A stretch of 64,000 nucleotides of DNA. Source: Halobellus rarus. GTDB lineage: Archaea; Halobacteriota; Halobacteria; Halobacteriales; Haloferacaceae. Location of the stretch: the NCBI RefSeq assembly GCF_024494595.1, contig NZ_JANHDI010000001.1, positions 496,001 through 560,000 on the forward strand. Reading direction: 5' to 3'. Below are positions 1 through 64,000 of the stretch, piece after piece. The notes below the pieces were generated by a model. It was not told the DNA's origin, ran no database searches, and was given only the letters and a program-made list of their open reading frames with translations. Each line of letters begins with the position of its first letter. Position 1 is the first letter of the stretch. A program made the position numbers and the translations under genes.

Positions 1-24
1 GCGGTCGCCCCGTTCGATGGTCAT
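1..24 (-). CDS. start of an unidentified gene (partial)
   Basis: An ATG at 24-22 on the minus strand opens a frame (MTIERGDR) that runs off the left edge. Only eight codons are visible, so neither the product nor the reality of the gene can be judged. The placement would make it divergent from the DoxX-like gene. Confidence 0.25.
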
Positions 25-141
25 ACGCGAGGTTGGCAGCGGAGCCGAAATAGCCTGTCGTCTGCGTTCGCTGCGGCAGCCGTCGCTCGACCCCGCGACC
101 GGAGCCGAACGCTTATTGATCGTCCGCGAGTGTTCGCCAGT

Positions 142-546
142 ATGACCGCGGACACCGACCACGACGACGCTTCCGAGGAGTCCGGCACCCTCTCGCGGCT
201 CGGCCGGGTGCTGTTCGGCCTCGGCCTCGCCCTCCAGGCCTCCGAGGACTTTCGCGATATGGAGGACACGATCGAGTACGCCGAATCCGCGGGGGTCCCT
301 CTCCCCGACCTCGCCGCGCCGTTCGCCTCCGGGATGATGTTCGTCGGCGGCCTCGGGATCGCGCTCTGGCGCGCGCCCCGGATCGCGACCGGCGCGGTCG
401 TCACGTTCCTGGCCGTCGTGACGCCGACGATGCACGACTTCTGGAACGCCGAGGAGGGTTCGGGGAGCGGCGAACGGCTGGCGTTCTTCGGGAACCTGGC
501 GATGTTCGGCGCGGCGCTCGCGTTCCTGCGCGAGGCGTACAAGTAG
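142..546 (+). CDS. DoxX-like small membrane protein
   Basis: A 134-residue protein with a charged N-terminus (about 15 residues) and four predicted membrane segments near residues 18-36, 55-73, 77-95 and 108-130. The short hydrophobic helices, Gly-rich turns and a conserved-looking acidic/His loop (THDFWN-like, written here as PTMHDFWN) match the DoxX/DoxD quinol-oxidase-subunit-like fold; in haloarchaea such proteins are common and functionally undefined. A GTG 12 bases upstream (130) is in frame, but the ATG at 142 is preferred because the codons between look non-conserved. The next gene starts 10 bases downstream, so the two may be co-transcribed. Confidence 0.7.
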   Translation: MTADTDHDDASEESGTLSRLGRVLFGLGLALQASEDFRDMEDTIEYAESAGVPLPDLAAPFASGMMFVGGLGIALWRAPRIATGAVVTFLAVVTPTMHDFWNAEEGSGSGERLAFFGNLAMFGAALAFLREAYK

Positions 547-555
547 CCGCACACC

Positions 556-2955
556 GTGACAGACACTAGCACGCGCTCCGACACGCGGAATCTGAACCGA
601 CGGACGCTTCTCGCGACGCTCGCCAGTGCCGGCGTCGGCTCGCTCGCCGGCTGTTCGTTCGCCGAGCGTGAGTCCGACGAGGCGACGACCGAGACCGATC
701 CCGAACTCGCCGAATCGCTGGCGCGGCGGTTCGCCCCGACGCTGTACTTCGACGCCGCGGAACCGTGGCTCCCGACGGACCCCAGACCGTACGAGAGCGA
801 GCGGGACGGCGACCCGGTCGTCGACGGCTTCGACGCCCTCGACGGCTACCACGCGCGCGACGCCGACTCGGGGGGACCACCGGACCCGACGGTCTTCTAC
901 AACGCCGTCGAGTACGACGACTCCCCGCTCGCAGTGGTTCAGTTCTGGCTGTACTCGGCGTTCGATCAGTTCACCACGAACTTCCACTGGCACGACTGGG
1001 AGGTGTTGCACGTCTTCGTCGACACCGAGACCGACCGACCGCAACTGTACGTCTCCAGTTCCCACTCCCGGCGGGTGCCGAACAACGAGTTCCTGGACCC
1101 CGACCCCGAGATGATCCCGCGGATCCTCGCGGAACTCGGCTCGCACTCCAGCGCGCTCTCGGTCAACGACGAGCCCGATCGGTTCCAGCGCCTCCCGGGC
1201 GCGGACCTCCTCGCCGACATCACCAACTCCGCCATCGAGAGCGTCGAGGCGCTCTCGGAGGTCCCGCTGGCCTACGGGCTCCCGCGGGACGAGGGCGCGC
1301 GACTGCCCTACGTCGTTCCCGAGTACGAGGGCGTGCCCGTGTACGACCACGAGCGACTGCCGAACGTCGAACGGACGTCGCTCGTCGACGAGGACCTGAC
1401 GGTGCGGTCGTTCGAGTCGCTCTCGTCGCCGCCGACCGACCTCCCGGGGCGTTCGACGGGCGTGGTGTTCCGTCACGGGGGGCGCGGGGACGCGGGGGCC
1501 GACGGTTCGTCTTCGGACGCTACGGAAGCGGTCGGCGGGGAATCGACCGACGCGGAATCGACCGACGGGGGAGCGGTCGACGGAACGACCGAGTACGCCT
1601 ACGAACTCGTTCCCACCGCGGAACTCGAACACATCACGGCGTTCACCGGACCGCAACTGAGCTTCGAGTTCTCCGTCCCCGAGTTCGCCGAGGACGCCAT
1701 CGCGGGCCACATCACGACGACCGGCGTCCCGTGGGAGCAACCCCGCTACGAGAACCCCGCGGCCGACATCACCGATCCCAACCACCGGGCCGCCCTGGCC
1801 GAGCGGTACGACGCCATCGGCGATGCGGCCCCGATCAACACCGTCGTGGCCGCGGTCACGGAGGCCGTATCGAGCGACGACGCACCCGACGGGGAGGGGC
1901 TGACGACGCAGACGCCGAACGTCGAGGCCGTCGCCCTCTTAGAGAGCGACCCGGCCGCCGTGCCGACGTTCGGCGGCGTCGCGGCGCTCCGCGACGTTCC
2001 CGAAGGAGAACATCGGCTCACCGTCAACGCGGCCGGGCAAGCGCCCCACAGCGAGCGCCTGTCCGTCGGCGGTGAGAGCGACGCGACCTCGACCGTGACG
2101 GAACAGACCGCGTCCGACACGGCGGCGACGACCGAGGCAGAGACGGCGGGGACGACAGGGGCAGAGACACCCGAAACCACGACCGGGCGGGCCGAGTCTG
2201 CAGCGACCGGGTCGGGATCGGCCGCGCCCGACGACGGGTCGGGTCCGGATCGCACCGCAGAGCGCGTGACGGCGGCCGGGTCCGCCGGCGAAATCCCCCT
2301 CGTCGCACGTGAGAACGCCCAAAGACTGGAGATCGATGCCGGCGGAACCGACGCCGACCTCACGGACGTCGCGATCGACGACGACTTCGCCGGTCGGTTG
2401 TACGACTCGCCGCTCGACGGTTCCGACGCGGTGTACGTCCACCGCGGCGGCGCGTACACGACCGAAGTCAGAGACGCCGACGGTGCCGTCGGCGCGTTCC
2501 GAGTTAACCCGGACCCGGCTTCCGGGACCGACGGGGACGACCCGTCCGAGACGGGACCGCCGATCCGGATCGATCGCCCGGAAACCGGAAAGGCGTCGCT
2601 GTCGTCGTTTCTCGCGTCGATCACTGGAGAGACGAGCGAGGAACTCGGAGGGCTCCTCGATGACGACAGCGACGGTGATACGCTCACCGGGCGTGAGAAC
2701 GCCCTCCGCGGTCTCGTTCGCGCCCTCGACGCCGTCGCCAGCGCGTCAGAGCGAGCGGCCGAGAACGCCCGCGCCGGCGATCGAGCGAACGCGGATCGAC
2801 GGATACAGACCGCATCAACCGGGCTCGAACGCATCGCCGAACTGATCGCCGAGGCCAGCGACGACCTTCCGGACCCGCTCGAACGGGCCGTCGAAAACCG
2901 AGTCGAGGAGGCGACCCGACGGGCCGAACAGGCACGGAAGGCCGACAAGCTCTGA
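556..2955 (+). CDS. large Tat-exported lipoprotein, Vps62/DUF946-like N-terminal domain
   Basis: This 799-residue surface protein starts at GTG 556. A twin-arginine signal (NRRTLLATLA, Arg15-Arg16) is followed by a lipobox LAGC with Cys33, so it is probably exported folded by Tat and anchored by a lipid. Residues about 50-420 contain aromatic/His motifs (FHWHDWEVLHVFVD, YVSSSHSRR) that recall Vps62/DUF946-type proteins; this is a resemblance only. Residues about 510-570 are a Thr/Ala/Glu/Ser linker typical of haloarchaeal cell-surface proteins, which may be O-glycosylated. The last 150 residues are charged and probably helical. The function is unknown; it could be a surface hydrolase or binding protein. 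Confidence 0.75.
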   Translation: MTDTSTRSDTRNLNRRTLLATLASAGVGSLAGCSFAERESDEATTETDPELAESLARRFAPTLYFDAAEPWLPTDPRPYESERDGDPVVDGFDALDGYHARDADSGGPPDPTVFYNAVEYDDSPLAVVQFWLYSAFDQFTTNFHWHDWEVLHVFVDTETDRPQLYVSSSHSRRVPNNEFLDPDPEMIPRILAELGSHSSALSVNDEPDRFQRLPGADLLADITNSAIESVEALSEVPLAYGLPRDEGARLPYVVPEYEGVPVYDHERLPNVERTSLVDEDLTVRSFESLSSPPTDLPGRSTGVVFRHGGRGDAGADGSSSDATEAVGGESTDAESTDGGAVDGTTEYAYELVPTAELEHITAFTGPQLSFEFSVPEFAEDAIAGHITTTGVPWEQPRYENPAADITDPNHRAALAERYDAIGDAAPINTVVAAVTEAVSSDDAPDGEGLTTQTPNVEAVALLESDPAAVPTFGGVAALRDVPEGEHRLTVNAAGQAPHSERLSVGGESDATSTVTEQTASDTAATTEAETAGTTGAETPETTTGRAESAATGSGSAAPDDGSGPDRTAERVTAAGSAGEIPLVARENAQRLEIDAGGTDADLTDVAIDDDFAGRLYDSPLDGSDAVYVHRGGAYTTEVRDADGAVGAFRVNPDPASGTDGDDPSETGPPIRIDRPETGKASLSSFLASITGETSEELGGLLDDDSDGDTLTGRENALRGLVRALDAVASASERAAENARAGDRANADRRIQTASTGLERIAELIAEASDDLPDPLERAVENRVEEATRRAEQARKADKL

Positions 2956-3027
2956 GCCGTTCGGACTTCGGTTGCGGGGAGCGGACATAAACAGGTATTT
3001 TCGGACTGAAGTGGTTCCGATACTCGA

Positions 3028-4239
3028 ATGAGAGTCGCCGACACCGTCCGGAAGGAAGCGGCGCAACTGTGGGGTGACGGGAAGGGTCCGCTCCTCGTCT
3101 CCATCGCGGGCGGCTGGGGCGTGCTGCTCGGGACTCGGATGATCTATCCCGTCCTCCTCCCGTACCTCCGCTCGTCGTTCGACCTCTCGCTCACCGTCGG
3201 TGGCCTCCTGGTGACGATCCTCTGGCTGGGGTCGGCACTCGGCCAGCTCCCCGGTGGGATCCTCGCGGACCGCTACAGCGAGCGCGGCGTGATGGTCGCG
3301 GGCGCACTCGTCGTCGCGGGCGCGATCGTTCTCGTCGTCACCGCGCCGACGCCGCTCGTCCTGTTCGCCGCGACGGGGCTCGTCGGCCTCGGCCAGTCGC
3401 TGTATCCCATCGCGCGGATCACGATCCTCTCGAAGATCTACCCCGATCGCATCGGTAGCGCCCTCGGCGTGACGATGGCCACGGGGGATCTCGGACAGAC
3501 GGTGCTCCCCCCGATCGGCGGCGCGATAGCCGCGGCGGCCGCCTGGCAGTTCGGCCTCGGGTTCATCTCGCCGCTGCTCGTCGTCGTCGCCGTCGTCCTC
3601 TGGGTGGTTCTGCCCGCGCATTCCTCGACGGCGAGCCCGGTCGACTCGCTCTCTGCGAAGAGCGCCTCGTCCGTCGTCGGGAAGCTCCGCCGGGCCAACC
3701 TCGGCTTCGTCGCGTTCATCCTCTTTCTCTACATCCTGATCTGGCAGTCGTTCACCGGACTCTACCCGACCTACCTCGTCGAACGGAAGGGGCTGTCCTC
3801 CTCGCTCGCCGGCGTCCTCTTCAGCGTCTTTTTCGCGTTCGGTGTCCTCGTCAAACCCCTGGCGGGCGCCGCCTACGATCGGATCGGACTGCGCCGCGCG
3901 CTCGTCATCGTCCTCGTCGGTCCCGTCGCGGGCTTCGCGATCCTCCCGTTCCTCGACGGTTTCTGGCCGCTGGTCGCGGTGACCGTACTGGTGAGCACGA
4001 TGCTCGGTTCGGGAGCGATCACCCAGTCGTTCCTCTCCGACGCGATCCCCGGGGAGATCCGGGGGACCGGACTCGGCGTGGTCCGGACGACTTCGGCGAC
4101 GTTCGGCGCGTTGGGACCGGTGCTGTTCGGCGCGCTCGCCGATCGCGGCTACTTCGACGAAGGCTATCTGTTGCTGGCGGGGATACTGATCGTCGTCATC
4201 TTCCTCACCCTTCGACTCCCCGAGCGGTCCGGAGCCTGA
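3028..4239 (+). CDS. MFS transporter
   Basis: A 403-residue major facilitator with about twelve hydrophobic helices. The loop between helices 2 and 3 has the MFS signature in the form GGILADRYSERG, and the matching loop in the C-terminal half reads AGAAYDRIGLRR. The centre (about residues 200-225) is the usual hydrophilic loop. Its length is normal for 12-TM drug/metabolite:H+ carriers of the DHA type. The substrate cannot be read from sequence. It is convergent with the kinase remnant and overlaps its 3' end by 35 bases. Confidence 0.85.
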   Translation: MRVADTVRKEAAQLWGDGKGPLLVSIAGGWGVLLGTRMIYPVLLPYLRSSFDLSLTVGGLLVTILWLGSALGQLPGGILADRYSERGVMVAGALVVAGAIVLVVTAPTPLVLFAATGLVGLGQSLYPIARITILSKIYPDRIGSALGVTMATGDLGQTVLPPIGGAIAAAAAWQFGLGFISPLLVVVAVVLWVVLPAHSSTASPVDSLSAKSASSVVGKLRRANLGFVAFILFLYILIWQSFTGLYPTYLVERKGLSSSLAGVLFSVFFAFGVLVKPLAGAAYDRIGLRRALVIVLVGPVAGFAILPFLDGFWPLVAVTVLVSTMLGSGAITQSFLSDAIPGEIRGTGLGVVRTTSATFGALGPVLFGALADRGYFDEGYLLLAGILIVVIFLTLRLPERSGA

Positions 4240-4558
4240 TCGAGACCTCGCTCCCGCTCCCGTCCTCGTCGAGGCCGGTGATCTCGAACCGCGCGCCGCC
4301 GTCGCTCCCCTCCGTGACGGCGACGTCCCAGCCGTGTGCGCCCACCACCTGTTCGACGATCGACTGCGTCCCGTCGGATGTCTCGGTGAGGAACCCCGCC
4401 TCGACGCCGAGGTACGTCCGCCCCAGGGTCAGGAGTTCGGTGAGTCTCTCCTCGAAGGGCCGCCCGTGGTCCGCCGTGACGCGGTGCATCCGACGGAGCG
4501 CTTCTCTCTCAGGCAGGGCCCTCTCGTCGTCCGATCGATCGTCGTCTGAGAGGGACAT
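4205..4558 (-). pseudogene. internally deleted sensor histidine kinase remnant
   Basis: A 117-residue frame joins two pieces of a haloarchaeal GAF histidine kinase. Residues about 18-60 look like the start of a GAF domain (LRRMHRVTADH, LTELLTLGRTYLGVEAGFL). Residues about 66-98 look like the extreme end of the kinase ATPase domain (IVEQVVGAHGWDV then GGARFEITG). The rest of GAF, the His-phosphotransfer helix and the N, G1 and G2 ATP-binding boxes are missing. The simplest reading is an in-frame deletion that left an inactive stub. It could instead have been kept as a small GAF-like decoy. It overlaps the MFS gene tail-to-tail. Confidence 0.55.
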
Positions 4559-4594
4559 ACGAACAGGTCTCGAGGGGGAGTAGTTTAGGTTTTG

Positions 4595-4649
4595 CCGCCC
4601 GGATTCGAACCACGGTCGTTCCGCTCCGCTTCACTCCCTGATTCGAATC
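4595..4649. repeat. 55-bp repeat derived from tRNA 3' end, copy 1
   Basis: This segment is identical over 55 bases to 4792-4846. Its first 17 bases equal the T-arm/acceptor 3' part of the tRNA-Pro gene as read on the plus strand, and its two ends (CGGATTCGAA and TTCGAAT) are inverted relative to each other. It looks like a scar of repeated insertion at the tRNA end. Confidence 0.8.
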
Positions 4650-4725
4650 GCGGAGACGTCCACACAACACAGACACGTGTCGCTCGCACACGCTCCGCGG
4701 TGCTTGCTGAGTAGTCTGTGTAGAA

Positions 4726-4745
4726 GTGGGACCGCCGAGGATTCG
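4726..4745. repeat. degenerate tRNA-Pro 3'-end fragment
   Basis: GTGGGACCGCC followed by GAGGATTCG resembles the 3' end of the tRNA-Pro gene with small changes. It sits between the two 55-bp copies and supports repeated duplication of the tRNA terminus here. Confidence 0.45.
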
Positions 4746-4791
4746 CTCCGCTCGTCCTCGTGTTCCCACTTCGACTCCGTCGAAGATGGGA

Positions 4792-4846
4792 CCGCCCGGA
4801 TTCGAACCACGGTCGTTCCGCTCCGCTTCACTCCCTGATTCGAATC
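4792..4846. repeat. 55-bp repeat derived from tRNA 3' end, copy 2
   Basis: Identical to 4595-4649. Extended leftwards to 4787 it shares 22 bases exactly with the functional tRNA-Pro 3' end at 4894-4915. The about 47 bases between this copy and the tRNA hold nothing recognisable. No integrase gene is in the window. Confidence 0.8.
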
Positions 4847-4893
4847 CGGACGGTTGCCACTCTTGGCTCGTCACTCCGTTCCTCACACAAGAG

Positions 4894-4966
4894 TGGGACC
4901 GCCCGGATTCGAACCGGGGTCACGGGCACCCAAGGCCCGAAGTATACCAGGCTAACCCACGGTCCC
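4894..4966 (-). tRNA. tRNA-Pro (anticodon UGG)
   Basis: On the minus strand the sequence folds as a complete 73-base tRNA. The acceptor stem GGGACCG pairs with CGGTCCC, followed by discriminator A. The anticodon stem CGGGC/GCCCG closes a seven-base loop CTTGGGT with anticodon TGG. The T-arm contains GGTTCGAATCC. There is no intron and no encoded CCA. Its 3' end is duplicated several times just downstream. Confidence 0.95.
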
Positions 4967-5029
4967 GTGAGTACACCTGGAACGGTCACCGAGTAAAGGA
5001 TTTCGTTCGGTTCGCGTCGGGATCGAGAC

Positions 5030-6880
5030 TTAGATACCCCAGATGGCGGCGATTCCGACCGTCGTCACCGCGGCGAACACCAACTGCAGGGGCCCGCCCA
5101 CGCGGATGTAGTCGCTGAACCGGTAGCCGCCCGGACCGTAGACGAACAGGTTCGTCTGGTAGCCGACGGGCGTCATGAACGCCGTCGACGCCGCGAACGT
5201 CACCGCCAGGACGAACGAGAAGGCGTTCGCCCCGAGCGTCTGTGCGGCCTCGACCGCGACGGGGACCATCAGCACGACGCTCGCGTTGTTCGAGATCACG
5301 TTCGTCAGGAGCGCCGTGAGGAGGTAGAAAGTCGCCAGCACGCCGACGAGCGGGAGCACCTCGCCGGTCGCGACGACGAACCCCGCCAGTAGCGCGGCCC
5401 CGCCGGTGGCCTCCAGGGCGATCCCGAGCGGGATGACGCCGGCCAAGAGAAAGACGACGTCCCACTGCACCGACTCGTAGATCTCCCCCGGGCGGAGACA
5501 TCCCGTCGCGACCATCGCGAGCGCCCCGGCGAGCGCGGAGACGACGATCGGGAGGACGTCGAGGGCGGCGAGTGTCACGACGGCGACGACGATTCCGACG
5601 GCGACCGGGATCTTCGAGCCGCGGTAGTCGTGCCGCTCGATCTCCTGGGCGACGATGAAGTCGCGGTTGGCGTCGAGTCGTTCGACGCTGTCTGCGGTCG
5701 CCTGCACGAGCAGCGTGTCGCCGACGCGCAGTGTGACGTTGTCCATCCGCCGGCGGAAGAGTTCTCTCCCGCGACGCAGCGCGAGTACTGTCGCGTTGTA
5801 CCGCTGGCGAAAGCCCGCGGAGGCGAGCGACTCGCCGACGAGCGACGACCCGGGGGCGACGACGATCTCGACGAGGTTGTGCCGGGATTCACTCGCCTCC
5901 AGTTCCGCCTCGTCGACCGCCGTCGGGACGAGGTCGAGACCCTCGACGTCGAGCAGTTCGATCAGGGTGTCGCGGTCGGTCCGGATCGCGAACACGTCGC
6001 CGGCGTGGATCTCCTTCGGCCCCAGCGGTTCGAGGAACACCTCGCCGCCGCGGACCAGTTGGATCAGATCGACGTCGAAGTCGGTCTCGACGAGCGCGCG
6101 TCGGACCTGCTGGCCCACCAGCGGCGAGTCCTCGCGGACGACGACCTCCGTCAGGTAGTCGGCCATCTCGAACTCCTCGGTCAGATCCTGCCGCGGCTTG
6201 ATCCGCGCTGGCGTCAGCCACCGTCCCACGGTCAGCAGGTAGACCGTCCCGACGACCGAGACGACGATTCCGAGCTGGGTGAACTCGAACATCGTGAAGG
6301 TGCGACCGATGAGTCTCCCCGACAGCTCGGAGGCGAGGATGTTCGTCGACGTCCCGATGAGTGTGAGCATCCCACCGAACATCGAGGCGTAGGAGAGCGC
6401 GAGCAGGAGCTTCGAGGGCGACGTCCCGCCGCGATCGGCGAGGTCGGTCACCATCGGGAGGAGGATCGCCACCGCGGCGGTGTTGTTGATGAACCCCGAA
6501 ATCGGCGCGACGACGCCGATCGTCGCGCCCAGCTGTCGGTTCTGGCTCTCGCCGGTGAAGCCCGCGATCCACGCGCCGAGCCGCTGGATCACGCCCGTCC
6601 GCTGGACGCCGTCGCTGAGGATGAACATCGCGAGGACGGTCAGCGTCGCCCCGCTGGAGAACCCCGAGAGGGCGTCGCCGGGGTAGTCCGCAAACAGGAC
6701 GATCGGATCGGCGAGGAGGCCGGCCGCGGCGAGCATCGACGACGCCGGCTGGATCAGCATCAGGGCCACCATCACCCCGATCGCGGTGATATCGACGGGC
6801 ACGGGCTCGGTCACGAAGAGCACGAGCGCGCAGAGGACGACGAGGAAGACGACGGCGATCCCCGGCGATATCGGTGTCAC
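5030..6880 (-). CDS. SLC13/DASS-type permease with two TrkA-C domains
   Basis: A 616-residue secondary carrier starting at GTG. Hydrophobic helices fill residues 1-225 and about 410-616, and two RCK_C/TrkA-C modules sit in the central cytoplasmic loop at about 237-310 and 330-397 (V-x-SPLVGQ and GSSLVGESL starts, each ending in a G-D-x-L/F-hydrophobic strand). This architecture is that of the divalent anion:Na+ symporter/CitT-like family; members move sulfate, citrate or dicarboxylates. The C-terminal helices have the conserved N-x-NASVVLMVPVA motif. TrkA-C domains usually bind a regulatory ligand. The substrate is not determinable here. It stands alone between tRNA-Pro and the helicase gene. 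Confidence 0.85.
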   Translation of the reverse strand: MTPISPGIAVVFLVVLCALVLFVTEPVPVDITAIGVMVALMLIQPASSMLAAAGLLADPIVLFADYPGDALSGFSSGATLTVLAMFILSDGVQRTGVIQRLGAWIAGFTGESQNRQLGATIGVVAPISGFINNTAAVAILLPMVTDLADRGGTSPSKLLLALSYASMFGGMLTLIGTSTNILASELSGRLIGRTFTMFEFTQLGIVVSVVGTVYLLTVGRWLTPARIKPRQDLTEEFEMADYLTEVVVREDSPLVGQQVRRALVETDFDVDLIQLVRGGEVFLEPLGPKEIHAGDVFAIRTDRDTLIELLDVEGLDLVPTAVDEAELEASESRHNLVEIVVAPGSSLVGESLASAGFRQRYNATVLALRRGRELFRRRMDNVTLRVGDTLLVQATADSVERLDANRDFIVAQEIERHDYRGSKIPVAVGIVVAVVTLAALDVLPIVVSALAGALAMVATGCLRPGEIYESVQWDVVFLLAGVIPLGIALEATGGAALLAGFVVATGEVLPLVGVLATFYLLTALLTNVISNNASVVLMVPVAVEAAQTLGANAFSFVLAVTFAASTAFMTPVGYQTNLFVYGPGGYRFSDYIRVGGPLQLVFAAVTTVGIAAIWGI

Positions 6881-6946
6881 ACGCGATCAGTCGGCGCGAC
6901 GAGTCAAAATACCGTGGGGTTTCTCAGGTCTCGGGAGAAAGCACCC

Positions 6947-9073
6947 TCAGAACTCGTCTTGGAGTTCCATCTCCGCGACCAGGTCGTACGGATCCGTGCC
7001 CGACCGGATGCAGTCGAGGATGCGGAAGGCGTCCTTCGGCGAGAGGAAGTGCCGACAGACCGCCCGCCCCAACGGTGTCGGCTCGAAGCCGTCGATGAAC
7101 TCCCACTGGAGGAGCTTCCCGATCGCGTGCTTCGTCGGGACGTCGCCGACCATCCGGTCGTTCAGCCGCTTCGCCCGCTTGCCGGCGACGACGACGTTCG
7201 CGAGCGTCTCCTCGGCGGCGGCCGTCTCGTCGTAGTGGGTCAGCACGTCCTCCATCTCGCCCTTCAGGAGTTTGAACGCCACCTCGTCCTCGGTCATCTC
7301 CATCGAGTTGTGGTAGACGCAGTCGGGTTCGACGAGCAGGTAGACCTTCCCCTGGTCGTGGTAGTCGGGCCGGCCGGCGCGGCCGAGCATCTGTTCGAAC
7401 TCCTGGACGGAGAGCCACTCGATGCCCATCGCCAGCGAGTCGAAGATCACCTGCGAGGCCGGGAAGTCGACGCCGGCGGCGAGCGCGGCGGTCGTGACCA
7501 CCGCCGCGAGGTCCTGGTCGCCGAACTGCCGCTCGACGCGCTTCCGCTGCCCGTAGTCGAGACCGGCGTGGTACGGTGCGGCGTCGTACTCCAACTTCCT
7601 GGAGATCTCGTGACACCGCCGCCGGGAGTTGGTGAACACGATGGTCTGTCCCCGATACCCCTTCGAGGACTTCGAGTCGAACTCGCGTCTGACCAGCTTG
7701 TTGATGATGTCGGGCTTCTCTCGGCCGTCGGCGAACGTCACGTGCCGCTCGATCGGCACCGGGCGCTCCTCGAACTCGATGAGCGTCGCCCGGAGGCGCG
7801 CCGCCAGCGATTCGGGGTTGCCGACGGTCGCCGAGAGGTAGACGTACTGCGCGCCGTCGTAGCTCTCGCGACGCCGCTGTCTCCGCTCGTTGTAGTACTT
7901 CAACCGGCTGATGAGGCCGTCGAGGCGGTGGCCGCGCTCCTCCTCTTTCAGCGTGTGGATCTCGTCGATGACGACGGTACCGACGTCGCCGAGGTCCTTT
8001 CCCGTTCGAAGCGCGTGGTCGATCCCCTCGTAGGTGCCGACGACGACGTCGGCGTTCGGGTCGAAGCGGTTGCCGTCGTCGTTGATTCGAGAGGCACCGA
8101 CGCGGATCGTCACGTCGAGGACGTCGCCGTAGCGCTCCTCGAAGTCCTCGTGCTTCTGATTCGCCAGCGCGACCAGCGGGACCAAAAAGAGGAGTTTGCC
8201 GTCCCCCTTCAGCGCTCGATCGATCCCGGGGAGTTCGCCGACGAGCGTCTTCCCGGTCGCGGTCGCGCTCACGACCAGCTGGTCGCGCTCCTCGAAGAGC
8301 CCGTTGTCGACCGCGAGCGACTGGACCGGAAGCAGGGTGTCGAACCGGTCCTCGACGCGACGCTGGAGTTCGGGGTGGAGATCGAGCGTCGACGTCTCGA
8401 CGAGATCCACCTCGTCGGTCGTCGCACTGACGGTGTCGAACTTCGTGAGATCGGGGTCGAGACCGCCCGAGAGGAGATTGGAAATCCGATCGAGGTCCTG
8501 CGTTTCGAGCAGGAGGTCTTCGAGTCGGTCCTGGGCCGCGCCGGTGAGTCGTCCCGACGCGGAGAAGTCGAGTTCGCGCTCCAGTTCGCGTTTCGCGCAG
8601 TCCGGGCAGATGAACTCCCGATCGGTCTTGATCGCCGTCTCCTCCGTGATCGGGGAGTACCGGCCGTCCGAGGCGCAGTAGCGACACGTCCGGACGACGA
8701 GCGCCTCCAGTTGGTAGCCGTCGAGCATCTCCTGCAGTTCTTTTCGGCGGTGTTTCGACGTCTGCTGGGAGATGCGGATCCGCGAGGCGCGGCGGGCGAG
8801 TTCGACGAACTGGCTCGGATCGCGCGGCTCCTCGGAGGAGCTGCGCTTGACGCGGAACTTCGCGGGACGGGGGCCGGCGTCCGTCTCCTTCAGTTCGAGT
8901 ACCGCGCGGAAGACGCGCTCTCCGTCCCGCTCGACGACCACGAGGAAGTCGTCGCCGGACTCGTGGAGAAAGAGCGTGTCGACGCGGCCGACCTGTTGAG
9001 ACACGCACGTCGGTACGTCGAGGAGGTATTTCAGCGGTTCGTCTCCGGTCGCGCTTCGATTCACCGCCCTCAC
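6947..9073 (-). CDS. Ski2-like DEAD/DEAH helicase with zinc finger
   Basis: About 708 residues if translation starts at GTG 9073 (GTG 9064 is also possible; an upstream frame extending to 9319 overlaps the next gene's start and is unlikely). Superfamily 2 motifs are in order: motif I SATATGKT near residue 268, DEIH near 371, SAT near 416, and motif VI QMLGRAGRP near 561, which is typical of Hel308/Ski2-type enzymes. An N-terminal four-cysteine zinc finger (CRYC...CPDC, about 128-155) precedes the helicase core, which is not standard in Hel308. The role is probably unwinding of RNA or DNA; which cannot be told. The gene is divergent from the site-2 protease gene, 79 bases apart. Confidence 0.85.
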   Translation of the reverse strand: MRAVNRSATGDEPLKYLLDVPTCVSQQVGRVDTLFLHESGDDFLVVVERDGERVFRAVLELKETDAGPRPAKFRVKRSSSEEPRDPSQFVELARRASRIRISQQTSKHRRKELQEMLDGYQLEALVVRTCRYCASDGRYSPITEETAIKTDREFICPDCAKRELERELDFSASGRLTGAAQDRLEDLLLETQDLDRISNLLSGGLDPDLTKFDTVSATTDEVDLVETSTLDLHPELQRRVEDRFDTLLPVQSLAVDNGLFEERDQLVVSATATGKTLVGELPGIDRALKGDGKLLFLVPLVALANQKHEDFEERYGDVLDVTIRVGASRINDDGNRFDPNADVVVGTYEGIDHALRTGKDLGDVGTVVIDEIHTLKEEERGHRLDGLISRLKYYNERRQRRRESYDGAQYVYLSATVGNPESLAARLRATLIEFEERPVPIERHVTFADGREKPDIINKLVRREFDSKSSKGYRGQTIVFTNSRRRCHEISRKLEYDAAPYHAGLDYGQRKRVERQFGDQDLAAVVTTAALAAGVDFPASQVIFDSLAMGIEWLSVQEFEQMLGRAGRPDYHDQGKVYLLVEPDCVYHNSMEMTEDEVAFKLLKGEMEDVLTHYDETAAAEETLANVVVAGKRAKRLNDRMVGDVPTKHAIGKLLQWEFIDGFEPTPLGRAVCRHFLSPKDAFRILDCIRSGTDPYDLVAEMELQDEF

Positions 9074-9152
9074 GTCGCGATCCCGGGTGCGGCGATTCCA
9101 ACACGGTACCGCCGCGGCTGGACTTAAGTTCCGTGCCCGATTACGGACCCCT

Positions 9153-10328
9153 ATGCGAGGAATCCGTATCGGTAGCGCGTTCGGTATCCCGATCAAGCTC
9201 GATCTCACCTTCCTCATCGTTCTCCCCCTGTTCGCGTGGCTGATCGGTGCCGACGTCGGACAGCTCGCCGTCGTCGTCAACGACCTCTTCGGCTCGGCGA
9301 TCGACGCCGGCCCGCTCACGACGGGCTCGATGCAGTGGATTCTGGGCGCAGCGGCGGCGATCGGGCTGTTCGTCTGCGTCCTGCTCCACGAGTTCGGCCA
9401 CTCGCTGGTCGCGATGCGCTACGGTTACGAGATCGACTCGATCACGCTGTGGCTCTTCGGCGGGGTCGCGAGCTTCGCCGAGATGCCCGAAGACTGGAAG
9501 CAGGAGCTGGTGATCGCCATCGCCGGCCCCATCGTGAGCGTCGGGCTCGGCGTGCTCTCGTATCTCGCGTTTCTGGTGCTCCCCACGTCGCTCGACCCCG
9601 TGAAGTTCGTCCTCGGCTACCTCGCGCTGACGAACATCGTCCTCGCGGTGTTCAATATGCTGCCCGGCTTCCCGATGGACGGCGGTCGCGTCCTCCGCGC
9701 TCTTCTCGCGCGTACTCGTCCGCACGCGCGAGCGACCCAGATCGCCGCGGAGGTCGGGAAGGTCTTCGCCTTCCTCCTGGCCATCTTCGGGCTGTTCACC
9801 AACCTCTTCCTGATCGCGCTCGCCTTCTTCATCTACATCGGCGCCTCCTCGGAGGCCCAGCAGACGGTGATGAAGGCGGCGTTCCAGGACGTGACGGTCA
9901 GGGACGTGATGACGCCGCGGGAGGACTTAGACGTCGTGAGCGAGAACACCAGCGTCGCCGAGCTCCTCGAACGGATGTTCACGGAGCGACACACGGGCTA
10001 TCCGGTGATGCAGAACGGCCGGCTCGTCGGGATGGTGACGCTCGACGACGCCCGGTCGGTCAAGGAGGTCGAACGCGACGCCTACCGCGTCGGGGACGTG
10101 ATGTCGAACGAACTCACGACGATTTCGCCCGACGCGGACGCGATGACGGCCATCGAGGAGATGCAGCGGAACGACGTCGGCCGGCTTCCGGTCGTCGACG
10201 AGCGGGGCGAAATCGTCGGGCTCATCTCCCGCTCGGACCTGGTCAGGGCGTTCAACATCATCCAGTCCCGGGGTGCGCTCTCCTCGATCACGCCGACCGA
10301 CCGGTCCAGCCTCCCGAACGCTCGCTGA
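9153..10328 (+). CDS. site-2 protease (M50 family) with CBS pair
   Basis: A 391-residue intramembrane metalloprotease. The zinc site HEFGH lies near residue 79 and the second ligand motif NMLPGFPMDGG near 168, both inside hydrophobic helices. Two CBS domains follow at about 248-310 and 312-375, and probably sense adenosyl nucleotides and gate activity. Archaeal M50-CBS proteins of this size are well known but their substrates are mostly not identified. The ATG at 9153 begins MRGIRIGSAFGIPI, a typical start for the family; longer in-frame extensions overlap the helicase promoter region. Confidence 0.9.
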   Translation: MRGIRIGSAFGIPIKLDLTFLIVLPLFAWLIGADVGQLAVVVNDLFGSAIDAGPLTTGSMQWILGAAAAIGLFVCVLLHEFGHSLVAMRYGYEIDSITLWLFGGVASFAEMPEDWKQELVIAIAGPIVSVGLGVLSYLAFLVLPTSLDPVKFVLGYLALTNIVLAVFNMLPGFPMDGGRVLRALLARTRPHARATQIAAEVGKVFAFLLAIFGLFTNLFLIALAFFIYIGASSEAQQTVMKAAFQDVTVRDVMTPREDLDVVSENTSVAELLERMFTERHTGYPVMQNGRLVGMVTLDDARSVKEVERDAYRVGDVMSNELTTISPDADAMTAIEEMQRNDVGRLPVVDERGEIVGLISRSDLVRAFNIIQSRGALSSITPTDRSSLPNAR

Positions 10329-10361
10329 TTCGCCCGCGTTACTGTTTCCGTCGGGATCGAT

Positions 10362-11132
10362 TCAGCCGTCCGACTCCGCGGCTCTCTCTCCGGGACGTTC
10401 GGCACCGGCCTCGGCGAGCGAGACGTCCGCTGTCTCGCGGAGCCACGCGACGGCCTCCTCGAGGGCGGCCTCTTCGTCGCCGGTGAGTTTGATCCGGGTC
10501 TCGTCGGCGGCGCGGTTCGGATAGCTCCCGACGCGGACGCCGAACTCCTCGGCGACCTCGCCGAGCTGCGCGGCGAGCGCGCCCTCGGGCTCGGGCGAGT
10601 ACAGCGTCCGCGTCGCGACCGTCCCGCCGAACTCGCCGGCGACGTTCCCGAAGACCGCCTCCATCTCCTCGGGAATGCCCGGGAGGACGTACACGTTCTC
10701 GACGACACAGCCCGGTGCGAGCCCCTCGGGGTTCGGGATCGGCGTCGCCCCTTCGGGCATCGACGCGTACCACTCCGCCCGCAACTCGAAGTCGAGGTCG
10801 GGGTTCTCCGCGAAGATTCGATCCAGCGTCTCCTGCACGTCGGCCTCGGCGACGGGGTCGACGATCAGCTCGCGGTCCAGTCCGGCCGCGACGGCGGGCA
10901 TCGTGACGTCGTCGGGCGTGCCGCCGAGGCCGCCGGTGACGACGACGGCGTCGAAGCGCTCGCCCCACTCGCGGACGGTCTCGGCGACGACGCGCTCGTC
11001 GTCGGGGATCACGATGATCCGGGCGACGTCGACGCCGCGAGCGGTGAGTCGCTCGGAGAGCCACGTCGCGTTCGTGTTCTCGATGTCGCCCGCGAGGAGT
11101 TCGTTACCCACGGTGACGATCGCCGCGTTCAT
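10362..11132 (-). CDS. CinA/MoaB-like molybdopterin-binding domain protein
   Basis: A 256-residue cytoplasmic protein. Its N-terminal about 170 residues form a MoCF-type domain: TVGNELLAGDI at the start and the substrate loop GGLGGTPDDVT near residue 75. This matches the CinA N-terminal/COG1058 family, whose bacterial relatives hydrolyse NMN or ADP-ribose-type pyrophosphates; the C-terminal deamidase domain of full CinA is absent. The specific activity in archaea is uncertain. The start at ATG 11132 is chosen over an in-frame upstream ATG (11147) because the conserved strand begins right after it. It is convergent with the protease gene. Confidence 0.8.
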   Translation of the reverse strand: MNAAIVTVGNELLAGDIENTNATWLSERLTARGVDVARIIVIPDDERVVAETVREWGERFDAVVVTGGLGGTPDDVTMPAVAAGLDRELIVDPVAEADVQETLDRIFAENPDLDFELRAEWYASMPEGATPIPNPEGLAPGCVVENVYVLPGIPEEMEAVFGNVAGEFGGTVATRTLYSPEPEGALAAQLGEVAEEFGVRVGSYPNRAADETRIKLTGDEEAALEEAVAWLRETADVSLAEAGAERPGERAAESDG

Positions 11133-11259
11133 ACAGGCCTCTCGCACGCCGGCGATTTAAGCTCCTTCCCCCCGGCCCAGGCGATCGCTTCCCGCCCGCT
11201 CGCTCCGAACCGACGCCGAGAAGCGGAAAGTCCATATTCTGCGGCCCGTATCTCCGGGT

Positions 11260-11448
11260 ATGGGACTGTTCGATAGCACTCGCGTGCTCGCCGGGATCGC
11301 GCTCATGATCGTCGGGTCGCTGCTGCTCCTGCCGGCCATCCTTCCGACGGCCTCACAGATTTTCACCTACGCGCTCGTCCTGGGCGCGGGTCTGCTCACC
11401 TACGGGACGTGGCTCGTCGGGACGTCCGAAGGCTATCCGGCGGTCTGA
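11260..11448 (+). CDS. small two-helix membrane protein
   Basis: A 62-residue protein with two hydrophobic segments, about residues 9-27 and 34-52, and a short polar tail. No family is recognised, though haloarchaeal genomes hold many such short membrane proteins. It is likely real because third-position GC is high and an AT-containing box (CATATTCTG) lies about 25 bases before the ATG. No function can be offered. Confidence 0.6.
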   Translation: MGLFDSTRVLAGIALMIVGSLLLLPAILPTASQIFTYALVLGAGLLTYGTWLVGTSEGYPAV

Positions 11449-11549
11449 AGCGGGGATTCGTTTTCTGCGCGGCTGCGGAGTCGGAAGCGCATCTGGTCAC
11501 TAACGCAATTGCGAAAAGAAAATCGAGATCGAGACGTCAGGCCACCCGG

Positions 11550-11987
11550 TTATTCGTTCGGTGCGGTGGACTGACTCAGCGTCGCGGAGCTCTCGCCATT
11601 CTGGGAGGTCCAGACGACGCGGATCGTTTGCCCGTTCCAGTCAGTGTTATCGAACGTGGCACTGGTGCCAGCGGACACGGTTTCACCGTTATCATCTATC
11701 TCACTTGTGTTGGTCCAGACTTCCGGTCCGTTGCTATGTCCGGTCGTGTTCAATTGTGCGGCTTCGACGGAGTCGCCCGATTCGTGGGTGATTGTTATAT
11801 TATCATTATCTGTGTCGTGATCGAAGCCGAAACTGGCTTGCGGCGCGCTCTGATTGATCCCCTGCCCGAGGTTCAGTACGAACGTGCCGATGACGGCCGC
11901 GAGGATGACCGTAATCGCGACCATCAGGATGACACCGATGACCGGCGAGACGGCGTCGTCGTCAGTGAAGAACTCTGTGAGTCTCAT
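11550..11987 (-). CDS. type IV pilin, paralogue B
   Basis: A 145-residue prepilin. A short charged leader ([11 protein letters not shown]) is followed by the haloarchaeal pilin core [19 protein letters not shown]; the expected cleavage by the prepilin peptidase PibD is just before Ala12. A roughly 110-residue Ser/Thr/Asn-rich head with several N-x-S/T sites, possible N-glycosylation points, follows. These pilins form adhesion or biofilm pili. It lies 3 bases downstream of a close paralogue on the same strand, so the two are probably one transcript from the promoter near 12.55 kb. Confidence 0.9.
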
Positions 11988-11990
11988 AGT

Positions 11991-12425
11991 TTATGATCCC
12001 CCTGGTGCGGTGGATTGGCTCAGCGTTGCGGAGGATTCACCGTTCTGAGAGGACCAGACGACGCGGATGGTCTCCCCATTGAAATCTCCCCCGGCTGGGT
12101 TCTTATTGATCGAAGTTCCAGCATTCACTGTTCCCTGAGCGGTCCAATTCTGGGAACTGGTCTCCCAGCCGCCTCCACCTCTGGTAGTGTTCAATTGATT
12201 GCCCTCAATCGAATCACCAGACTGATGCGTGATCGTGACGTCCGTTGTCCCGTTGTAATCGAAGCCGAAACTGGCCTGCGGTGCGCTCTGATTGATCCCC
12301 TGGCCGAGATTCAGCACGAACGTGCCGATGACGGCCGCGAGGATGACCGTGATCGCGACCATCAGGATGACACCGATGACCGGTGACACGGCTGAATCGT
12401 CCGTGAACAGTTGCTTGAGTTTCAT
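11991..12425 (-). CDS. type IV pilin, paralogue A
   Basis: A 144-residue prepilin with leader MKLKQLFTDDS and the same core [19 protein letters not shown]. The hydrophobic helix is essentially identical to the downstream copy. The two heads share their end ([14 protein letters not shown]) but differ in the middle, so the pair is a tandem duplication with diverged surface parts. Secretion and assembly genes (pilB, pilC) are not in this window. It is the first gene of the pair behind an AT-rich intergenic region. Confidence 0.9.
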   Translation of the reverse strand: MKLKQLFTDDSAVSPVIGVILMVAITVILAAVIGTFVLNLGQGINQSAPQASFGFDYNGTTDVTITHQSGDSIEGNQLNTTRGGGGWETSSQNWTAQGTVNAGTSINKNPAGGDFNGETIRVVWSSQNGESSATLSQSTAPGGS

Positions 12426-12546
12426 ATTTGAACCTTGGATGCCATCCCACGACAGGGCGGTTCGTCTCCCCTCCCCCCCAGTTCGCGTATCGCCCGGATT
12501 CGCGAGTTCGTCGTGAGACGCCTACTTGGGGCTTACCAATACCCTC

Positions 12547-12588
12547 TAATAAACCTACTGTCCTAATTATCAATTTTAATAACAGTAG
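12547..12588 (-). promoter_or_regulatory. pilin promoter with inverted repeat
   Basis: The AT-rich stretch upstream of the pilin pair contains an exact inverted repeat, CTACTGT (12555-12561) and ACAGTAG (12582-12588), around a 20-base AT core. TATA-like TTTATTA (minus strand, 12547-12553) touches it. It is more than 120 bases from the start codon, so an untranslated leader would exist. A regulator-binding role is inference. Confidence 0.4.
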
Positions 12589-12660
12589 AGGCGCTCACGC
12601 CCCGGATTAGGTTTCTGCGTTGAAATCAATACGAGTCCGTGGGGTCGATTCTACAGCCGC

Positions 12661-12975
12661 TCACTCGTCGTTACTGCGTGCCGGTCGGCCGAGTCGCGCT
12701 TCGACGGCCTCCACCTTCTCGCCCGCGTGCGCGCTGCTCGTTCGTTTGTCGTCGATCTTCAGCACCGTGCTCACTCGGTCGGCGTCGACGGCACGGTGGG
12801 CCGCTTCGGCGGCCGCGAAGAGCGTCCCGACGTCGTCGGCCTTGATCACGGTCCCCATCGGGTTCGTCTCGTAGGACACGTCGAACCCCTCCAACGCGTC
12901 GACGGCTTTGGCGACCTCTTCGGCCATACTCCCCTCGATCACGGGCGCGACGCTCAGTAGTGCGACGACGGTCAT
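12661..12975 (-). CDS. MTH1187/YkoF-like thiamine-binding protein (DUF77)
   Basis: A 104-residue protein beginning MTVVALLSVAPVIEGSM. The pattern of a hydrophobic beta strand, then SMAEEVAKAV, then YETNPMGTVIKAD, is that of the MTH1187/YkoF ferredoxin-like family, small proteins that bind thiamine-type molecules. ATG 12975 is chosen; ATG 12981 and 13002 are in frame but add no conserved sequence. The role may be binding or sensing of thiamine precursors; no thiamine genes are adjacent. Confidence 0.8.
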   Translation of the reverse strand: MTVVALLSVAPVIEGSMAEEVAKAVDALEGFDVSYETNPMGTVIKADDVGTLFAAAEAAHRAVDADRVSTVLKIDDKRTSSAHAGEKVEAVEARLGRPARSNDE

Positions 12976-13026
12976 ACGCATCGATTCGACGCCGGGGCGC
13001 AAAACGCTTGCTCGACGCGGAGCGGT

Positions 13027-13077
13027 CCGCCACGAGATGTGGCGGGCCGTTGGAGGGCCGGCGTCAGTACGCCGGCC
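13027..13077 (-). terminator. two tandem GC hairpins at the end of the CBS gene
   Basis: CCGCCAC/GTGGCGG (13027-13045, 5-base loop) and GGCCGGCG/CGCCGGCC (13056-13077, 6-base loop) are perfect stems. The second spans the stop codon of the CBS gene. No U-run follows on either strand, so a transcript-end or processing role is a guess. Confidence 0.4.
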
Positions 13078-13483
13078 GCTGCGCCCGGATGATCTCTGCG
13101 AGCTTCTGTTGCTCGTCGGCGAGCAGTTCGGTCAGATCGTCGGCGGTGATGATCCCGACCAGCGAATCGCCGTCTCGGACGGGCAGGCGTCGGATCCCGC
13201 GTTCGCTCATCAGCTCGGCCGCCTCGTAGAACCCGGCACCGCGGTCGATGAAACACAGGTCTCCGCTCATCACGTCCGCGGCCGTCTGCGTCGCGGGATC
13301 GACGTCGGCCCCGAGGATGCGCACCGCGAGGTCCCGGTCGGTGACGATCCCGACCGGCGTCTCGCCGTCGGTGATCACGATGCTTCCCACGTCCTCGTCT
13401 CGCATCGCGGTCGCGAGCGCGGCGACCGACGTGTCGCGGTCGGCCGTTACGACGTCGCTGCGGGCTAAGTCTTCGATTGGCAT
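13064..13483 (-). CDS. CBS-domain protein
   Basis: A 139-residue protein made of one Bateman module. CBS1 spans about residues 8-62 (DTSVAALATAMRDEDVGSIVI, then TPVGIVTDRD) and CBS2 about 72-125 (GAGFYEAAELMSERGIRRLPV, then LVGIITADD). Such stand-alone pairs bind AMP, ATP or SAM and modulate partner enzymes. The partner is not shown by context. The ATG at 13483 has an AT-rich box about 25-30 bases upstream only weakly, so its promoter is not called. Confidence 0.9.
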   Translation of the reverse strand: MPIEDLARSDVVTADRDTSVAALATAMRDEDVGSIVITDGETPVGIVTDRDLAVRILGADVDPATQTAADVMSGDLCFIDRGAGFYEAAELMSERGIRRLPVRDGDSLVGIITADDLTELLADEQQKLAEIIRAQRPAY

Positions 13484-13581
13484 TGGCTCTCACCGCGTGC
13501 ACCAACACGCTCGGACAGCAAGTCTCCCGATCGTTCTTCTAACTTGTTGGGAATTAGAAAAGAAATTATATGACGACGTCG

Positions 13582-14742
13582 TTAGAGAGGTTCACCGACC
13601 TCGTCGCCGGCCTCCGGTGTCCGACCTTCGTCTGGCTCGGCCGTCTCGTTCTGCTGCCCACTTGTCGCCCTCTGAGACCGGTTCACCTCCTTCTCCGGAT
13701 CGAGGAGCGGGGGGAGCGCCGTGTCCGCGAACGTCAACCCGACCACGAGGATTATCGGCGCGAAAAAGAGGCCGTAGAAGCCGAGAACCACCGGCCCGAG
13801 GGTGTACGCGAGCATCAACAGACCGACGTGCGTCCGCTTGCCGGACAGCAGCGGACGAAGCACCAGGTCGGGGATCGTGTCGACGACGACGACGGCGACG
13901 ACGAAGAACGCCCCGACGTACGCCAGGTTCGCGGGGTCGCCGCCGAGGACGATCGGAACCGCGGTGATCAGAGTTACCGGGATGTAGACGATCTTCATCC
14001 CGACCACGGGAATCAGGCTCGCGATCCCCGTAAGTGCGCCTGCGAGGGCGGGATACGGAACTTCGGCGGCGGCGGGGACGAACGTGTTGTAGACGCTGAA
14101 CGAGCCGATGGCGATCAGCGAGATGGCGAGGACGTTCAGGAGGTTACCGAACAGGACCGCCTCGAGTTCCTCGTCGACGGCGTCGAGGTACTCTCGGACG
14201 ATCGCGTCCTCGCCGAAGTCGTGCAGCCACGCTCTGACCCGGTCGCCGTCGACCAGCAGATAGTACGTGACGATCACGACGATGAACATGTTCAGGAAGA
14301 ACCCCGAGACCAGCGTAGTCAGGAACTCCGCGTGCTGGGTCGCGAAGTCGATAAAGGGTGCCAGATCGCCCGACTGATACGCGTCGTAGAGCCCCTGAAC
14401 GGTGAACTCGGGAATCTCGTTGATTCCGCCGAACCACTCGAGGTTCTCGCTGGCGACGTCGACTAGGGCGTAGTCCTTGATGAACTGCCGCGCCTCGATG
14501 ATGAGGAGGACCGTCGCGTAACTGACGAGTAGTATCAGCGGGACCGCGAGCGACGACATCACGATGACGGCCCGAACGTTCGCAGGCAGGTGGAATCGCT
14601 TGAGGGACTGGTGATACCGCCGAGTGGAGTAGTACAGGAACACCGAGACCGTCAGCGGGGCGATGAACTGGTAGGCGAGAAAGCCGATGACGATGGCGAC
14701 GAGGATACCGAAGAGGGCGACGGCGAAGCGGTTTCCGTTCAT
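13582..14742 (-). CDS. AI-2E family transporter (UPF0118)
   Basis: A 386-residue membrane protein with the AI-2E/PerM layout: two N-terminal helices, an amphipathic middle region (about 70-150), then five to six helices to about 340, and a charged 40-residue tail. Motifs near FLNMFIVVIVTYYLLVDG and GSFSVYNTF are characteristic positions. Family members include AI-2 exporters and Na+/H+ antiporters, so function is open. Start ATG 14742 is preferred to GTG 14760; a TATA-like box TAAAATATAG (plus-strand view, 14771-14780) lies about 30-38 bases upstream. Confidence 0.8.
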   Translation of the reverse strand: MNGNRFAVALFGILVAIVIGFLAYQFIAPLTVSVFLYYSTRRYHQSLKRFHLPANVRAVIVMSSLAVPLILLVSYATVLLIIEARQFIKDYALVDVASENLEWFGGINEIPEFTVQGLYDAYQSGDLAPFIDFATQHAEFLTTLVSGFFLNMFIVVIVTYYLLVDGDRVRAWLHDFGEDAIVREYLDAVDEELEAVLFGNLLNVLAISLIAIGSFSVYNTFVPAAAEVPYPALAGALTGIASLIPVVGMKIVYIPVTLITAVPIVLGGDPANLAYVGAFFVVAVVVVDTIPDLVLRPLLSGKRTHVGLLMLAYTLGPVVLGFYGLFFAPIILVVGLTFADTALPPLLDPEKEVNRSQRATSGQQNETAEPDEGRTPEAGDEVGEPL

Positions 14743-14828
14743 ACGCGTTGACGTTTTCACGGTTCGGTACTAAAATATAGCTCTGTGGGACGCGGCAGGT
14801 TCCCGGCACTGACCGGAGGCGGAAAGAC

Positions 14829-14838
14829 ATTTATTTCG
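14829..14838 (+). promoter_or_regulatory. TATA-like box of the Yip1-like gene
   Basis: The AT-rich motif ATTTATTTCG lies 25-34 bases before the ATG at 14863, the spacing expected for a leaderless archaeal transcript. Confidence 0.5.
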
Positions 14839-14862
14839 GATTCGGACTAGCGGTTAGATGGA

Positions 14863-15597
14863 ATGGTCCCCCTCGTTCGCCCCCTCCGACAGCTCGCCCT
14901 GTCGCCGACGCGGTTCTTCGAGGAACGGCCGCCGTCGGACACGCTGCCGGTCGCTGCCGGGCTGGTCGTGCTCTTCGCGGTCGGCCTCACCGTCGCCCTG
15001 CTTCTCGTCGGCTCGATGCTCGCTGGCGCGGTCGACGCCACGGTCACGATGGACAATCCCGAGCGTCCGCCCGATTTCGTCTGCGAACAGCACGCGGACG
15101 ACCCCGATTCGTCGTTCGAAGAGCGGTGTGACGAACCCGAAACGATCGAACGCGACGCGGGAAAACTGATCCGAGAGGCCGTCACCGACTACCTCTGGAT
15201 CGGAATCGCCGGCCCGTTCGTCCTTTGGGTCCTCGGGACCGTCGTCCTGTTCGCCGGCGGGCGGCTCGCGGCCGGCGATCCCTCCCTCGCCGGCACGGCC
15301 GCGCTCGCCGGCTGGGCGGCGCTCCCCGAATTCCTGCGAGTCATCGCTGGCCTCGCCGGACTCTGGTACGTCCTCCGGGACCTCACGATCACGAATCCCG
15401 AGCGCGGAGCCGACGTTCTGGAGACGGCGATGGCCTCCGTCGAGCCCGCCATTCTTGCGGCCTCCGTGCTCACGCTCGGCTGGCAGTGGTCGATTCTCTC
15501 CGCCGGGCTCAGTGAGGACGCAGACATCTCACGCGGGGCCGCCGCCGTCGCCGTCGGCGTTCCGCTCGTGATCTTCTTCGTGCTGGGAGCGTTGTGA
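14863..15597 (+). CDS. Yip1-domain membrane protein
   Basis: A 244-residue protein starting with a Yip1-like amphipathic motif (LRQLALSPTRFFEERPP), then five hydrophobic segments at about 28-50, 110-130, 145-165, 180-200 and 220-242. An acidic external loop between segments 1 and 2 contains two Cys (about residues 70 and 86). Haloarchaeal Yip1 proteins are of unknown function. The gene stands alone, transcribed away from the AI-2E gene and followed by strong hairpins. Confidence 0.75.
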   Translation: MVPLVRPLRQLALSPTRFFEERPPSDTLPVAAGLVVLFAVGLTVALLLVGSMLAGAVDATVTMDNPERPPDFVCEQHADDPDSSFEERCDEPETIERDAGKLIREAVTDYLWIGIAGPFVLWVLGTVVLFAGGRLAAGDPSLAGTAALAGWAALPEFLRVIAGLAGLWYVLRDLTITNPERGADVLETAMASVEPAILAASVLTLGWQWSILSAGLSEDADISRGAAAVAVGVPLVIFFVLGAL

Positions 15598-15662
15598 GTG
15601 TCTCCGGTGGAGAACAAAGCACACTGATGTTTACTGACTGGACAACAATTCCAGCAATAGTA

Positions 15663-15700
15663 CCGCGAGGCGAGCAAAGCGAGCCTCGCGGCTCTTTTTC
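15663..15700 (+). terminator. hairpin plus T-run after the Yip1-like gene
   Basis: CCGCGAGGC (15663-15671) and GCCTCGCGG (15683-15691) form a perfect 9-bp stem with an 11-base loop, followed by CTCTTTTTC. It looks like a hairpin-plus-T terminator about 65 bases after the stop codon. Archaeal termination mainly uses the T-run, so the stem may have another role. Confidence 0.5.
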
Positions 15701-15722
15701 CCTCCAGGTTTTTGCGCCGAGT

Positions 15723-15739
15723 GGTTCGCGAAGCGAACC
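15723..15739. repeat. short perfect hairpin
   Basis: GGTTCGC and GCGAACC pair exactly with a 3-base loop, just before tRNA-Gly. Its role is unknown; with the neighbouring stem it forms a two-hairpin block between a coding gene and a tRNA. Confidence 0.4.
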
Positions 15740-15760
15740 CGAGGCGGAAAAAGGTGGAAG

Positions 15761-15831
15761 TGCGCTGGCTGGGATTTGAACCCAGGTTGTGACCATGGCA
15801 AGGTCACGTGATACCACTACACTACCAGCGC
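15761..15831 (-). tRNA. tRNA-Gly (anticodon GCC)
   Basis: A complete 71-base cloverleaf on the minus strand: acceptor GCGCTGG/CCAGCGC plus discriminator A, anticodon stem TGACC/GGTCA with loop TTGCCAT and anticodon GCC, T-arm with GGTTCAAATCC. There is no intron and no encoded CCA. Confidence 0.95.
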
Positions 15832-16000
15832 GTGTGTGGTCTGCGTCTGCATTTTCGAGAAGACGGGATTCGTAAATAAGACTTGCGAATCGGGGAGAAA
15901 AACCGCCGGATGGCGTGGGGCAATCTACCACGGGGCGACGGACCACGAAACCGCCGCGGACGGCCGTGTGAACGGCTCACAGCCCCCGCTAGCTTTCGCT

Positions 16001-16012
16001 ACTCTTTTAGGG
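16001..16012 (+). promoter_or_regulatory. candidate promoter of the ribosomal superoperon
   Basis: ACTCTTTTAGGG is the best TATA-like box before the first gene of the ribosomal block, 52-63 bases ahead of its ATG. If used, the mRNA would have a leader of about 25-30 bases. This is inferred from composition and spacing only. Confidence 0.35.
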
Positions 16013-16063
16013 TCCGCTCCGGTATCGGAAGTACAGTCTAGACGTGACGCTGAAGGGACCGGT

Positions 16064-16897
16064 ATGACGCTGACCGTACTCGTGCCGTCCTCTCTCGTCC
16101 GGGAGGCCGAGGACAAACGCGAGGCAACTCGCAAACTCGGCTACGTCGCCCGCGCGGCGACGGTGTTCCGGGCGGATCGGCTCGTCGTCTTCCCCGACCG
16201 GGAGGGCGAACGACGCTGGGGGGGCGAGTTCGTCGCAACGGTACTGCGATACGCCGCCACGCCCCCACACCTCCGAAAGGATCTGTGGGGGCGACGCGAC
16301 GAACTCGAGTACGTCGGGGTTCTACCGCCCCTCCGCGTCCCGTCTATGACCGGCTCCGAATCAGACGGTTCGGGGTCGTTAACACAGGGAATCGTGACCG
16401 AGGTCGGACCTGACGGCCGCGTTCGGGTCAATTGCGAACTGCAACACCCGGTCTCGCTCCTCGCGCCTCCGTCGATGGAGGTCGAGGAGGGGACGCGCGT
16501 CGCCATCAGGATCTCTTCGCGAGAACCGGTCCGTGCGCGGATCGTCGACGAGCCCGTTCCGGGCTTCGACGTGTCCCGCACGGACCTCGAGGAAGCACTC
16601 GGCCGCGCCGACGCGGGCGTCGCGATCGCGACGTCCCGCCACGGCGAAGCGCTGACCACCTCGTGGCTGCCGCAGCTCGCCTCGCGCGTCGAGCGCGAGG
16701 GCGCGACAGTCGCGTTCGGGTCGCCCGGTCGTGGGCTTCCGGCCATCCTCGGCGTCGACGTCGAGGATGCGGTCGAACCCGCAGACGGTCCGGGGTTCGA
16801 TCTCTGGCTGAATACGATTCCGCGACAGGGCAGCGAGGTGGTGCGAACCGAGGAAGCGTTGTTCGCCTCCCTCTCGCCCCTGACACTCACGGAGTGA
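16064..16897 (+). CDS. SPOUT-fold RNA methyltransferase-like protein (DUF171)
   Basis: A 277-residue protein beginning MTLTVLVPSSLVREAED. A Rossmann-like start, an internal OB-like insert (about residues 85-165, GIVTEVGPDGRVRVN) and a C-terminal part with VAFGSPGRGLPAIL are typical of the DUF171/COG2106 SPOUT family. Relatives methylate rRNA or act on ribosome precursors. This gene precedes rpl3 in archaeal S10 clusters and ends 4 bases before it, so a ribosome-assembly role fits. The ATG at 16064 was chosen over a long in-frame extension to 15836 that would overlap the tRNA promoter. Confidence 0.8.
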   Translation: MTLTVLVPSSLVREAEDKREATRKLGYVARAATVFRADRLVVFPDREGERRWGGEFVATVLRYAATPPHLRKDLWGRRDELEYVGVLPPLRVPSMTGSESDGSGSLTQGIVTEVGPDGRVRVNCELQHPVSLLAPPSMEVEEGTRVAIRISSREPVRARIVDEPVPGFDVSRTDLEEALGRADAGVAIATSRHGEALTTSWLPQLASRVEREGATVAFGSPGRGLPAILGVDVEDAVEPADGPGFDLWLNTIPRQGSEVVRTEEALFASLSPLTLTE

Positions 16898-16901
16898 ACA
16901 C

Positions 16902-17918
16902 ATGCCACAACCAAGCAGACCACGAAAAGGTTCGATGGGCTTCAGCCCGCGTAAGCGTGCGGCCAAAGAGGTCCCACGCATCCGGTCGTGGCCCGACGAC
17001 GACGGGTCCCCGGGAATCCAGGGTTTCGCCGGCTACAAGGCCGGAATGACCCAGGTGATGATGGTCAACGACGAGTCCAACTCCCCCCGCGAAGGGATGG
17101 AGGAGGCCGTGCCGGTGACCGTCGTCGAGACGCCGCCGATGCGCGCCGTCGCCCTTCGAGCCTACGAAGACACGCCGTACGGAGCAAAGCCGCTCACCGA
17201 GGTGTGGGCCAGCGAGTTCGAGGAGAGCCTCGACCGCACGCTCGACCTCCCGAACGAGGACACCTTCGACGACGACGCCGACGACCTCCGATCCGCGGTC
17301 GAGGCCGGCGACGTCGACGACGTGCGCCTCATCACCCACACCGTTCCGAGCGAGATGCAGAACGTCCCCAAAAAGAAGCCCGACGTGATGGAGACGCGCG
17401 TCGGCGGCGGATCCGTCGACGAGCGCGTCGACTTCGCGCTCGACCTCGTCGGAGACGGCGGCGAGCACGAGATCTCCGACGTCTTCCGCGCCGGCGAGTA
17501 CCTCGACGTCGCGGGCGTCACGAAGGGGAAGGGGACGCAGGGCCCCGTCAAGCGGTGGGGCGTCCAGAAGCGGAAGGGCAAACACGCCCGCCAGGGATGG
17601 CGGCGCCGGATCGGCAACCTCGGTCCGTGGAACCCCTCCCGCGTGCGCTCGACCGTCCCCCAGCAAGGGCAGACGGGCTACCACCAGCGAACCGAACTGA
17701 ACAAGCGCCTCATCGACATCGGTGAGGGCACAGAACCGACCGTCGACGGCGGCTTCGTCGGCTACGGCGAGGTCGACGGACCGCACGCGCTCGTCAAGGG
17801 CTCCCTCCCGGGGCCCGACAAGCGCCTCCTGCGGTTCCGCCCGGCGGTCCGACCCGGCGACCAGCCGCGTCTCGACCCCGAGGTGCGCTACGTGTCGACG
17901 GAATCGAATCAGGGATAA
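16902..17918 (+). CDS. rpl3: ribosomal protein uL3
   Basis: 338 residues, the archaeal/eukaryal length of L3. The N-terminus (PRKGSMGFSPRKRA) and the central Trp/His finger near KGTQGPVKRWGVQKRKGKH (about 210-228), which reaches the peptidyl transferase centre, are clear. The basic loop PWNPSRVRSTVPQQGQTGYH is also characteristic. It opens the S10-type cluster; rpl4 starts 4 bases after its stop. Confidence 0.97.
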   Translation: MPQPSRPRKGSMGFSPRKRAAKEVPRIRSWPDDDGSPGIQGFAGYKAGMTQVMMVNDESNSPREGMEEAVPVTVVETPPMRAVALRAYEDTPYGAKPLTEVWASEFEESLDRTLDLPNEDTFDDDADDLRSAVEAGDVDDVRLITHTVPSEMQNVPKKKPDVMETRVGGGSVDERVDFALDLVGDGGEHEISDVFRAGEYLDVAGVTKGKGTQGPVKRWGVQKRKGKHARQGWRRRIGNLGPWNPSRVRSTVPQQGQTGYHQRTELNKRLIDIGEGTEPTVDGGFVGYGEVDGPHALVKGSLPGPDKRLLRFRPAVRPGDQPRLDPEVRYVSTESNQG

Positions 17919-17921
17919 ACA

Positions 17922-18668
17922 ATGCAGGCAACAATTCGCGACCTGAACGGCGACGACGCCGGCACGCTCGACCTCCCGGAGGTCTTCGAGACGGCCTACC
18001 GTCCGGACCTCATCGAGCGCGCCGTGGTCGCCGCGCAGGCCAACCGAAAACAGGCGTACGGTGCCGACCCCTACGCGGGGCTGCGAACTCCGGCCGAGTC
18101 GTTCGGCAGCGGCCGCGGGATGGCGCACGTCCCCCGCGAGAACGGACGCGCCCGACGCGTTCCCCACGCCGTCAAGGGCCGGAAGGCGCACCCGCCGAAG
18201 GCGGAGAAAGACCAGGGCAAGGAGATCAACGACAAGGAGCGAAAGCTCGCCGTCCGCTCGGCGATCGCCGCCACGACGGACGACGAACTCGCCCGCGAGC
18301 GCGGCCACCGGTTCGACGACGACGTCGAACTCCCGCTCGTCGTCTCCGACGACTTCGAGGACCTCGTGAAGACCCGCGAGGTCGTCGACCTGCTCGAATC
18401 GCTCGGCGTCCACGCCGACGTCGAGCACTCCGACGAGAACAAGAAGGTGAAGGCCGGCCGCGGGAAGACCCGCGGACGGAAGTACACGCGTCCGAAGTCG
18501 ATCCTCTTCGTCACGAGCGAAGAGCCCTCGAAGGCGGCGCGGAACCTCCCCGGCGCGGACGTGGTCACCGCGGCCAACGTGAGCGCCGAGGACCTCGCGC
18601 CCGGCACGCAGGCCGGTCGACTCACGCTGTTCACCGAGAGCGCGGTCGAGGAGGTGGCCGACCGATGA
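17922..18668 (+). CDS. rpl4: ribosomal protein uL4
   Basis: 248 residues. The start MQATIRDLNGDDAG and the extended loop FGSGRGMAHVPRENGRARR (about 65-85), which lines the exit tunnel, identify archaeal L4 (L1e type). The C-terminal half carries the Rossmann-like fold ending in PGADVVTAANVSAEDLAPG. It overlaps rpl23 by 4 bases (ATGA), suggesting translational coupling. Confidence 0.97.
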   Translation: MQATIRDLNGDDAGTLDLPEVFETAYRPDLIERAVVAAQANRKQAYGADPYAGLRTPAESFGSGRGMAHVPRENGRARRVPHAVKGRKAHPPKAEKDQGKEINDKERKLAVRSAIAATTDDELARERGHRFDDDVELPLVVSDDFEDLVKTREVVDLLESLGVHADVEHSDENKKVKAGRGKTRGRKYTRPKSILFVTSEEPSKAARNLPGADVVTAANVSAEDLAPGTQAGRLTLFTESAVEEVADR

Positions 18669-18919
18669 GTTCGCTCATCGAGCACCCCCTCGTCACGGAG
18701 AAGGCGATGGACGAGATGGACTACAGTAACAAGCTCCAGTTCATCGTCGACCTCGACGCCACGAAGGCGGACGTCGAAGACGAGGTCGAATCGCGCTACG
18801 AGGTGTCCGTCGTGAACGTGAACACGCAGATAACGCCACGAGGCGAGAAGAAGGCGACCGTCCGACTCCACGAGGACGACGACGCGCAGGAAGTCGCTTC
18901 GCGAATCGGGGTGTTCTGA
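18665..18919 (+). CDS. rpl23: ribosomal protein uL23
   Basis: 84 residues, the usual archaeal length. It opens SSLIEHPLVTEKAMDEM and has the strand DVEDEVESRYEVSVVNVNT typical of L23, which sits by the exit tunnel and docks the signal recognition particle and SecY. It overlaps rpl4 by 4 bases and is 2 bases from rpl2. Confidence 0.97.
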   Translation: MSSLIEHPLVTEKAMDEMDYSNKLQFIVDLDATKADVEDEVESRYEVSVVNVNTQITPRGEKKATVRLHEDDDAQEVASRIGVF

Positions 18920-18921
18920 AC

Positions 18922-19656
18922 ATGGGACGACGAATTCAAGGTCAGCGTCGCGGACGCGGCACGTCCACGTTCCGGGCACCGTCGCACCGCTACAAGGCCG
19001 AACTCTCGCACAAGAAGGACGAATCGGACGACACCATCTCCGGGACGGTCGTCGACATCGAGCACGACCCCGCACGCAGCGCGCCGGTCGTCGCCGTCGA
19101 GTTCGAGGACGGCGATCAGCGACTCGTCCTCGCGCCCGAGGGCGTCGCCGTCGGCGACACGATCCAGGTCGGTGTCAGCGCGGAGATCAAGCCCGGCAAC
19201 ACGCTCCCGCTCTCGGAGATCCCCGAGGGAGTTCCCGTCTGTAACGTCGAGAGCTCGCCCGGCGACGGCGGGAAGTTCGCCCGGGCCTCCGGGACCAGCG
19301 CACAGCTGATGACGCACGACCGCCGCGTCGCGGTCGTGAAGCTCCCCTCCGGGGAAGTCAAGCGGCTGAACCCGCAGTGCCGCGCCACCGTCGGCGTCGT
19401 CGCCGGCGGCGGTCGGACGGAGAAGCCGTTCGTGAAGGCCGGCAAGAAGCACCACAAAATGAAAGCGCGCGGCATCAAGTGGCCGCGCGTCCGCGGTGTC
19501 GCGATGAACGCCGTCGACCACCCGTTCGGTGGCGGCGGCCGCCAGCACCCCGGTCAGCCGAAGTCCGTCTCGCGGGACGCCCCGCCGGGACGGAAGGTCG
19601 GCGACATCGCCTCGAAGCGCACCGGTCGCGGTGGCAAAGGAGGCAAGGATAACTAA
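18922..19656 (+). CDS. rpl2: ribosomal protein uL2
   Basis: 244 residues. The N-terminus [17 protein letters not shown] and the C-terminal block [18 protein letters not shown] (about 193-210), with the essential His of L2 near the peptidyl transferase centre, are conserved. Its stop shares a base with the rps19 start (TAATG). Confidence 0.97.
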
Positions 19657-20078
19657 TGAGTTCGGAATACCGCACCGGCCGCGAGGGTGAGTTCACCTAC
19701 CGCGGTCACACGCTCGACGAGCTGCAGGAGCTGTCGCTCGACGAGGTCGCAGAACTGCTCCCCGCCCGACAGCGGCGAACCATCGAACGAGGACTCTCGG
19801 TCCAACAGGAGAAACTGCTGGAGACGGCCCGCGAGGCCGGCGTCCAGGAGACGGCCAACGATCCGATCCGGACCCACCTCAGGGACATGCCCATCCTCCC
19901 CGAATTCGTCGAGAAGACGTTCGAGGTGTACACGGGGCAGTCCTTCGAGCGCGTCCGCGTCGAGCCCGAGATGATCGGGCACTACCTGGGCGAGTTCCAG
20001 CTGACCCGAACGTCGGTCGAACACGGTCAGGCCGGCATCGGCGCGACCCGGTCCTCGAAGTTCGTGCCGCTCAAATAA
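19656..20078 (+). CDS. rps19: ribosomal protein uS19
   Basis: 140 residues, archaeal S15/S19 type with a long N-terminal extension. The core is [21 protein letters not shown]-like in the middle and ends in [30 protein letters not shown]-type sequence. It is a component of the small-subunit head. It starts on the last base of rpl2's stop codon. Confidence 0.96.
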
Positions 20079-20081
20079 ACT

Positions 20082-20552
20082 ATGGGTATCAACTACAGCG
20101 TCGAGGCCGACCCGGAGACCACCGCCAAGGGGATGCTCCGCGATCGGCCCATCAGCCTGAAGCACAGCAAGGCCATCTCCCGAGAGATCAAGGGGAAGAC
20201 CGTCGCGGACGCGGAGGGGTACCTCCAGGACGTCATCGACGAGGAGCAGTCCGTTCCGTTCCGACAGCACAACACCGGTGTCGGACACCGATCCGACATC
20301 GACGGTTGGGACGCGGGCCGCTACCCCGAGAAGGCCTCGAAGGCGTTCCTCGAACTCCTCGAGAACGTCTCGTCGAACGCCGACGAGCAGGGGTTCGACG
20401 CCGCGGAGATGACGATCAAACACGTCGCCGCCCACAAGGTCGGCGAACGACAGGGCCGCAAGCCCCGCGCGTTCGGCAGTGCCGACCCGTGGAACACGCC
20501 GGTCTGTGACGTCGAACTCATCGTCGAAGAAGCCGAGGAGGTCGAAGCCTAA
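20082..20552 (+). CDS. rpl22: ribosomal protein uL22
   Basis: 156 residues, the archaeal L17e/L22 length. It opens [18 protein letters not shown] and has the exit-tunnel hairpin region [20 protein letters not shown] near residues 125-145. It lies 3 bases after rps19 and shares a base with rps3 (TAATG). Confidence 0.96.
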
Positions 20553-21505
20553 TGGCCGACGAACACCAGTTCATCGAAGACGGACTGCAGCGCTCCCAGA
20601 TCGACGAGTTCTTCGCCGACGAACTCGGTCGCGCCGGCTACGGCGGGATGGACGTCGCGAAGACGCCGATGGGAACCCAGATCGTCCTGAAGGCCGAAAA
20701 GCCCGGGATGGTCATCGGCAAGGGCGGGAAGAACATCCGGAAGGTCACCCGCGAGCTCGAGGAGCGGTTCAACCTCGACGACCCCCAGATCGACGTTCAG
20801 GAGGTCGACGAGCCCGACCTGAACGCCCGGATCGTCGCGGACCGACTGGCCAACGCCTTAGAGCGCGGCTGGTACTTCCGCAAGGCGGGCCACACCACGA
20901 TCGACCGCATCATGGAGTCCGGCGCGCTGGGCGCCGAGATCGTCCTGAGCGGGAAGGTCACGGGTGCGCGCTCGCGCGTCGAGAAGTTCAACCGCGGCTA
21001 CATCAAGCACAACGGCGAACCCGCCCAGGAGATCGTCGACGAGGGCCAGGGCGTCGCCGTGATGAAGCTCGGCACGATCGGCGTGACCGTGAAGATCATC
21101 CCGCCGGGCGCGGAACTGCCCGACGACTTCGAGATCCACGAGGACGTGGACGTCGAACCCGTCGAGCAGGTCGCCGAGAGCGAGGGCGTCGAATCGCTCC
21201 TCGAGGAAGAGCCCGAGGAGGTCCCCGACGTCGGCGAGGCCGACGAGGACGTCGAGGTCCCCGACGAGGCCCCCGAAGAGGTCATCGACGAGGACGTCGT
21301 CGAGGAAGTCATCGACGAAACCGAGGAGGAGCCCGTCGAGACGGGTGACGTCGACGATGAGGAGCCCGAAGAGGAACTCGACGAACTCGACGAGGAGGTC
21401 GAGGCGGAAGCCGAGGAACTCCTCGACGAGATGGAAGAGGCCGAAGCGGAATCGGACGCCGAGACCGAATCTGACGCCGACGAGGCCGAGGAGGACGAAG
21501 AATAA
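20552..21505 (+). CDS. rps3: ribosomal protein uS3 with long acidic tail
   Basis: 317 residues. A KH domain ([19 protein letters not shown], about 50-70) and the S3 C-terminal domain ([19 protein letters not shown], about 140-160) occupy roughly the first 205 residues. The last about 110 residues are almost pure Asp/Glu with short Val/Pro spacers, far beyond the common archaeal length, and are probably disordered. Acidic tails on S3 occur in haloarchaea; this one is long. It shares a base with rpl29. Confidence 0.95.
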
Positions 21506-21723
21506 TGGCGATCCTCTATCCCGCAGAGATTCGCGATATGACGGCCGCAGAGCGCGACGCCGAGCTCGAAGAGCTCGAGACCGAACTGCTCAACACGCGC
21601 GCCGTGCAGGCCGCCGGCGGCGCACCCGAGAATCCGGGGCGCGTCGGCGAGCTCAAGCGGACCATCGCGCGGATCAAGACGATCCAGGCCGAAGAAGGCG
21701 ACCTCGACGAGGACCAGGAGTAA
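21505..21723 (+). CDS. rpl29: ribosomal protein uL29
   Basis: 72 residues, two antiparallel helices. The conserved pattern is [20 protein letters not shown] followed by [18 protein letters not shown]. It starts in the stop of rps3. A second in-frame ATG at 21538 could also start a shorter form, but the TAATG junction favours the first. Confidence 0.94.
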
Positions 21724-21730
21724 CACCGCG

Positions 21731-22291
21731 ATGGCACTGACACCCGAGACGCTGACGCGACACGAACTCAACGGCCTCCGCGTGGCCGTCGTCGACGCGC
21801 CCAACCCCGACCTCGTCGGGATCGAGGGGCGCGTCGTCGTCGAGACGATGCGGACGCTGCACGTGGACGTCAGCGAGAGCGACGCGGACGCGGTCGCCGT
21901 CGGAGACAGCGAGGCGCAGAGCGCCTCGGGGAGCCGGACTCCGTCCGGCGACGCCGACGCGGCCGAGGCGCGTCGCGCTCGGGTGAAACAGGTGCCGAAG
22001 GGGGGCACGACGTTCGAGTTCGCGCTCCCCTGCCGGGACGAGAGGCCCGGACGCACAGATGAAGCCGCCGACGCCGCGAAGGCGTCGGGGACCGCGTCCA
22101 AACTTCGATCGGATACTGCCGGCGGATTCGACGCCGGTCAGTCTGGTCGGCCTGCTGCGGACTCCGCAGCGGCTTCCCAGCGGAATGCCGGGAATTGCGA
22201 GGGCGTGGCCTACGTTACGGTGGATGGCACACGGCTGCTCTCACGACCCGCCTTGCGGACCGAGAAGGCAGGTGACACATTATGGCGATAG
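21731..22291 (+). CDS. rnp1: ribonuclease P protein component 1 (Rpp29/Pop4)
   Basis: 186 residues; most archaeal homologues are about 95-145. The Sm-like core is visible in pieces: [20 protein letters not shown] (about 33-52), then [15 protein letters not shown] (about 85-99), then [15 protein letters not shown] (about 157-171). Between these are two Ala/Ser/Asp-rich inserts (about 53-80 and 100-150) whose DNA is full of perfect short palindromes. The protein binds the specificity domain of RNase P RNA and, with Rpp21, helps 5' tRNA processing. It ends 10 bases inside rps17. Confidence 0.9.
21911..21949. repeat. two adjacent perfect hairpins inside rnp1, first insert
   Basis: GAGGCGC-AGA-GCGCCTC (21911-21927) and GCCGGAC-TCC-GTCCGGC (21933-21949) are exact 7-bp stems with 3-base loops, placed in the first non-conserved insert of rnp1. 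Confidence 0.7.
22069..22170. repeat. perfect hairpins inside rnp1, second insert
   Basis: CGACGCC-GCGAA-GGCGTCG (22069-22087) and GCTGCGG-ACT-CCGCAGC (22154-22170) are exact 7-bp stems. The latter resembles the hairpin at 21933 in its loop core GGACTCC. Together they suggest that a palindromic mini-element entered the gene. Confidence 0.6.
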
Positions 22292-22608
22292 GACTGAACG
22301 TAGAAGAACCGGAGGAGACCTGCTCCGACGAGAACTGTCCCTTCCACGGAACGCTTTCCGTGCGCGGACAGACGCTCGAAGGAACGGTCGCCTCCACCGA
22401 CATGGAGAAAACCGTCATTGTGGAGCGTGAATACGACGTTCACGTTCCCAAGTACGACCGCTACATGAAGCGGCGTAGTCGCATTCCGGCTCACGCACCC
22501 CCGTGCGTGGACCTCGAGGAAGGCGACACGGTGCGTATCGCAGAGACCCGACCGCTGTCGAAGACCAAGGCTCACGTCGTGGTCGAGACCCTCGGAGGTG
22601 CTGAGTGA
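22282..22608 (+). CDS. rps17: ribosomal protein uS17
   Basis: 108 residues, archaeal S17/S11e form. An N-terminal Cys pair ([11 protein letters not shown], about 15-25) precedes the OB fold ([18 protein letters not shown] and [18 protein letters not shown]). It overlaps rnp1 by 10 bases and shares the A of its stop with the ATG of rpl14. Confidence 0.96.
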
Positions 22609-23006
22609 TGGAGGCCCTGAAAGCCGACGTCACGAAAGGCCTCGAACGGGGCTCGCTCATCACGTGCGCCGACAACACTGGCGCGCGCCAGTTGAAGGTC
22701 ATCAGCGTGAAGGGTTCCTCAGGAACCAAGAACCGACACCCCAAGGCGGGCATCGGCGACCAGATCACCGTCTCGGTGACCAAAGGGACGCCGGAGATGC
22801 GCCGCCAGGTGCTGCAGGCCGTCATCGTCCGCCAGCGGAAACCGATCCGCCGACCGGACGGGACGCGCGTGAAGTTCGAGGACAACGCCGCCGTCATCAT
22901 CGACGAGATGGACGAGCCTCGCGGGACCGAGATCAAGGGTCCCATCGCGCGAGAAGTGGCCGAGCGCTTCGGGAGCATCGCCTCGACGGCGACGATGATC
23001 GTCTGA
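22608..23006 (+). CDS. rpl14: ribosomal protein uL14
   Basis: 132 residues. The start [20 protein letters not shown] and the signature [17 protein letters not shown] are diagnostic. ATG 22608 in the TGATG junction is chosen over GTG 22605. It lies at the subunit interface. Confidence 0.96.
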
Positions 23007-23010
23007 ACTC

Positions 23011-23373
23011 ATGACCGAACAACCACGCAAACAGCGACTGCAGACGCAGAACGCGCCCCTGCACGAGCGGCAGGATCAGGTCCGCGCGACGCTGTCCGAC
23101 GACCTCCGCGAGGAGTACGGACAGCGGAACGTTCGCGTCAACGCGGGCGACACCGTCGAGGTGCTCCGCGGCGACTACGCCGGCACGGAGGCCGAAGTCG
23201 TCGAGGTGGACCTCACGGACACGGTCGTTCACGTCGAAGACGTGACGGTCGAGAAGGCCGACGGCGAGGAAGTGCCTCGTCCCCTCGACGCCTCGAATCT
23301 CCGCGTGACCGAACTGGATCTGGAAGACGACCGCCGAGAGGCGCGACTGCAAGCGACGGAGGACGAAGAATGA
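23011..23373 (+). CDS. rpl24: ribosomal protein uL24
   Basis: 120 residues. The KOW motif [20 protein letters not shown] (about 42-61) is clear, and the N-terminus ([17 protein letters not shown]) is that of archaeal L24/L26e. It binds 23S rRNA early in assembly. It overlaps rps4e by 4 bases. Confidence 0.95.
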
Positions 23374-24152
23374 CCCGACACCAGAAGCGACTTTCGGCCC
23401 CGAACGCCTGGCCCGTCGAGCGGAAGACGGACACGTTCACGGTCAAGGCCGGCGCGGGTCCGCACGGAGAGGCGGGGGTTCCCCTGCTCATCCTCCTGCG
23501 GGACGTGCTCGGTTACGTCGACTCGAAGAAGGAGGCGCGCTACGCCCTGAACGAGGGCTCGGTCCTCGTCAACGGCGACGCGGTCTCCGACGAGCAGCGC
23601 CCGGTGGGGATGTTCGACATCCTCGCGTTCACCGAGCGCGAAGAGTACTACCGCGTCTTCCCCGAGGAGGGCGGACGCCTGGCGCTGACGCCCATCGATC
23701 CCGACGCGGCCGACGGCCGCCTCGGCAAGATCGTCCGAAAGCAGGACGTCAGCGGCGGCGACACGCAGCTGACGCTGCACGACGGCGCGAACATCCGCGT
23801 CGAGGACGCGAGCGAGTACGACACGAAGGACTCCCTCGTGATCGACAACGAGACCAAAGAGATCGTCGCGCACTTCGCCTACGAGGAGGGCGCGCTCGTC
23901 ACCGCCGTCGACGGCTCGCACTCGGGCGAGATCGGCGAGGTCGACGAGATCGTCGTGACCGCCGGCAGCGGCGACAACACCGTCGTCGTCGAGGGCGACG
24001 AGAGCACCTTCGAGACGATCGAGGAGTACGTCGTCGTCATCGACGAGCAGTTCGTCGACGACGAGGACGCCGCCGAGGATTCGGACGCGGACGAGGAGTC
24101 CGCGTCCGACGACGGCGACGACGTCGAAGCCGACGGAGGTGACGACGAATGA
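23370..24152 (+). CDS. rps4e: ribosomal protein eS4 with acidic tail
   Basis: 260 residues. It opens [18 protein letters not shown], has an S4-like RNA-binding domain (about 40-95) and a C-terminal KOW segment ([16 protein letters not shown], about 180-195). Residues about 229-260 are a run of Asp/Glu. eS4 is archaeal/eukaryal only. It overlaps rpl5 by 4 bases. Confidence 0.96.
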
Positions 24153-24679
24153 GCGACGCGGAGTTCCACGAGATGCGCGAACCGCAGATCGAGAAGGTCG
24201 TCGTCCACATGGGCGTCGGCGAGGGCGGTCGCGAGCTCGCGAACGCCGAGGAGATCCTCGAAGAGATCGCCGGACAGCAGGCCGTCCGCACGCAGGCGAC
24301 CCGCGCGGCGACCCAGTTCGGGTCGCGCGTCGGCGACCCGGTCGGCGCGAAGGTCACCCTTCGCGGCGAGGAGGCGGAGGCCTTCCTGGAGAAGTCGCTG
24401 CCGATCGCCGACCTCGTCGACCGACAGTTCGACGAGACGGGGAACTTCAGCTTCGGTGTCGAAGAGCACACCGACTTCCCCTCCCAGGAGTACGATCCGC
24501 AGATCGGTATCTACGGGCTCGACGTGACGGTCAACCTCGTCCGCCCCGGCTACCGAGTGAAAAAGCGTAACAAGGCGTCGCAGTCGATTCCGAACCGACA
24601 CCGACTGACGCCCGAGGACGCGATCGTCTTCGTCGAGGACGCCTTCGACGTGGACGTGGAGGTCACAGACTCACAATGA
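24149..24679 (+). CDS. rpl5: ribosomal protein uL5
   Basis: 176 residues. The pattern [19 protein letters not shown] and the segment [20 protein letters not shown] identify archaeal L5 (L11e), the 5S rRNA-binding central protuberance protein. It overlaps rps14 by 4 bases. Confidence 0.97.
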
Positions 24680-24852
24680 GCGAATCAGAGACAGAACAGA
24701 CGGGCGAACACGCGAGCCGGCGCACGGGCCAGAGCCACGAGTGCCGACGCTGCGGTCGCAACCAGGGACTCGTCGGTAAGTACGAGATCTACCTGTGCCG
24801 ACAGTGCTTCCGCGAGGTCGCCCGCGAGATGGGATTCAAGAAGTACCGATAA
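24676..24852 (+). CDS. rps14: ribosomal protein uS14, zinc-binding type
   Basis: A 58-residue gene, ATG 24676 to TAA 24850-24852. Four cysteines in the pairs CRRC (residues 23-26) and CRQC (41-44) make a zinc ribbon; the ending [13 protein letters not shown] is characteristic of archaeal S14/S29e. It overlaps rpl5 by ATGA and is followed after 2 bases by rps8. Confidence 0.96.
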
Positions 24853-24854
24853 TT

Positions 24855-25247
24855 ATGGCAGGAAACGATCCACTCGCCAACGCGCTCGCCGGCGTCGACA
24901 ACGCCGAGAGCGTCGGGCACCTGTCCCACGAGATACAGCCCGCCTCAAACGTCATCGGCTCCGTCCTCGAGGTCTTCTACGACCGCGGGTACATCGACGG
25001 CTTCGAGTTCGTCGACGACGGCAAGGCCGGACGGTTCGAGGTCGAACTGAGCGGCGCAATCAACGAATGTGGTGCCGTCAAGCCCCGCTACTCGGCGGGC
25101 GCAGACGAGTTCGAGAAGTGGGAGAAGCGATACCTCCCCGCCCGTGACTACGGGACGCTCATCGTCACGACGAGCCACGGCGTCATGAGCCACTACGACG
25201 CCCGCGAACAGGGCATCGGTGGCCAAGTAATCGCCTACGTGTACTGA
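24855..25247 (+). CDS. rps8: ribosomal protein uS8
   Basis: 130 residues starting at ATG 24855 ([16 protein letters not shown]). The C-terminal motif [22 protein letters not shown] (about 100-121, written in part) is the S8 rRNA-binding signature. In other archaea S8 binds its own operon mRNA; whether it does here is unknown. Confidence 0.96.
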
Positions 25248-25251
25248 GACC

Positions 25252-25788
25252 ATGACCAGAGTAGAAATCGAAATTCCGGACGAGGTCTCCGCCGAGGTGT
25301 CCAACCTCGAGCTGACGGTCGAGGGGCCGAACGGCAGCGTCACCCGGACGCTGTGGTACCCCTCCGTCAGCGTCAGCGTCGAGGACGACCAGGTCGTCAT
25401 CGCCTCCGAGGAGGAGGACGCCAAGACGAACGCGACCGTCGGGACCTTCGAGAGCCACGTGTCGAACATGCTTCACGGGGTCACCGAAGGCTGGACGTAC
25501 GAGATGGAAGTCTACTACGCCCACTTCCCGATGCAGGTCGACGTCGAGGGCGACGAGATCGTCATCGAGAACTTCCTCGGCGAGAAGTCCTCGCGACGGA
25601 CGCCGATCCGCGGAGACACAGAGGTACAGGTCGACGGCGAAGTGGTCACCCTGACGGGTCCCTCGAAAGAGGACGTCGGGCAGACCGCCGCCGACATCGA
25701 ACAGCTCACTCGCGTGACGGACAAGGACACGCGCGTCTTCCAGGACGGCGTCTACATCACGCAGAAGCCGCAGACCGGAGGTGCCTGA
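25252..25788 (+). CDS. rpl6: ribosomal protein uL6
   Basis: 178 residues. Two L6 repeats are seen: an N-terminal strand pattern ([20 protein letters not shown]) and a C-terminal one around [20 protein letters not shown] (about 123-142) with [10 protein letters not shown]. It is located near the sarcin-ricin loop. Confidence 0.96.
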
Positions 25789-25789
25789 G

Positions 25790-26491
25790 ATGGCTGACGA
25801 AGACGACATCGAAACACTCGAAGACATCAGCGGCGTCGGCCCCTCGAAGGCGGACGCGCTCCGAGAGGCCGGCTACGAGAGCGTCGACGACGTGAAAGCG
25901 GCCAGCCAGTCGGAGCTCGCAGAGGTCGACGGCGTCGGCAACGCGCTCGCGGCCCGTATCAAGGCCGACGTGGGCGGACTCGAGGTCTCAGAGGAGACCG
26001 AGGCCGAAGTCGAAGACGAGGCCGACGAGGAGGCCGACGAGGACGTCGAGACCGAACTCCGTCCCCGCGGCCACGCCGACAAGACGCCCGAGCTCGACGA
26101 CGAGACCGCGCGCGCCCTCGGTCAGAAGCACCGAGAGGGCAAGCCCGCGTTCCGTCGTCAGAAGTACCACGCCAAAAAGCGCGTGCCCGAATCCTGGCGG
26201 AAGCCCCGCGGCAACCTCTCGAAGCAGCGCCGCGGCATCAAAGGAAAGGGCGATATGGTCGAGGCGGGCTTCCGCTCGCCGAAGGCCGCGCGCGGTCTGC
26301 ACCCCTCGGGCTTCGAGGAGGTTCGCGTCCACAACGTCGACGACCTCGACGGTGTCGACGGGGACACTCAGGCCGCTCGCATCGCCTCCAAGGTCGGCGC
26401 GCGCAAGCGCGAGCGAATCGAGGAAGTGGCTGAGGACCGCGAGATCCGCGTCCTCAACCCGACCTACGTCGAAGTGGAGGTCGAAGAATAA
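25790..26491 (+). CDS. rpl32e: ribosomal protein eL32 with N-terminal HhH domain
   Basis: 233 residues from ATG 25790. Residues about 5-60 form two helix-hairpin-helix units ([19 protein letters not shown] and [16 protein letters not shown]), then an acidic linker, then the eL32 domain (about 110-233; [19 protein letters not shown] and [17 protein letters not shown]). The HhH addition is a known haloarchaeal feature. The gene begins one base after rpl6's stop. Confidence 0.95.
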
Positions 26492-26493
26492 CG

Positions 26494-26949
26494 ATGACGA
26501 ATCTGAGAGCACAGAAGCGTATGGCGGCCGACGTCCTCGACGTCGGCAAAAGCCGCGTCTGGTTCGATCCAGACGAACAGTCCGAGATTGCGGAGGCCAT
26601 CACCCGCGAGGACATCCGTGACCTGGTCGATCAGGGGACCATTCGCGCCGAAGACGCGAAGGGCAACTCCAAGGGTCGCGCCCGCGAACGCGCCGAGAAG
26701 CGCGCGTACGGCCACCGCAAGGGCCCCGGCTCCCGAAAGGGGAAAGCCGGCGGTCGGAAGAACTCGAAAGACGAATGGGTCAGCCGGATCCGCGCACAGC
26801 GTCGTCGCCTGAAGGAACTGCGCGACGACGGCCCGCTCACCGCGACGCAGTACCGCGAAGTGTACAACAAGGCGTCGGGTGGCGAGTTCGACGACGTGGC
26901 ACGGCTCGAAGCATACATTCGGAACAACTACGACGTGGAGATAGAATAA
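26494..26949 (+). CDS. rpl19e: ribosomal protein eL19
   Basis: 151 residues. The start TNLRAQKRMAADVLDVGKSR and the long basic helix with GHRKGPGSRKGKAGGRK are diagnostic. It is found only in archaea and eukaryotes. It shares a base with rpl18 (TAATG). Confidence 0.96.
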   Translation: MTNLRAQKRMAADVLDVGKSRVWFDPDEQSEIAEAITREDIRDLVDQGTIRAEDAKGNSKGRARERAEKRAYGHRKGPGSRKGKAGGRKNSKDEWVSRIRAQRRRLKELRDDGPLTATQYREVYNKASGGEFDDVARLEAYIRNNYDVEIE

Positions 26950-27503
26950 TGGCAACAGGACCACGGTACAAGGTGCCGATGCGGCGTCGCCGCGAGGTCC
27001 GGACGGACTACCACCAGAGGTTGCGCCTGCTGAAATCGGGCAAGCCCCGCCTCGTTGCTCGCACGAGCAACAAGCACGTCAGGGCGCAGCTGATCACCCC
27101 CGGACCCGACGGAGACGAAACGCACGCGGCCGCGTCCTCCGAGGATCTCGCCGAGTACGGCTGGGAGGCTCCCACTGGGAACCTGCCGAGCGCGTACCTG
27201 ACGGGATTCCTCGCCGGAACGCGAGCCGTCGAGGCCGGCCTCGAAGAGGCGGTCCTCGACATCGGACTGAACACCGCGACGCCCGGTAACAAGGTGTTCG
27301 CGGTGCAGGAAGGAGCAATAGACGCTGGCCTCGAGATCCCGCACAGCGAGTCGGTTCTCGCGGACTGGTCGCGCAACCGCGGCGAGCACATCGCCGAGTA
27401 CGCCGAGCAGCTCGACGAGCCCCTCTATTCGGGGGATTTCGACGCCACGAAACTCCCTGAGCACTTCGACGAAGTGCTCGAGCGACTACAGGAGGACGCA
27501 TGA
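26949..27503 (+). CDS. rpl18: ribosomal protein uL18
   Basis: 184 residues from ATG 26949, archaeal L5e/L18 length. It opens [20 protein letters not shown], then [15 protein letters not shown] and [20 protein letters not shown]. It binds 5S rRNA with L5. It overlaps rps5 by 4 bases. Confidence 0.96.
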
Positions 27504-28150
27504 GCCAACGCAATAATGGCTGGACGCCGCGCACGCGGCTCGGCCGAATGGTACAGGACGGCGACATCACCACGATGGAACAGGCCCTCGAATCCGGGCT
27601 CCCGCTCAAAGAGCCGGAACTCGTCGATCAGCTCCTCCCGGGGCTGGACGACGAGGTGCTGGACATCAATATGGTCCAGCGGATGACCGACTCCGGCCGT
27701 CGGGTGAAGTTCCGCTGCGTCGTCGCGATCGGTAACCGCGACGGCTACCTCGGTTACGCCGAGGGGCGGGACGACCAGGTCGGATCGGCGATTCAAAAGG
27801 CGATCGACGTCGCGAAACTCAACATCATCTCGGTGGACCGCGGATCCGGTTCGTGGGAAGACTCCGCCGGCGGCCTCAACTCCCTCACGCGCAAGGCGGA
27901 GGGCAAGGCCGGCTCGGTGACCGTCGAGATTATGCCCGCGCCGCAGGGTCTCGGCCTCGCGGCCGCACCGACCGTCCGCAACATTCTCGAACTGGCGGGT
28001 ATCCAGGACGCCTGGACCCGCTCGAACGGGAACACGCGGACGACGGTCAACCTCGCGAAGGCGACGTACAACGCGCTGCGGAACGCCTCGCAGTCGCGGA
28101 CGCCGCGACGCGCCGCCGCCAAGCAGCGCGAGCAAGAGGTGAGCGAGTGA
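27500..28150 (+). CDS. rps5: ribosomal protein uS5
   Basis: 216 residues. The double-stranded RNA-binding-like motif [20 protein letters not shown] (about 71-90) and the C-terminal helix with [18 protein letters not shown] are those of archaeal S5 (S2e). It is involved in decoding accuracy. It shares a base with rpl30. Confidence 0.96.
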
Positions 28151-28614
28151 TGCAAGCGATCGTTCAGCTCCGCGGCGACGTCAATATGAGCTCCGCCGTT
28201 CACGACACGCTCAAGATGCTCAACATCCACCACGTGAATCACTGCGCGTTCGTCCCGGAGACGGAGACGTACCGCGGGATGATCACGAAGGTCAACGACT
28301 ACGTCGCGCACGGCGAACCGAGCGTCGACGCGGTCGAGACCGTCCTTCAGACGCGCGCGGAGCCCGCCGAGGGCGACGCGGACGTCGACGAGGAGTGGCT
28401 CTCCGAGCACACCGACTACGACGACTTCGGCGCGCTGGCGGAAGCGCTGGTCGACGAGGAGACGACGCTGCGCGAGCAGGGTCTCTCTCCGGTGCTTCGG
28501 CTGCACCCGCCTCGCGGCGGCCACCGCGGTCAGAAGCACCCGACGACCGAGGGCGGTCAGATCGGCAAGCACCAGACAGAAGCTATCGACGAACTCCTGG
28601 AGGACATGCGATGA
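28150..28614 (+). CDS. rpl30: ribosomal protein uL30
   Basis: 154 residues from ATG 28150, the archaeal/eukaryal (L7e) length. It begins [20 protein letters not shown] with TLKMLNIHHVNHCAFVPET; the C-terminus has LRLHPPRGGHRGQKHPTTEG. It overlaps rpl15 by 4 bases. Confidence 0.95.
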   Translation: MQAIVQLRGDVNMSSAVHDTLKMLNIHHVNHCAFVPETETYRGMITKVNDYVAHGEPSVDAVETVLQTRAEPAEGDADVDEEWLSEHTDYDDFGALAEALVDEETTLREQGLSPVLRLHPPRGGHRGQKHPTTEGGQIGKHQTEAIDELLEDMR

Positions 28615-29108
28615 CGTCGAAGAAGCGACGCCAGCGCGGCTCCCGGACCCACGGCGGCGGCACGCACAAGAACCGGCGCGGCGCCGGTCACCGCGGCGGC
28701 CGCGGTCGCGCGGGTCGGGACAAACACGAGTTCCACAACTACGAACCGATCGGCAAACACGGCTTCAAGCGCCCCGAGGACGCGCAGCGAACGGTCGCCG
28801 AGGTCAACGTCCGGACGCTGGACGAGGACGCGGCGCTGCTCGTGGCGGACGATCTCGCCGAGCAGGACGGCGACGCCTACCACATCGACGCGCGTGACGT
28901 CGCCGAGGACGGCGAGGACGTCGACCTCGTGAAGGTGCTCGGCGGCGGGCAGGTCCGACAGGAACTGCACGTCGTCGCCGACGCCTTCTCCGACGGCGCC
29001 GTCGAACTCATCGAAGACGCCGGCGGCAGCGTCGAACTCACAGCGCGCGGCGAGGAGCTCCTCACCGAGGCCGAAGCCGACGAAGACGACGAAGACGCAG
29101 AGGAGTAA
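28611..29108 (+). CDS. rpl15: ribosomal protein uL15
   Basis: 165 residues from ATG 28611. The glycine/arginine-rich N-terminus (KKRRQRGSRTHGGGTHKNRR then HRGGRGRAGRDKHE) and the C-terminal VELIEDAGGSVELTARGE motif identify archaeal L15 (L27Ae). A short acidic tail ends the protein. secY begins 4 bases later. Confidence 0.96.
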   Translation: MTSKKRRQRGSRTHGGGTHKNRRGAGHRGGRGRAGRDKHEFHNYEPIGKHGFKRPEDAQRTVAEVNVRTLDEDAALLVADDLAEQDGDAYHIDARDVAEDGEDVDLVKVLGGGQVRQELHVVADAFSDGAVELIEDAGGSVELTARGEELLTEAEADEDDEDAEE

Positions 29109-29111
29109 TCT

Positions 29112-30581
29112 ATGGGATGGAAGGAGGCCGCCGAACCGGTGCTGACGCGGATGCCGTCAGTCGCGCGTCCGGAGGGGCACGTCCCGTTCCGCCGGAAGCT
29201 CGGCTGGACCGCCGGGATCCTCGTGCTGTATTTCTTCCTGACGAACGTCCCGCTGTTCGGGCTGCAGACGGGCGGTGCGGGCAGCGACTTCTACGGGCAG
29301 TTCCGTAGCATCCTCGCCGGCGGACAGGGATCGATCATGCAGTTGGGTATCGGTCCGATCGTCACGGCGAGCATCGTGCTGCAGCTGCTCGGCGGTGCGG
29401 ACCTGCTCGGGTTAGACACCAACGACCCCCGCGATCAGGTGCTGTATCAGGGTCTCCAGAAGCTGCTGGTGGTCGTGATGATCTGCCTGACGGGGCTTCC
29501 GATGGTGTTCGCCGGGAACTTCCTGCCACCGAGCGAGGCGCTCGGACAGTCGCTCGGCGTCGGCGTCGGCGGCGTCCGGGGGATCATCTTCGCGCAGATC
29601 TTCGTCGGTGGCGTCCTCATCCTGTTCATGGACGAAATCGTGAGCAAGTGGGGCGTCGGCTCCGGCGTCGGTCTGTTCATCATCGCCGGCGTGAGCCAGC
29701 AGCTCGTCGCCGGGTTGTTCAGCTGGCAGAGCCTCGGCGGGCAGAGTGGCTTCTTCCCCACGTGGGTCGGGATCATCACCGGCGCGGTCGAGGTCGGCTC
29801 GCCGCTGACGCCCGGCGGCCTCTCGGATCTCTTCCTCGGACAGGGACAGATTCTCGCGCTCATCACGACGGTCCTCATCTTCGCGGTCGTCGTCTACGCC
29901 GAGAGCGTCCGGGTCGAGATCCCGCTCTCGCACGCCAACGTAAAAGGCGCGCGAGGGCGATTCCCCGTGAAGCTCATCTACGCGAGCGTCCTGCCGATGA
30001 TCCTCGTCCGCGCGCTGCAGGCGAACCTCCAGTTCCTCGGGCAGATCCTGAACAACTGGTGGGCGGGGATGCCGGCCTGGCTCGGCCAGTACACCCAGGG
30101 ACAGGTCACTGGTGGCCTGTTCTGGTATATCGCGCCGATTCAGTCCCGACAGGACTGGATGTGGTTCCTCGGATTCACCTCCCAGGAGCCGACGGCAATC
30201 GCTGCCCGGGTCGCGATCGACCTGATCTTCATGATTATCGGCGGTGCGATCTTCGCCATCTTCTGGGTCGAGACGACGGGGATGGGCCCCGAAGCGACGG
30301 CCAAGCAGATCCAGAACTCCGGGATGCAGATCCCCGGGTTCCGGCGGAATCCGCAGGTGATCGAGAAGGTGATGGAACGCTACATCCCCCAGGTGACAGT
30401 CATCGGCGGCGCGCTCGTCGGTCTGCTGGCAGTCCTGGCGAATATGCTCGGCACCATCGGCGGCGTCTCCGGTACGGGGCTGCTGCTCACGGTCTCTATC
30501 ACGTACAAGCTGTACGAAGAGATCGCAGAGGAGCAGCTGATGGAGATGCACCCGATGATGCGCGAGATGTTCAACAACTGA
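29112..30581 (+). CDS. secY: protein translocase subunit SecY
   Basis: 489 residues, the archaeal Sec61-alpha-type length, with ten membrane helices. The plug/helix-2 region has the pattern GIGPIVTASIVLQLLGGADL (about 79-98) and the cytosolic loop near IPLSHANVKGARGRFPVKL. It forms the protein-conducting channel with SecE and Sec61-beta, which are elsewhere. It is the last gene of the spc part, as in other haloarchaea. Confidence 0.97.
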   Translation: MGWKEAAEPVLTRMPSVARPEGHVPFRRKLGWTAGILVLYFFLTNVPLFGLQTGGAGSDFYGQFRSILAGGQGSIMQLGIGPIVTASIVLQLLGGADLLGLDTNDPRDQVLYQGLQKLLVVVMICLTGLPMVFAGNFLPPSEALGQSLGVGVGGVRGIIFAQIFVGGVLILFMDEIVSKWGVGSGVGLFIIAGVSQQLVAGLFSWQSLGGQSGFFPTWVGIITGAVEVGSPLTPGGLSDLFLGQGQILALITTVLIFAVVVYAESVRVEIPLSHANVKGARGRFPVKLIYASVLPMILVRALQANLQFLGQILNNWWAGMPAWLGQYTQGQVTGGLFWYIAPIQSRQDWMWFLGFTSQEPTAIAARVAIDLIFMIIGGAIFAIFWVETTGMGPEATAKQIQNSGMQIPGFRRNPQVIEKVMERYIPQVTVIGGALVGLLAVLANMLGTIGGVSGTGLLLTVSITYKLYEEIAEEQLMEMHPMMREMFNN

Positions 30582-30773
30582 CGGCCCGAAACCTGCGGAA
30601 TCGCTTTATTTTTCACGATGGCGACTCGCGAGCCTGCCGACCGGTTCAACCTCACTCTGTAAGCCCGCCAAAGCGGTGTTCACTGATTCGAGGATATCAC
30701 GCGGAACGTGCCCTCGTGCCCACCCAGAACCGTCGTGCTTTTGCCCGCGGATCGGATACGCTGTACCGACCGA

Positions 30774-32027
30774 ATGGCCCGATACCACATCGAGACGTAC
30801 GGCTGTACCTCCAACCGCGGCGAGAGCCGGCAGATCGAGAGCGCGCTCCGTGACGCCGGCCACTATCCCGTCGACGGCCCGGAGGCAGCCGACGTCGCCA
30901 TTATGAACACCTGCACGGTGGTCGAGAAGACGGAGCGCAATATGCTCCGTCGGGCCAAAGAGCTGGAGTCGGAGACGGCGGACCTCATCATCACGGGCTG
31001 TATGGCGCTCGCACAGGGCGAGGAGTTCCGCGAGGAGGACGTCGACGCGCAGATCCTCCACTGGGACGACGTCCCCGCGGCGGTCACGAACGGCGAGTGC
31101 CCGAACCCGGGGCCGGGGACCGACCCCGTCCTCGACGGCGTCGTCGGGATTCTCCCGATCGCCCGGGGCTGCCTTTCGAACTGCTCGTACTGCATCACGA
31201 AGTTCGCGACCGGCCGGGTCGATTCCCCGCCGGTCGAGGAGAACGTCGAGAAGGCTCGCGCGCTGGTTCACGCGGGTGCGAAGGAGCTCCGAATCACGGG
31301 CCAGGACACCGGCGTCTACGGCTGGGACGAGGGGGACCGGAAGCTCCCGGAACTGCTCGATCGGATCTGCACCGAGATCGACGGCGACTTCCGGGTCCGA
31401 CTGGGGATGGCCAACCCCGGCGGGATCCACGGCATCCGCGAGGAACTGGTCGAAGCCTTCGACCGCCACGAGCAGCTGTACAACTTCATCCACCTCCCGG
31501 TGCAGTCCGGCTCCGACACCGTCCTGGAGGATATGCGGCGACAGCACCGCGTCGAGAAGTTCCTCGAGATCGTCGAGACCTTCGATTCGACGTTGGACTA
31601 CTGGACGCTCTCGACGGACTTCATCGTGGGCTTCCCGACCGAGACCGAGGAGGATCACGCCCAGAGTATGGCGCTCTTCCGCGAGGTGCGGCCCGAAAAG
31701 GTGAACGTCACCCGCTTCTCGAAGCGCCCCGGCACCGACGCCGCCGAGATGAAGGGCCTCGGCGGCACGGTGAAGAAGGAGCGCTCGAAGGAGATGTCCG
31801 AACTGAAGCGGGAGGTCGTCGCCGAGGCATACGAGTCGATGATCGGCGAGACTCGTCGCGTAATGGCCGTCCGCGAGGGCACGGGTGACTCGGTGAAGTG
31901 CCGCGACGAGGCGTACCGGCAGATCATCGTCCGGGACGCCACGGAGCGCGGGATCGAACCGGGCGACTTCCTCGACGTCGAGGTGACGAGTCACCAGACG
32001 GTCTACGCGTTCGGCGAGCCGGTCTGA
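30774..32027 (+). CDS. tRNA t6A37 methylthiotransferase (e-MtaB/CDKAL1 type)
   Basis: 417 residues from ATG 30774. The N-terminal UPF0004 domain has Cys11, Cys47 and Cys76 for the auxiliary [4Fe-4S] cluster, and the radical-SAM motif CxxxCxxC uses Cys133, Cys137 and Cys140. A C-terminal TRAM-like part (about 355-417) ends the protein. The ETYGCTSNRGES start is that of the archaeal/eukaryal branch, which converts t6A to ms2t6A at tRNA position 37. The gene stands alone, 192 bases after secY in a region that holds only AT-rich promoter-like sequence. Confidence 0.9.
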   Translation: MARYHIETYGCTSNRGESRQIESALRDAGHYPVDGPEAADVAIMNTCTVVEKTERNMLRRAKELESETADLIITGCMALAQGEEFREEDVDAQILHWDDVPAAVTNGECPNPGPGTDPVLDGVVGILPIARGCLSNCSYCITKFATGRVDSPPVEENVEKARALVHAGAKELRITGQDTGVYGWDEGDRKLPELLDRICTEIDGDFRVRLGMANPGGIHGIREELVEAFDRHEQLYNFIHLPVQSGSDTVLEDMRRQHRVEKFLEIVETFDSTLDYWTLSTDFIVGFPTETEEDHAQSMALFREVRPEKVNVTRFSKRPGTDAAEMKGLGGTVKKERSKEMSELKREVVAEAYESMIGETRRVMAVREGTGDSVKCRDEAYRQIIVRDATERGIEPGDFLDVEVTSHQTVYAFGEPV

Positions 32028-32045
32028 TCGTCGCTCTCGCCGCCG

Positions 32046-33101
32046 CTATCCTCTTTCTTCCTCGCCGCCCTCGGACGCCGCACCAATGCTGTCCTGGGAC
32101 GCAACGTCGCGGTCGACGACGTCGCCTGCAGTTCCGTCGTCGGTCTCTCTCTCGGCGACCATCTCGTCGTTTCCACGGGCGATCGCGGTCCCGATGAGCC
32201 GGTTCGCTTGCGCATCCTCCTTCCACTCGCCGAGTTCCTTCGGATCGACGTGGACGAACACGTCGTCGACCTCCGGCATCGCGCGGATCGACTCGACGAC
32301 GGCCGATTCGATGTCGTGGGCCTCGAACAGCGTCATATCACCTTCGACCTCGATGTGGAGGCTCACGTCGACCTCCGGGCCGACGTAATGGGCGACGACG
32401 TCGTGCGCGCCGCGGACCTGCGGGTGCTCGAGCGCGCGTTCGAGGATCTCACGGCGGAGTTTCTCCGGGGGAGCCGCGCCGACGAGGTAGTTCACGTTGT
32501 CGCGGACGATCTCATAGCCCGTGTAGAAGATGCCGAGGGAGACGACACCCGCGGCGATCGGATCGAGTACGGGCGCGCCGTAGGACGCGCCGAGGACGCC
32601 GACGAGCGCAGCGCCGGCGGTGAGAATGTCGTTTCGGTTGTCGAGCGCGGCGGCGACGACGGCGGGGGAGTGCCGCTCCTCGCCGACGCGGAGGCAGTAG
32701 CGGTAGAGGCCGTACTTCGCCCCCGCCGTCCCGAGCAGGACGACGACGCCCGCGGTCCCGGCCTCGACGCCGTAGGTGCCGTTCAGGACTGACGTGGTCG
32801 CGTTCCAGAGCACGGCCCCGCCGGCAGCGAAGACGCCGACGGCGACGAACAGCGAGACGAACGGCTCGATGCGCTCGTGGCCGTGGGGGTGCTCGAAGTC
32901 CGGCGGCTGGGTCGTCAGGTACAGCCCCGCGACGATGACGAGGCTGTAGACGCTGTCGGCGAGGCTATTGACGGCCTCCGAGCCGACGGCGAGGCTGCCG
33001 GTGAGTCCCCAGACGCCGCCCTTCGCGAGCACGAGAGCGAGGTTCACCGCGAGGATCACGAGGCCCACGCGGCGGACGACGCGCCTCCGGTCGTCGCTCA
33101 T
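32046..33101 (-). CDS. cation diffusion facilitator (CDF) metal exporter
   Basis: 351 residues with six predicted helices (about 10-205) and a cytoplasmic C-terminal metallo-chaperone-like domain (about 210-290; DVVAHYVGPEVDVSLHIEVEG, written in part). The helix-2 motif NSLADSVYSL and helix-5 motif LDNRNDI hold the Asp/Asn metal positions of the family. A 50-residue acidic tail follows. It exports Zn, Fe, Mn or similar; the metal cannot be told. It is convergent with the methylthiotransferase gene, 18 bases apart. Confidence 0.9.
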   Translation of the reverse strand: MSDDRRRVVRRVGLVILAVNLALVLAKGGVWGLTGSLAVGSEAVNSLADSVYSLVIVAGLYLTTQPPDFEHPHGHERIEPFVSLFVAVGVFAAGGAVLWNATTSVLNGTYGVEAGTAGVVVLLGTAGAKYGLYRYCLRVGEERHSPAVVAAALDNRNDILTAGAALVGVLGASYGAPVLDPIAAGVVSLGIFYTGYEIVRDNVNYLVGAAPPEKLRREILERALEHPQVRGAHDVVAHYVGPEVDVSLHIEVEGDMTLFEAHDIESAVVESIRAMPEVDDVFVHVDPKELGEWKEDAQANRLIGTAIARGNDEMVAERETDDGTAGDVVDRDVASQDSIGAASEGGEEERG

Positions 33102-33561
33102 CGTCCGAGCGTACTCCTCGGGGGGCTAAGTCGCTTCGGTCGCCGGACGAGTACGACGCCGCCCGGGTCGCTTTCGACACGAAGACCTCGTCCCCGGAAG
33201 CCCCCGCGCGCTCGGCGAAGGCGGACCCGTCTATTCCCGATAGACGCGTCGCGTCCATCGGCGTCCCGCTCGCTCCGCTCGCGGGACTCCCGCCCGGCGG
33301 TTCTTCGGCGGCCATCGCCTGCCGAAGGCGTTCTGCATCGTAGCGCCCGGGCTGTCACTTGGCGAACAGTCGGCACCCGCGTCGACGACGTCCCCGTCAC
33401 AGCGTCGTCGCTCTCGTCCCCGCGCCGACGTGCCGAGCAACCGCGACGCGGCGCGGGGTCGTCGTCAGATCACGGGCCGTCTGGCCGCGGGTTCGTACAT
33501 AAGTCTACGGCTGGACGAGGTCGGGAACGCGAAGAAACGCATCCGAGAGATGGGTGCCGGC
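33102..33561. other. 460-base intergenic region without a convincing gene
   Basis: No frame here has coding character. It holds the promoters of the divergent-looking CDF gene on one side and, at 33263-33287, a perfect 7-bp hairpin (GTCCCGC/GCGGGAC, 11-base loop) with a CGCTCCGCT loop similar in style to other GC hairpins in this genome. Nothing else is recognised. Confidence 0.5.
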
Positions 33562-34158
33562 TCAGTCGCCGAAGTCCAGTCGGACGGCGCGGGTCGGGGC
33601 GTCGGCGTCGTCCTCGTGCTCACTTCTGGCTTCGTCGGTCGCCGCCGGCAGCGACGCGAACGCCCCGTGGAGGCGGTCGTAGGTCTCTTCGAGCGCTTCG
33701 ACGATCACTTTCGTCCCCCCGATCACGGGCATGAAGTTCGTGTCGCCGCTCCAGCGCGGGACGAGGTGCGTGTGGACGTGGTCGTCGATCGACCCGCCTG
33801 CGGCGTCGCCGCCGAGGTTCTCGCCCGCGTTCACGCCGTCGGGGTGAAACGCCGCGTCGAGGGCGTCGATCGCCGCCACCTTCAGTCGGGCGTGATCCAG
33901 CAGTTCGGCGTCGGTCAGGTCGCCCCACTCGCCGGTGTGTCGATACGGGACGATCATCACGTGGCCGGGGTTGTACGGGTAGTTGTTCAGGATGACGAAC
34001 GCGTGTTCTGAGCGGGCGACGATCCGGCTCTCTCGATCGTCCTCGCGCTCGGGGAGGACGCAGAAGGGGCATCCCTCGACGTTCTTCTCCTCGGGGTCGC
34101 GCTCGACCCACTCGATCCGCCAGGGGGCGAAGACCTGCTCCATCGTTTCGTCACTCAC
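33562..34158 (-). CDS. HIT-family nucleotide hydrolase
   Basis: 198 residues. The histidine triad is HVHTHLVPRW near residue 109 and the N-terminal part contains CPFC (about 26-29), a zinc pair of Fhit/Hint-like archaeal proteins. The motif NNYPYNPGHVMIVPYRHTG is typical. Substrates are probably dinucleoside polyphosphates or AMP-linked groups. It overlaps the map stop by 4 bases, so the pair forms an operon. Confidence 0.9.
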   Translation of the reverse strand: MSDETMEQVFAPWRIEWVERDPEEKNVEGCPFCVLPEREDDRESRIVARSEHAFVILNNYPYNPGHVMIVPYRHTGEWGDLTDAELLDHARLKVAAIDALDAAFHPDGVNAGENLGGDAAGGSIDDHVHTHLVPRWSGDTNFMPVIGGTKVIVEALEETYDRLHGAFASLPAATDEARSEHEDDADAPTRAVRLDFGD

Positions 34159-35045
34159 GCTGTCAGGATCTCACAGCCGTCCTCGGTGACGACGACGGTG
34201 TGTTCGGCCTGGCTCACGAGTTCGCCGTCGTCCTCCTTCAGGACGGGATAGCCGTGGAGGACGCCCTGTTGTTCCAGCCGCTTGATGGCCATCTCCGCCC
34301 GCGGCTCGTCGAGCCAGCGGGCCGCGAAGGGCAGCGTCTTGTACTCGTCTCTCACCTGTTCGAGGACCTGCCGCGCCGAGCGGTTCCGCACCGATCGATC
34401 GCGTTCGAGGCTGTAGATCTCCTCTTTCGACCCCTCGGTGACTTTCCCGCGACCGGTCGTCGCGAACGGTTCGATTGCGACGACGTCGCCGACTTCGAGT
34501 TCGATTCCGCGGTCGGTCCCGCGGTTCGGGATCGTCGGCCCGGTGTGTGCGTCCCACTGTTCGACGCCGTGGCCAGAGAGGTTCAGAACGGGCGTGTAGC
34601 CGTACCCGCGGATGACGTCCTCGATCTCCGCGCCGACCTCGCCGGTCTCGACGCCCGGCGCGACCGCGTCGAGGGCGGCGTCGAGCGCCTCCTCGGCGGC
34701 TTCGACGAGTTCGGCGTTGCCGGAGAGGTCGACCGTCACCGCGGCGTCGGCGATGTAACCGTCGACGTGGACGCCGCAGTCCAGACAGACCATCTCCTCG
34801 CCGAACTCTGTGTCGTCGTCGCGTCCCGGGGAGGCGTGTGAGGCCTCCTCGTCGACGCTGATGTTCGCGGGAAACGCGCAGCCGTCGGCGCGCGCTCGGA
34901 TCTCCGCCTCCGCGAACTCGGCGACTTCCAGCTGTGTGACGCCCGGTTCGACCATCTCGGCGGCCTCGTCGAGCACCTCCCGAAGGACCGTTCCGGCCTC
35001 CCTGTACTTCTCCAGCGTCTCCTCGTCGAGGGGTCCGTCGCTCAT
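34155..35045 (-). CDS. map: methionine aminopeptidase, type 2
   Basis: 296 residues from ATG 35045. The MAP-II insert-containing fold is visible, with the metal-site sequence GYIADAAVTVD, then LNLSGHGVEQWDAHTGPTIPN (His), VVAIEPFATTG (Glu) and HTVVVTEDG near the end (Glu). It removes initiator Met from nascent proteins. An in-frame extension to 35159 is unlikely. It is followed by the overlapping HIT gene. Confidence 0.93.
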   Translation of the reverse strand: MSDGPLDEETLEKYREAGTVLREVLDEAAEMVEPGVTQLEVAEFAEAEIRARADGCAFPANISVDEEASHASPGRDDDTEFGEEMVCLDCGVHVDGYIADAAVTVDLSGNAELVEAAEEALDAALDAVAPGVETGEVGAEIEDVIRGYGYTPVLNLSGHGVEQWDAHTGPTIPNRGTDRGIELEVGDVVAIEPFATTGRGKVTEGSKEEIYSLERDRSVRNRSARQVLEQVRDEYKTLPFAARWLDEPRAEMAIKRLEQQGVLHGYPVLKEDDGELVSQAEHTVVVTEDGCEILTA

Positions 35046-35184
35046 ACCGGAGTCATCGGACGAACGACCCAAAGAGGTTCCGAAGGCGTCGGTGGTCTGG
35101 TCGCGGTGGTTACCGATGACTGCAGCGGAGACCAGCCGCCGACGGCCAGGGAACCGCACAGCCGTCGACGCCCACGAGAAACGC

Positions 35185-35865
35185 TCAGCCGGCGACGGCC
35201 GCGACGAGGTCTTCGAGGTACTCGATCTCTTCCTCGAAGATGCCGTGGCCGCGGCCCTCGTAGCGGTCGAATCGGACGTCGGCGTTCAGCCGTTCGAAGA
35301 CCTCGGCGGTCTCCTCCGCGCGCGACATCGGGATGTGGGGGTCGTCGTCGCTGACGCCGACGAAGAAGGGCATTCCGTCGACGTCGCCCGCGTGGTCGAA
35401 CTCGGTGCCCTCCTCGCCGATCAGGCCGCCCGAGAGGAGCACGAGGCCGCCGTAGCGCTTCGGATCGCGCGCGACGAACTCCGAGACGAGACAGGCGCCC
35501 TGAGAGAACCCGACGAGGATCACTTTATCGGTGGGGAGCCCGCCCGACTGGGCCTCCCCGATCGCTCGGCCGAGGTGGGCGAGCGCCGAGTCGAGGTGGG
35601 GCTGGTTCCGCTCGATCGGCGCGAGGAAGCGGTTGGGGTACCAGGTGCCGCGCTGGGCCTGCGGGGCGACGTAGTAGATGCCGTCGCGGCCGAACTCCCG
35701 GGCGAACTGGAGCATCCCGTCGGCCCGCGCGCCCCGGCCGTGGACGAGGACGACCGCGGCGTCGGCGTCCTCCGGGGACGCGCCGGCGGTTCGGATCGGC
35801 TGCTCGGCGTGCGGGTCGGCGTCGGTATCCGGGGTCCCGTCGGCGTTCGAGGTACGTCGGTTCAT
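35185..35865 (-). CDS. alpha/beta-hydrolase esterase (MhqD-like)
   Basis: 226 residues. The nucleophile elbow is GFSQGA (about 119-124), with the oxyanion turn VVLVHGRGA (about 38-46), and the late Asp/His motif is DPHIPMSRAEE and GRGHGI. It belongs to the phospholipase/carboxylesterase family. Its start overlaps the upstream dioxygenase gene by 4 bases; the same pairing (MhqD with MhqO/E) protects bacteria from quinones. The substrate here is inferred from that context. Confidence 0.8.
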   Translation of the reverse strand: MNRRTSNADGTPDTDADPHAEQPIRTAGASPEDADAAVVLVHGRGARADGMLQFAREFGRDGIYYVAPQAQRGTWYPNRFLAPIERNQPHLDSALAHLGRAIGEAQSGGLPTDKVILVGFSQGACLVSEFVARDPKRYGGLVLLSGGLIGEEGTEFDHAGDVDGMPFFVGVSDDDPHIPMSRAEETAEVFERLNADVRFDRYEGRGHGIFEEEIEYLEDLVAAVAG

Positions 35866-36887
35866 TCGCTCGACCCTCCGTCCGCCTGGGCCTTTTCGCT
35901 TTCCGCCGCGGACGCCGCCTCCCCGGACGGCGAGTCGTCACCGCTCGCTTCCAGCGGCGGCAACGCCGACTCGATACGCTCGCGCTCGTCCTCCAGCCAC
36001 GACGGGAGTTTGAGCTCAGAACCCAGGTCCTCGGCCGACTCGTCGATCCCGAATCCCGGGCCGTCGGTCGCGATCTCGAAGAGGATTCCGCCGGGCTCCC
36101 GGAAGTAGATCGACCGGAAGTACTGGCGGTCCTTCTGCGGCGTCACGAACTGCCCCGAGTCGGAGAGGCGCTCGCGCCAGGCCAGCTGCTCGTCTTCGTC
36201 GGCGGCGCGGAACGCGACGTGGTGGACGGTACCGACCCCGGGACGGCCCCGCGGCGGTCCGCGGTGGAGGACGTCCACGACGGTCGCGTGGTCGCCCGCA
36301 GCGGCGTAGCGGACGCGTTCGGCCCCGTCGTCGGCGTCGGCCTCGGAGCCGACGCGGTCGAAGCCGAGAACGTCCAGCACGTTCGCCGTCGCGTCCGGCT
36401 CCGCGGAGTGCAGCGTGACGCCGAAGAAGCCCCGAATCCCGTGCTCGTCGGGCACCGGGCCGTCGCTCCACGGTTCGATCGGCGAGTCCGCGGGATCGGT
36501 CTCGACCAGTTCGAGCGGTTGCCCGTCCGGGTCCTCGAACGGGAGGACCGCCGCGTCGAAGCGGGTCCGCCGCTCGCCGACCGTCGCGTTCGACTTCCGG
36601 AGCCGTTCCGCCCAGTAGTCGAGACTGCCCTCGGGGACGGCGAAGGCGGTCGCGACCGCCTGCCCGCGGCCGGGCCGTCCCTGCCGCGTCCCCTCGAAGG
36701 GGAAGAAGGTGAGCGCGGTACCCGGCGAGCCGGTATCGTCGCCGTAGTAGAGGTGATACGTCGTCGCGTCGTCGAAGTTGACCGTCCGCTTGACGAGTCG
36801 CAGTCCGAGGACCGCCGTGTAGAACCGGAGGTTCTCCTGCGGGTCGCCCGCGACGGCCGAGATGTGGTGGATTCCGTCGGTTTGCAT
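35862..36887 (-). CDS. glyoxalase-fold ring-cleaving dioxygenase (MhqO-like)
   Basis: 341 residues from ATG 36887, with two vicinal-oxygen-chelate domains. Motifs are GIHHISAVAGDPQENLRFYT at the start, VHHVAFRAADEDEQ (about 215-228) and QYFRSIYFREPGGILFEIAT (about 258-277), giving a His-His-Glu metal site. The family covers ring-cleaving or quinone-modifying enzymes such as MhqO/LinE. It forms an operon with the esterase and is divergent from an HxlR regulator. Confidence 0.82.
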   Translation of the reverse strand: MQTDGIHHISAVAGDPQENLRFYTAVLGLRLVKRTVNFDDATTYHLYYGDDTGSPGTALTFFPFEGTRQGRPGRGQAVATAFAVPEGSLDYWAERLRKSNATVGERRTRFDAAVLPFEDPDGQPLELVETDPADSPIEPWSDGPVPDEHGIRGFFGVTLHSAEPDATANVLDVLGFDRVGSEADADDGAERVRYAAAGDHATVVDVLHRGPPRGRPGVGTVHHVAFRAADEDEQLAWRERLSDSGQFVTPQKDRQYFRSIYFREPGGILFEIATDGPGFGIDESAEDLGSELKLPSWLEDERERIESALPPLEASGDDSPSGEAASAAESEKAQADGGSSE

Positions 36888-36971
36888 AGTGTCTGTGTCT
36901 CCTCGCGTTCCGGAAGGGTCCTGCCCGAACAGGTGATCCGCGCGCCAGGCCAATCCGGTATCGCTCTGTTA

Positions 36972-37000
36972 CCTACTAAAGAAGCGAAACCATTTGTATC
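36972..37000. promoter_or_regulatory. back-to-back promoters of dioxygenase and HxlR genes
   Basis: Two TATA-like boxes lie about 15 bases apart, CTTTAGTAG on the minus strand (36972-36981, about 90 bases before the dioxygenase ATG) and CATTTGTATC on the plus strand (36991-37000, 24-33 bases before GTG 37024). A single bound HxlR dimer could control both. Operator half-sites were not resolved. Confidence 0.45.
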
Positions 37001-37023
37001 TTCGCGGACGAAGGTGTGACCAG

Positions 37024-37479
37024 GTGACGCCTGTGTCCCCAGACTCTCAGGACAAATACGACGAGGACGCGTGCTCGGTGATCGACTCGCTCGAACAGAT
37101 CGGATCGCAGTGGCGGCTCATCGTCCTGCACGACCTCCAAGAGGGCGAGAAGCGCTTCAACGAACTCAAGCGCTCGACGGACGCCAGCTCCCGGACGCTT
37201 TCGCGCGTCCTCGACGACCTCCAGGAACTCGGGTTCGTCAATCGCCGGCTGGAGGAGGACGCGCCGGTGGCGACGTACTACTCGCTGACGCCGAAGGGGC
37301 GGTCGCTGTGTCCCGTGTTCGACGAGATCGAGGCGTGGGCCGACGAGTGGCTGCACGCGACGCCGACCGGCGAGGACCCCGCGGCCGTGGCCGCCGACGG
37401 CGGTTCGACGGACGAGGAGGCCGGCGACGGCGAGACGAGCGATTCGGAACGGGAAACGGTGTCGGAAACGGCCGAATAA
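37024..37479 (+). CDS. HxlR-family transcriptional regulator
   Basis: 151 residues from GTG 37024 (GTG 37033 is an alternative). A winged helix of the HxlR type is clear: CSVIDSLEQIGSQWRLIVLHD (Cys17 here), then RFNELKRSTDASSRTLSRVLDDL and the wing VATYYSLTPKGRSL. The Cys before helix 1 occupies the position of the redox-sensing Cys of Bacillus YodB/HypR. A low-complexity acidic tail ends it. It is divergent from the dioxygenase-esterase operon, which it probably controls. Confidence 0.85.
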   Translation: MTPVSPDSQDKYDEDACSVIDSLEQIGSQWRLIVLHDLQEGEKRFNELKRSTDASSRTLSRVLDDLQELGFVNRRLEEDAPVATYYSLTPKGRSLCPVFDEIEAWADEWLHATPTGEDPAAVAADGGSTDEEAGDGETSDSERETVSETAE

Positions 37480-37485
37480 CCGGGG

Positions 37486-38145
37486 TTAGACGCCCTCGAC
37501 GAGCCGTCGGAGCTGTTCGGGCGGAACGGCACCGCGGGCGGCGTGGCCCTCGTAGGCGAACGTCGGCACGCCGGTGACGCCCTGGCGCTGGGCCTCGCGG
37601 AACTGCGATTCGAGCGCGGACCGCCGTTCGTCGTCGCCGAGCGCCTCGCGGACGACGTCGGCGTCGACGTCGACGTCTTCGGCGATATCGACGAGCACGT
37701 CCTCCGAGCCGATGTCTCGCTCGTCGTGCCACAGCGCCTCGAAGACGCCCTCGTCGAAGTCGAGCCAGGTCTCGTACCCGTATCGATCACGGATCACCAC
37801 GGAGACGAGTTGCGCGGGCAGGGAGTCGACGTCGGTCGCCAACTCGACCGCCATCTCGTCGGCGCCGTACTTCTCCCGCAGCTTTCGGACGTTCGTTTTG
37901 GCCTGTTCGTAGTAGGCGTCGTCCTTGCCGTCGTCGGCGTCGTGGTCGATCGTCCCGTCGGCGTTCCGCTTGCCCGAGCGGAGGTCGAACGGGTGCCAGT
38001 CGATCCGCAGTTCCTCCTCGCGCTCGGATTGGTACTCCGAGAGGGAGCGTCGCCCGAGATAGCAGAACGGGCAGACGTAATCGGAGTAGACGGTGATGCG
38101 ATCGGTCGACGTCGCTGTCTCGGATTCGGCGGTGGCGTCTGACAT
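37486..38145 (-). CDS. DsbA-family oxidoreductase (FrnE-like)
   Basis: 219 residues from ATG 38145. The active-site pair is CPFC (about 21-24, YVCPFCYLGRRSL), with a helical insert and the GVTGVPTFAYEG motif (about 187-198) containing the cis-Pro. FrnE-like members act in the cytoplasm as thiol oxidoreductases or isomerases. It is convergent with hxlR (6 bases apart), so it may share its stress role. Confidence 0.9.
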   Translation of the reverse strand: MSDATAESETATSTDRITVYSDYVCPFCYLGRRSLSEYQSEREEELRIDWHPFDLRSGKRNADGTIDHDADDGKDDAYYEQAKTNVRKLREKYGADEMAVELATDVDSLPAQLVSVVIRDRYGYETWLDFDEGVFEALWHDERDIGSEDVLVDIAEDVDVDADVVREALGDDERRSALESQFREAQRQGVTGVPTFAYEGHAARGAVPPEQLRRLVEGV

Positions 38146-38321
38146 CTCCGGATGGGAAGAGCGCCGCACGTAAGAAGTCGTCCCGCGTGTGCGCGGGGGC
38201 GGACCGGGCGACGAGGAACGCGGAACAGTCGCCTTGCGGACCAGGAACGGCACCGACCGCCTCCCTGAGGTGTCGGGAAGCAGTACACATACGGTCCCCG
38301 AGTGACAACTCTCGGCCGGTG

Positions 38322-39182
38322 ATGAAAGCGCAGGACTTCCTGACGTCTGATTGGGACTACTGTCTGGTCCTCGATGCGTGCCGCTACGACGTGTTCTGTG
38401 ACGTCTACGAGGAGTATCTCGACGGAACGGTCGAAAAACGCCGGAGCGCGGGGTCGTCGACGCCGGAGTGGGCCTCCCGGACGTTTACCGGTCACCACGA
38501 CATCGCGTACTTCTCGGGCAATCCCTTCATCAACGATCTCGGAATTCCGCTGAACGAACTCAAATGGGGTGCCAGCTGCGATTACGAGTGGACCGCGAAC
38601 GAGCACATCGCGGACGTCGTCGACGTCTGGAAACACGGCTGGGACGACGAACTCGGGACGGTCCCCCCCGAGAACCTCGAAGCGTCGCTGACGGAGCGAC
38701 GGGACCTCGTCGAGCGCAACGAGCGGACGGTCCTCCACTATATGCAACCGCACGCGCCGTATCTCTCTCGCGGTACGGGACAGAAGCTGAAACAGATACA
38801 GAAGGGCATCCGCAGACAGGAAGACGAAGAGACGACGGCGGCGGACGGCGGCGGCCCCATCGCCGCGCTCGGCCAGACCGTTCGCCCCCGGATCGAGAGC
38901 GCTCTGGAGGGCAGCGAACTCGCCCAGAAGGCGGGACTGTGGCTGGAACTCGACCCCGTCGACCTCGTCCAGAACGGGACCCGCGAGACCGCCTTCGAAC
39001 TCCACGAAGAGAACCTCCGCATCGCGCTCGAATCGATCGCCGACCTGGTCCCGAAACTCGACGGCACGGTCGTCGTCACCGCGGACCACGGGGAGGCCTT
39101 CGGTGAGGAGGGCGTCTGGGAACACCACATCGAGACGCACATCCCCGCGCTCGTGGACGTCCCCTGGCTCGTCGTGGAGTGA
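38322..39182 (+). CDS. sulfatase/alkaline-phosphatase-fold protein
   Basis: 286 residues from ATG 38322. It opens with WDYCLVLDACRYDVF, in which Asp residues and the Cys fall at the first metal and nucleophile positions, and near the C-terminus has VVVTADHGEAFGEEG with HHIE following, giving Asp/His metal ligands. This is the alkaline-phosphatase superfamily, in which sulfatases, phosphoglycerol transferases and AglI-like proteins occur. No signal peptide is seen. The substrate is unknown. Confidence 0.75.
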   Translation: MKAQDFLTSDWDYCLVLDACRYDVFCDVYEEYLDGTVEKRRSAGSSTPEWASRTFTGHHDIAYFSGNPFINDLGIPLNELKWGASCDYEWTANEHIADVVDVWKHGWDDELGTVPPENLEASLTERRDLVERNERTVLHYMQPHAPYLSRGTGQKLKQIQKGIRRQEDEETTAADGGGPIAALGQTVRPRIESALEGSELAQKAGLWLELDPVDLVQNGTRETAFELHEENLRIALESIADLVPKLDGTVVVTADHGEAFGEEGVWEHHIETHIPALVDVPWLVVE

Positions 39183-39330
39183 AACGCGTGTTCGTGGCTC
39201 GTCGTGGAGTTGCGGCGTGTCCCCGCGCTCGACGTCGACTGCAGCCTTCGCGGGAGCGTCGCGCCTCCGGTACGAGACTGTGTCGGTGATATACCCCCGT
39301 AATTTTGCCGGAGGTCGCAACGATAACGGC

Positions 39331-39340
39331 AGTAATTTAC
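39331..39340 (+). promoter_or_regulatory. TATA-like box of icd
   Basis: AGTAATTTAC ends 22 bases before ATG 39362 and 28 before ATG 39368, consistent with a leaderless transcript beginning at one of them. Confidence 0.5.
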
Positions 39341-39367
39341 GCCCGGTGCGGAAAGAGCCGGATGTTT

Positions 39368-40630
<1,263 letters not shown>

Positions 40631-40731
40631 GGCTGCGAGCGCCACTCGCGTTTCTCGCGCTCCGAGAATCGTTCTTTTTCGAGGCGTCGGGAGGCCGAAG
40701 GTTCAAATCCGACAGCGCCGAACGGAGCGGT

Positions 40732-41274
40732 ATGTACGCCGTCGTCGGCTGCACCGACTGCGAGCACCTGTGGATCCTGCAGGATCCGCGGGCCGCCGAG
40801 ACCGCGACGTGTCCGCGCTGCGGGCGGACGCATCGAACGAAGAAGCTCCGCCGCTTCGTCGAGGACGAGAACCGCGAGGCCGCAAGGCAGGGGCGGGCGG
40901 CGCTGCTCGCGAAGCGCGGCGGCAACAGCGAGGCGTTCGCGGAGACGGCCCACGTCGCGGAGATGGAACGCGAGATCGGCGAGCGCGGGGGAACGGTCGA
41001 CGACACCGAGTACCTCGAAGGCTCCGGTCTCGACGCCGACGAAGTCGCGGCGGCCGGTGAACGCGCGGAGCGGGGAACGAGCGCCGGATCCGCCGGCAGC
41101 CGGATCGACGTGGTCCGCGAGGCGCTGCGCGAGTGCGACGCGCCGACGGCCGACGACGTCGCGAGCTACGCCGAGGAGCGCGGCGTGCCGGCCGAAAAGG
41201 CCCGCGAGATACTGACGAAGCTGTCCCGACGCGGCGAGGTGACGGAGTCGGGCGGCGCGTACCGCCTGCTCTGA
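40732..41274 (+). CDS. zinc-ribbon plus winged-helix protein (DUF5817-like)
   Basis: 180 residues. An N-terminal zinc ribbon uses CTDC (Cys7, Cys10) and CPRC (Cys27, Cys30), followed by a charged helix and, from about residue 120, a winged-helix domain (DDVASYAEERGVPAEKAREIL, TKLSRRGEVTESGGAYRLL). The size and N-terminal ribbon fit the haloarchaeal DUF5817 group. A DNA- or RNA-binding role is inferred; no partner is evident. The next gene starts 6 bases later. Confidence 0.7.
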   Translation: MYAVVGCTDCEHLWILQDPRAAETATCPRCGRTHRTKKLRRFVEDENREAARQGRAALLAKRGGNSEAFAETAHVAEMEREIGERGGTVDDTEYLEGSGLDADEVAAAGERAERGTSAGSAGSRIDVVREALRECDAPTADDVASYAEERGVPAEKAREILTKLSRRGEVTESGGAYRLL

Positions 41275-41280
41275 CCGTCG

Positions 41281-41664
41281 ATGTCGGATATTAGCGGAAC
41301 CGGAACCGTCGGGTCCGCCGCTCGCGGCGTCGTCGCGCTCTGCTTCGTCGGCGGCGCGGTCCTGGCGGTCACGGGGCGACTCGTCGTCGCCGGCGTCGCG
41401 TTCCTCGCGGGGCACACCTTCCTCGCGACGGCCGCGATGGTGGAAGGACAGCGACGACGCGGGGCCGGCCTGTCGCTGTCCGGCGTCGGCTGGCTCGCGC
41501 TCTCGGTGAGCCTCGGGGCGGGGGGTTCGTCAGCGGGCGGAGTCGCGGTTCCCGAAACGCCGCTTCTCGCCGTCGGAATCGGGCTCGTGACCGTTGGGAC
41601 GCTGCTCGTCGTCGGGGCGCTCGGGGCCGGTGATGCCGAGGCGGAGTCGACGCCGAAGAACTAG
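41281..41664 (+). CDS. small four-helix membrane protein
   Basis: 127 residues with hydrophobic segments at about 15-32, 35-54, 64-80 and 92-113. No family is recognised. It is 6 bases from the zinc-ribbon gene, so co-transcription is likely, but a shared function is only a suggestion. Convergent with hmgA, 9 bases apart. Confidence 0.65.
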   Translation: MSDISGTGTVGSAARGVVALCFVGGAVLAVTGRLVVAGVAFLAGHTFLATAAMVEGQRRRGAGLSLSGVGWLALSVSLGAGGSSAGGVAVPETPLLAVGIGLVTVGTLLVVGALGAGDAEAESTPKN

Positions 41665-41673
41665 TCCGGCGGC

Positions 41674-42885
41674 CTACCGCCCCAACTCCGCGTGGGCGCT
41701 GGAGAGGTGCCGCGAGGCGAGCGCAGAGAGCAGCGACAGTTCGCCGGCCAGCGCGCCGACGGCGATGTACTCCGCGAGGGCGTCGGCGTTCGAGCCCGCG
41801 GGGTCGCCGCCGCCGCGGACGCCCAGGACGTCCAGCGCTTCCGACTGCGTCGGGAGTTTGGTGCCGCCGCCGACCGTCCCCACCTCCAGGGACGCCAGCG
41901 AGACCGAGAGATAGAGGTCGTCGTCGCGCACTTCGGCGGTCGTGATGGCGTTCGCGCCCTCGACGACCTGCGCCTCGTCCTGCCCGGTCGCGAGGAACAT
42001 CGCGGCGACGACGTTCGCGACGTGGGCGTTGAACCCGAGGCTGCCCGCCTTCGCCGACCCGACGAGGTTCTTCCGGGTGTTGAGTTCCGCGATGTCCTCC
42101 GGCGTCGTGTGCAGGCGCTCCTCGACGACCTCGCGAGGGATCGTCACGTCCGCCGTCACCGAGCGGCCGCGCCCCTCGACGGCGTTGATCGCGGCGGGCT
42201 TCTTGTCCGTGCAGAGGTTCCCCGAGAGGGCGACGAGGTCCGCCTCGGTCTCGCTCTCGACGACGCCGCAGGCCGCTTCGGTCGCGATGGTGGCCATGTT
42301 CATCCCCATCGCGTCCTTCGTGTCGTAGCGGAATCTGAGATAGACGGAGTTGCCGACGACGTACGGCGTCACGTCCAGGAGTTCGCCGTGGCTCGTGGTC
42401 GACTCCGCCGCCTCGACCAGCCGTTCGGTGTTGTCGCGGACCCACGAGACGAGCGCCTCGGCCTCGATCACGTCCGCGACGCGGAACACCGGCGCGCGGG
42501 TCATTCCGGACTTGATGATCCGCGCGTTCGCGCCGCCGGCGGCCGAGAGCACCGAACAGCCGCGGTTGACGCTGGCCAGCAGCGCCCCCTCGGTCGTCGC
42601 CATCGGCAGGTACGTCTCGCCGCCGGCGGCACCGCCGTTCACGGAGACGGGGCCGGCGACGCCCAGCGGCACCTGGACCGCGCCGAGCATGTTCTCGATG
42701 TTCGATTCCGCGCGCTCGGCCGGGAAGCCGTAGTTTCCGACGGCGTCGAGCGTCGCGCCGGTCTCGCTCTCGACGAGCAGTCGACGCGCCGCGGCGGCGA
42801 CGTCGGCGTCGGCGTGGTCGTCCAGTTCGTGAAGCCGGAGGTCCCCCTCGCGGACGCGCGCGGCGAGGTCGGCGGCGTCTGTCAT
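41674..42885 (-). CDS. hmgA: 3-hydroxy-3-methylglutaryl-CoA reductase
   Basis: 403 residues, the usual haloarchaeal length. Catalytic positions are visible: Glu in ENMLGAVQVPLGVAGP, Lys in the KDAMGMNMAT segment, Asp in ATGQDEAQ, and the C-terminal His in SAHAELGR. It is class I, NADPH-dependent, and produces mevalonate for isoprenoid lipids; haloarchaeal forms are the target of mevinolin. It stands alone. Confidence 0.97.
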   Translation of the reverse strand: MTDAADLAARVREGDLRLHELDDHADADVAAAARRLLVESETGATLDAVGNYGFPAERAESNIENMLGAVQVPLGVAGPVSVNGGAAGGETYLPMATTEGALLASVNRGCSVLSAAGGANARIIKSGMTRAPVFRVADVIEAEALVSWVRDNTERLVEAAESTTSHGELLDVTPYVVGNSVYLRFRYDTKDAMGMNMATIATEAACGVVESETEADLVALSGNLCTDKKPAAINAVEGRGRSVTADVTIPREVVEERLHTTPEDIAELNTRKNLVGSAKAGSLGFNAHVANVVAAMFLATGQDEAQVVEGANAITTAEVRDDDLYLSVSLASLEVGTVGGGTKLPTQSEALDVLGVRGGGDPAGSNADALAEYIAVGALAGELSLLSALASRHLSSAHAELGR

Positions 42886-43178
42886 ATCGGCCCATTCCCC
42901 GGGGCGACCCTAACGGTTTCCGGTTTTCCCGACGCGGGTGGGGTTCGTCGTTCGCCGAGCGGAGTCGCGTTCGCCGATGGCCGGATTCGCGGGGAGCGTT
43001 GGGTGGTGGCTTTCCGGCGGGCGGCGTCTGGAACGTCCGGCGCGACTGCGCGCCCGGAAGGGAAACCTATAGTAGCGTTTGCAACTGACTGCTCATCCGA
43101 CCGCACGCACTCGTGCGGTCGAGTGAGGGAAGACTTGCAAACGCTACTATACTCGTCGCCTCGCGGGGAGCATCGACT
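42886..43178. other. hmgA-pyrF intergenic region
   Basis: 293 bases between the divergent hmgA and pyrF genes. The right half is the 84-bp inverted-repeat element, followed by 27 bases to the pyrF ATG. No TATA-like box is evident on the pyrF side between the element and the gene, so the element may supply the promoter or its RNA may lie in the leader. Confidence 0.45.
43068..43151. repeat. 84-bp terminal-inverted-repeat element with inner hairpin
   Basis: Exact 17-bp inverted ends, TATAGTAGCGTTTGCAA (43068-43084) and its complement (43135-43151), enclose a perfect 9-bp hairpin (GACCGCACG/CGTGCGGTC at 43099-43107 and 43112-43120, 4-base loop). There is no ORF inside. It ends 27 bases before the pyrF start codon. 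It may be a MITE-like element or an mRNA leader structure. See findings. Confidence 0.75.
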
Positions 43179-43988
43179 ATGACCGCGCCGTTCTTCCAGC
43201 GACTCCGCGACCGCATCGAGCGGACCGACAGCGTCGTCTCCGTCGGCCTCGACGCCGACCGCTCGCGACTCCCCGAGCACCTCCTCGAGAAGGACCTCCC
43301 GCAGTGGGCGTTCAACCGCCGGATCATCGACGCGACACACGAGCACGCCGCATGCTACAAGCCGAACGCGGCGTTCTACGAGAGCGCGGAGGGCTGGCGG
43401 TCGCTCCGGGAGACCATCGCCTACGCCGACGGCAAGGACGTCCCGGTCCTCTTGGACGCCAAGCGCGCCGACATCGGCAACACGACGCGGCAGTACGCCG
43501 AACTGCTGGACGACGTCGACGCGATCACCGTCAACCCGTACATGGGACGGGACTCGCTGCAGCCGTTTCTCGACCGCGCCGACAAGGGCGTCTTCGTCCT
43601 CTGTCGGACCTCGAACCCCGGCGGAGCGGACCTCCAGGACCTCGAACTGGATTCGGGCGAGACCGTCTACGAGCGGGTCGCCGCGCTCGCGGACCTGTGG
43701 AACGAACACGGCAACGTCGGGCTCGTCGTCGGCGCGACCGCGCCGGACGAGTTGGAATCGATCCGCGAGCAGGTCCCCGACCTCCCCTTCCTCGTGCCGG
43801 GAATCGGCGCGCAGGGCGGCGACGCCGAGGCCGCCGTCGAGCACGGACTGTCGGAGGGTGTCGGCCTCGTCAACTCCTCGCGCGGGATCATCTTCGCCGG
43901 CGAGGATCAGGGCGAAGCGTTCGCGAGGGCCGCCGGCGACGCGGCCCGACGGCTGAAGCGACGGCTGAATCAGTATCGTAGCGACTGA
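43179..43988 (+). CDS. pyrF: orotidine 5'-phosphate decarboxylase
   Basis: 269 residues from ATG 43179. The active-site motif is LLDAKRADIGNT (about 91-102) with Asp and Lys, and the beta-barrel ends in PFLVPGIGAQGGDAEAAV. This is the PyrF type-2 subfamily, larger than the roughly 210-residue archaeal form. It makes UMP in pyrimidine synthesis. The 84-bp palindromic element lies just upstream, perhaps in its leader. Confidence 0.92.
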   Translation: MTAPFFQRLRDRIERTDSVVSVGLDADRSRLPEHLLEKDLPQWAFNRRIIDATHEHAACYKPNAAFYESAEGWRSLRETIAYADGKDVPVLLDAKRADIGNTTRQYAELLDDVDAITVNPYMGRDSLQPFLDRADKGVFVLCRTSNPGGADLQDLELDSGETVYERVAALADLWNEHGNVGLVVGATAPDELESIREQVPDLPFLVPGIGAQGGDAEAAVEHGLSEGVGLVNSSRGIIFAGEDQGEAFARAAGDAARRLKRRLNQYRSD

Positions 43989-44034
43989 TCGACGGCATTC
44001 CGGAACCTCCCGACTCGACCGGCCTTTTTTCGTG

Positions 44035-44229
44035 TTACCGGAATTCCGGGACCTCGTCGTCGGTATCGCCTTCCGAGAAGACGTCCTCGCTACCCTCCGG
44101 ATCCGCGCAGTGGACGCAGACGCCCTGCTCGGTGTCGAAGTGGACCGAACAGACGGCCGCCCCGCAGCGGTGGCAGGCGTACTCGGCCTCGCGGCGCTCG
44201 CACACCTGGCAGACACCTGTCACGCTCAT
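44035..44229 (-). CDS. small zinc-finger protein
   Basis: 64 residues with two or three Cys/His knuckles: CQVC (residues 7-10), CHRC (19-22), then CVHC (38-41) and His. The arrangement is like haloarchaeal HIT-type/zf small proteins, which have about 60 residues. Its partner is unknown. Confidence 0.7.
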   Translation of the reverse strand: MSVTGVCQVCERREAEYACHRCGAAVCSVHFDTEQGVCVHCADPEGSEDVFSEGDTDDEVPEFR

Positions 44230-44347
44230 AGTCGGGAGTACGCTCGGCGTTCACTTTAGTCACGGGGACGAACGGCTGCGTCCGGACGTCGGTTCGGTGA
44301 CCAGCCGACGAGCAACGCTCTTTGCCCCGGCGTTCCCAACGGTGTGT

Positions 44348-44593
44348 ATGAGCATCACGCTGTACGCGCTCGACGGCTGTCCGTTCTGCGAGGACGTCCA
44401 CGACGCGCTCGGGGAGCACGACGTCGACTACGAGACCGTCTGGGTCGAGGGGCTGCACTCCGAACGCGACGAGGTAAAGCGCGTGAGCGGGCAGCGCGCC
44501 GTTCCCGTGCTCGTCGACGACGAGCGGGGCGTCACGATGAACGAGAGCGAGAACATCCTGTCCTACGTCGAGCGCACGCTCGCGGACCAATGA
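44348..44593 (+). CDS. glutaredoxin-like protein
   Basis: 81 residues. The thioredoxin-fold start is SITLYALDGCPFCEDVHDAL (CPFC active site, residues 10-13) with AVPVLVDD near residue 52 (cis-Pro) and a C-terminal helix ENILSYVERTL. It is probably a thiol-disulfide exchanger. It overlaps the next gene by 4 bases. Confidence 0.85.
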   Translation: MSITLYALDGCPFCEDVHDALGEHDVDYETVWVEGLHSERDEVKRVSGQRAVPVLVDDERGVTMNESENILSYVERTLADQ

Positions 44594-45123
44594 AGATCTA
44601 CACCGGCCGCGGCGACGAGGGAATGACGGACCTGCGGGATATGTCGCGGGTCTCGAAGACGAGCGCCCGGATCGAGGCCTACGGGACGGTCGACGAGGCG
44701 AACGCGCTCGTCGGTACCGCTCGACCGACCGGCCACGACGACGTCGACGAGACGCTCGAACGAATTCAGAACCATCTCCACGTTATCCAGGCGGACTTCG
44801 CGAACCCTGCTCCCGAGGACGACGATCCCGTGGTGACCGCGACGCACGTCGAGGAGGTCGAGGACGCCATCGACGAGGCCGAGGCGGAACTCGACCCGCT
44901 GACGTCGTTCGTTCTCCCCGGCGGAAGCGAGGCCGGAGCGACGCTGCATCACGCGCGGGCGGTCGTCCGCCGGGCCGAACGCCGCGCGGTCGACCTCGCG
45001 GCCGACGAACCAGTTAACGGGGAAGCGATCCGGTATCTCAACCGGCTCTCCGACGCCCTGTTCGTCCTCGCGCGTCTGGTCAACGCCCGAGACGGCGTCC
45101 CCGAGGAGTCGCCGTCGTACTGA
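44590..45123 (+). CDS. cob(I)alamin adenosyltransferase, PduO type
   Basis: 177 residues. The ATP-binding start KIYTGRGDEGMTDLRD and the C-terminal helix pair RAERRAVDLA and YLNRLSDALFVLARLVN with the conserved Arg and Asn are diagnostic of the PduO/EutT-type family. The N-terminus has MTDL where many homologues have TTGL. It makes adenosylcobalamin, and this one may belong to cobamide salvage. It overlaps the glutaredoxin-like gene by 4 bases. Confidence 0.9.
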   Translation: MKIYTGRGDEGMTDLRDMSRVSKTSARIEAYGTVDEANALVGTARPTGHDDVDETLERIQNHLHVIQADFANPAPEDDDPVVTATHVEEVEDAIDEAEAELDPLTSFVLPGGSEAGATLHHARAVVRRAERRAVDLAADEPVNGEAIRYLNRLSDALFVLARLVNARDGVPEESPSY

Positions 45124-45174
45124 TCCGGCGTCGGTTCCGTCGTCGCGGTCGAAGCCAACGCGCCGAAGAAGAAC

Positions 45175-45182
45175 GCTTAAGT
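45175..45182 (+). promoter_or_regulatory. TATA-like box of tRNA-Val
   Basis: GCTTAAGT lies 27-34 bases upstream of the tRNA 5' end, the spacing of archaeal tRNA promoters. Confidence 0.5.
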
Positions 45183-45208
45183 CCGGCGACGGGGAAGAAT
45201 CGATGCGC

Positions 45209-45283
45209 GGGTCGGTGGTCTAGTCCGGTTATGACGGCTCCTTCACACGGAGCAGGCCGGCGGTTCGAATCCGCCCCGACCCA
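45209..45283 (+). tRNA. tRNA-Val (anticodon CAC)
   Basis: A complete 75-base tRNA: acceptor GGGTCGG/CCGACCC with discriminator A, anticodon stem GCTCC/GGAGC with loop TTCACAC and anticodon CAC, T-arm with GGTTCGAATCC. There is no intron. It marks the left border of the accessory gene cluster that follows. The 166 bases after it hold no recognisable gene. Confidence 0.95.
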
Positions 45284-45449
45284 TGTTTCTGCGGCGCATC
45301 ACGAGGAACCGAATGACGAGTCGCGCCGCAAAAATGGCGTTCCAGGCGGATTCGAGCCAGGGAGGTCGTGCTCCAGCCCGTACGTGTGGAATGCGGCCGC
45401 GTCCAGGTCCGCCTGCACGCGTTCACGCTTTCAGGATCGGTCGCCGGAT

Positions 45450-46763
45450 TCAGTTCTGCTCACTCGTTGCGTATCTCCGCCCCCCGACTTGACGCTCGAT
45501 AAACCGTTCGTACTCACCGAGGACGACCTCCGGGGTGAAATCCGCGGCCCGCTGCCGCAGGGACATCTCCGGCAGTGGGTGTCGGAGAGTCTCCAGAACG
45601 GCTGCGGCGAGCCCCGAGGCATCGCCCACTGGAGCGAGTCGACCGCACACCCCGCCCCCTTCAAGCAGTATCTCCCGAGGGCCGCTCGGACAGTCGGTGG
45701 CGACGATCTGGGTCCCACAGGCGAGCGCTTCGATGAGTACCGTGGGAAGCCCCTCGAAGCGGGAGGAGAGCATGAACACGCTGGCTCGGTACATGTAACG
45801 GTACGGGTTCTCGACGTATCCCGGGAACGACACGACATCCCCGATACCGAGCGTCTCGGCGAGGTTTAGCAAGCGCTCACGCTGCGAGCCCGTACCGGCC
45901 AGAACCCCCCTCGTGTTCGGGTTCGACTCGTGGACTTCGGCGAATGCTCGCAACCACGTCTCGAGGTCCTTTTGCTCCTCGTGTCGGCCGACGAAGACGA
46001 CGACGTCCAGGTCGTCGTCCTCGATCCACTCGTGGTCAACCGGACTGGCGGCCTGTTCGCGTATCGCACCGATATCGACAGGGTTGTGCAGGACCGACAT
46101 CTCGGCCGGATCGAGAGCCATCCGCTCAACCATACTGTCGAGGACGCCCTGTGAGACGCCAACGACGTGATCGGCCGTCGGAAACAGCCTGATGGCCAGG
46201 TACTCCAGTGCCCGACCTTTCGTCGTTTGGGACGGGGACTCCCCGAACGCACAGTGCTTGACCGGAACGATGACCGTGTCGACGTCGACCAGCCGGTTCG
46301 CTGCCAGACAGACGACGCTCGCGTGGGTCATCTGCGGGAAGATGATCGCCGGCTGCACGCGCTGGAGGTATCTGGCTAGCGCTGGAACGTGGGTGGCGAT
46401 ACCGAGTCCCGGGAGTATTGGTCCGAGTTCAGTGACGGTGACATCCGGTGAGATTTTCTCCGCGAGTCGACCCCTGAGGTCTGAGACGACTAGTTCGACA
46501 TCGTGGCCGCCTGCGGACAACCCGTTGACGATGGCGACCGTCACCTGCTCGGCCCCGCCGGTCATAAGATTCGGGATGTAGAACGTCAGTCTCGGTCCAC
46601 TGTTCGCACCTGTCGATCGATTTGTATGTCCATCTCCCGCGTCGGTGGTTCGTCTGGAAGCGAGGAGCGGCTCGATTACGGGTATTCCGCCGAGTAGTCC
46701 CGTCCTGGCGCCTCTCTCATTCCGGTGTCTCCCCCACGTTGCCACCGGCTTGGTACTCTTCAT
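45450..46763 (-). CDS. glycosyltransferase family 4
   Basis: 437 residues from ATG 46763. The GT-B core begins at about residue 58 (RLTFYIPNLMTGGAEQ), with VVFVGRHEEQKDLETWLRAF (about 254-273) and the nucleotide-sugar EX7E motif EGLPTVLIE near 340. The first 57 residues are charged and unusual, so the start may be wrong or the gene may have fused upstream sequence. No signal peptide. The acceptor sugar or lipid is unknown. It is the last gene of the operon-like block from 50.1 kb. Confidence 0.9.
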   Translation of the reverse strand: MKSTKPVATWGRHRNERGARTGLLGGIPVIEPLLASRRTTDAGDGHTNRSTGANSGPRLTFYIPNLMTGGAEQVTVAIVNGLSAGGHDVELVVSDLRGRLAEKISPDVTVTELGPILPGLGIATHVPALARYLQRVQPAIIFPQMTHASVVCLAANRLVDVDTVIVPVKHCAFGESPSQTTKGRALEYLAIRLFPTADHVVGVSQGVLDSMVERMALDPAEMSVLHNPVDIGAIREQAASPVDHEWIEDDDLDVVVFVGRHEEQKDLETWLRAFAEVHESNPNTRGVLAGTGSQRERLLNLAETLGIGDVVSFPGYVENPYRYMYRASVFMLSSRFEGLPTVLIEALACGTQIVATDCPSGPREILLEGGGVCGRLAPVGDASGLAAAVLETLRHPLPEMSLRQRAADFTPEVVLGEYERFIERQVGGRRYATSEQN

Positions 46764-47110
46764 TCGGCTACTGTTTGGTGTCTACTATCATTGTTAGAAA
46801 CCAGCTACCCTATCGACAGCGTGCGACCGTTCGTGGAAGTCGCTTCGTCGTCACGAGTACAGCTCGGTGTACTCTTCGCCGTCTTTCGGGAGGCCGAGCC
46901 GACACCGACCACCGGGACGAGAACCAGCAGGACGAGCACCACCTTGAGCGCCCGTGACCCTCCCTGGTCGGAACGGGGCGTTCCCAGGGCACGGACGACA
47001 TTCGGCTCGACCGCCGTCTCGAGACCGTCCCGCTTCACCTCATCGTCACGCCGACTGGCCGGCCGTTCGTAGACAGCGCTGTGGCCCCTGGAATCCACCG
47101 GTAATCCGCC
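46764..47110. other. 347-base gap between glycosyltransferase and ATP-grasp genes
   Basis: The right half is covered by the weak ORF 46805-47098. The left part (46764-46804) is AT-richer and may carry the glycosyltransferase promoter. No other frame is convincing; a lost gene is possible. Confidence 0.4.
46805..47098 (-). CDS. orphan ORF with one membrane helix, possibly truncated
   Basis: 97 residues from GTG 47098, same strand as its neighbours. Charged residues 1-48 precede a hydrophobic helix (KVVLVLLVLVPVVGVGSA, about 52-69), then a Ser/Thr-rich end. Codon quality is high to about residue 73 and then falls, as if the reading frame were broken. No family is recognised. It fills the 347-base gap between the glycosyltransferase and ATP-grasp genes. 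Alternatives are an N-terminal fragment of a lost membrane protein or no gene. Confidence 0.35.
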   Translation of the reverse strand: MDSRGHSAVYERPASRRDDEVKRDGLETAVEPNVVRALGTPRSDQGGSRALKVVLVLLVLVPVVGVGSASRKTAKSTPSCTRDDEATSTNGRTLSIG

Positions 47111-48277
47111 TCACCGAGGGAGCGGAACGGCTGACGCGACCAGCGACGACCCCGCCCGGAACAGGTGACACGCACCCGGAAGCGGATCGGCGAGCGCGAG
47201 CACGTCGTCGGTTCGTGGGGCGTCGTCCCGTCCGAGCACCTCCCTCAGCGCTCGAGCCTTGTCCTCCCGGGCGAGGAGGTGACCGATGTCACCGGTCAGG
47301 TTCCGTGCTTGGACGCCGACCCGGTACGTCAGCGAGGACTCACAGTGTCCGGTCGTCGCCAGCTGGTAGAGCAGGTACGGGAACTCCACGCCGGCGAACA
47401 CCGAGAGCGCAAGACTCCCCCATAGGCGCGGGTTCACCTCAAGCAGCTTCGGCTTGCCGTCCCGCGGGTCCACCCGGAACTCCGCCATAGCGACACCCTT
47501 CCAGTCTATGCTGGTGAACAGCCGGTCGGCCACCGCGACGAGTTCGGGGGCGGCGATGGTCTCTCTGAGCGTACTCGCGCCGCCGCCCGGGGGATTCGTC
47601 CGGAGGCGGCGCTGGACGGTCACCCCGGTCAGGGTCGACGAGCAGTCGTAAATGGTGTACACCCCTACCTCCCCGCCGTTGGGGACGAACTCCTGGATGA
47701 CTGACGGACCGTACTGTGCCCTGACCTCCTCGAACACGCGTTCGAGTTCGTCGGGTGACTCACAGACGTGGACCCCGAACCCCCCCGCTGCACGGCGCGG
47801 CTTGACGACCGCCGGGTAGCCGATCTCCGTCGCGACGGCGTCGAGGTCGAGCGTCGTCGGGGCGAGCGTGGCCGGCGCCGGTACGCCCGCCTCCCGGGCT
47901 GCCTCGAAGGTATACGCCTTGTCCAGGCCGACTTCCAGCCGCTCGAACGGGAGGAAGGGGAGGGTGGTGTGGGCTTCGACCCGCTCGCGGTTCCGGACGA
48001 CGGATGGGACCGTCACGGCCGTCAGCGGGAGGAGCATATCGTACTGTCGCTCCGTGAGCTCGCGCTCCAGCGCGTCGACGAACGCGGTCTCGCCGAGTCT
48101 GGGATGCGGGTACTGGAACCGACGGCTCGCGTACCGGGAGAACCCCCCGGAGTTCAATCGCTCGTCGGAGCCCGCGGTAACCTCGAGCCCGTGTCTACCC
48201 AGGGTTCGGACCGCCACGATCCCCTGTCGCCGGTGTGTCTCGAGGACGAGTACTCTCCCCGCGGATTCGTCACTCAT
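47111..48277 (-). CDS. ATP-grasp ligase-like protein (COG3919 type)
   Basis: 388 residues from ATG 48277. An N-terminal Rossmann-like domain (VLVLETHRRQGIVAVRTLGR) precedes the ATP-grasp fold, with GYPAVVKPRRAAGGFGVHVC (Lys, glycine loop; about 155-174) and the metal-binding end AEFRVDPRDGKPKLLEVNPR (about 265-284). It most likely activates a carboxylate with ATP and joins it to an amine; the partners are unknown. It overlaps the upstream Asn-synthase-like gene by 8 bases, which argues for a joint function. Confidence 0.88.
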   Translation of the reverse strand: MSDESAGRVLVLETHRRQGIVAVRTLGRHGLEVTAGSDERLNSGGFSRYASRRFQYPHPRLGETAFVDALERELTERQYDMLLPLTAVTVPSVVRNRERVEAHTTLPFLPFERLEVGLDKAYTFEAAREAGVPAPATLAPTTLDLDAVATEIGYPAVVKPRRAAGGFGVHVCESPDELERVFEEVRAQYGPSVIQEFVPNGGEVGVYTIYDCSSTLTGVTVQRRLRTNPPGGGASTLRETIAAPELVAVADRLFTSIDWKGVAMAEFRVDPRDGKPKLLEVNPRLWGSLALSVFAGVEFPYLLYQLATTGHCESSLTYRVGVQARNLTGDIGHLLAREDKARALREVLGRDDAPRTDDVLALADPLPGACHLFRAGSSLVASAVPLPR

Positions 48278-50090
48278 TTGCGACCGGATCGAGGTGGTGC
48301 TGGAGCCAGTACTCGACCGTGGTGATGCTCGCGAGCAGGGATGCGTTGTTGGCTCCGTTCATATGTTCGTCGAACGCCGCTCGAACCGTCGCCGCGTCGA
48401 ACAGCGGCCGCTCGCAGGCGTCTTCGACGAGTCCCGCGACGAGACGGTGGACCTCGGAGTCGGTGTCGCGGATCCACTGGTCGGCGAGCGAGCCGTTGCC
48501 GTAGGTGGCTTCCCCGCGGAGGCGGCCGACGAGAACGTTCAGCACGAATCCGACGGCGTGGGCCGGGTACAGCCACGACGGCTTCGTCTTCGTCCGCTCG
48601 TAGGTGACGTCTGCCACCGCGGGGGCGAGTCGCCGACAGAGCGCCAGTTTCGCCCGGGAGGTCCCCAGGGGGACGCCGCCGGCGTCGGAGCGGACGAAGT
48701 GCTCGGTGAAAGGGAACGTCCCCTTTCGGTACGCCTGCGGGAGCCGTGCACACCACTCCAGGTAGTCGCCGTCGACCTGCGGGGTCCGGCTCCCGGTCCG
48801 CTTGCGCATCACCCGGTCGCTCATCAACGTACTCCGGCTGTAGTAGTTCTGGAAGTGGGCGTCGAGCACCGTCCCCCTGTGGGTTGACTCGGGTGAACGT
48901 GCGGCCTCCTCACGGAACGTGGCGAGGGGGTCGACGTCGACGGTGAGTAGTCCGCGAACCGTTTCGGGTGTCCGAGCGGCCTCGCTCGCGTACTGCGCCT
49001 CGACGGCGGAGTCGCTCTCTAGATGGTAGCGGAACGGGTGGTCGCCGACCAGCTCGCCCTGCATCCCCTCGAGCATCACCGGTGGGAGGGAATCGATGTT
49101 GTACGTCGCCGAGAGGTTGGCGAGGGAATTCCACTGGATGGTCCCGTCCGTCGCCTCGATGACTCGCTCGAATACCTCGGCGAACGTTTCGTCGGTCAGC
49201 GGAACCTCCTCGTGTTCGATACCGAGCGCCGTTGCGACCCGGGCAGCGATCTCGGGATTGTCCTTCGTCGGCGGGTTCGAGTCGTAGGTGAAGCTTCGCA
49301 ATCGCCGGAAGTCGGTCGAATCTGTCCGTCCGACGTCGTTCAGGACCGCCACCGTCGTACGGCTGTCGAGCCCACCGGAGAGCCAGATTCCGGCCTCTGC
49401 CGGTAGCGTCCTCGCGGTTCGCGCGACGGCCTGCCGGTACCGCCGGACCAGTTCACGCGTGTAGCGCTCGTCGGCCTCCGCCTCCTCGTAGTTCGGCCGC
49501 CAGTACCGTTCCGTGGAGACGGTCCCGTTGGTCGCCCGGAGCACCGTCGCCGGCCGGACCATCCGGATCCCCTCGACCAGCGTCCGGTCACCCCACAGGT
49601 GCCCCATAAGCAGCATATCGGCCACCGCCTGCAGGTCGACCGCCGGTTCGTGCAGCCGCGAGACGAGCGTCCCGACGCTGTCCGCGAACCAGCGCCCGTC
49701 AGTCGTGTAGAAACAGGGTCTCGAGCCGAGCTTGTCGGTTACGACGGTCCACTGATCCGTCGCGGCGTCGTGACCGACGAGGAGGAACGCGCCCTCGATC
49801 TCGGCCGGGAGCGCGGCGTCGCCGTCGAGCAGTCGCTCGAACAACTCGTCGTGTGTCGTCCCCAGCTCGTCGAGGTTCGTGACGGCCCCACAGAGGATAC
49901 CGACCCGGTCGCCGGCCTCGTACTTCCACACTCCCCTGTGGTCGTCTGGGAGATACGTGAGGGATGCACCCCGTCCGCCGTGTCTGTGTGTCCACTCGAT
50001 GGGTGTGTTTCCGTCTCCGCCGCGTACTGACTCCGTCCCATCTTGCGCCTCCAGACAGTCCGTGGAATATTGATATTCAAAGGGGTTCAT
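48270..50090 (-). CDS. asparagine-synthase-like enzyme lacking Cys at position 2
   Basis: 606 residues. The synthetase part has the PP-loop motif IWLSGGLDSRTT (about 233-244), with FTYDSNPPTKDNPEIAAR and EVPLTDETF following. The N-terminal region resembles a class II glutaminase (GDAALPAEIEGAFLLVGHDA near 90-110), but the protein begins Met-Asn-Pro and no Cys follows Met, so glutamine cleavage is not expected. An in-frame stop lies at 50112-50114, excluding a longer start. It could be an AMP-forming amide/cyclase enzyme using free ammonia or an internal amine. An AATTATC box lies about 29-35 bases upstream. Confidence 0.85.
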   Translation of the reverse strand: MNPFEYQYSTDCLEAQDGTESVRGGDGNTPIEWTHRHGGRGASLTYLPDDHRGVWKYEAGDRVGILCGAVTNLDELGTTHDELFERLLDGDAALPAEIEGAFLLVGHDAATDQWTVVTDKLGSRPCFYTTDGRWFADSVGTLVSRLHEPAVDLQAVADMLLMGHLWGDRTLVEGIRMVRPATVLRATNGTVSTERYWRPNYEEAEADERYTRELVRRYRQAVARTARTLPAEAGIWLSGGLDSRTTVAVLNDVGRTDSTDFRRLRSFTYDSNPPTKDNPEIAARVATALGIEHEEVPLTDETFAEVFERVIEATDGTIQWNSLANLSATYNIDSLPPVMLEGMQGELVGDHPFRYHLESDSAVEAQYASEAARTPETVRGLLTVDVDPLATFREEAARSPESTHRGTVLDAHFQNYYSRSTLMSDRVMRKRTGSRTPQVDGDYLEWCARLPQAYRKGTFPFTEHFVRSDAGGVPLGTSRAKLALCRRLAPAVADVTYERTKTKPSWLYPAHAVGFVLNVLVGRLRGEATYGNGSLADQWIRDTDSEVHRLVAGLVEDACERPLFDAATVRAAFDEHMNGANNASLLASITTVEYWLQHHLDPVANE

Positions 50091-50337
50091 ATCTGTATCG
50101 AGGAGTACATATCATCTTGATAATTGGATGTATCTTCGTTATTCGCTCTGTAACGTCCTCAATTCTGGCCACTACCGGTACGGACACCGCTAACCCTCGG
50201 CTAAACAGTATCGAGTCGGAAGCCCGAGGTTCGAAGGCGAATCCGGATCCCACTCGATATATCCGCTCCGACTCGTACACGACCTGAATCGACCGCCGCG
50301 CTCGGGCTTTATGTTGCTTGGAGCCGAATTGACAGGT

Positions 50338-50724
50338 ATGGCCGATACGAAAGAGGGACGAGAGAACCAAGCGGCAGACGAGGAGCGACGTCAGCGAGAG
50401 CGAGCACTCAAGGAGGCCCTGGCCCGTACGGACGAGGCCGAACCGCCTGCCGACGACCGGGGGGAACCGGCGACGAGCGGTGAAGGCGGCGACTCGATCG
50501 ACGTTCCTCTCACGTGTCACCGGCGCAACTGCGAGGAATCCGCGGAATTTCTCGTGCTCGAACGGTATCAAGAGGAGACCGGGAAAGGCGCTGTCGAGGC
50601 AACGGCGGCGCTCTGTCGGGACCACACGGACGAGGAGAGCCCGACGAACCTCGACGGCGTCTACGACGACTACGTGTTCCGCGTCGTCCCGCTTCCCGAA
50701 TCCTTCAGACGGGACACCGACTAG
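50338..50724 (+). CDS. conserved haloarchaeal protein of unknown function
   Basis: 128 residues from ATG 50338. The N-terminal 55 residues are acidic/charged and probably disordered; the C-terminal part has Cys/His spaced as CHRRNCEE (about 59-66) and ALCRDHTDEE (about 88-97), a possible metal site. The pattern is reminiscent of small haloarchaeal zinc-binding proteins but no name can be given. An AT-containing leader precedes it and the K+ channel gene follows 77 bases later. Confidence 0.6.
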   Translation: MADTKEGRENQAADEERRQRERALKEALARTDEAEPPADDRGEPATSGEGGDSIDVPLTCHRRNCEESAEFLVLERYQEETGKGAVEATAALCRDHTDEESPTNLDGVYDDYVFRVVPLPESFRRDTD

Positions 50725-50801
50725 TTCGGTTCGGTCCCCGCGGTCTCCCGTCCGCCTGTGGTCACCGGCACTCATTACGGTTCGTCGCCAAGAGAACGCC
50801 G

Positions 50802-51644
50802 ATGGAGCACACCGTCTCCGGATCGGACGACCGAAGCGTCCGAGGGCTGATCCGGTTTTATCTCCTGGATCACCAGACGCCGATCGGAAAGGCGATCGAT
50901 ATCGCGCTGTTGGGACTGAATCTACTCTTCGTCGGTATCTTCGTCGTCGAAACGTATCCGGTTGGTGCCACGGGCCGGTCGGTCCTCTGGCAGCTCGAAA
51001 TCGGAATCGCATTCGTGTTTGCGGTGGAGTATCTGCTCCGGCTGTACGGTGCGCGCGATCGGATCGCGGAGTTCTCTAACGGGTACACGATGGTCGACCT
51101 GCTTTCGATTCTCCCGACGGTTTCGGTCGTGCTGCTGCCGGTCTCAGGCGGGATCGTGAATATCGGCTTCTTACGCGCGATCCGGATCGTTCGTGTGCTC
51201 CGGTTCTACCGGTTCACCGCCGACGCGGAGTTCTTCTTCGGGACCGTCTCGGACAACACGCTCCGTGCGATGAAACTGTTCCTCACGATTCTCGTCCTGC
51301 TGTTCACCTCCGCCGGGCTATTCTACAGTGTGGAACGCGGATCGAATCCCGGCATCGCGACGTTCGGGGACGCGTTCTACTACACGGTCGTCACGCTCTC
51401 GACGGTGGGTTTCGGCGATATCGTCCCGGCGACGGCCGCCGGACGGTGGGTCACTGTGACCGCTATCTTGGCCGCCATCGTCCTGATCCCCCGACAGGCG
51501 AGTAAGATCCTCAGAGAGTGGACGTCCAGAGAGCGGGTCAACGTCACGTGTCCCGACTGTGGGCTGGCGTATCACGACCCGGACGCGTCCCACTGCAAGG
51601 CCTGTGGTCACGTGATCTACCAGGAAGCAGATTCCCGTGAGTGA
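50802..51644 (+). CDS. voltage-gated K+ channel-like protein with zinc ribbon
   Basis: 280 residues with six transmembrane helices. S4 has regularly spaced arginines (RAIRIVRVLRFYRFT, about 123-137) and the selectivity filter is TLSTVGFGDI (about 200-209). The C-terminus carries two Cys pairs (CPDC and CKAC, about 248-270), a zinc ribbon not found in classical Kv channels. It probably lets K+ cross the membrane in response to voltage; the ribbon may sense redox or metals or aid assembly. It stands between hypothetical protein and MetE-like genes. Confidence 0.88.
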   Translation: MEHTVSGSDDRSVRGLIRFYLLDHQTPIGKAIDIALLGLNLLFVGIFVVETYPVGATGRSVLWQLEIGIAFVFAVEYLLRLYGARDRIAEFSNGYTMVDLLSILPTVSVVLLPVSGGIVNIGFLRAIRIVRVLRFYRFTADAEFFFGTVSDNTLRAMKLFLTILVLLFTSAGLFYSVERGSNPGIATFGDAFYYTVVTLSTVGFGDIVPATAAGRWVTVTAILAAIVLIPRQASKILREWTSRERVNVTCPDCGLAYHDPDASHCKACGHVIYQEADSRE

Positions 51645-51692
51645 GAGCCGCTCGAAGGGTGGCGCTCGTGATCGGCGCTGTGCTCGCCGATC

Positions 51693-52838
51693 TCAGAACA
51701 GCCGTTCGGTGGCGACTTCAGCCCCCTCGACGAGGGCTTCGAGCTTCTTCCAGGCGATCTCGGGGTGAACCATCGCGAGGCCGGCCTGCGTATCGAAACC
51801 GCAGTCGGGCGCGGCGACGATCCGCGTGGGGTCCCCGACGGCGTCGGCGACGCGTTCGAGTCGGTCGGCGACGACCTCGGGGTGTTCGACGACGTTCGTC
51901 TTCACGTCGACGACGCCCGGGATGAGCGTCCAGTCCTCGGGCAGCGGGTGTTCGCGGAAGACGCGGTACTCGTGCTGGTGGCGGGGGTTCGCCTCCTCGA
52001 TCGAGAGCCCGCCGATGTCCAGGTCGTAGAGGATCGGCAGCACCGCTTCGAGCGGCTTGTCGCGGTGGTGCGGTCCCTCGTAGCTCCCCCAGCAGGTGTG
52101 CACGCGGATCTGCTCGTCGGGAATGTCCTTCGTCGCCTCGTTCAGCGCCTCGACGTGCATCCGGACGACGGGTTTGAGCTTCTCGATCGGGCGGTCGCCG
52201 AACCCGCGGTGACCGGTCGTCAGCAGGTCCGGGGCGTCGAGTTGGAGTGTCGCGCCCGTCTCGACGATGAGTTCGTACTCTCGCTTGAGCGCGTCGCCGA
52301 CGACCGAGAGGAACTCTTCGTGGGAGTCGTAGTAGTCGTTGACGAGCGTCGCGGCGGCGACGCCGGGCGAGGCCGCGGTGATGAACGTTCCCTCGAAGTC
52401 GAGGTCGGACTCCCCGAGGAGTTCGTAGAACGTGTCGATCTCCTCGCGGGCGGCCGCCTCGCCGACGTACTCGACGGGTCCGGTGACCGACGGCTGTTTC
52501 GTGAGGTCGATCCCCTCGGCGTGGAAGGCGTCCTCGGCGTACTCGGGGAAGTCCGCGAGGTCGTCCCACAACGGGGCTTCGCGGGTGTCACCGATCCCGG
52601 AGAGCCTGTTGGCGACGTACCAGTTGAAGGAGACGCGGGGCTGTTCGCCGTTGTTCACGATGTCGAGGCCGACGTCGGCCTGTTTCTGAATGACGGTTTC
52701 GGTGGCGTCCACGACGGTCTCGTGCCAGACGTCCTCGTCGACTGCCTCCCCGTCTTGGCGGCGTTTCAGGAGGTCGAGCAGTTCCGGCGTTCGCGGCAGG
52801 CTTCCGATGTGCGTCGTCAGGATGCGGTCGTCGGTCAT
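51693..52838 (-). CDS. MetE-like cobalamin-independent methyltransferase
   Basis: 381 residues from ATG 52838, equal to the MetE C-terminal half. Zinc ligands are present: HTCW (His/Cys, about 237-240), Glu in IEEANPRH and Cys in APDCGF (about 344). Haloarchaeal proteins of this kind are annotated as methionine synthase II or as epoxide-CoM-transferase-like; the methyl donor is uncertain. A TATA-like ATTAATAT (plus strand, 52865-52872) lies 27-34 bases upstream, in an unusually AT-rich intergenic region. Confidence 0.88.
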   Translation of the reverse strand: MTDDRILTTHIGSLPRTPELLDLLKRRQDGEAVDEDVWHETVVDATETVIQKQADVGLDIVNNGEQPRVSFNWYVANRLSGIGDTREAPLWDDLADFPEYAEDAFHAEGIDLTKQPSVTGPVEYVGEAAAREEIDTFYELLGESDLDFEGTFITAASPGVAAATLVNDYYDSHEEFLSVVGDALKREYELIVETGATLQLDAPDLLTTGHRGFGDRPIEKLKPVVRMHVEALNEATKDIPDEQIRVHTCWGSYEGPHHRDKPLEAVLPILYDLDIGGLSIEEANPRHQHEYRVFREHPLPEDWTLIPGVVDVKTNVVEHPEVVADRLERVADAVGDPTRIVAAPDCGFDTQAGLAMVHPEIAWKKLEALVEGAEVATERLF

Positions 52839-52862
52839 TTGGTACCGAAACAATCCACGCCG

Positions 52863-52874
52863 GCATTAATATGA
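52863..52874 (-). promoter_or_regulatory. TATA-like box of the MetE-like gene
   Basis: Read on the minus strand this is CATATTAATG, 25-36 bases upstream of the ATG, suggesting leaderless transcription. A second AT-rich run continues to about 52914. Confidence 0.5.
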
Positions 52875-52913
52875 ATTGCGGTACTATATCTCATTAAATT
52901 ATGCTTTACAGTT

Positions 52914-53084
52914 ATTGGACCGACAGCCGGACCGAGTGGTCGACACCGACTCGGAGGGACAACCGTCGCAGAACAGACCACACCGGGTGTTAGTCGCGGG
53001 TTGTCCCCCGGCCGACCGGAACGGGCGTGTCGGTCCGACCGACCGTTGCGGATCTCGCTCGGGAATCGCCGTGACGACTTCCGT
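52914..53084. other. intergenic region, 3' side of repeat protein
   Basis: 171 bases between the MetE-like gene promoter and the stop of the Val/Thr/Glu protein; nothing recognised. The plus-strand frames here are shadows. Confidence 0.4.
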
Positions 53085-54038
53085 TCAGTCCCGGAATCCT
53101 TGTCGCCTGTCGCCGCCTTCGGCGGCCTCTTCACCGTCCTCGTCTTCGCTGCTTGCTCCGTCGTCGCCGTCCCCTCCGGGTTCGTCGCTGCTCGTGTCCC
53201 CGTCAGAGTCGCTGCTCTCGGTGTCTCCGCCAGCCTCCTCACTGTCACCGTCTCTGTCGCCGTCGGCACCGGCTATCACCCCGTCGATCTCTTTGCTGAC
53301 GGTCTCTTCGACGGTTTCGGTCACCTCCTCGGTTACCTCTTCGCTGACAGTCTCGCCCACCTTTTCGGCGACCTCGTCGACCTCGTCGCTGACGGTGTCT
53401 TCGACCGTTTTTTCGACTTTCTCGCTGACGGTGTCCTCGACGGTCTTCTCGACGGTTTCGCTGACCGTGTCTTCCACCGTGTCTTCTACCGTCTTCTCGA
53501 CGGTTTCGTTGACCGTGTCTTCCACCGTGTCTTCTACCGTCTTCTCGACGGTTTCGTTGACCGTGTCTTCCACCGTCTTCTCGACCTCTTCGCTGACGGT
53601 TTCGTCGACAGTTTCCTCGACCTTCTCGCTGACCGTCTCACCGACTGTCTTCTCGACTTCTTTGCTGACGGTTTCGCCGACGGTTTTCTCGACCGTCTCG
53701 CCGACCGTCTTCTCGACTGTTTCTCCAACAGTTTTCTCGACCGTCTCGTCGACGGTCTTTTCGACCTCCTCGCTGACGGTCTCGCCGACGCTCTTCTCGA
53801 CTTCCTTGGTCACCGTGTCCCCGACAGTTTCCTCGATCCGCTCGGCCACTTCCCGGGTCATCCAGTCGGGGTCGAACCGCGACATCTTCCAGCCGATGTG
53901 GATGACGTACGAGACCAGTACGCCGAGGCCGAACGCGACCCCGACGGCGGTCTCGACCAGGAGGATCAGTCCGATTGCGACGAAGATCGTAACGCCGTAC
54001 GCGAGATCCGTGATGAAGTCGGCGCGGGCCGGGTTCAT
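53085..54038 (-). CDS. membrane-anchored Val/Thr/Glu-repeat protein
   Basis: 317 residues. Two hydrophobic helices (about 10-30 and 33-52) are followed by a uniform helical repeat from about 64 to 251, in which Val recurs every fourth residue (ETVEKTVG-like 8-residue units) alternating Glu, Lys and Thr, then a disordered Asp/Glu/Ser/Gly tail. There are no Cys or Trp in the repeat. DNA in the gene is itself a tandem repeat. It is probably a long charged amphipathic helix or coiled coil projecting from the membrane. The function is unknown; no family is recognised by eye. Confidence 0.75.
   Translation of the reverse strand: MNPARADFITDLAYGVTIFVAIGLILLVETAVGVAFGLGVLVSYVIHIGWKMSRFDPDWMTREVAERIEETVGDTVTKEVEKSVGETVSEEVEKTVDETVEKTVGETVEKTVGETVEKTVGETVSKEVEKTVGETVSEKVEETVDETVSEEVEKTVEDTVNETVEKTVEDTVEDTVNETVEKTVEDTVEDTVSETVEKTVEDTVSEKVEKTVEDTVSDEVDEVAEKVGETVSEEVTEEVTETVEETVSKEIDGVIAGADGDRDGDSEEAGGDTESSDSDGDTSSDEPGGDGDDGASSEDEDGEEAAEGGDRRQGFRD
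53463..53580. repeat. 48-bp perfect tandem repeat, about 2.5 copies
   Basis: The unit at 53463-53510 is repeated without change at 53511-53558, and its first 18 bases recur at 53559. It encodes 16-residue blocks of the Val/Thr/Glu repeat protein. Its presence as exact DNA copies indicates recent expansion. Confidence 0.85.
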
Positions 54039-54155
54039 CTATTCTCCCCCTCGAATCGCTCGTCTGTCTCCGTCGAATCCATATCTGTCCACTCGAACTC
54101 CAGACGGGAATACCGTCCGTTCTGCCTCCGCCACTCGGTTCGATGCAGGTCCAAT

Positions 54156-54163
54156 CTCTTAAC
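54156..54163 (+). promoter_or_regulatory. TATA-like box of the phosphate permease gene
   Basis: CTCTTAAC lies 24-31 bases before ATG 54187, a spacing consistent with a leaderless transcript. Confidence 0.5.
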
Positions 54164-54186
54164 CGACTGCATTACATTCTCTCGGT

Positions 54187-55359
54187 ATGGTCGAAGTTCT
54201 TCTTCTCGTCGGAGTCGCAGTCGCGCTGTTCGTCGGATTCAACATCGGTGGAGCGACGACCGGGCCGGCGTTCGGACCGGCGGTCGGTTCGGACGCGATC
54301 TCGAAGACCGGCGCAGCGGCGCTGATGGCCGTGTTCTTCTTCGTCGGTGCCTGGACGATCGGCCGCCGGGTCGTCGACACGCTGGGGACCGAACTCGTCA
54401 CCGACCCCGGGGTGTTCACCATCGAATCCAGCATCGTCGTGCTCTTTTTCATCGGCGGCGCGCTGTTCGTCGGCAACTACTTCGGCGTTCCCGCCTCGAC
54501 GTCGATGACCGCCGTCGGTGCCATCGCCGGCCTCGGCGTCGCCGCGGGCGAACTGGACTGGGCGGTGATGGGCGAGATCGCCATCTGGTGGATCGTCGCC
54601 CCGATCGTCGGCTTCTGGACCTCCGGGATGATCGGCCGCTACCTCTACCCGCGGATCAACCGCTGGGTCGCGATCGTCAGCACGCCCGGTCCGCTGCTCG
54701 AATTCGATCGGTCCGGCCTCCTTCCGCGGCCGGCACCCGGGCCGAACACCACGCGCAGAGAGCTCACCGGTGCGGTCGTCGTCGTCTCGATCGGCTGTCT
54801 GATGGCGTTCTCCTCGGGCACGTCGAACATCGCGAACGCCATCGCGCCGCTGGTCGGCGTCGGCATCGACATCAACGTCTTGATCATCCTCGGCTGCGTC
54901 GCCGTCGCCGTCGGCGCGTTCACCATCGCCCGGCGGACCCTCGACACGCTCGGCAACGACATCACCGACCTCCCGCTCACGGCCGCGATCATCGTCGCGA
55001 TCGTCTCCTCGGTGATCGTCGTCGGGCTCTCGGCGATCGGCATCCCCGCCTCGTTCGTCATCATCGCGACGACGTCGATCGTCGGCCTCGGCTGGGGACG
55101 GGCGACCCGGACCGCCACGCTCGTCGACGTCGCCCGCGGCGAGCAGTCGCCGAACGTCTCCGTCGGCGCGCTCGCCGCCGAGGAACCCGGCGAGGACGCG
55201 CCGCCGATCGGCGAGGAGGAAGACGACGCGATCCCCTCGGCCTCGGACCTGTTCGATCCGACGACGACCGGCCGCGTGATCGTGATGCAGAACGTCGTCC
55301 CGATCCTCTCGACCGCGGGTGCCTACGTCACGTTCACGCTGTTGTTCCGAATCTGGTAA
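54187..55359 (+). CDS. inorganic phosphate transporter (PiT family)
   Basis: 390 residues with about ten helices. Both PiT signature repeats are visible: FNIGGATTGPAFGPAVGS near residue 18 and SSGTSNIANAIAPLVGVG near 210 (both with the G-x-N-D-like dyad changed to GGATT/GTSN). The internal hydrophilic loop at about 155-195 and a charged loop (about 315-360) are typical. It imports phosphate, usually with Na+ or H+. Convergent with the CNNM/CorC gene. Confidence 0.9.
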   Translation: MVEVLLLVGVAVALFVGFNIGGATTGPAFGPAVGSDAISKTGAAALMAVFFFVGAWTIGRRVVDTLGTELVTDPGVFTIESSIVVLFFIGGALFVGNYFGVPASTSMTAVGAIAGLGVAAGELDWAVMGEIAIWWIVAPIVGFWTSGMIGRYLYPRINRWVAIVSTPGPLLEFDRSGLLPRPAPGPNTTRRELTGAVVVVSIGCLMAFSSGTSNIANAIAPLVGVGIDINVLIILGCVAVAVGAFTIARRTLDTLGNDITDLPLTAAIIVAIVSSVIVVGLSAIGIPASFVIIATTSIVGLGWGRATRTATLVDVARGEQSPNVSVGALAAEEPGEDAPPIGEEEDDAIPSASDLFDPTTTGRVIVMQNVVPILSTAGAYVTFTLLFRIW

Positions 55360-55392
55360 CGTTCACTCGCCATCCGTATCCGGTTCGGCCGG

Positions 55393-56733
55393 TCACTCCT
55401 CGGTCGTCTCGTCGTCGTGCCCGCCGTCGCGCTCGCGCACCCACACCGTCGAGATCCGCGTCCCGTCGACGCCCGTCACCTCGACGACGTAGCCGTCGAC
55501 GTCGACGGCGTCACCGACCTCCGGCGCGCGGTCGAGTCGACTGAGTACCAGGCCACCGATCGTCTCCACCTGATCGCTCTCGAGGTCCGCACTGAGCGCC
55601 TCGTTGACCGCAGAGAGCGGCACGCCCCCGTCGACGTCGTATCCACGGTCGTCGCGTTCGCGGATCGAGGGCTCCCGCTTGTCGACGTCGAAGCCGTCGC
55701 GGAGGTCGCCGACGACGGCCTCGACGACGTCCTCGACCGTCGCGATTCCCTCGAACGACCCCCACTCGTCGATGACGGCGGCCATCTGCCGGCGTTCGTC
55801 GCTGAACTGCATCAGGAGGTCGTCGGTCGCCGTGGTCTCCGGGACGACGAGGATCTCGTGGACGATGTCCCCGGCAGTCGTCGTCTCGTCGCCCGTCTCG
55901 CCCGCCCGCAACACGTCCTTGACGTCGATGAACCCGACGACCTGATCGCTGTCGTCGGCGTCGAGCACCGGATAGCGCGTGTGGCCCGACTCGAAGACGA
56001 CAGACCGGATCTCGGCCAGCGTGGCGTCGGCCGGAACGCTCACGACGTCCGGCCGCGGGACCATCACCTCCCGCACGTGCGTGTCGTCGAGGTCGAACAC
56101 GCGCTCGATCATCGCGACCTCCGCCACGTCGATGGCTCCCTCCTCGCCGGACTGTACGAGCACTCGGCGGATCTCCCGTTCTCCGAGCGTCTCGTCGCTC
56201 TCGGAGGCCGGCGGGACGCCGAGCAACCGCGTGAACGCGTTGGCCGCCCCGTTGAAGACGACGATCCCCGGATAGAAGGCGTAATAGAAGAGCTTCATCG
56301 GCGGCGCGAGAAACAGCGAGAGCTTCTCCGTCTGCGCGATCGCGAGCGTCTTCGGAGCGAGTTCACCGAAGACCACGTGGAGGAACGTGATGATGCTGAA
56401 CCCGATCGCGAACGCGACGAGGTGAATGAGACCGGACGGGAGCAGCGGCTCCAACACGGGCTCGATGAGCGACGCGACGGCGGGTTCGCCGACCCACCCG
56501 AGCCCCAGCGAGGCGAGCGTGATGCCGAGTTGCGTCACCGCGAGGTAGTTGTCCAGGTCCGTCATCACCGCCTGGAGGGAGCCCGCCCCGGCCCGGCCGT
56601 CGGCGACGAGCTGTTCGACCGACGTTCCGCGGACCCGGACGAAGGCGAACTCCGCGGCGACGAAGAAGCCGTTCAGAACCACGAGGAACAGCGCCAAGAA
56701 GAGCTGTCCCACGGAGAGCGCGACGTTTACCAT
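55393..56733 (-). CDS. CNNM/CorC-type membrane protein
   Basis: 446 residues. The N-terminal CNNM domain (about 1-200) has four hydrophobic segments including FVAAEFAFVRVRGT, followed by a CBS pair (about 215-335; VMVPRPDVVSVPADATLAEI) and a C-terminal CorC/HlyC domain (about 350-435; GGLVLSRLDRAPEVGDAV). This family includes Mg2+ exporters or transport regulators. It stands alone; the 262 bases upstream hold its promoter and no gene. Confidence 0.9.
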   Translation of the reverse strand: MVNVALSVGQLFLALFLVVLNGFFVAAEFAFVRVRGTSVEQLVADGRAGAGSLQAVMTDLDNYLAVTQLGITLASLGLGWVGEPAVASLIEPVLEPLLPSGLIHLVAFAIGFSIITFLHVVFGELAPKTLAIAQTEKLSLFLAPPMKLFYYAFYPGIVVFNGAANAFTRLLGVPPASESDETLGEREIRRVLVQSGEEGAIDVAEVAMIERVFDLDDTHVREVMVPRPDVVSVPADATLAEIRSVVFESGHTRYPVLDADDSDQVVGFIDVKDVLRAGETGDETTTAGDIVHEILVVPETTATDDLLMQFSDERRQMAAVIDEWGSFEGIATVEDVVEAVVGDLRDGFDVDKREPSIRERDDRGYDVDGGVPLSAVNEALSADLESDQVETIGGLVLSRLDRAPEVGDAVDVDGYVVEVTGVDGTRISTVWVRERDGGHDDETTEE

Positions 56734-56995
56734 CGACGACGCCCGTTGGAGGTACCGCTACTCGTTTCTGCTGTGTTCATACTTCTCTCTCTCCGCCCGT
56801 TCACTAAAAAGGTCGAGTGCACGATCGGCGCGTCTCTCGGTCGTGGACGGGCCGACGTGCGCAGATGGGCGTACGTCCGTCTATCGTCAACGTTGGATTG
56901 GTCGGCTTCGATAGTTTATGTGGCCTCGGCACTCACGACTCACAATCTATCCATAGTGAATGTGCTTAGAGCGTCTATGGGCCGTGCTCGTATCG
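56734..56995. other. 262-base region between CNNM/CorC and toxin genes
   Basis: Holds the CNNM/CorC promoter on the left and, to the right, moderate-AT sequence ending at the toxin stop. No gene is seen. Confidence 0.4.
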
Positions 56996-57466
56996 CTACT
57001 GTTTGTCCAGCATCCGAATGCCGCGCTCCACGACAGCCTCGGTGACGAAAAGACTCGTCTCCCGCTGGAGTGCTCGCATACGCGATGCCGCTTCGTCCCT
57101 GTCGAGTAATCCGCGACCGTAACCGAGTGCGATGACACCGATTGAGCCGTGTACTTCGATTCCATCGGCTGACGCCGACTCCCGAGCGGCGAGATCGTCT
57201 GTCAGAAGAACGACTTCCCGTTCCCTCGCGACTGCTATCGCGGCACGCTCTCCCGCGTCCAGTTCCTCGAACTCGACTTCTGTTCCTTCGGCTTCGACAC
57301 GTTCGTACGAGAGGTCTGCAATCCCATCCGGAAGACCTCCTCTTTCGATTTCCTCGTAGACCGTCTCAGGAATCAGTAGCGAATCAAACGCCGACAACAG
57401 TTCGATCGAATCGATTTCGGCGAGGTGAATGAGCGGCCCTGCGTCCGAGACAGCGGCAAGCGTCAC
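56996..57466 (-). CDS. PIN-like toxin of a toxin-antitoxin pair (DUF3368)
   Basis: 156 residues. The DUF3368 start AVSDAGPLIHLAEID with its catalytic Asp, the central Glu-rich ELDAGERAAIAVA and VLLTDDLAARESA are PIN-domain acidic sites, giving a Mg-dependent RNase. It overlaps the upstream antitoxin by 4 bases. Targets in archaea are usually tRNA, rRNA or mRNA; not known here. The gene may be horizontally mobile, as such pairs often are. Confidence 0.88.
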   Translation of the reverse strand: MTLAAVSDAGPLIHLAEIDSIELLSAFDSLLIPETVYEEIERGGLPDGIADLSYERVEAEGTEVEFEELDAGERAAIAVAREREVVLLTDDLAARESASADGIEVHGSIGVIALGYGRGLLDRDEAASRMRALQRETSLFVTEAVVERGIRMLDKQ

Positions 57467-57714
57467 GCGTTCAGGCCCCAGTCCACGTCTTCCTCGACGA
57501 GGTCACGCTCTCGTTCCACTCGTTCGACTTTCGTCCGGCCGACGCGCTCGACGGCCTCCTCGCGGTCGAGTTCGCCGTCGATGTACCGAGCGAGTACGAG
57601 GTCCTCCCACAGGTCTTCGAGACCGCGTTCGAGTGCCCGTTCGAACACCTCGGATTCCGGAAGCTCTCGGGCTTCCGCGATCTCACGGACCCGGTCGGAA
57701 ATTTCGGCGGCCAT
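57463..57714 (-). CDS. antitoxin partner of the PIN-like toxin
   Basis: 83 residues from ATG 57714 (an upstream extension to 57822 has no conserved sequence). The N-terminal half fits a ribbon-helix-helix (EISDRVREIAEARELPESE), and the C-terminal half is a charged helix (ERVGRTKVERVERERDLVEE) that would bind the toxin. The stop overlaps the toxin start by 4 bases (ATGA). It is expected to repress the operon and neutralise the RNase. Confidence 0.85.
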   Translation of the reverse strand: MAAEISDRVREIAEARELPESEVFERALERGLEDLWEDLVLARYIDGELDREEAVERVGRTKVERVERERDLVEEDVDWGLNA

Positions 57715-57943
57715 ACCGTACGATTGCTCGGCAACGTTCTTAAATCCGTGTCCGCCGTTCCGACGAGATCCTGACTGGGGCCTCTGTCTACTGCGGCCAT
57801 TTCCGGATGCCCGCAGAGACACCGTCTATCGGCAAAAATGGCGGCCTCTGCACTCATAGGGTTCGTCGTCGCCGAGCGCCACCCCGGCTCGGAACGGTGC
57901 CGTCGTCATCGGCCGGTCGGCGCTACGGACGGAAGTCAGAAGA

Positions 57944-58001
57944 ACGTTCGGAGACGTCGGTGCCGAGAAATCAAGAAGACGTTCGGAGACGTCGGTGCCG
58001 A
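57944..58001. repeat. two exact copies of a 23-bp repeat
   Basis: ACGTTCGGAGACGTCGGTGC plus CGA occurs at 57944-57966 and again at 57979-58001, 35 bases apart, in the gap between the antitoxin and aIF2-beta genes. Internal GACGTC gives a palindromic core. The gap has no convincing gene. Confidence 0.6.
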
Positions 58002-58003
58002 AT

Positions 58004-58612
58004 TCAGACGACGCGGGCGAACGCCAGCGTCCCGCTCGTTCGCTCGACGATCGCGCGGACGGTCTGGCCCTCGCGCGCGCCGGAGACGAAGATGGTGAAT
58101 TTCCCCTTCTCGGCGACGCCGTCGCCCTTCCGGCCCGTGCCGGTGATCTCCAGTTCGTAGGTCGTCCCCTCCTCGACGGCGGGGCCCGAGGAGGACTGCG
58201 TCTTCGCCGCGCGCTTCGCGACGGGTCGGAACGCGCCGCAGGCCTCACAGCGGAGCATGTCGACGCCGTCCTCGGTGACGAGGCGGGTGTCCGGGAGGCC
58301 GCACTCCGTACAGGTGACGTACTCGGCGACGTACTCGTCGATGGCGGCCTCGAAGTCCGCGACGGTGAACGATCCGTTGTAGCGCGCGCGGTTCTCGTCG
58401 AGTTGTCCGTTCGTCCCCAGTTCGCGCTGGACGTTCCGGTGGACGTGCTCGACGTCGCGGCCGAGCGCGTCGGCGATGTCGCCGATGTTCGTCAGCCGGG
58501 TGAACGCCCCGTCGGTCTCGCCCGCGGGGTCGGGAATGCTGAGTCGTGACTGCTCTTCGTTCCGCTCCGGGAGCGCGTCGAGCGCCCTGTCGAGTGAGTC
58601 GGCGTAGTTCAT
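58004..58612 (-). CDS. translation initiation factor aIF2 subunit beta with TRAM domain
   Basis: 202 residues. The N-terminal alpha/beta domain (RLTNIGDIADALGRDVEHVH, about 39-58) and the zinc ribbon CTECG...CEACG (about 100-124) match aIF2-beta. After it comes a TRAM domain (about 145-202; YELEITGTGRKGDGVAEKG and GQTVRAIVERTSGTLAFARVV, written in part), an addition found in some haloarchaeal copies. It helps deliver initiator tRNA. It may be a second aIF2-beta-like paralogue rather than the main one. Confidence 0.85.
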   Translation of the reverse strand: MNYADSLDRALDALPERNEEQSRLSIPDPAGETDGAFTRLTNIGDIADALGRDVEHVHRNVQRELGTNGQLDENRARYNGSFTVADFEAAIDEYVAEYVTCTECGLPDTRLVTEDGVDMLRCEACGAFRPVAKRAAKTQSSSGPAVEEGTTYELEITGTGRKGDGVAEKGKFTIFVSGAREGQTVRAIVERTSGTLAFARVV

Positions 58613-58696
58613 ACTCGCAAAAATGGGTGGGGCCGTATAGCCGTTCCGTGTGCCGTGTTCGCCCGCGACGATCGGCGGTGACTTCGGACCGCTGAG

Positions 58697-59086
58697 TCAC
58701 TCCGCGCGGGGCGAGACGACCACGAGGTTCTCCTCGTCGACCAGGTTGGACAGCCGATCCCGATTCCCCGGATCGAACTGCCGCTGGCAGCGACGCGTCC
58801 ACGAATCGGACGCCGCGACCGAGTGTGTATCCGTCTCAACGGACGCCGCGCCGCTGCACTCACCGGTCGAGCGGGCGGTGGACGCGTCCTGACCCGTCTC
58901 GGGTGGCCGTGCGTCGGTCCCGTCGTCCTCGGTCGCAGTCGTCGCGTCGTCTGTCGTTCGATCCCTTCGATGCTGGCGTGCGTGTCGGACGTTGGTGCTC
59001 ACTGGTATCGGCGTCGGCGGACGTTCGTACGGCGGTACGCGGATCGGAAACAGGTCACTCGCGTACGCGTACGAGAGGCATATCAT
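58697..59086 (-). CDS. hypothetical haloarchaeal protein
   Basis: 129 residues if ATG 59086 is used; a TATA-like run (plus-strand view TATAATAAAAG, 59103-59113) lies 17-27 bases upstream and supports it. GTG 59002 would give 101 residues. The middle is Thr/Asp/Ser-rich low complexity; the last 30 residues (QFDPGNRDRLSNLVDEENL) look ordered. No family is recognised. Its function is unknown. Confidence 0.5.
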   Translation of the reverse strand: MICLSYAYASDLFPIRVPPYERPPTPIPVSTNVRHARQHRRDRTTDDATTATEDDGTDARPPETGQDASTARSTGECSGAASVETDTHSVAASDSWTRRCQRQFDPGNRDRLSNLVDEENLVVVSPRAE

Positions 59087-59166
59087 CAGCGACGGCCGTA
59101 TCTATAATAAAAGTTTATGGATCAACTGACGAGGAACGATTCCGCGCTCGGTGACCGATCGAAGAC

Positions 59167-60276
59167 TCAGCGGTCCGGGGCTTCGGCCCGCTCCCGCGCG
59201 GCGGCGACGACGAGCGGCAGCGTGACAGTGGCGTCGCCGACGACAGTCACGTTTCGCGCCGACTTCTCGAGTTTCCCCCACGAGCGGGCCTCGTCCAGCG
59301 TCGCTCCCGAGAGCCCGCCGGTGTGGTCGGGGTCCATCGTCAACTGCACGGCGTAGTCGTAGGCGTCGGGGATCGTCAGCATCGTCTGGAGGACGTAGTT
59401 CTTCGGGACGCCGCCGCCGACGACCATCGCACCGGCCCGGTCGGCGTCGAACGCGAGGTCCGACAGGTGCGTCATATCCCCCAGCGCGTCCAGTCCGAAC
59501 TCGGAGGTCTGCGAGTAGATCCACGCCTGAATTCCCAACACGGAGTCCTGGATCGCCGGACAGTATATCGGGACGTCGTGTTCGTAGGCGGCGGCGGCGA
59601 CACCGGCGTCCTCTTCGACGTTTCGCTCGCGGTTCTGCTCGGCGTTGGCCCGGCCGAGTTCCGCGGTGAACTCCTGAATCGACACCCGGCGCTCGACGGC
59701 GGGAAAGACGTTGTCGCGGAGGTGCGACTCGAACAGCGCGAAGTGCTCCTGGGGGAGATAGACGTTGTAGATCCGGTCGACGCCCTCGTCGCGGAGGCGC
59801 TCGTCGTGATCGCGCGGCGTCTCGCCGGTCGGCTCGGCGTCGGGCGCGGCGGGATGGGGATCGTGCGGCTCCGCCCGTCCGTGGTGGTGTTTTCCGCCGA
59901 CCGCCTCGATGGCGTCGTGCGTCAGGTTCGCGCCCGTCGTCACCAGCGCGTCGATGTGTCCGTCGCGGATGAGATCGACGACGATCTGGCGCATCCCGGT
60001 CGGCACCATCGCCCCCGCGAGGCCGAAGAAGTTCGTCACGTCCTCGCGAGCGAGCATCTCCGCGTACACGTCGACCGCTCGGTCGACGGTCGCCGCACCG
60101 ATCCCCGCCTTGCCGTACTCGGTCGCGAGTTCGCCGACGGTCATCCCGCCGCGGACCTGCGCGTGGCCGATCGGCGACTCGTGAAACTCCTCGCGGTCGG
60201 GCTCGTGGGATTCCTCGTCCGCCCCTGAGGGGGATTCGGAGCCCTCTGCGCCGCTCTCGTCGCTGTCGTCGCTCAT
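59167..60276 (-). CDS. dhs: deoxyhypusine synthase
   Basis: 369 residues. The C-terminal SGATLDEARSWGKLEKSA motif (about 325-342) carries the catalytic Lys in WGK, and TVVGDATVTLPLVVAA follows. VTTGANLTHD, SIQEFTAEL and PIYCPAIQDSVLG fit the NAD-binding fold. There is a charged N-terminal extension of about 35 residues, and a His-rich insert (GGKHHHGRAEPHDPH, about 126-140). It transfers aminobutyl from spermidine (agmatine in some archaea) to aIF5A Lys. CATAACC at 60302-60308 on the minus strand is a possible TATA-like box. Confidence 0.92.
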   Translation of the reverse strand: MSDDSDESGAEGSESPSGADEESHEPDREEFHESPIGHAQVRGGMTVGELATEYGKAGIGAATVDRAVDVYAEMLAREDVTNFFGLAGAMVPTGMRQIVVDLIRDGHIDALVTTGANLTHDAIEAVGGKHHHGRAEPHDPHPAAPDAEPTGETPRDHDERLRDEGVDRIYNVYLPQEHFALFESHLRDNVFPAVERRVSIQEFTAELGRANAEQNRERNVEEDAGVAAAAYEHDVPIYCPAIQDSVLGIQAWIYSQTSEFGLDALGDMTHLSDLAFDADRAGAMVVGGGVPKNYVLQTMLTIPDAYDYAVQLTMDPDHTGGLSGATLDEARSWGKLEKSARNVTVVGDATVTLPLVVAAARERAEAPDR

Positions 60277-60372
60277 ACACCGTTCTGTGCGGTCCGGTCG
60301 GTTATGCTTCGCGATCCGTCGGGAGAACTGCGCGCTTCTCGATCCCCGTCCCGCGATCGGTTCTGTGCCCTC

Positions 60373-61068
60373 TCAGTCCGCTCCGACCCCCAGTTCCGTC
60401 TCCGCGGTCGCGAGGTCTCGCATCCCTCGCAGCGCGACGGCGACGAACCCGACCTTCGAGACGATGTCGAGGTACGTGAACACGAGGACCTGCGTCTCCG
60501 GGAGGAGCAGGCCGACGCCGGTGGGCGCGAGCAGCCACACGACGGGGTAGAGCGTCCAGACGACGACCGTGAGGTTCCGAAGCGTCACGAACGCCGACTC
60601 CTGTCGCGTTGAGGCGAACGAGGCCCGACGCGGGAGCGTCCGGACCAGCAGCCAGACCAACACGAGGTACGCCAGCGTCCCGACGCCGAACAGCAGGTAC
60701 CGTGTTATCCCGCCGGCCGCGGTCGCGGCGACGCCGGCGACGATGACGACCGCGTCCACGGCCACGAGCGCGCCGATCACGCGGCGGCCCGGCTGCGAGA
60801 GCAGTGCGAGATACAGCACCATAAGCGGCGTCGTCAGCAGCCAGTCGGTGTAACGGACGATTTCGACGCTCGACCCGGCGACCGTGATCGTCCCGTAACC
60901 GAACGCCATTATCAGGTACGCGACGGCCGCGATGCCGGTGATACCGAACAGGACCGCAGAGAGGTCGCGGTTCTCGCCGCCGAGGAGGAGGCGATACGCC
61001 GTCGGCAGCGTCCCCGCGGTCATACCCGCGACGCCGACCCACAGCCACAGCGTGGTGCTGAACTCCAT
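60373..61068 (-). CDS. sop2: sensory rhodopsin II (phoborhodopsin)
   Basis: 231 residues, seven helices. Lys205 in SKVGF binds retinal; helix C has RYTDW with Asp75 as counterion, Tyr86 in place of a proton donor, and Tyr174. The numbering matches Natronomonas SRII exactly. Position 204, next to the Lys, is Ser where that protein has Thr, and 189 is Leu where it has Thr. It is a blue-light receptor for photophobic response, in complex with HtrII. It starts one base after the htrII stop. Confidence 0.93.
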   Translation of the reverse strand: MEFSTTLWLWVGVAGMTAGTLPTAYRLLLGGENRDLSAVLFGITGIAAVAYLIMAFGYGTITVAGSSVEIVRYTDWLLTTPLMVLYLALLSQPGRRVIGALVAVDAVVIVAGVAATAAGGITRYLLFGVGTLAYLVLVWLLVRTLPRRASFASTRQESAFVTLRNLTVVVWTLYPVVWLLAPTGVGLLLPETQVLVFTYLDIVSKVGFVAVALRGMRDLATAETELGVGAD

Positions 61069-61069
61069 C

Positions 61070-63409
61070 TCAGTCGCCCCCCGCTCCGTCGCCGTTTCGA
61101 GCGCGCGGATCGGCCGGATCGAACCCGTCGGCCCGCAGTCCGGCGTCGGAGCCGCTCCCGTTGGTCGCCGGGACGGATCCGTTACCCCCCGGATCGACGC
61201 CGGTGTCCGCCGAGAACTCGCTCGACCCGGCGCGCTCGTCGACCGTGAAGTCTTCGAGCACCGTCCTGAGTTCGCGCGCCTGTTCGGTCAGTTGCTCGGC
61301 CGCGTCGCTCACTGTCGTCATCGTGCTGGTCTGTTGTTGCGCCGCCGCCGCCGCGTCCGTCGCCTCCTCGGCCGTCTGATCGCCGATGGCCGCGACGTCG
61401 TCGACGCGATCGACGACCGACGTCGCCGAGGACGCCTGCTGTGCGGTCGCGTCGCGAATCTCCTGGATGGAACTGTCGGTCTCGTCGACCGCGGTCGCGA
61501 CGTTGTCGAGCGCGTCGATCGCGGCCTCGACGGTCTCGACGCCGCTCTCGATCCGCGCCTGCGTCTCCGTCATCGCCGTCGTGGTCTCGCCCGCCCGCGC
61601 CTGGATGCGGTCGATCCGGTCTTCGATCTCCGCGGCCGACTCGGCGGTCTCCTCGGCTAGCTGCTTGACCTCGTCGGCGACGACGGCGAACCCGTCGCCC
61701 TCTTCTCCCGTTCGTGCCGCCTCGATCGAGGCGTTCAGCGCCAGCAGATTCGTCTCCGCGGCGATGTCGGTGATCACGTCGACGACCTCGCTGACCGCGT
61801 CCAACTCCTCGGCGAGCGCGGTCACTTCTTCGGCCGTCTCGGTGGTCGTCTGTTCGACCGCGTCCATCTCCTCGATGGCGCGTTCGGCGTGCTCTTGGCC
61901 CTCTTCGCCGACCTCGGCGGCGCGCTCTGAGGCCTGCGCCACCTCGTCGACCGTGGCGGCGATCTCCTCGGCCGACGAGGAGAGCGCGTCCATCTCCGTC
62001 GAGACCTCGTGGAGCGCCTCGGTCTGCCGTTCGGCCCCGTCGGAGATCTCGGTCGTCGCAGTCGTCACCTGCGAGGAGGCGTCCATCACCTCGTCGGCTC
62101 CGTCGTCGACCCGCTCGGCCGCGGTGACGACGTGCTCGGAGAACGCCTTGACCTCGCCCATCGTCTCCGAGACCGCGTCGAGCATCTGATTGAACGAGGC
62201 GGCGATGTCCGCCATCGCCTCGTGTTCCGTGTCGGTGTCGAGACGCCGGGTCAGGTCGCCGTCGGCGACGGCGTCCATCACGGTGCCGTACTCGGCGGCG
62301 GTCGCCTCGAGCGTCTGGTTCTTGCGCTCGATCGCCTCCTTCTTCTCCTCGGTCGCGCGGATCTGCGAGCGCAGTTCCCCCCGCATCTCGTCGAAGGACC
62401 GATACAGCGTCCCGAACTCGTCGGTGCGCGTCGTCGAGAGGTCGACGTCCAAGTCGCCCTTCGCCATCGCGTCCGCGCGGCCGGCGAGCTGTCGGAGCGA
62501 GACGATGGTGTTCGATCCGACCACGACGCCGACGAACGCCAGGCTCACGAGCGCGAGCAGAATCAGCCCGACGACGAAGGAGGTGATCCGGTCACCGAGC
62601 GCGTAGGCCGTCGCCCGGTCGGACCGCGCGAGCACCGTCCACTCCAGCGTCTGCATCTCGGCACCGGCGACGAGCAGGTCCTCCTGCTCTTCGAAGCCAC
62701 CCGACAGCGCCGAAACGTCCCCTTCGTAGTCGGTCAGGAGCCGTTCGCTCTCGGGGTGGGCGACGATCCGGCCCTCCCCATCGACGACGACCGTCGAACC
62801 CTGGCCCGCCGTCCGGGCGAACGACTCGGTGTGGGACTTGAGGTCGATCATGTAGATGAGCGCTTTCCCCTCCGTCCCCTCGACCAGCGAGATCACCGAC
62901 ACCACCGGGAAGTCGACGACCGGAACGGTGAACGGCGCGGTGACGTGGGTGTCGTCGGTCCCCTCGAACGTCGGCGGGTCGGTGGCGAACGGGGCCCCCG
63001 CCTCGGCGGGATTCACGCCCTCCATCCGCGGCATCGAACTGGCCTGAATCGTTCGCTCCTCCGTGTCGTAGTAGTGGATGGCCACGACGCCCTCCGGGAG
63101 CGCGTCGCGCTCTGCGGTTTCGGTCAGGTGCCTCGATATCGCCGCCGTGTCACCCGACGCGATCACCGACCGCGTCGAGTGCAGTCGCACCTGTCCTTCG
63201 ATTCCACTGATCCACGTGTCGAGTTCGGCCGCCCGCGTCTCCGCGGACGTCCCCAACTCGTTTCTGACCTCGTCTTCGAGCGCGGCCGACGTCTCCTCCT
63301 GCACGACGAAGCCGAACCCGACGACGAGCGCCACGACCGCGAGCAGGGCGACGCCCAGTTTCGCCCCGAAACTCGATCGGACGGACTCGAACATTCCTGA
63401 CCGTTTCAT
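61070..63409 (-). CDS. htr2: sensory rhodopsin II transducer HtrII
   Basis: 779 residues. A helix near 15-38, a large extracellular dCache-like domain (about 40-270; [20 protein letters not shown] and [19 protein letters not shown]), a second helix (about 278-303), HAMP (about 305-360), and a methyl-accepting signalling domain with hairpin tip [18 protein letters not shown] near 555-580. The extracellular domain, absent in Natronomonas HtrII but present in Halobacterium HtrII (a serine sensor), suggests chemical as well as light sensing. The C-terminal region has methylation-like Glu/Gln runs. It is first in the operon. Confidence 0.93.
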
Positions 63410-63431
63410 CTACGCCACGTAGCGAGACCTC

Positions 63432-63441
63432 GACTAAAAGT
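63432..63441 (-). promoter_or_regulatory. TATA-like box of the htrII-sopII operon
   Basis: On the minus strand ACTTTTAGTC lies 23-32 bases before the ATG at 63409, indicating a leaderless mRNA. Confidence 0.55.
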
Positions 63442-63503
63442 CCGACCCGCTGATTATCCGGCGTGATAACGCCTATATCAGTCCTGTGGCCGATTTCCGC
63501 GCC

Positions 63504-64000
63504 TCACAGTCCAGTCGGGTGTTCGAGCACCGTCGTCTCGACGCCCCACCCCGAAACGAGGTCGGCGAGCGCCTCGACGCCGAACGTCTCCGTCGCGTAG
63601 TGACCGGCGAGGAAAACGGTTACTCCGGCCTCGCGGGCCTCGTGGTAGACCTGCTGTTTCCCCTCGCCGGTGACGAGGGCGTCGACGCCCGCCTCGGCCG
63701 CTTCGCCGAGCCAATCCACGCCGGAACCGGTAACGATCGCGACCGCTCGGATCTCCTCGGGACCGAAGTCGAGCACGTGGGGGTCCCGACCGCCGGTGTC
63801 GAGACCGGCGAGTCGCTCTCGCAGTTCCGCGACGCCGTAGGCGTCCGACGCGCGGCCGCGCTGACCGATCGTGACGGGACCCAAGGACCCGAACGGCTCG
63901 CGGGTGTCGGCGTCGAGACCGAGGTAATCGGCGAGTCCGGCGGCGTTCCCGAGTTCCTGGTGCCCGTCGAGCGGGAGGTGTGAAACGTACAGCGCGAGGT
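63504..64000 (-). CDS. Nif3-family protein (partial, N-terminus beyond the edge)
   Basis: The visible 165 codons belong to a gene entering from the right edge. Reading in frame from 63999, LALYVSHLPLDGHQELGNAA is the Nif3/YqgF-region metal motif (SHLPLDGH). The C-terminal part has VTGEGKQQVYHEAREAGV, then LAGHYATETFGVEALADLV, with His and Glu as di-metal ligands. Nif3/NIF3L1 proteins form hexameric rings, with GTP cyclohydrolase- or phosphodiesterase-like activities suggested. The roughly 85-90 N-terminal residues are outside the window. Confidence 0.88.
   Translation of the reverse strand, partial: LALYVSHLPLDGHQELGNAAGLADYLGLDADTREPFGSLGPVTIGQRGRASDAYGVAELRERLAGLDTGGRDPHVLDFGPEEIRAVAIVTGSGVDWLGEAAEAGVDALVTGEGKQQVYHEAREAGVTVFLAGHYATETFGVEALADLVSGWGVETTVLEHPTGL

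Follow-up and report, generated by a model that had tools for sequence, protein, structure and literature searches.

A tRNA-Val islet of Halobellus rarus encoding an Asn-synthase-like protein without the glutaminase cysteine, an ATP-grasp protein and a GT4 glycosyltransferase

Described AsnB-like and ATP-grasp enzymes

In bacteria, formation of a uronamide-type linking sugar in a Wbp pathway requires the AsnB-like protein WbpS, and WbpS, WbqG and PGN_1234 are AsnB-like amidotransferases with a shown or proposed role in uronamide formation (PMC7468200). The AsnB fold and an intact synthetase site are also features of beta-lactam synthetase (1jgt/1mbz) and carbapenam synthetase (1q15), which belong to antibiotic clusters and act on defined amino-acid substrates. 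In these synthetases the N-terminal Ntn domain is non-catalytic. The exopolysaccharides of Haloferax mediterranei and H. denitrificans contain N-acetylated uronic acids and no carboxyl amide (PMC3191746); alanine on the H. denitrificans polysaccharide was considered and rejected after a check of the literature. For archaeal polysaccharides, no report was found of uronic acids that carry ammonia, amino acids or amino sugars in amide linkage, and a literature search for AsnB-like genes within glycan loci of haloarchaea returned nothing relevant.

The Asn-synthase-like protein described here and its haloarchaeal relatives share with WbpS, WbqG and PGN_1234 the AsnB fold and an association with polysaccharide loci containing UDP-uronic-acid genes. 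However, the protein scores far below the cut-off of the WbpS-type model TIGR03108 (eps_aminotran_1; 49.2 versus 816.9 bits) and its family lacks a cysteine after the initiator Met (Cys2). Fold and profile searches identify TsnB9, beta-lactam synthetase and AsnB as the nearest solved folds. The hydroxyamidotransferase TsnB9 (7ylz) is the top match by both profile (E 5e-25) and fold (E 2.5e-19), but is only 16% identical and has another genomic setting. The beta-lactam and carbapenam synthetases share the fold with the H. rarus protein, with a TM-score (by target length) of up to 0.64, and likewise keep the synthetase site intact, although genes of the antibiotic-cluster type are absent at the H. 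rarus locus. The neighbouring ATP-grasp protein shares its fold and an E-x-N-x-R motif with L-amino-acid ligase BL00235 (3vot), 2pn1 and PylC (4ffl), but with identities of 22% or less.

The tRNA-Val islet and its genes

The window, the whole stretch of H. rarus DNA analysed (64,000 nucleotides; contig NZ_JANHDI010000001.1, positions 496,001–560,000), contains three co-oriented genes beside a tRNA-Val gene. The genes are real and placed as the first-pass annotation had described, coordinates and Pfam profile matches being in agreement. Their order of transcription on the minus strand is an Asn-synthase-like gene (48270–50090, 606 aa; PF00733 E 7.6e-17), an ATP-grasp gene (47111–48277, 388 aa; PF15632/PF02655 E about 1e-10) and a GT4 glycosyltransferase gene (45450–46763, 437 aa; PF00534 E 3.5e-31), with tRNA-Val(CAC) next on the opposite strand (45209–45283; ARAGORN). 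All three ORFs are full length, the first two overlap by 8 bases, 347 bases separate the second from the third, and the Pfam matches of all three products exceed the curated cut-offs. GC content at third positions is 0.74–0.84 in these genes against 0.79–0.94 in most core neighbours, and this somewhat lower value is a weak sign of foreign origin. A 97-aa ORF with one hydrophobic stretch (46805–47098, minus strand), listed earlier as a possible fourth, membrane-protein gene, has no Pfam or NCBIfam match, gave nothing significant in a comparison with the fetched loci (best E 0.3), and was dropped by the gene caller; lacking relatives, it is rejected as a gene and is probably spurious.

The genes form a 4.9-kb accessory islet (about 45372–50285, no strand) that is missing from Halobellus limi. 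In a blastn comparison of window positions 45151–50400 with the H. limi locus (L135, genome G397) the left match stops at 45371 and the right match begins at 50286. G397 appears to be H. limi, the position of its AsnB-like gene matching that in NZ_CP031312.1. Two congeners lack the islet: in H. limi the genes that follow the block in the window (orf128, an ion channel gene, MetE and others) lie within about 400 bases of the tRNA, and in a second congener (G394) orf128 lies within about 160 bases. The Grx and PduO genes upstream are conserved in 11 congeners, and the tRNA is conserved too in most of these. With an empty site and clean junctions in congeners, the earlier description of an accessory block at a tRNA gene stands.

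Other genomes have different genes at the tRNA-Val site, one of them with a transposase fragment, and a site that is empty or otherwise filled in relatives is one mark of a mobile element. Extra copies of the tRNA 3′ end, 17–25 bases long, are situated just downstream in five congeners (G393, G254, G216, G399 and G352), and H. limi has two degenerate copies. Because of these copies and the differing gene content in relatives, the site seems to be in use by mobile DNA. Two other marks of a mobile element were sought: the islet genes include no integrase gene, and no second copy of the tRNA 3′ end lies on the far side within the window, where the best similarity is equalled by 6–7% of other window stretches and is not above chance. 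A far-side attachment repeat, a search for which had been suggested, is therefore rejected in the window, though relatives show use of the site. In the H. limi locus (L135 2644–2987) the 3′ end of tRNA-Val(CAC) is repeated in tandem, in a degenerate unit of about 150 bases, and in five further Halobellus loci (L134, L136, L138, L140 and L141) tRNA-Val(CAC) is followed by at least one copy of its own 3′ end.

The Asn-synthase-like family and the accompanying enzymes

The Asn-synthase-like protein contains a PF00733 synthetase domain (62.4 bits; cut-off 21), and the ATP-grasp protein exceeds the cut-offs of PF15632, PF02655 and PF02786. Together with the conserved motifs of both proteins, these domains are consistent with the ATP-using, amide-forming enzyme classes named in the first-pass annotation. 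The ATP-grasp protein keeps the E-x-N-P-R motif in the family alignment, and its AF2 model (pLDDT 91) is closest in fold to the L-amino-acid ligase 3vot, followed by biotin carboxylases, 2pn1 and PylC; as judged from the model, it fits a carboxylate-amine ligase. The third protein has the domains of a typical GT4 enzyme (PF00534 and PF13439, 108.5 and 60.1 bits, above cut-offs). Its homology begins near residue 43–58, and the true start may be internal, downstream of that annotated.

The Asn-synthase-like family is large and widespread among haloarchaea. Counting the window, 60 loci encoding clear members were collected, and position 2 was counted in the 52 members whose start is set by the family motif. 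The window protein begins MNPFEYQY, and the absence of a glutaminase Cys, noted earlier for this protein, extends to all 52 relatives, in which Met is followed by Thr (29), Pro (13), Ser (6) or Val (4). The Cys after Met expected of glutamine-dependent asparagine synthetases (TIGR01536) is thus found in none of them. Since Cys2 is absent across the family, its members are predicted not to take glutamine-derived ammonia in the usual way. The relatives start with M-[TSPV]-G, mostly extended as G-x-x-G-G, and because this start motif is conserved while Cys2 is absent, the family looks to have retained an apparent N-terminal strand of the Ntn domain without its nucleophile. The idea that a Thr or Ser at position 2 takes the place of the Ntn nucleophile is rejected, because 17 of the 52 relatives have Pro or Val there. 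A scan of the genome collection by peptide pattern returned one locus only, in Halosimplex.

The synthetase site is conserved: the P-loop reads SGGLDSR, with Arg following SGGLDS, in 45 of 47 aligned family members. Two members have altered P-loops, SGDLDDR and PGDADSR (L078 9128–10903 and L091 8678–10468), which suggests that synthetase activity may have been lost in some lineages.

The window protein itself lacks the family start motif M-x-G-x-x-G-G. The form M-[TS]-G-x-x-G-G does not occur in other frames upstream of the gene, and loss of the N-terminus by frameshift is therefore rejected. Because this N-terminal motif is otherwise conserved in the family, its loss could mean that the window copy is impaired. 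The structure prediction proposed earlier for the N-terminus gave a confident AF2 model of the whole protein (pLDDT 89) but one of low confidence over residues 1–50.

Gene neighbourhoods and the predicted role of the islet

At least 35 of the 60 AsnB-like loci have glycan-type neighbours, including glycosyltransferase, flippase, UDP-sugar dehydrogenase, epimerase, DUF1616, FemAB-like and Gfo/Idh genes. The Haloferax mediterranei locus, for example, has a UDP-sugar dehydrogenase, a Gfo/Idh, a DegT aminotransferase, an acyltransferase, wecB, a flippase-type gene and an ATP-grasp gene, and further plasmid examples in polysaccharide loci are found in H. gibbonsii, H. limi, Salinigranum marinum and Haloarcula sinaiiensis. 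The other 25 loci, a few of which are short contigs, have no recognised glycan neighbour; they include an entire Haladaptatus group as well as loci next to rpoB or orc1/cdc6 genes, and in Haladaptatus, Halorussus and some others the AsnB-like gene lies among unrelated genes. In three loci of one genus (L042, L043 and L049) it lies beside genes for large beta-helix-like proteins, a few genes from an RNA polymerase subunit B gene, and the surrounding region is otherwise core.

A second, divergent Asn-synthase-like copy is encoded on contig 20 of the window's own genome. The window AsnB is 55% identical to this copy, 54% to that of H. limi and 57% to that of one distant genome (G230), and the window GT4 is 65%, 64% and 58% identical to its closest relatives in the same three places, in each of which the AsnB–GT4 pair shares one glycan locus. 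Because the contig-20 and H. limi AsnB proteins are 93% identical, the glycan locus of contig 20 appears to be the resident locus, and the islet a second, divergent version that has gained an ATP-grasp gene. Between the resident GT4 and AsnB-like genes lies a degenerate-looking beta-helix-like coding stretch (L034 10900–12290).

Recurrence of the ATP-grasp gene is sparser. AsnB is directly adjacent to an ATP-grasp gene, 57% identical to that of the window, once (L047 of genome G034), and AsnB-like and ATP-grasp genes share one locus in several other genomes. A hand count found the AsnB family in 4 of the roughly 20 genomes that encode a close ATP-grasp relative, which is near chance; genome-level co-occurrence is thus rejected as a link, and only local adjacency supports one. 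The complete trio was found nowhere else in the samples of the order and the family, where the first-look search stage scores few candidates per genome. Relatives of the three genes are mostly apart from one another, and a dedicated new three-gene system, as first envisaged, is not borne out; the cassette was most likely assembled from parts that also occur separately. Against that joint system count this independence and, in part, the family-wide absence of Cys2.

The best explanation, with a probability of about 0.5, is that the islet was horizontally acquired and is an accessory cassette that modifies a surface polysaccharide through ammonia- or amine-dependent amide synthesis. We infer as follows which substrates and nitrogen source are used and how the three products act together. 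With its Asn-synthase domain conserved, the first enzyme would activate a carboxylate by adenylation at its intact ATP-pyrophosphatase domain; the carboxylate is probably carried by a uronic acid or acyl group of the glycan precursor. Attack on the adenylate by free ammonia or an amine, rather than by ammonia released from glutamine, would give the amide, AMP and PPi. The ATP-grasp enzyme could make a further amide or peptide bond by way of an acyl phosphate, releasing ADP and Pi, for example in amino-acid supply or attachment, and the GT4 enzyme would add a sugar to a lipid-linked glycan. Other glycan loci of the genome would supply the flippase, nucleotide-sugar and polymerising functions.

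Amidation of a glycan carboxylate is proposed from the WbpS precedent and from the similar uronic-acid genes in loci of the haloarchaeal family. Because relatives of the Asn-synthase-like gene are often in polysaccharide loci, an amidated or amino-acylated surface glycan is the best-placed among the products considered in the first-pass annotation. Counting against a glycan role are the 25 of 60 loci without a glycan neighbour, the unrepeated trio, the amide-free published structures and the lost N-terminal motif. If the idea is right, the absence of a carboxyl amide from the H. mediterranei and H. denitrificans structures may mean that another glycan is modified or that an amide was overlooked. 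A more specific proposal, that a glutaminase-dead AsnB-like family, here joined with an ATP-grasp ligase, couples ammonia, amino acids or amino sugars by amide bonds to the uronic acids of surface glycans in haloarchaea, is tentative and somewhat doubtful.

The islet might instead be a decaying fragment of a glycan locus that has lost the N-terminal strand and the flippase and sugar-nucleotide genes and contributes little or nothing. The missing start motif, the low-confidence first 50 residues of the model, the orphan ORF amid the islet genes and the degenerate-looking stretch adjoining the contig-20 paralogue would all fit decay, but the three ORFs are full length and family-conserved positions are largely kept (98% in the ATP-grasp protein and 88% in the Asn-synthase-like protein). 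Moreover, four of the ten positions lost in the latter fall in the first 51 residues, a region already non-catalytic across the family, and decay is considered unlikely.

Synthesis of a small molecule or modified peptide (a lactam, lasso-like product or hydroxamate) in place of a glycan is a still less probable role. The closeness of TsnB9 and beta-lactam synthetase, alongside AsnB, by fold and profile points in that direction, as do weak matches to lasso cyclase models. However, the lasso peptide cyclase model NF033535 gives 30.5 bits against a far higher cut-off of 525, and no precursor peptide is seen, only the orphan 97-aa ORF lying between the three genes. The islet also lacks a transporter, protease or other natural-product gene, whereas it includes a GT4 gene, and glycan genes are among the neighbours of many relatives. 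That the family is an ammonia-dependent asparagine synthetase with incidental neighbours is very improbable: the core fold and P-loop are the same and plasmid-borne relatives are nearly all annotated as 'asparagine synthase-related', but the protein scores 89.3 bits against the TIGR01536 equivalog cut-off of 267.1, has SGGLDSR in place of SGGLDSS, is patchily distributed, accessory and often in glycan loci, and occurs as two divergent copies in this genome.

With a cassette for surface-polysaccharide modification as the preferred reading, the more interesting outcome is the absence of the glutaminase Cys throughout haloarchaeal AsnB-like proteins, many of them encoded in polysaccharide loci. 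Such genes are common in these loci, yet carry only the 'asparagine synthase-related' label; their products are predicted not to be asparagine synthetases and not to use glutamine normally, which points to possible carboxyl amidation of surface glycans. Haloferax mediterranei and H. limi, whose family members are E6P09_RS16775 and DV707_RS16105 respectively, are tractable hosts.

Two other ORFs lie on the minus strand on either side of the islet. One (44035–44229) encodes a 64-aa cysteine-rich, zinc-finger-like product and resembles an ORF of at least one congener (L140 1451–1639). The product of the other (53085–54038), 317 aa long, combines a hydrophobic N-terminal segment with a long, regular repeat of the 'EKTVEDTVxETV' type, the alignable part of which varies among congeners.
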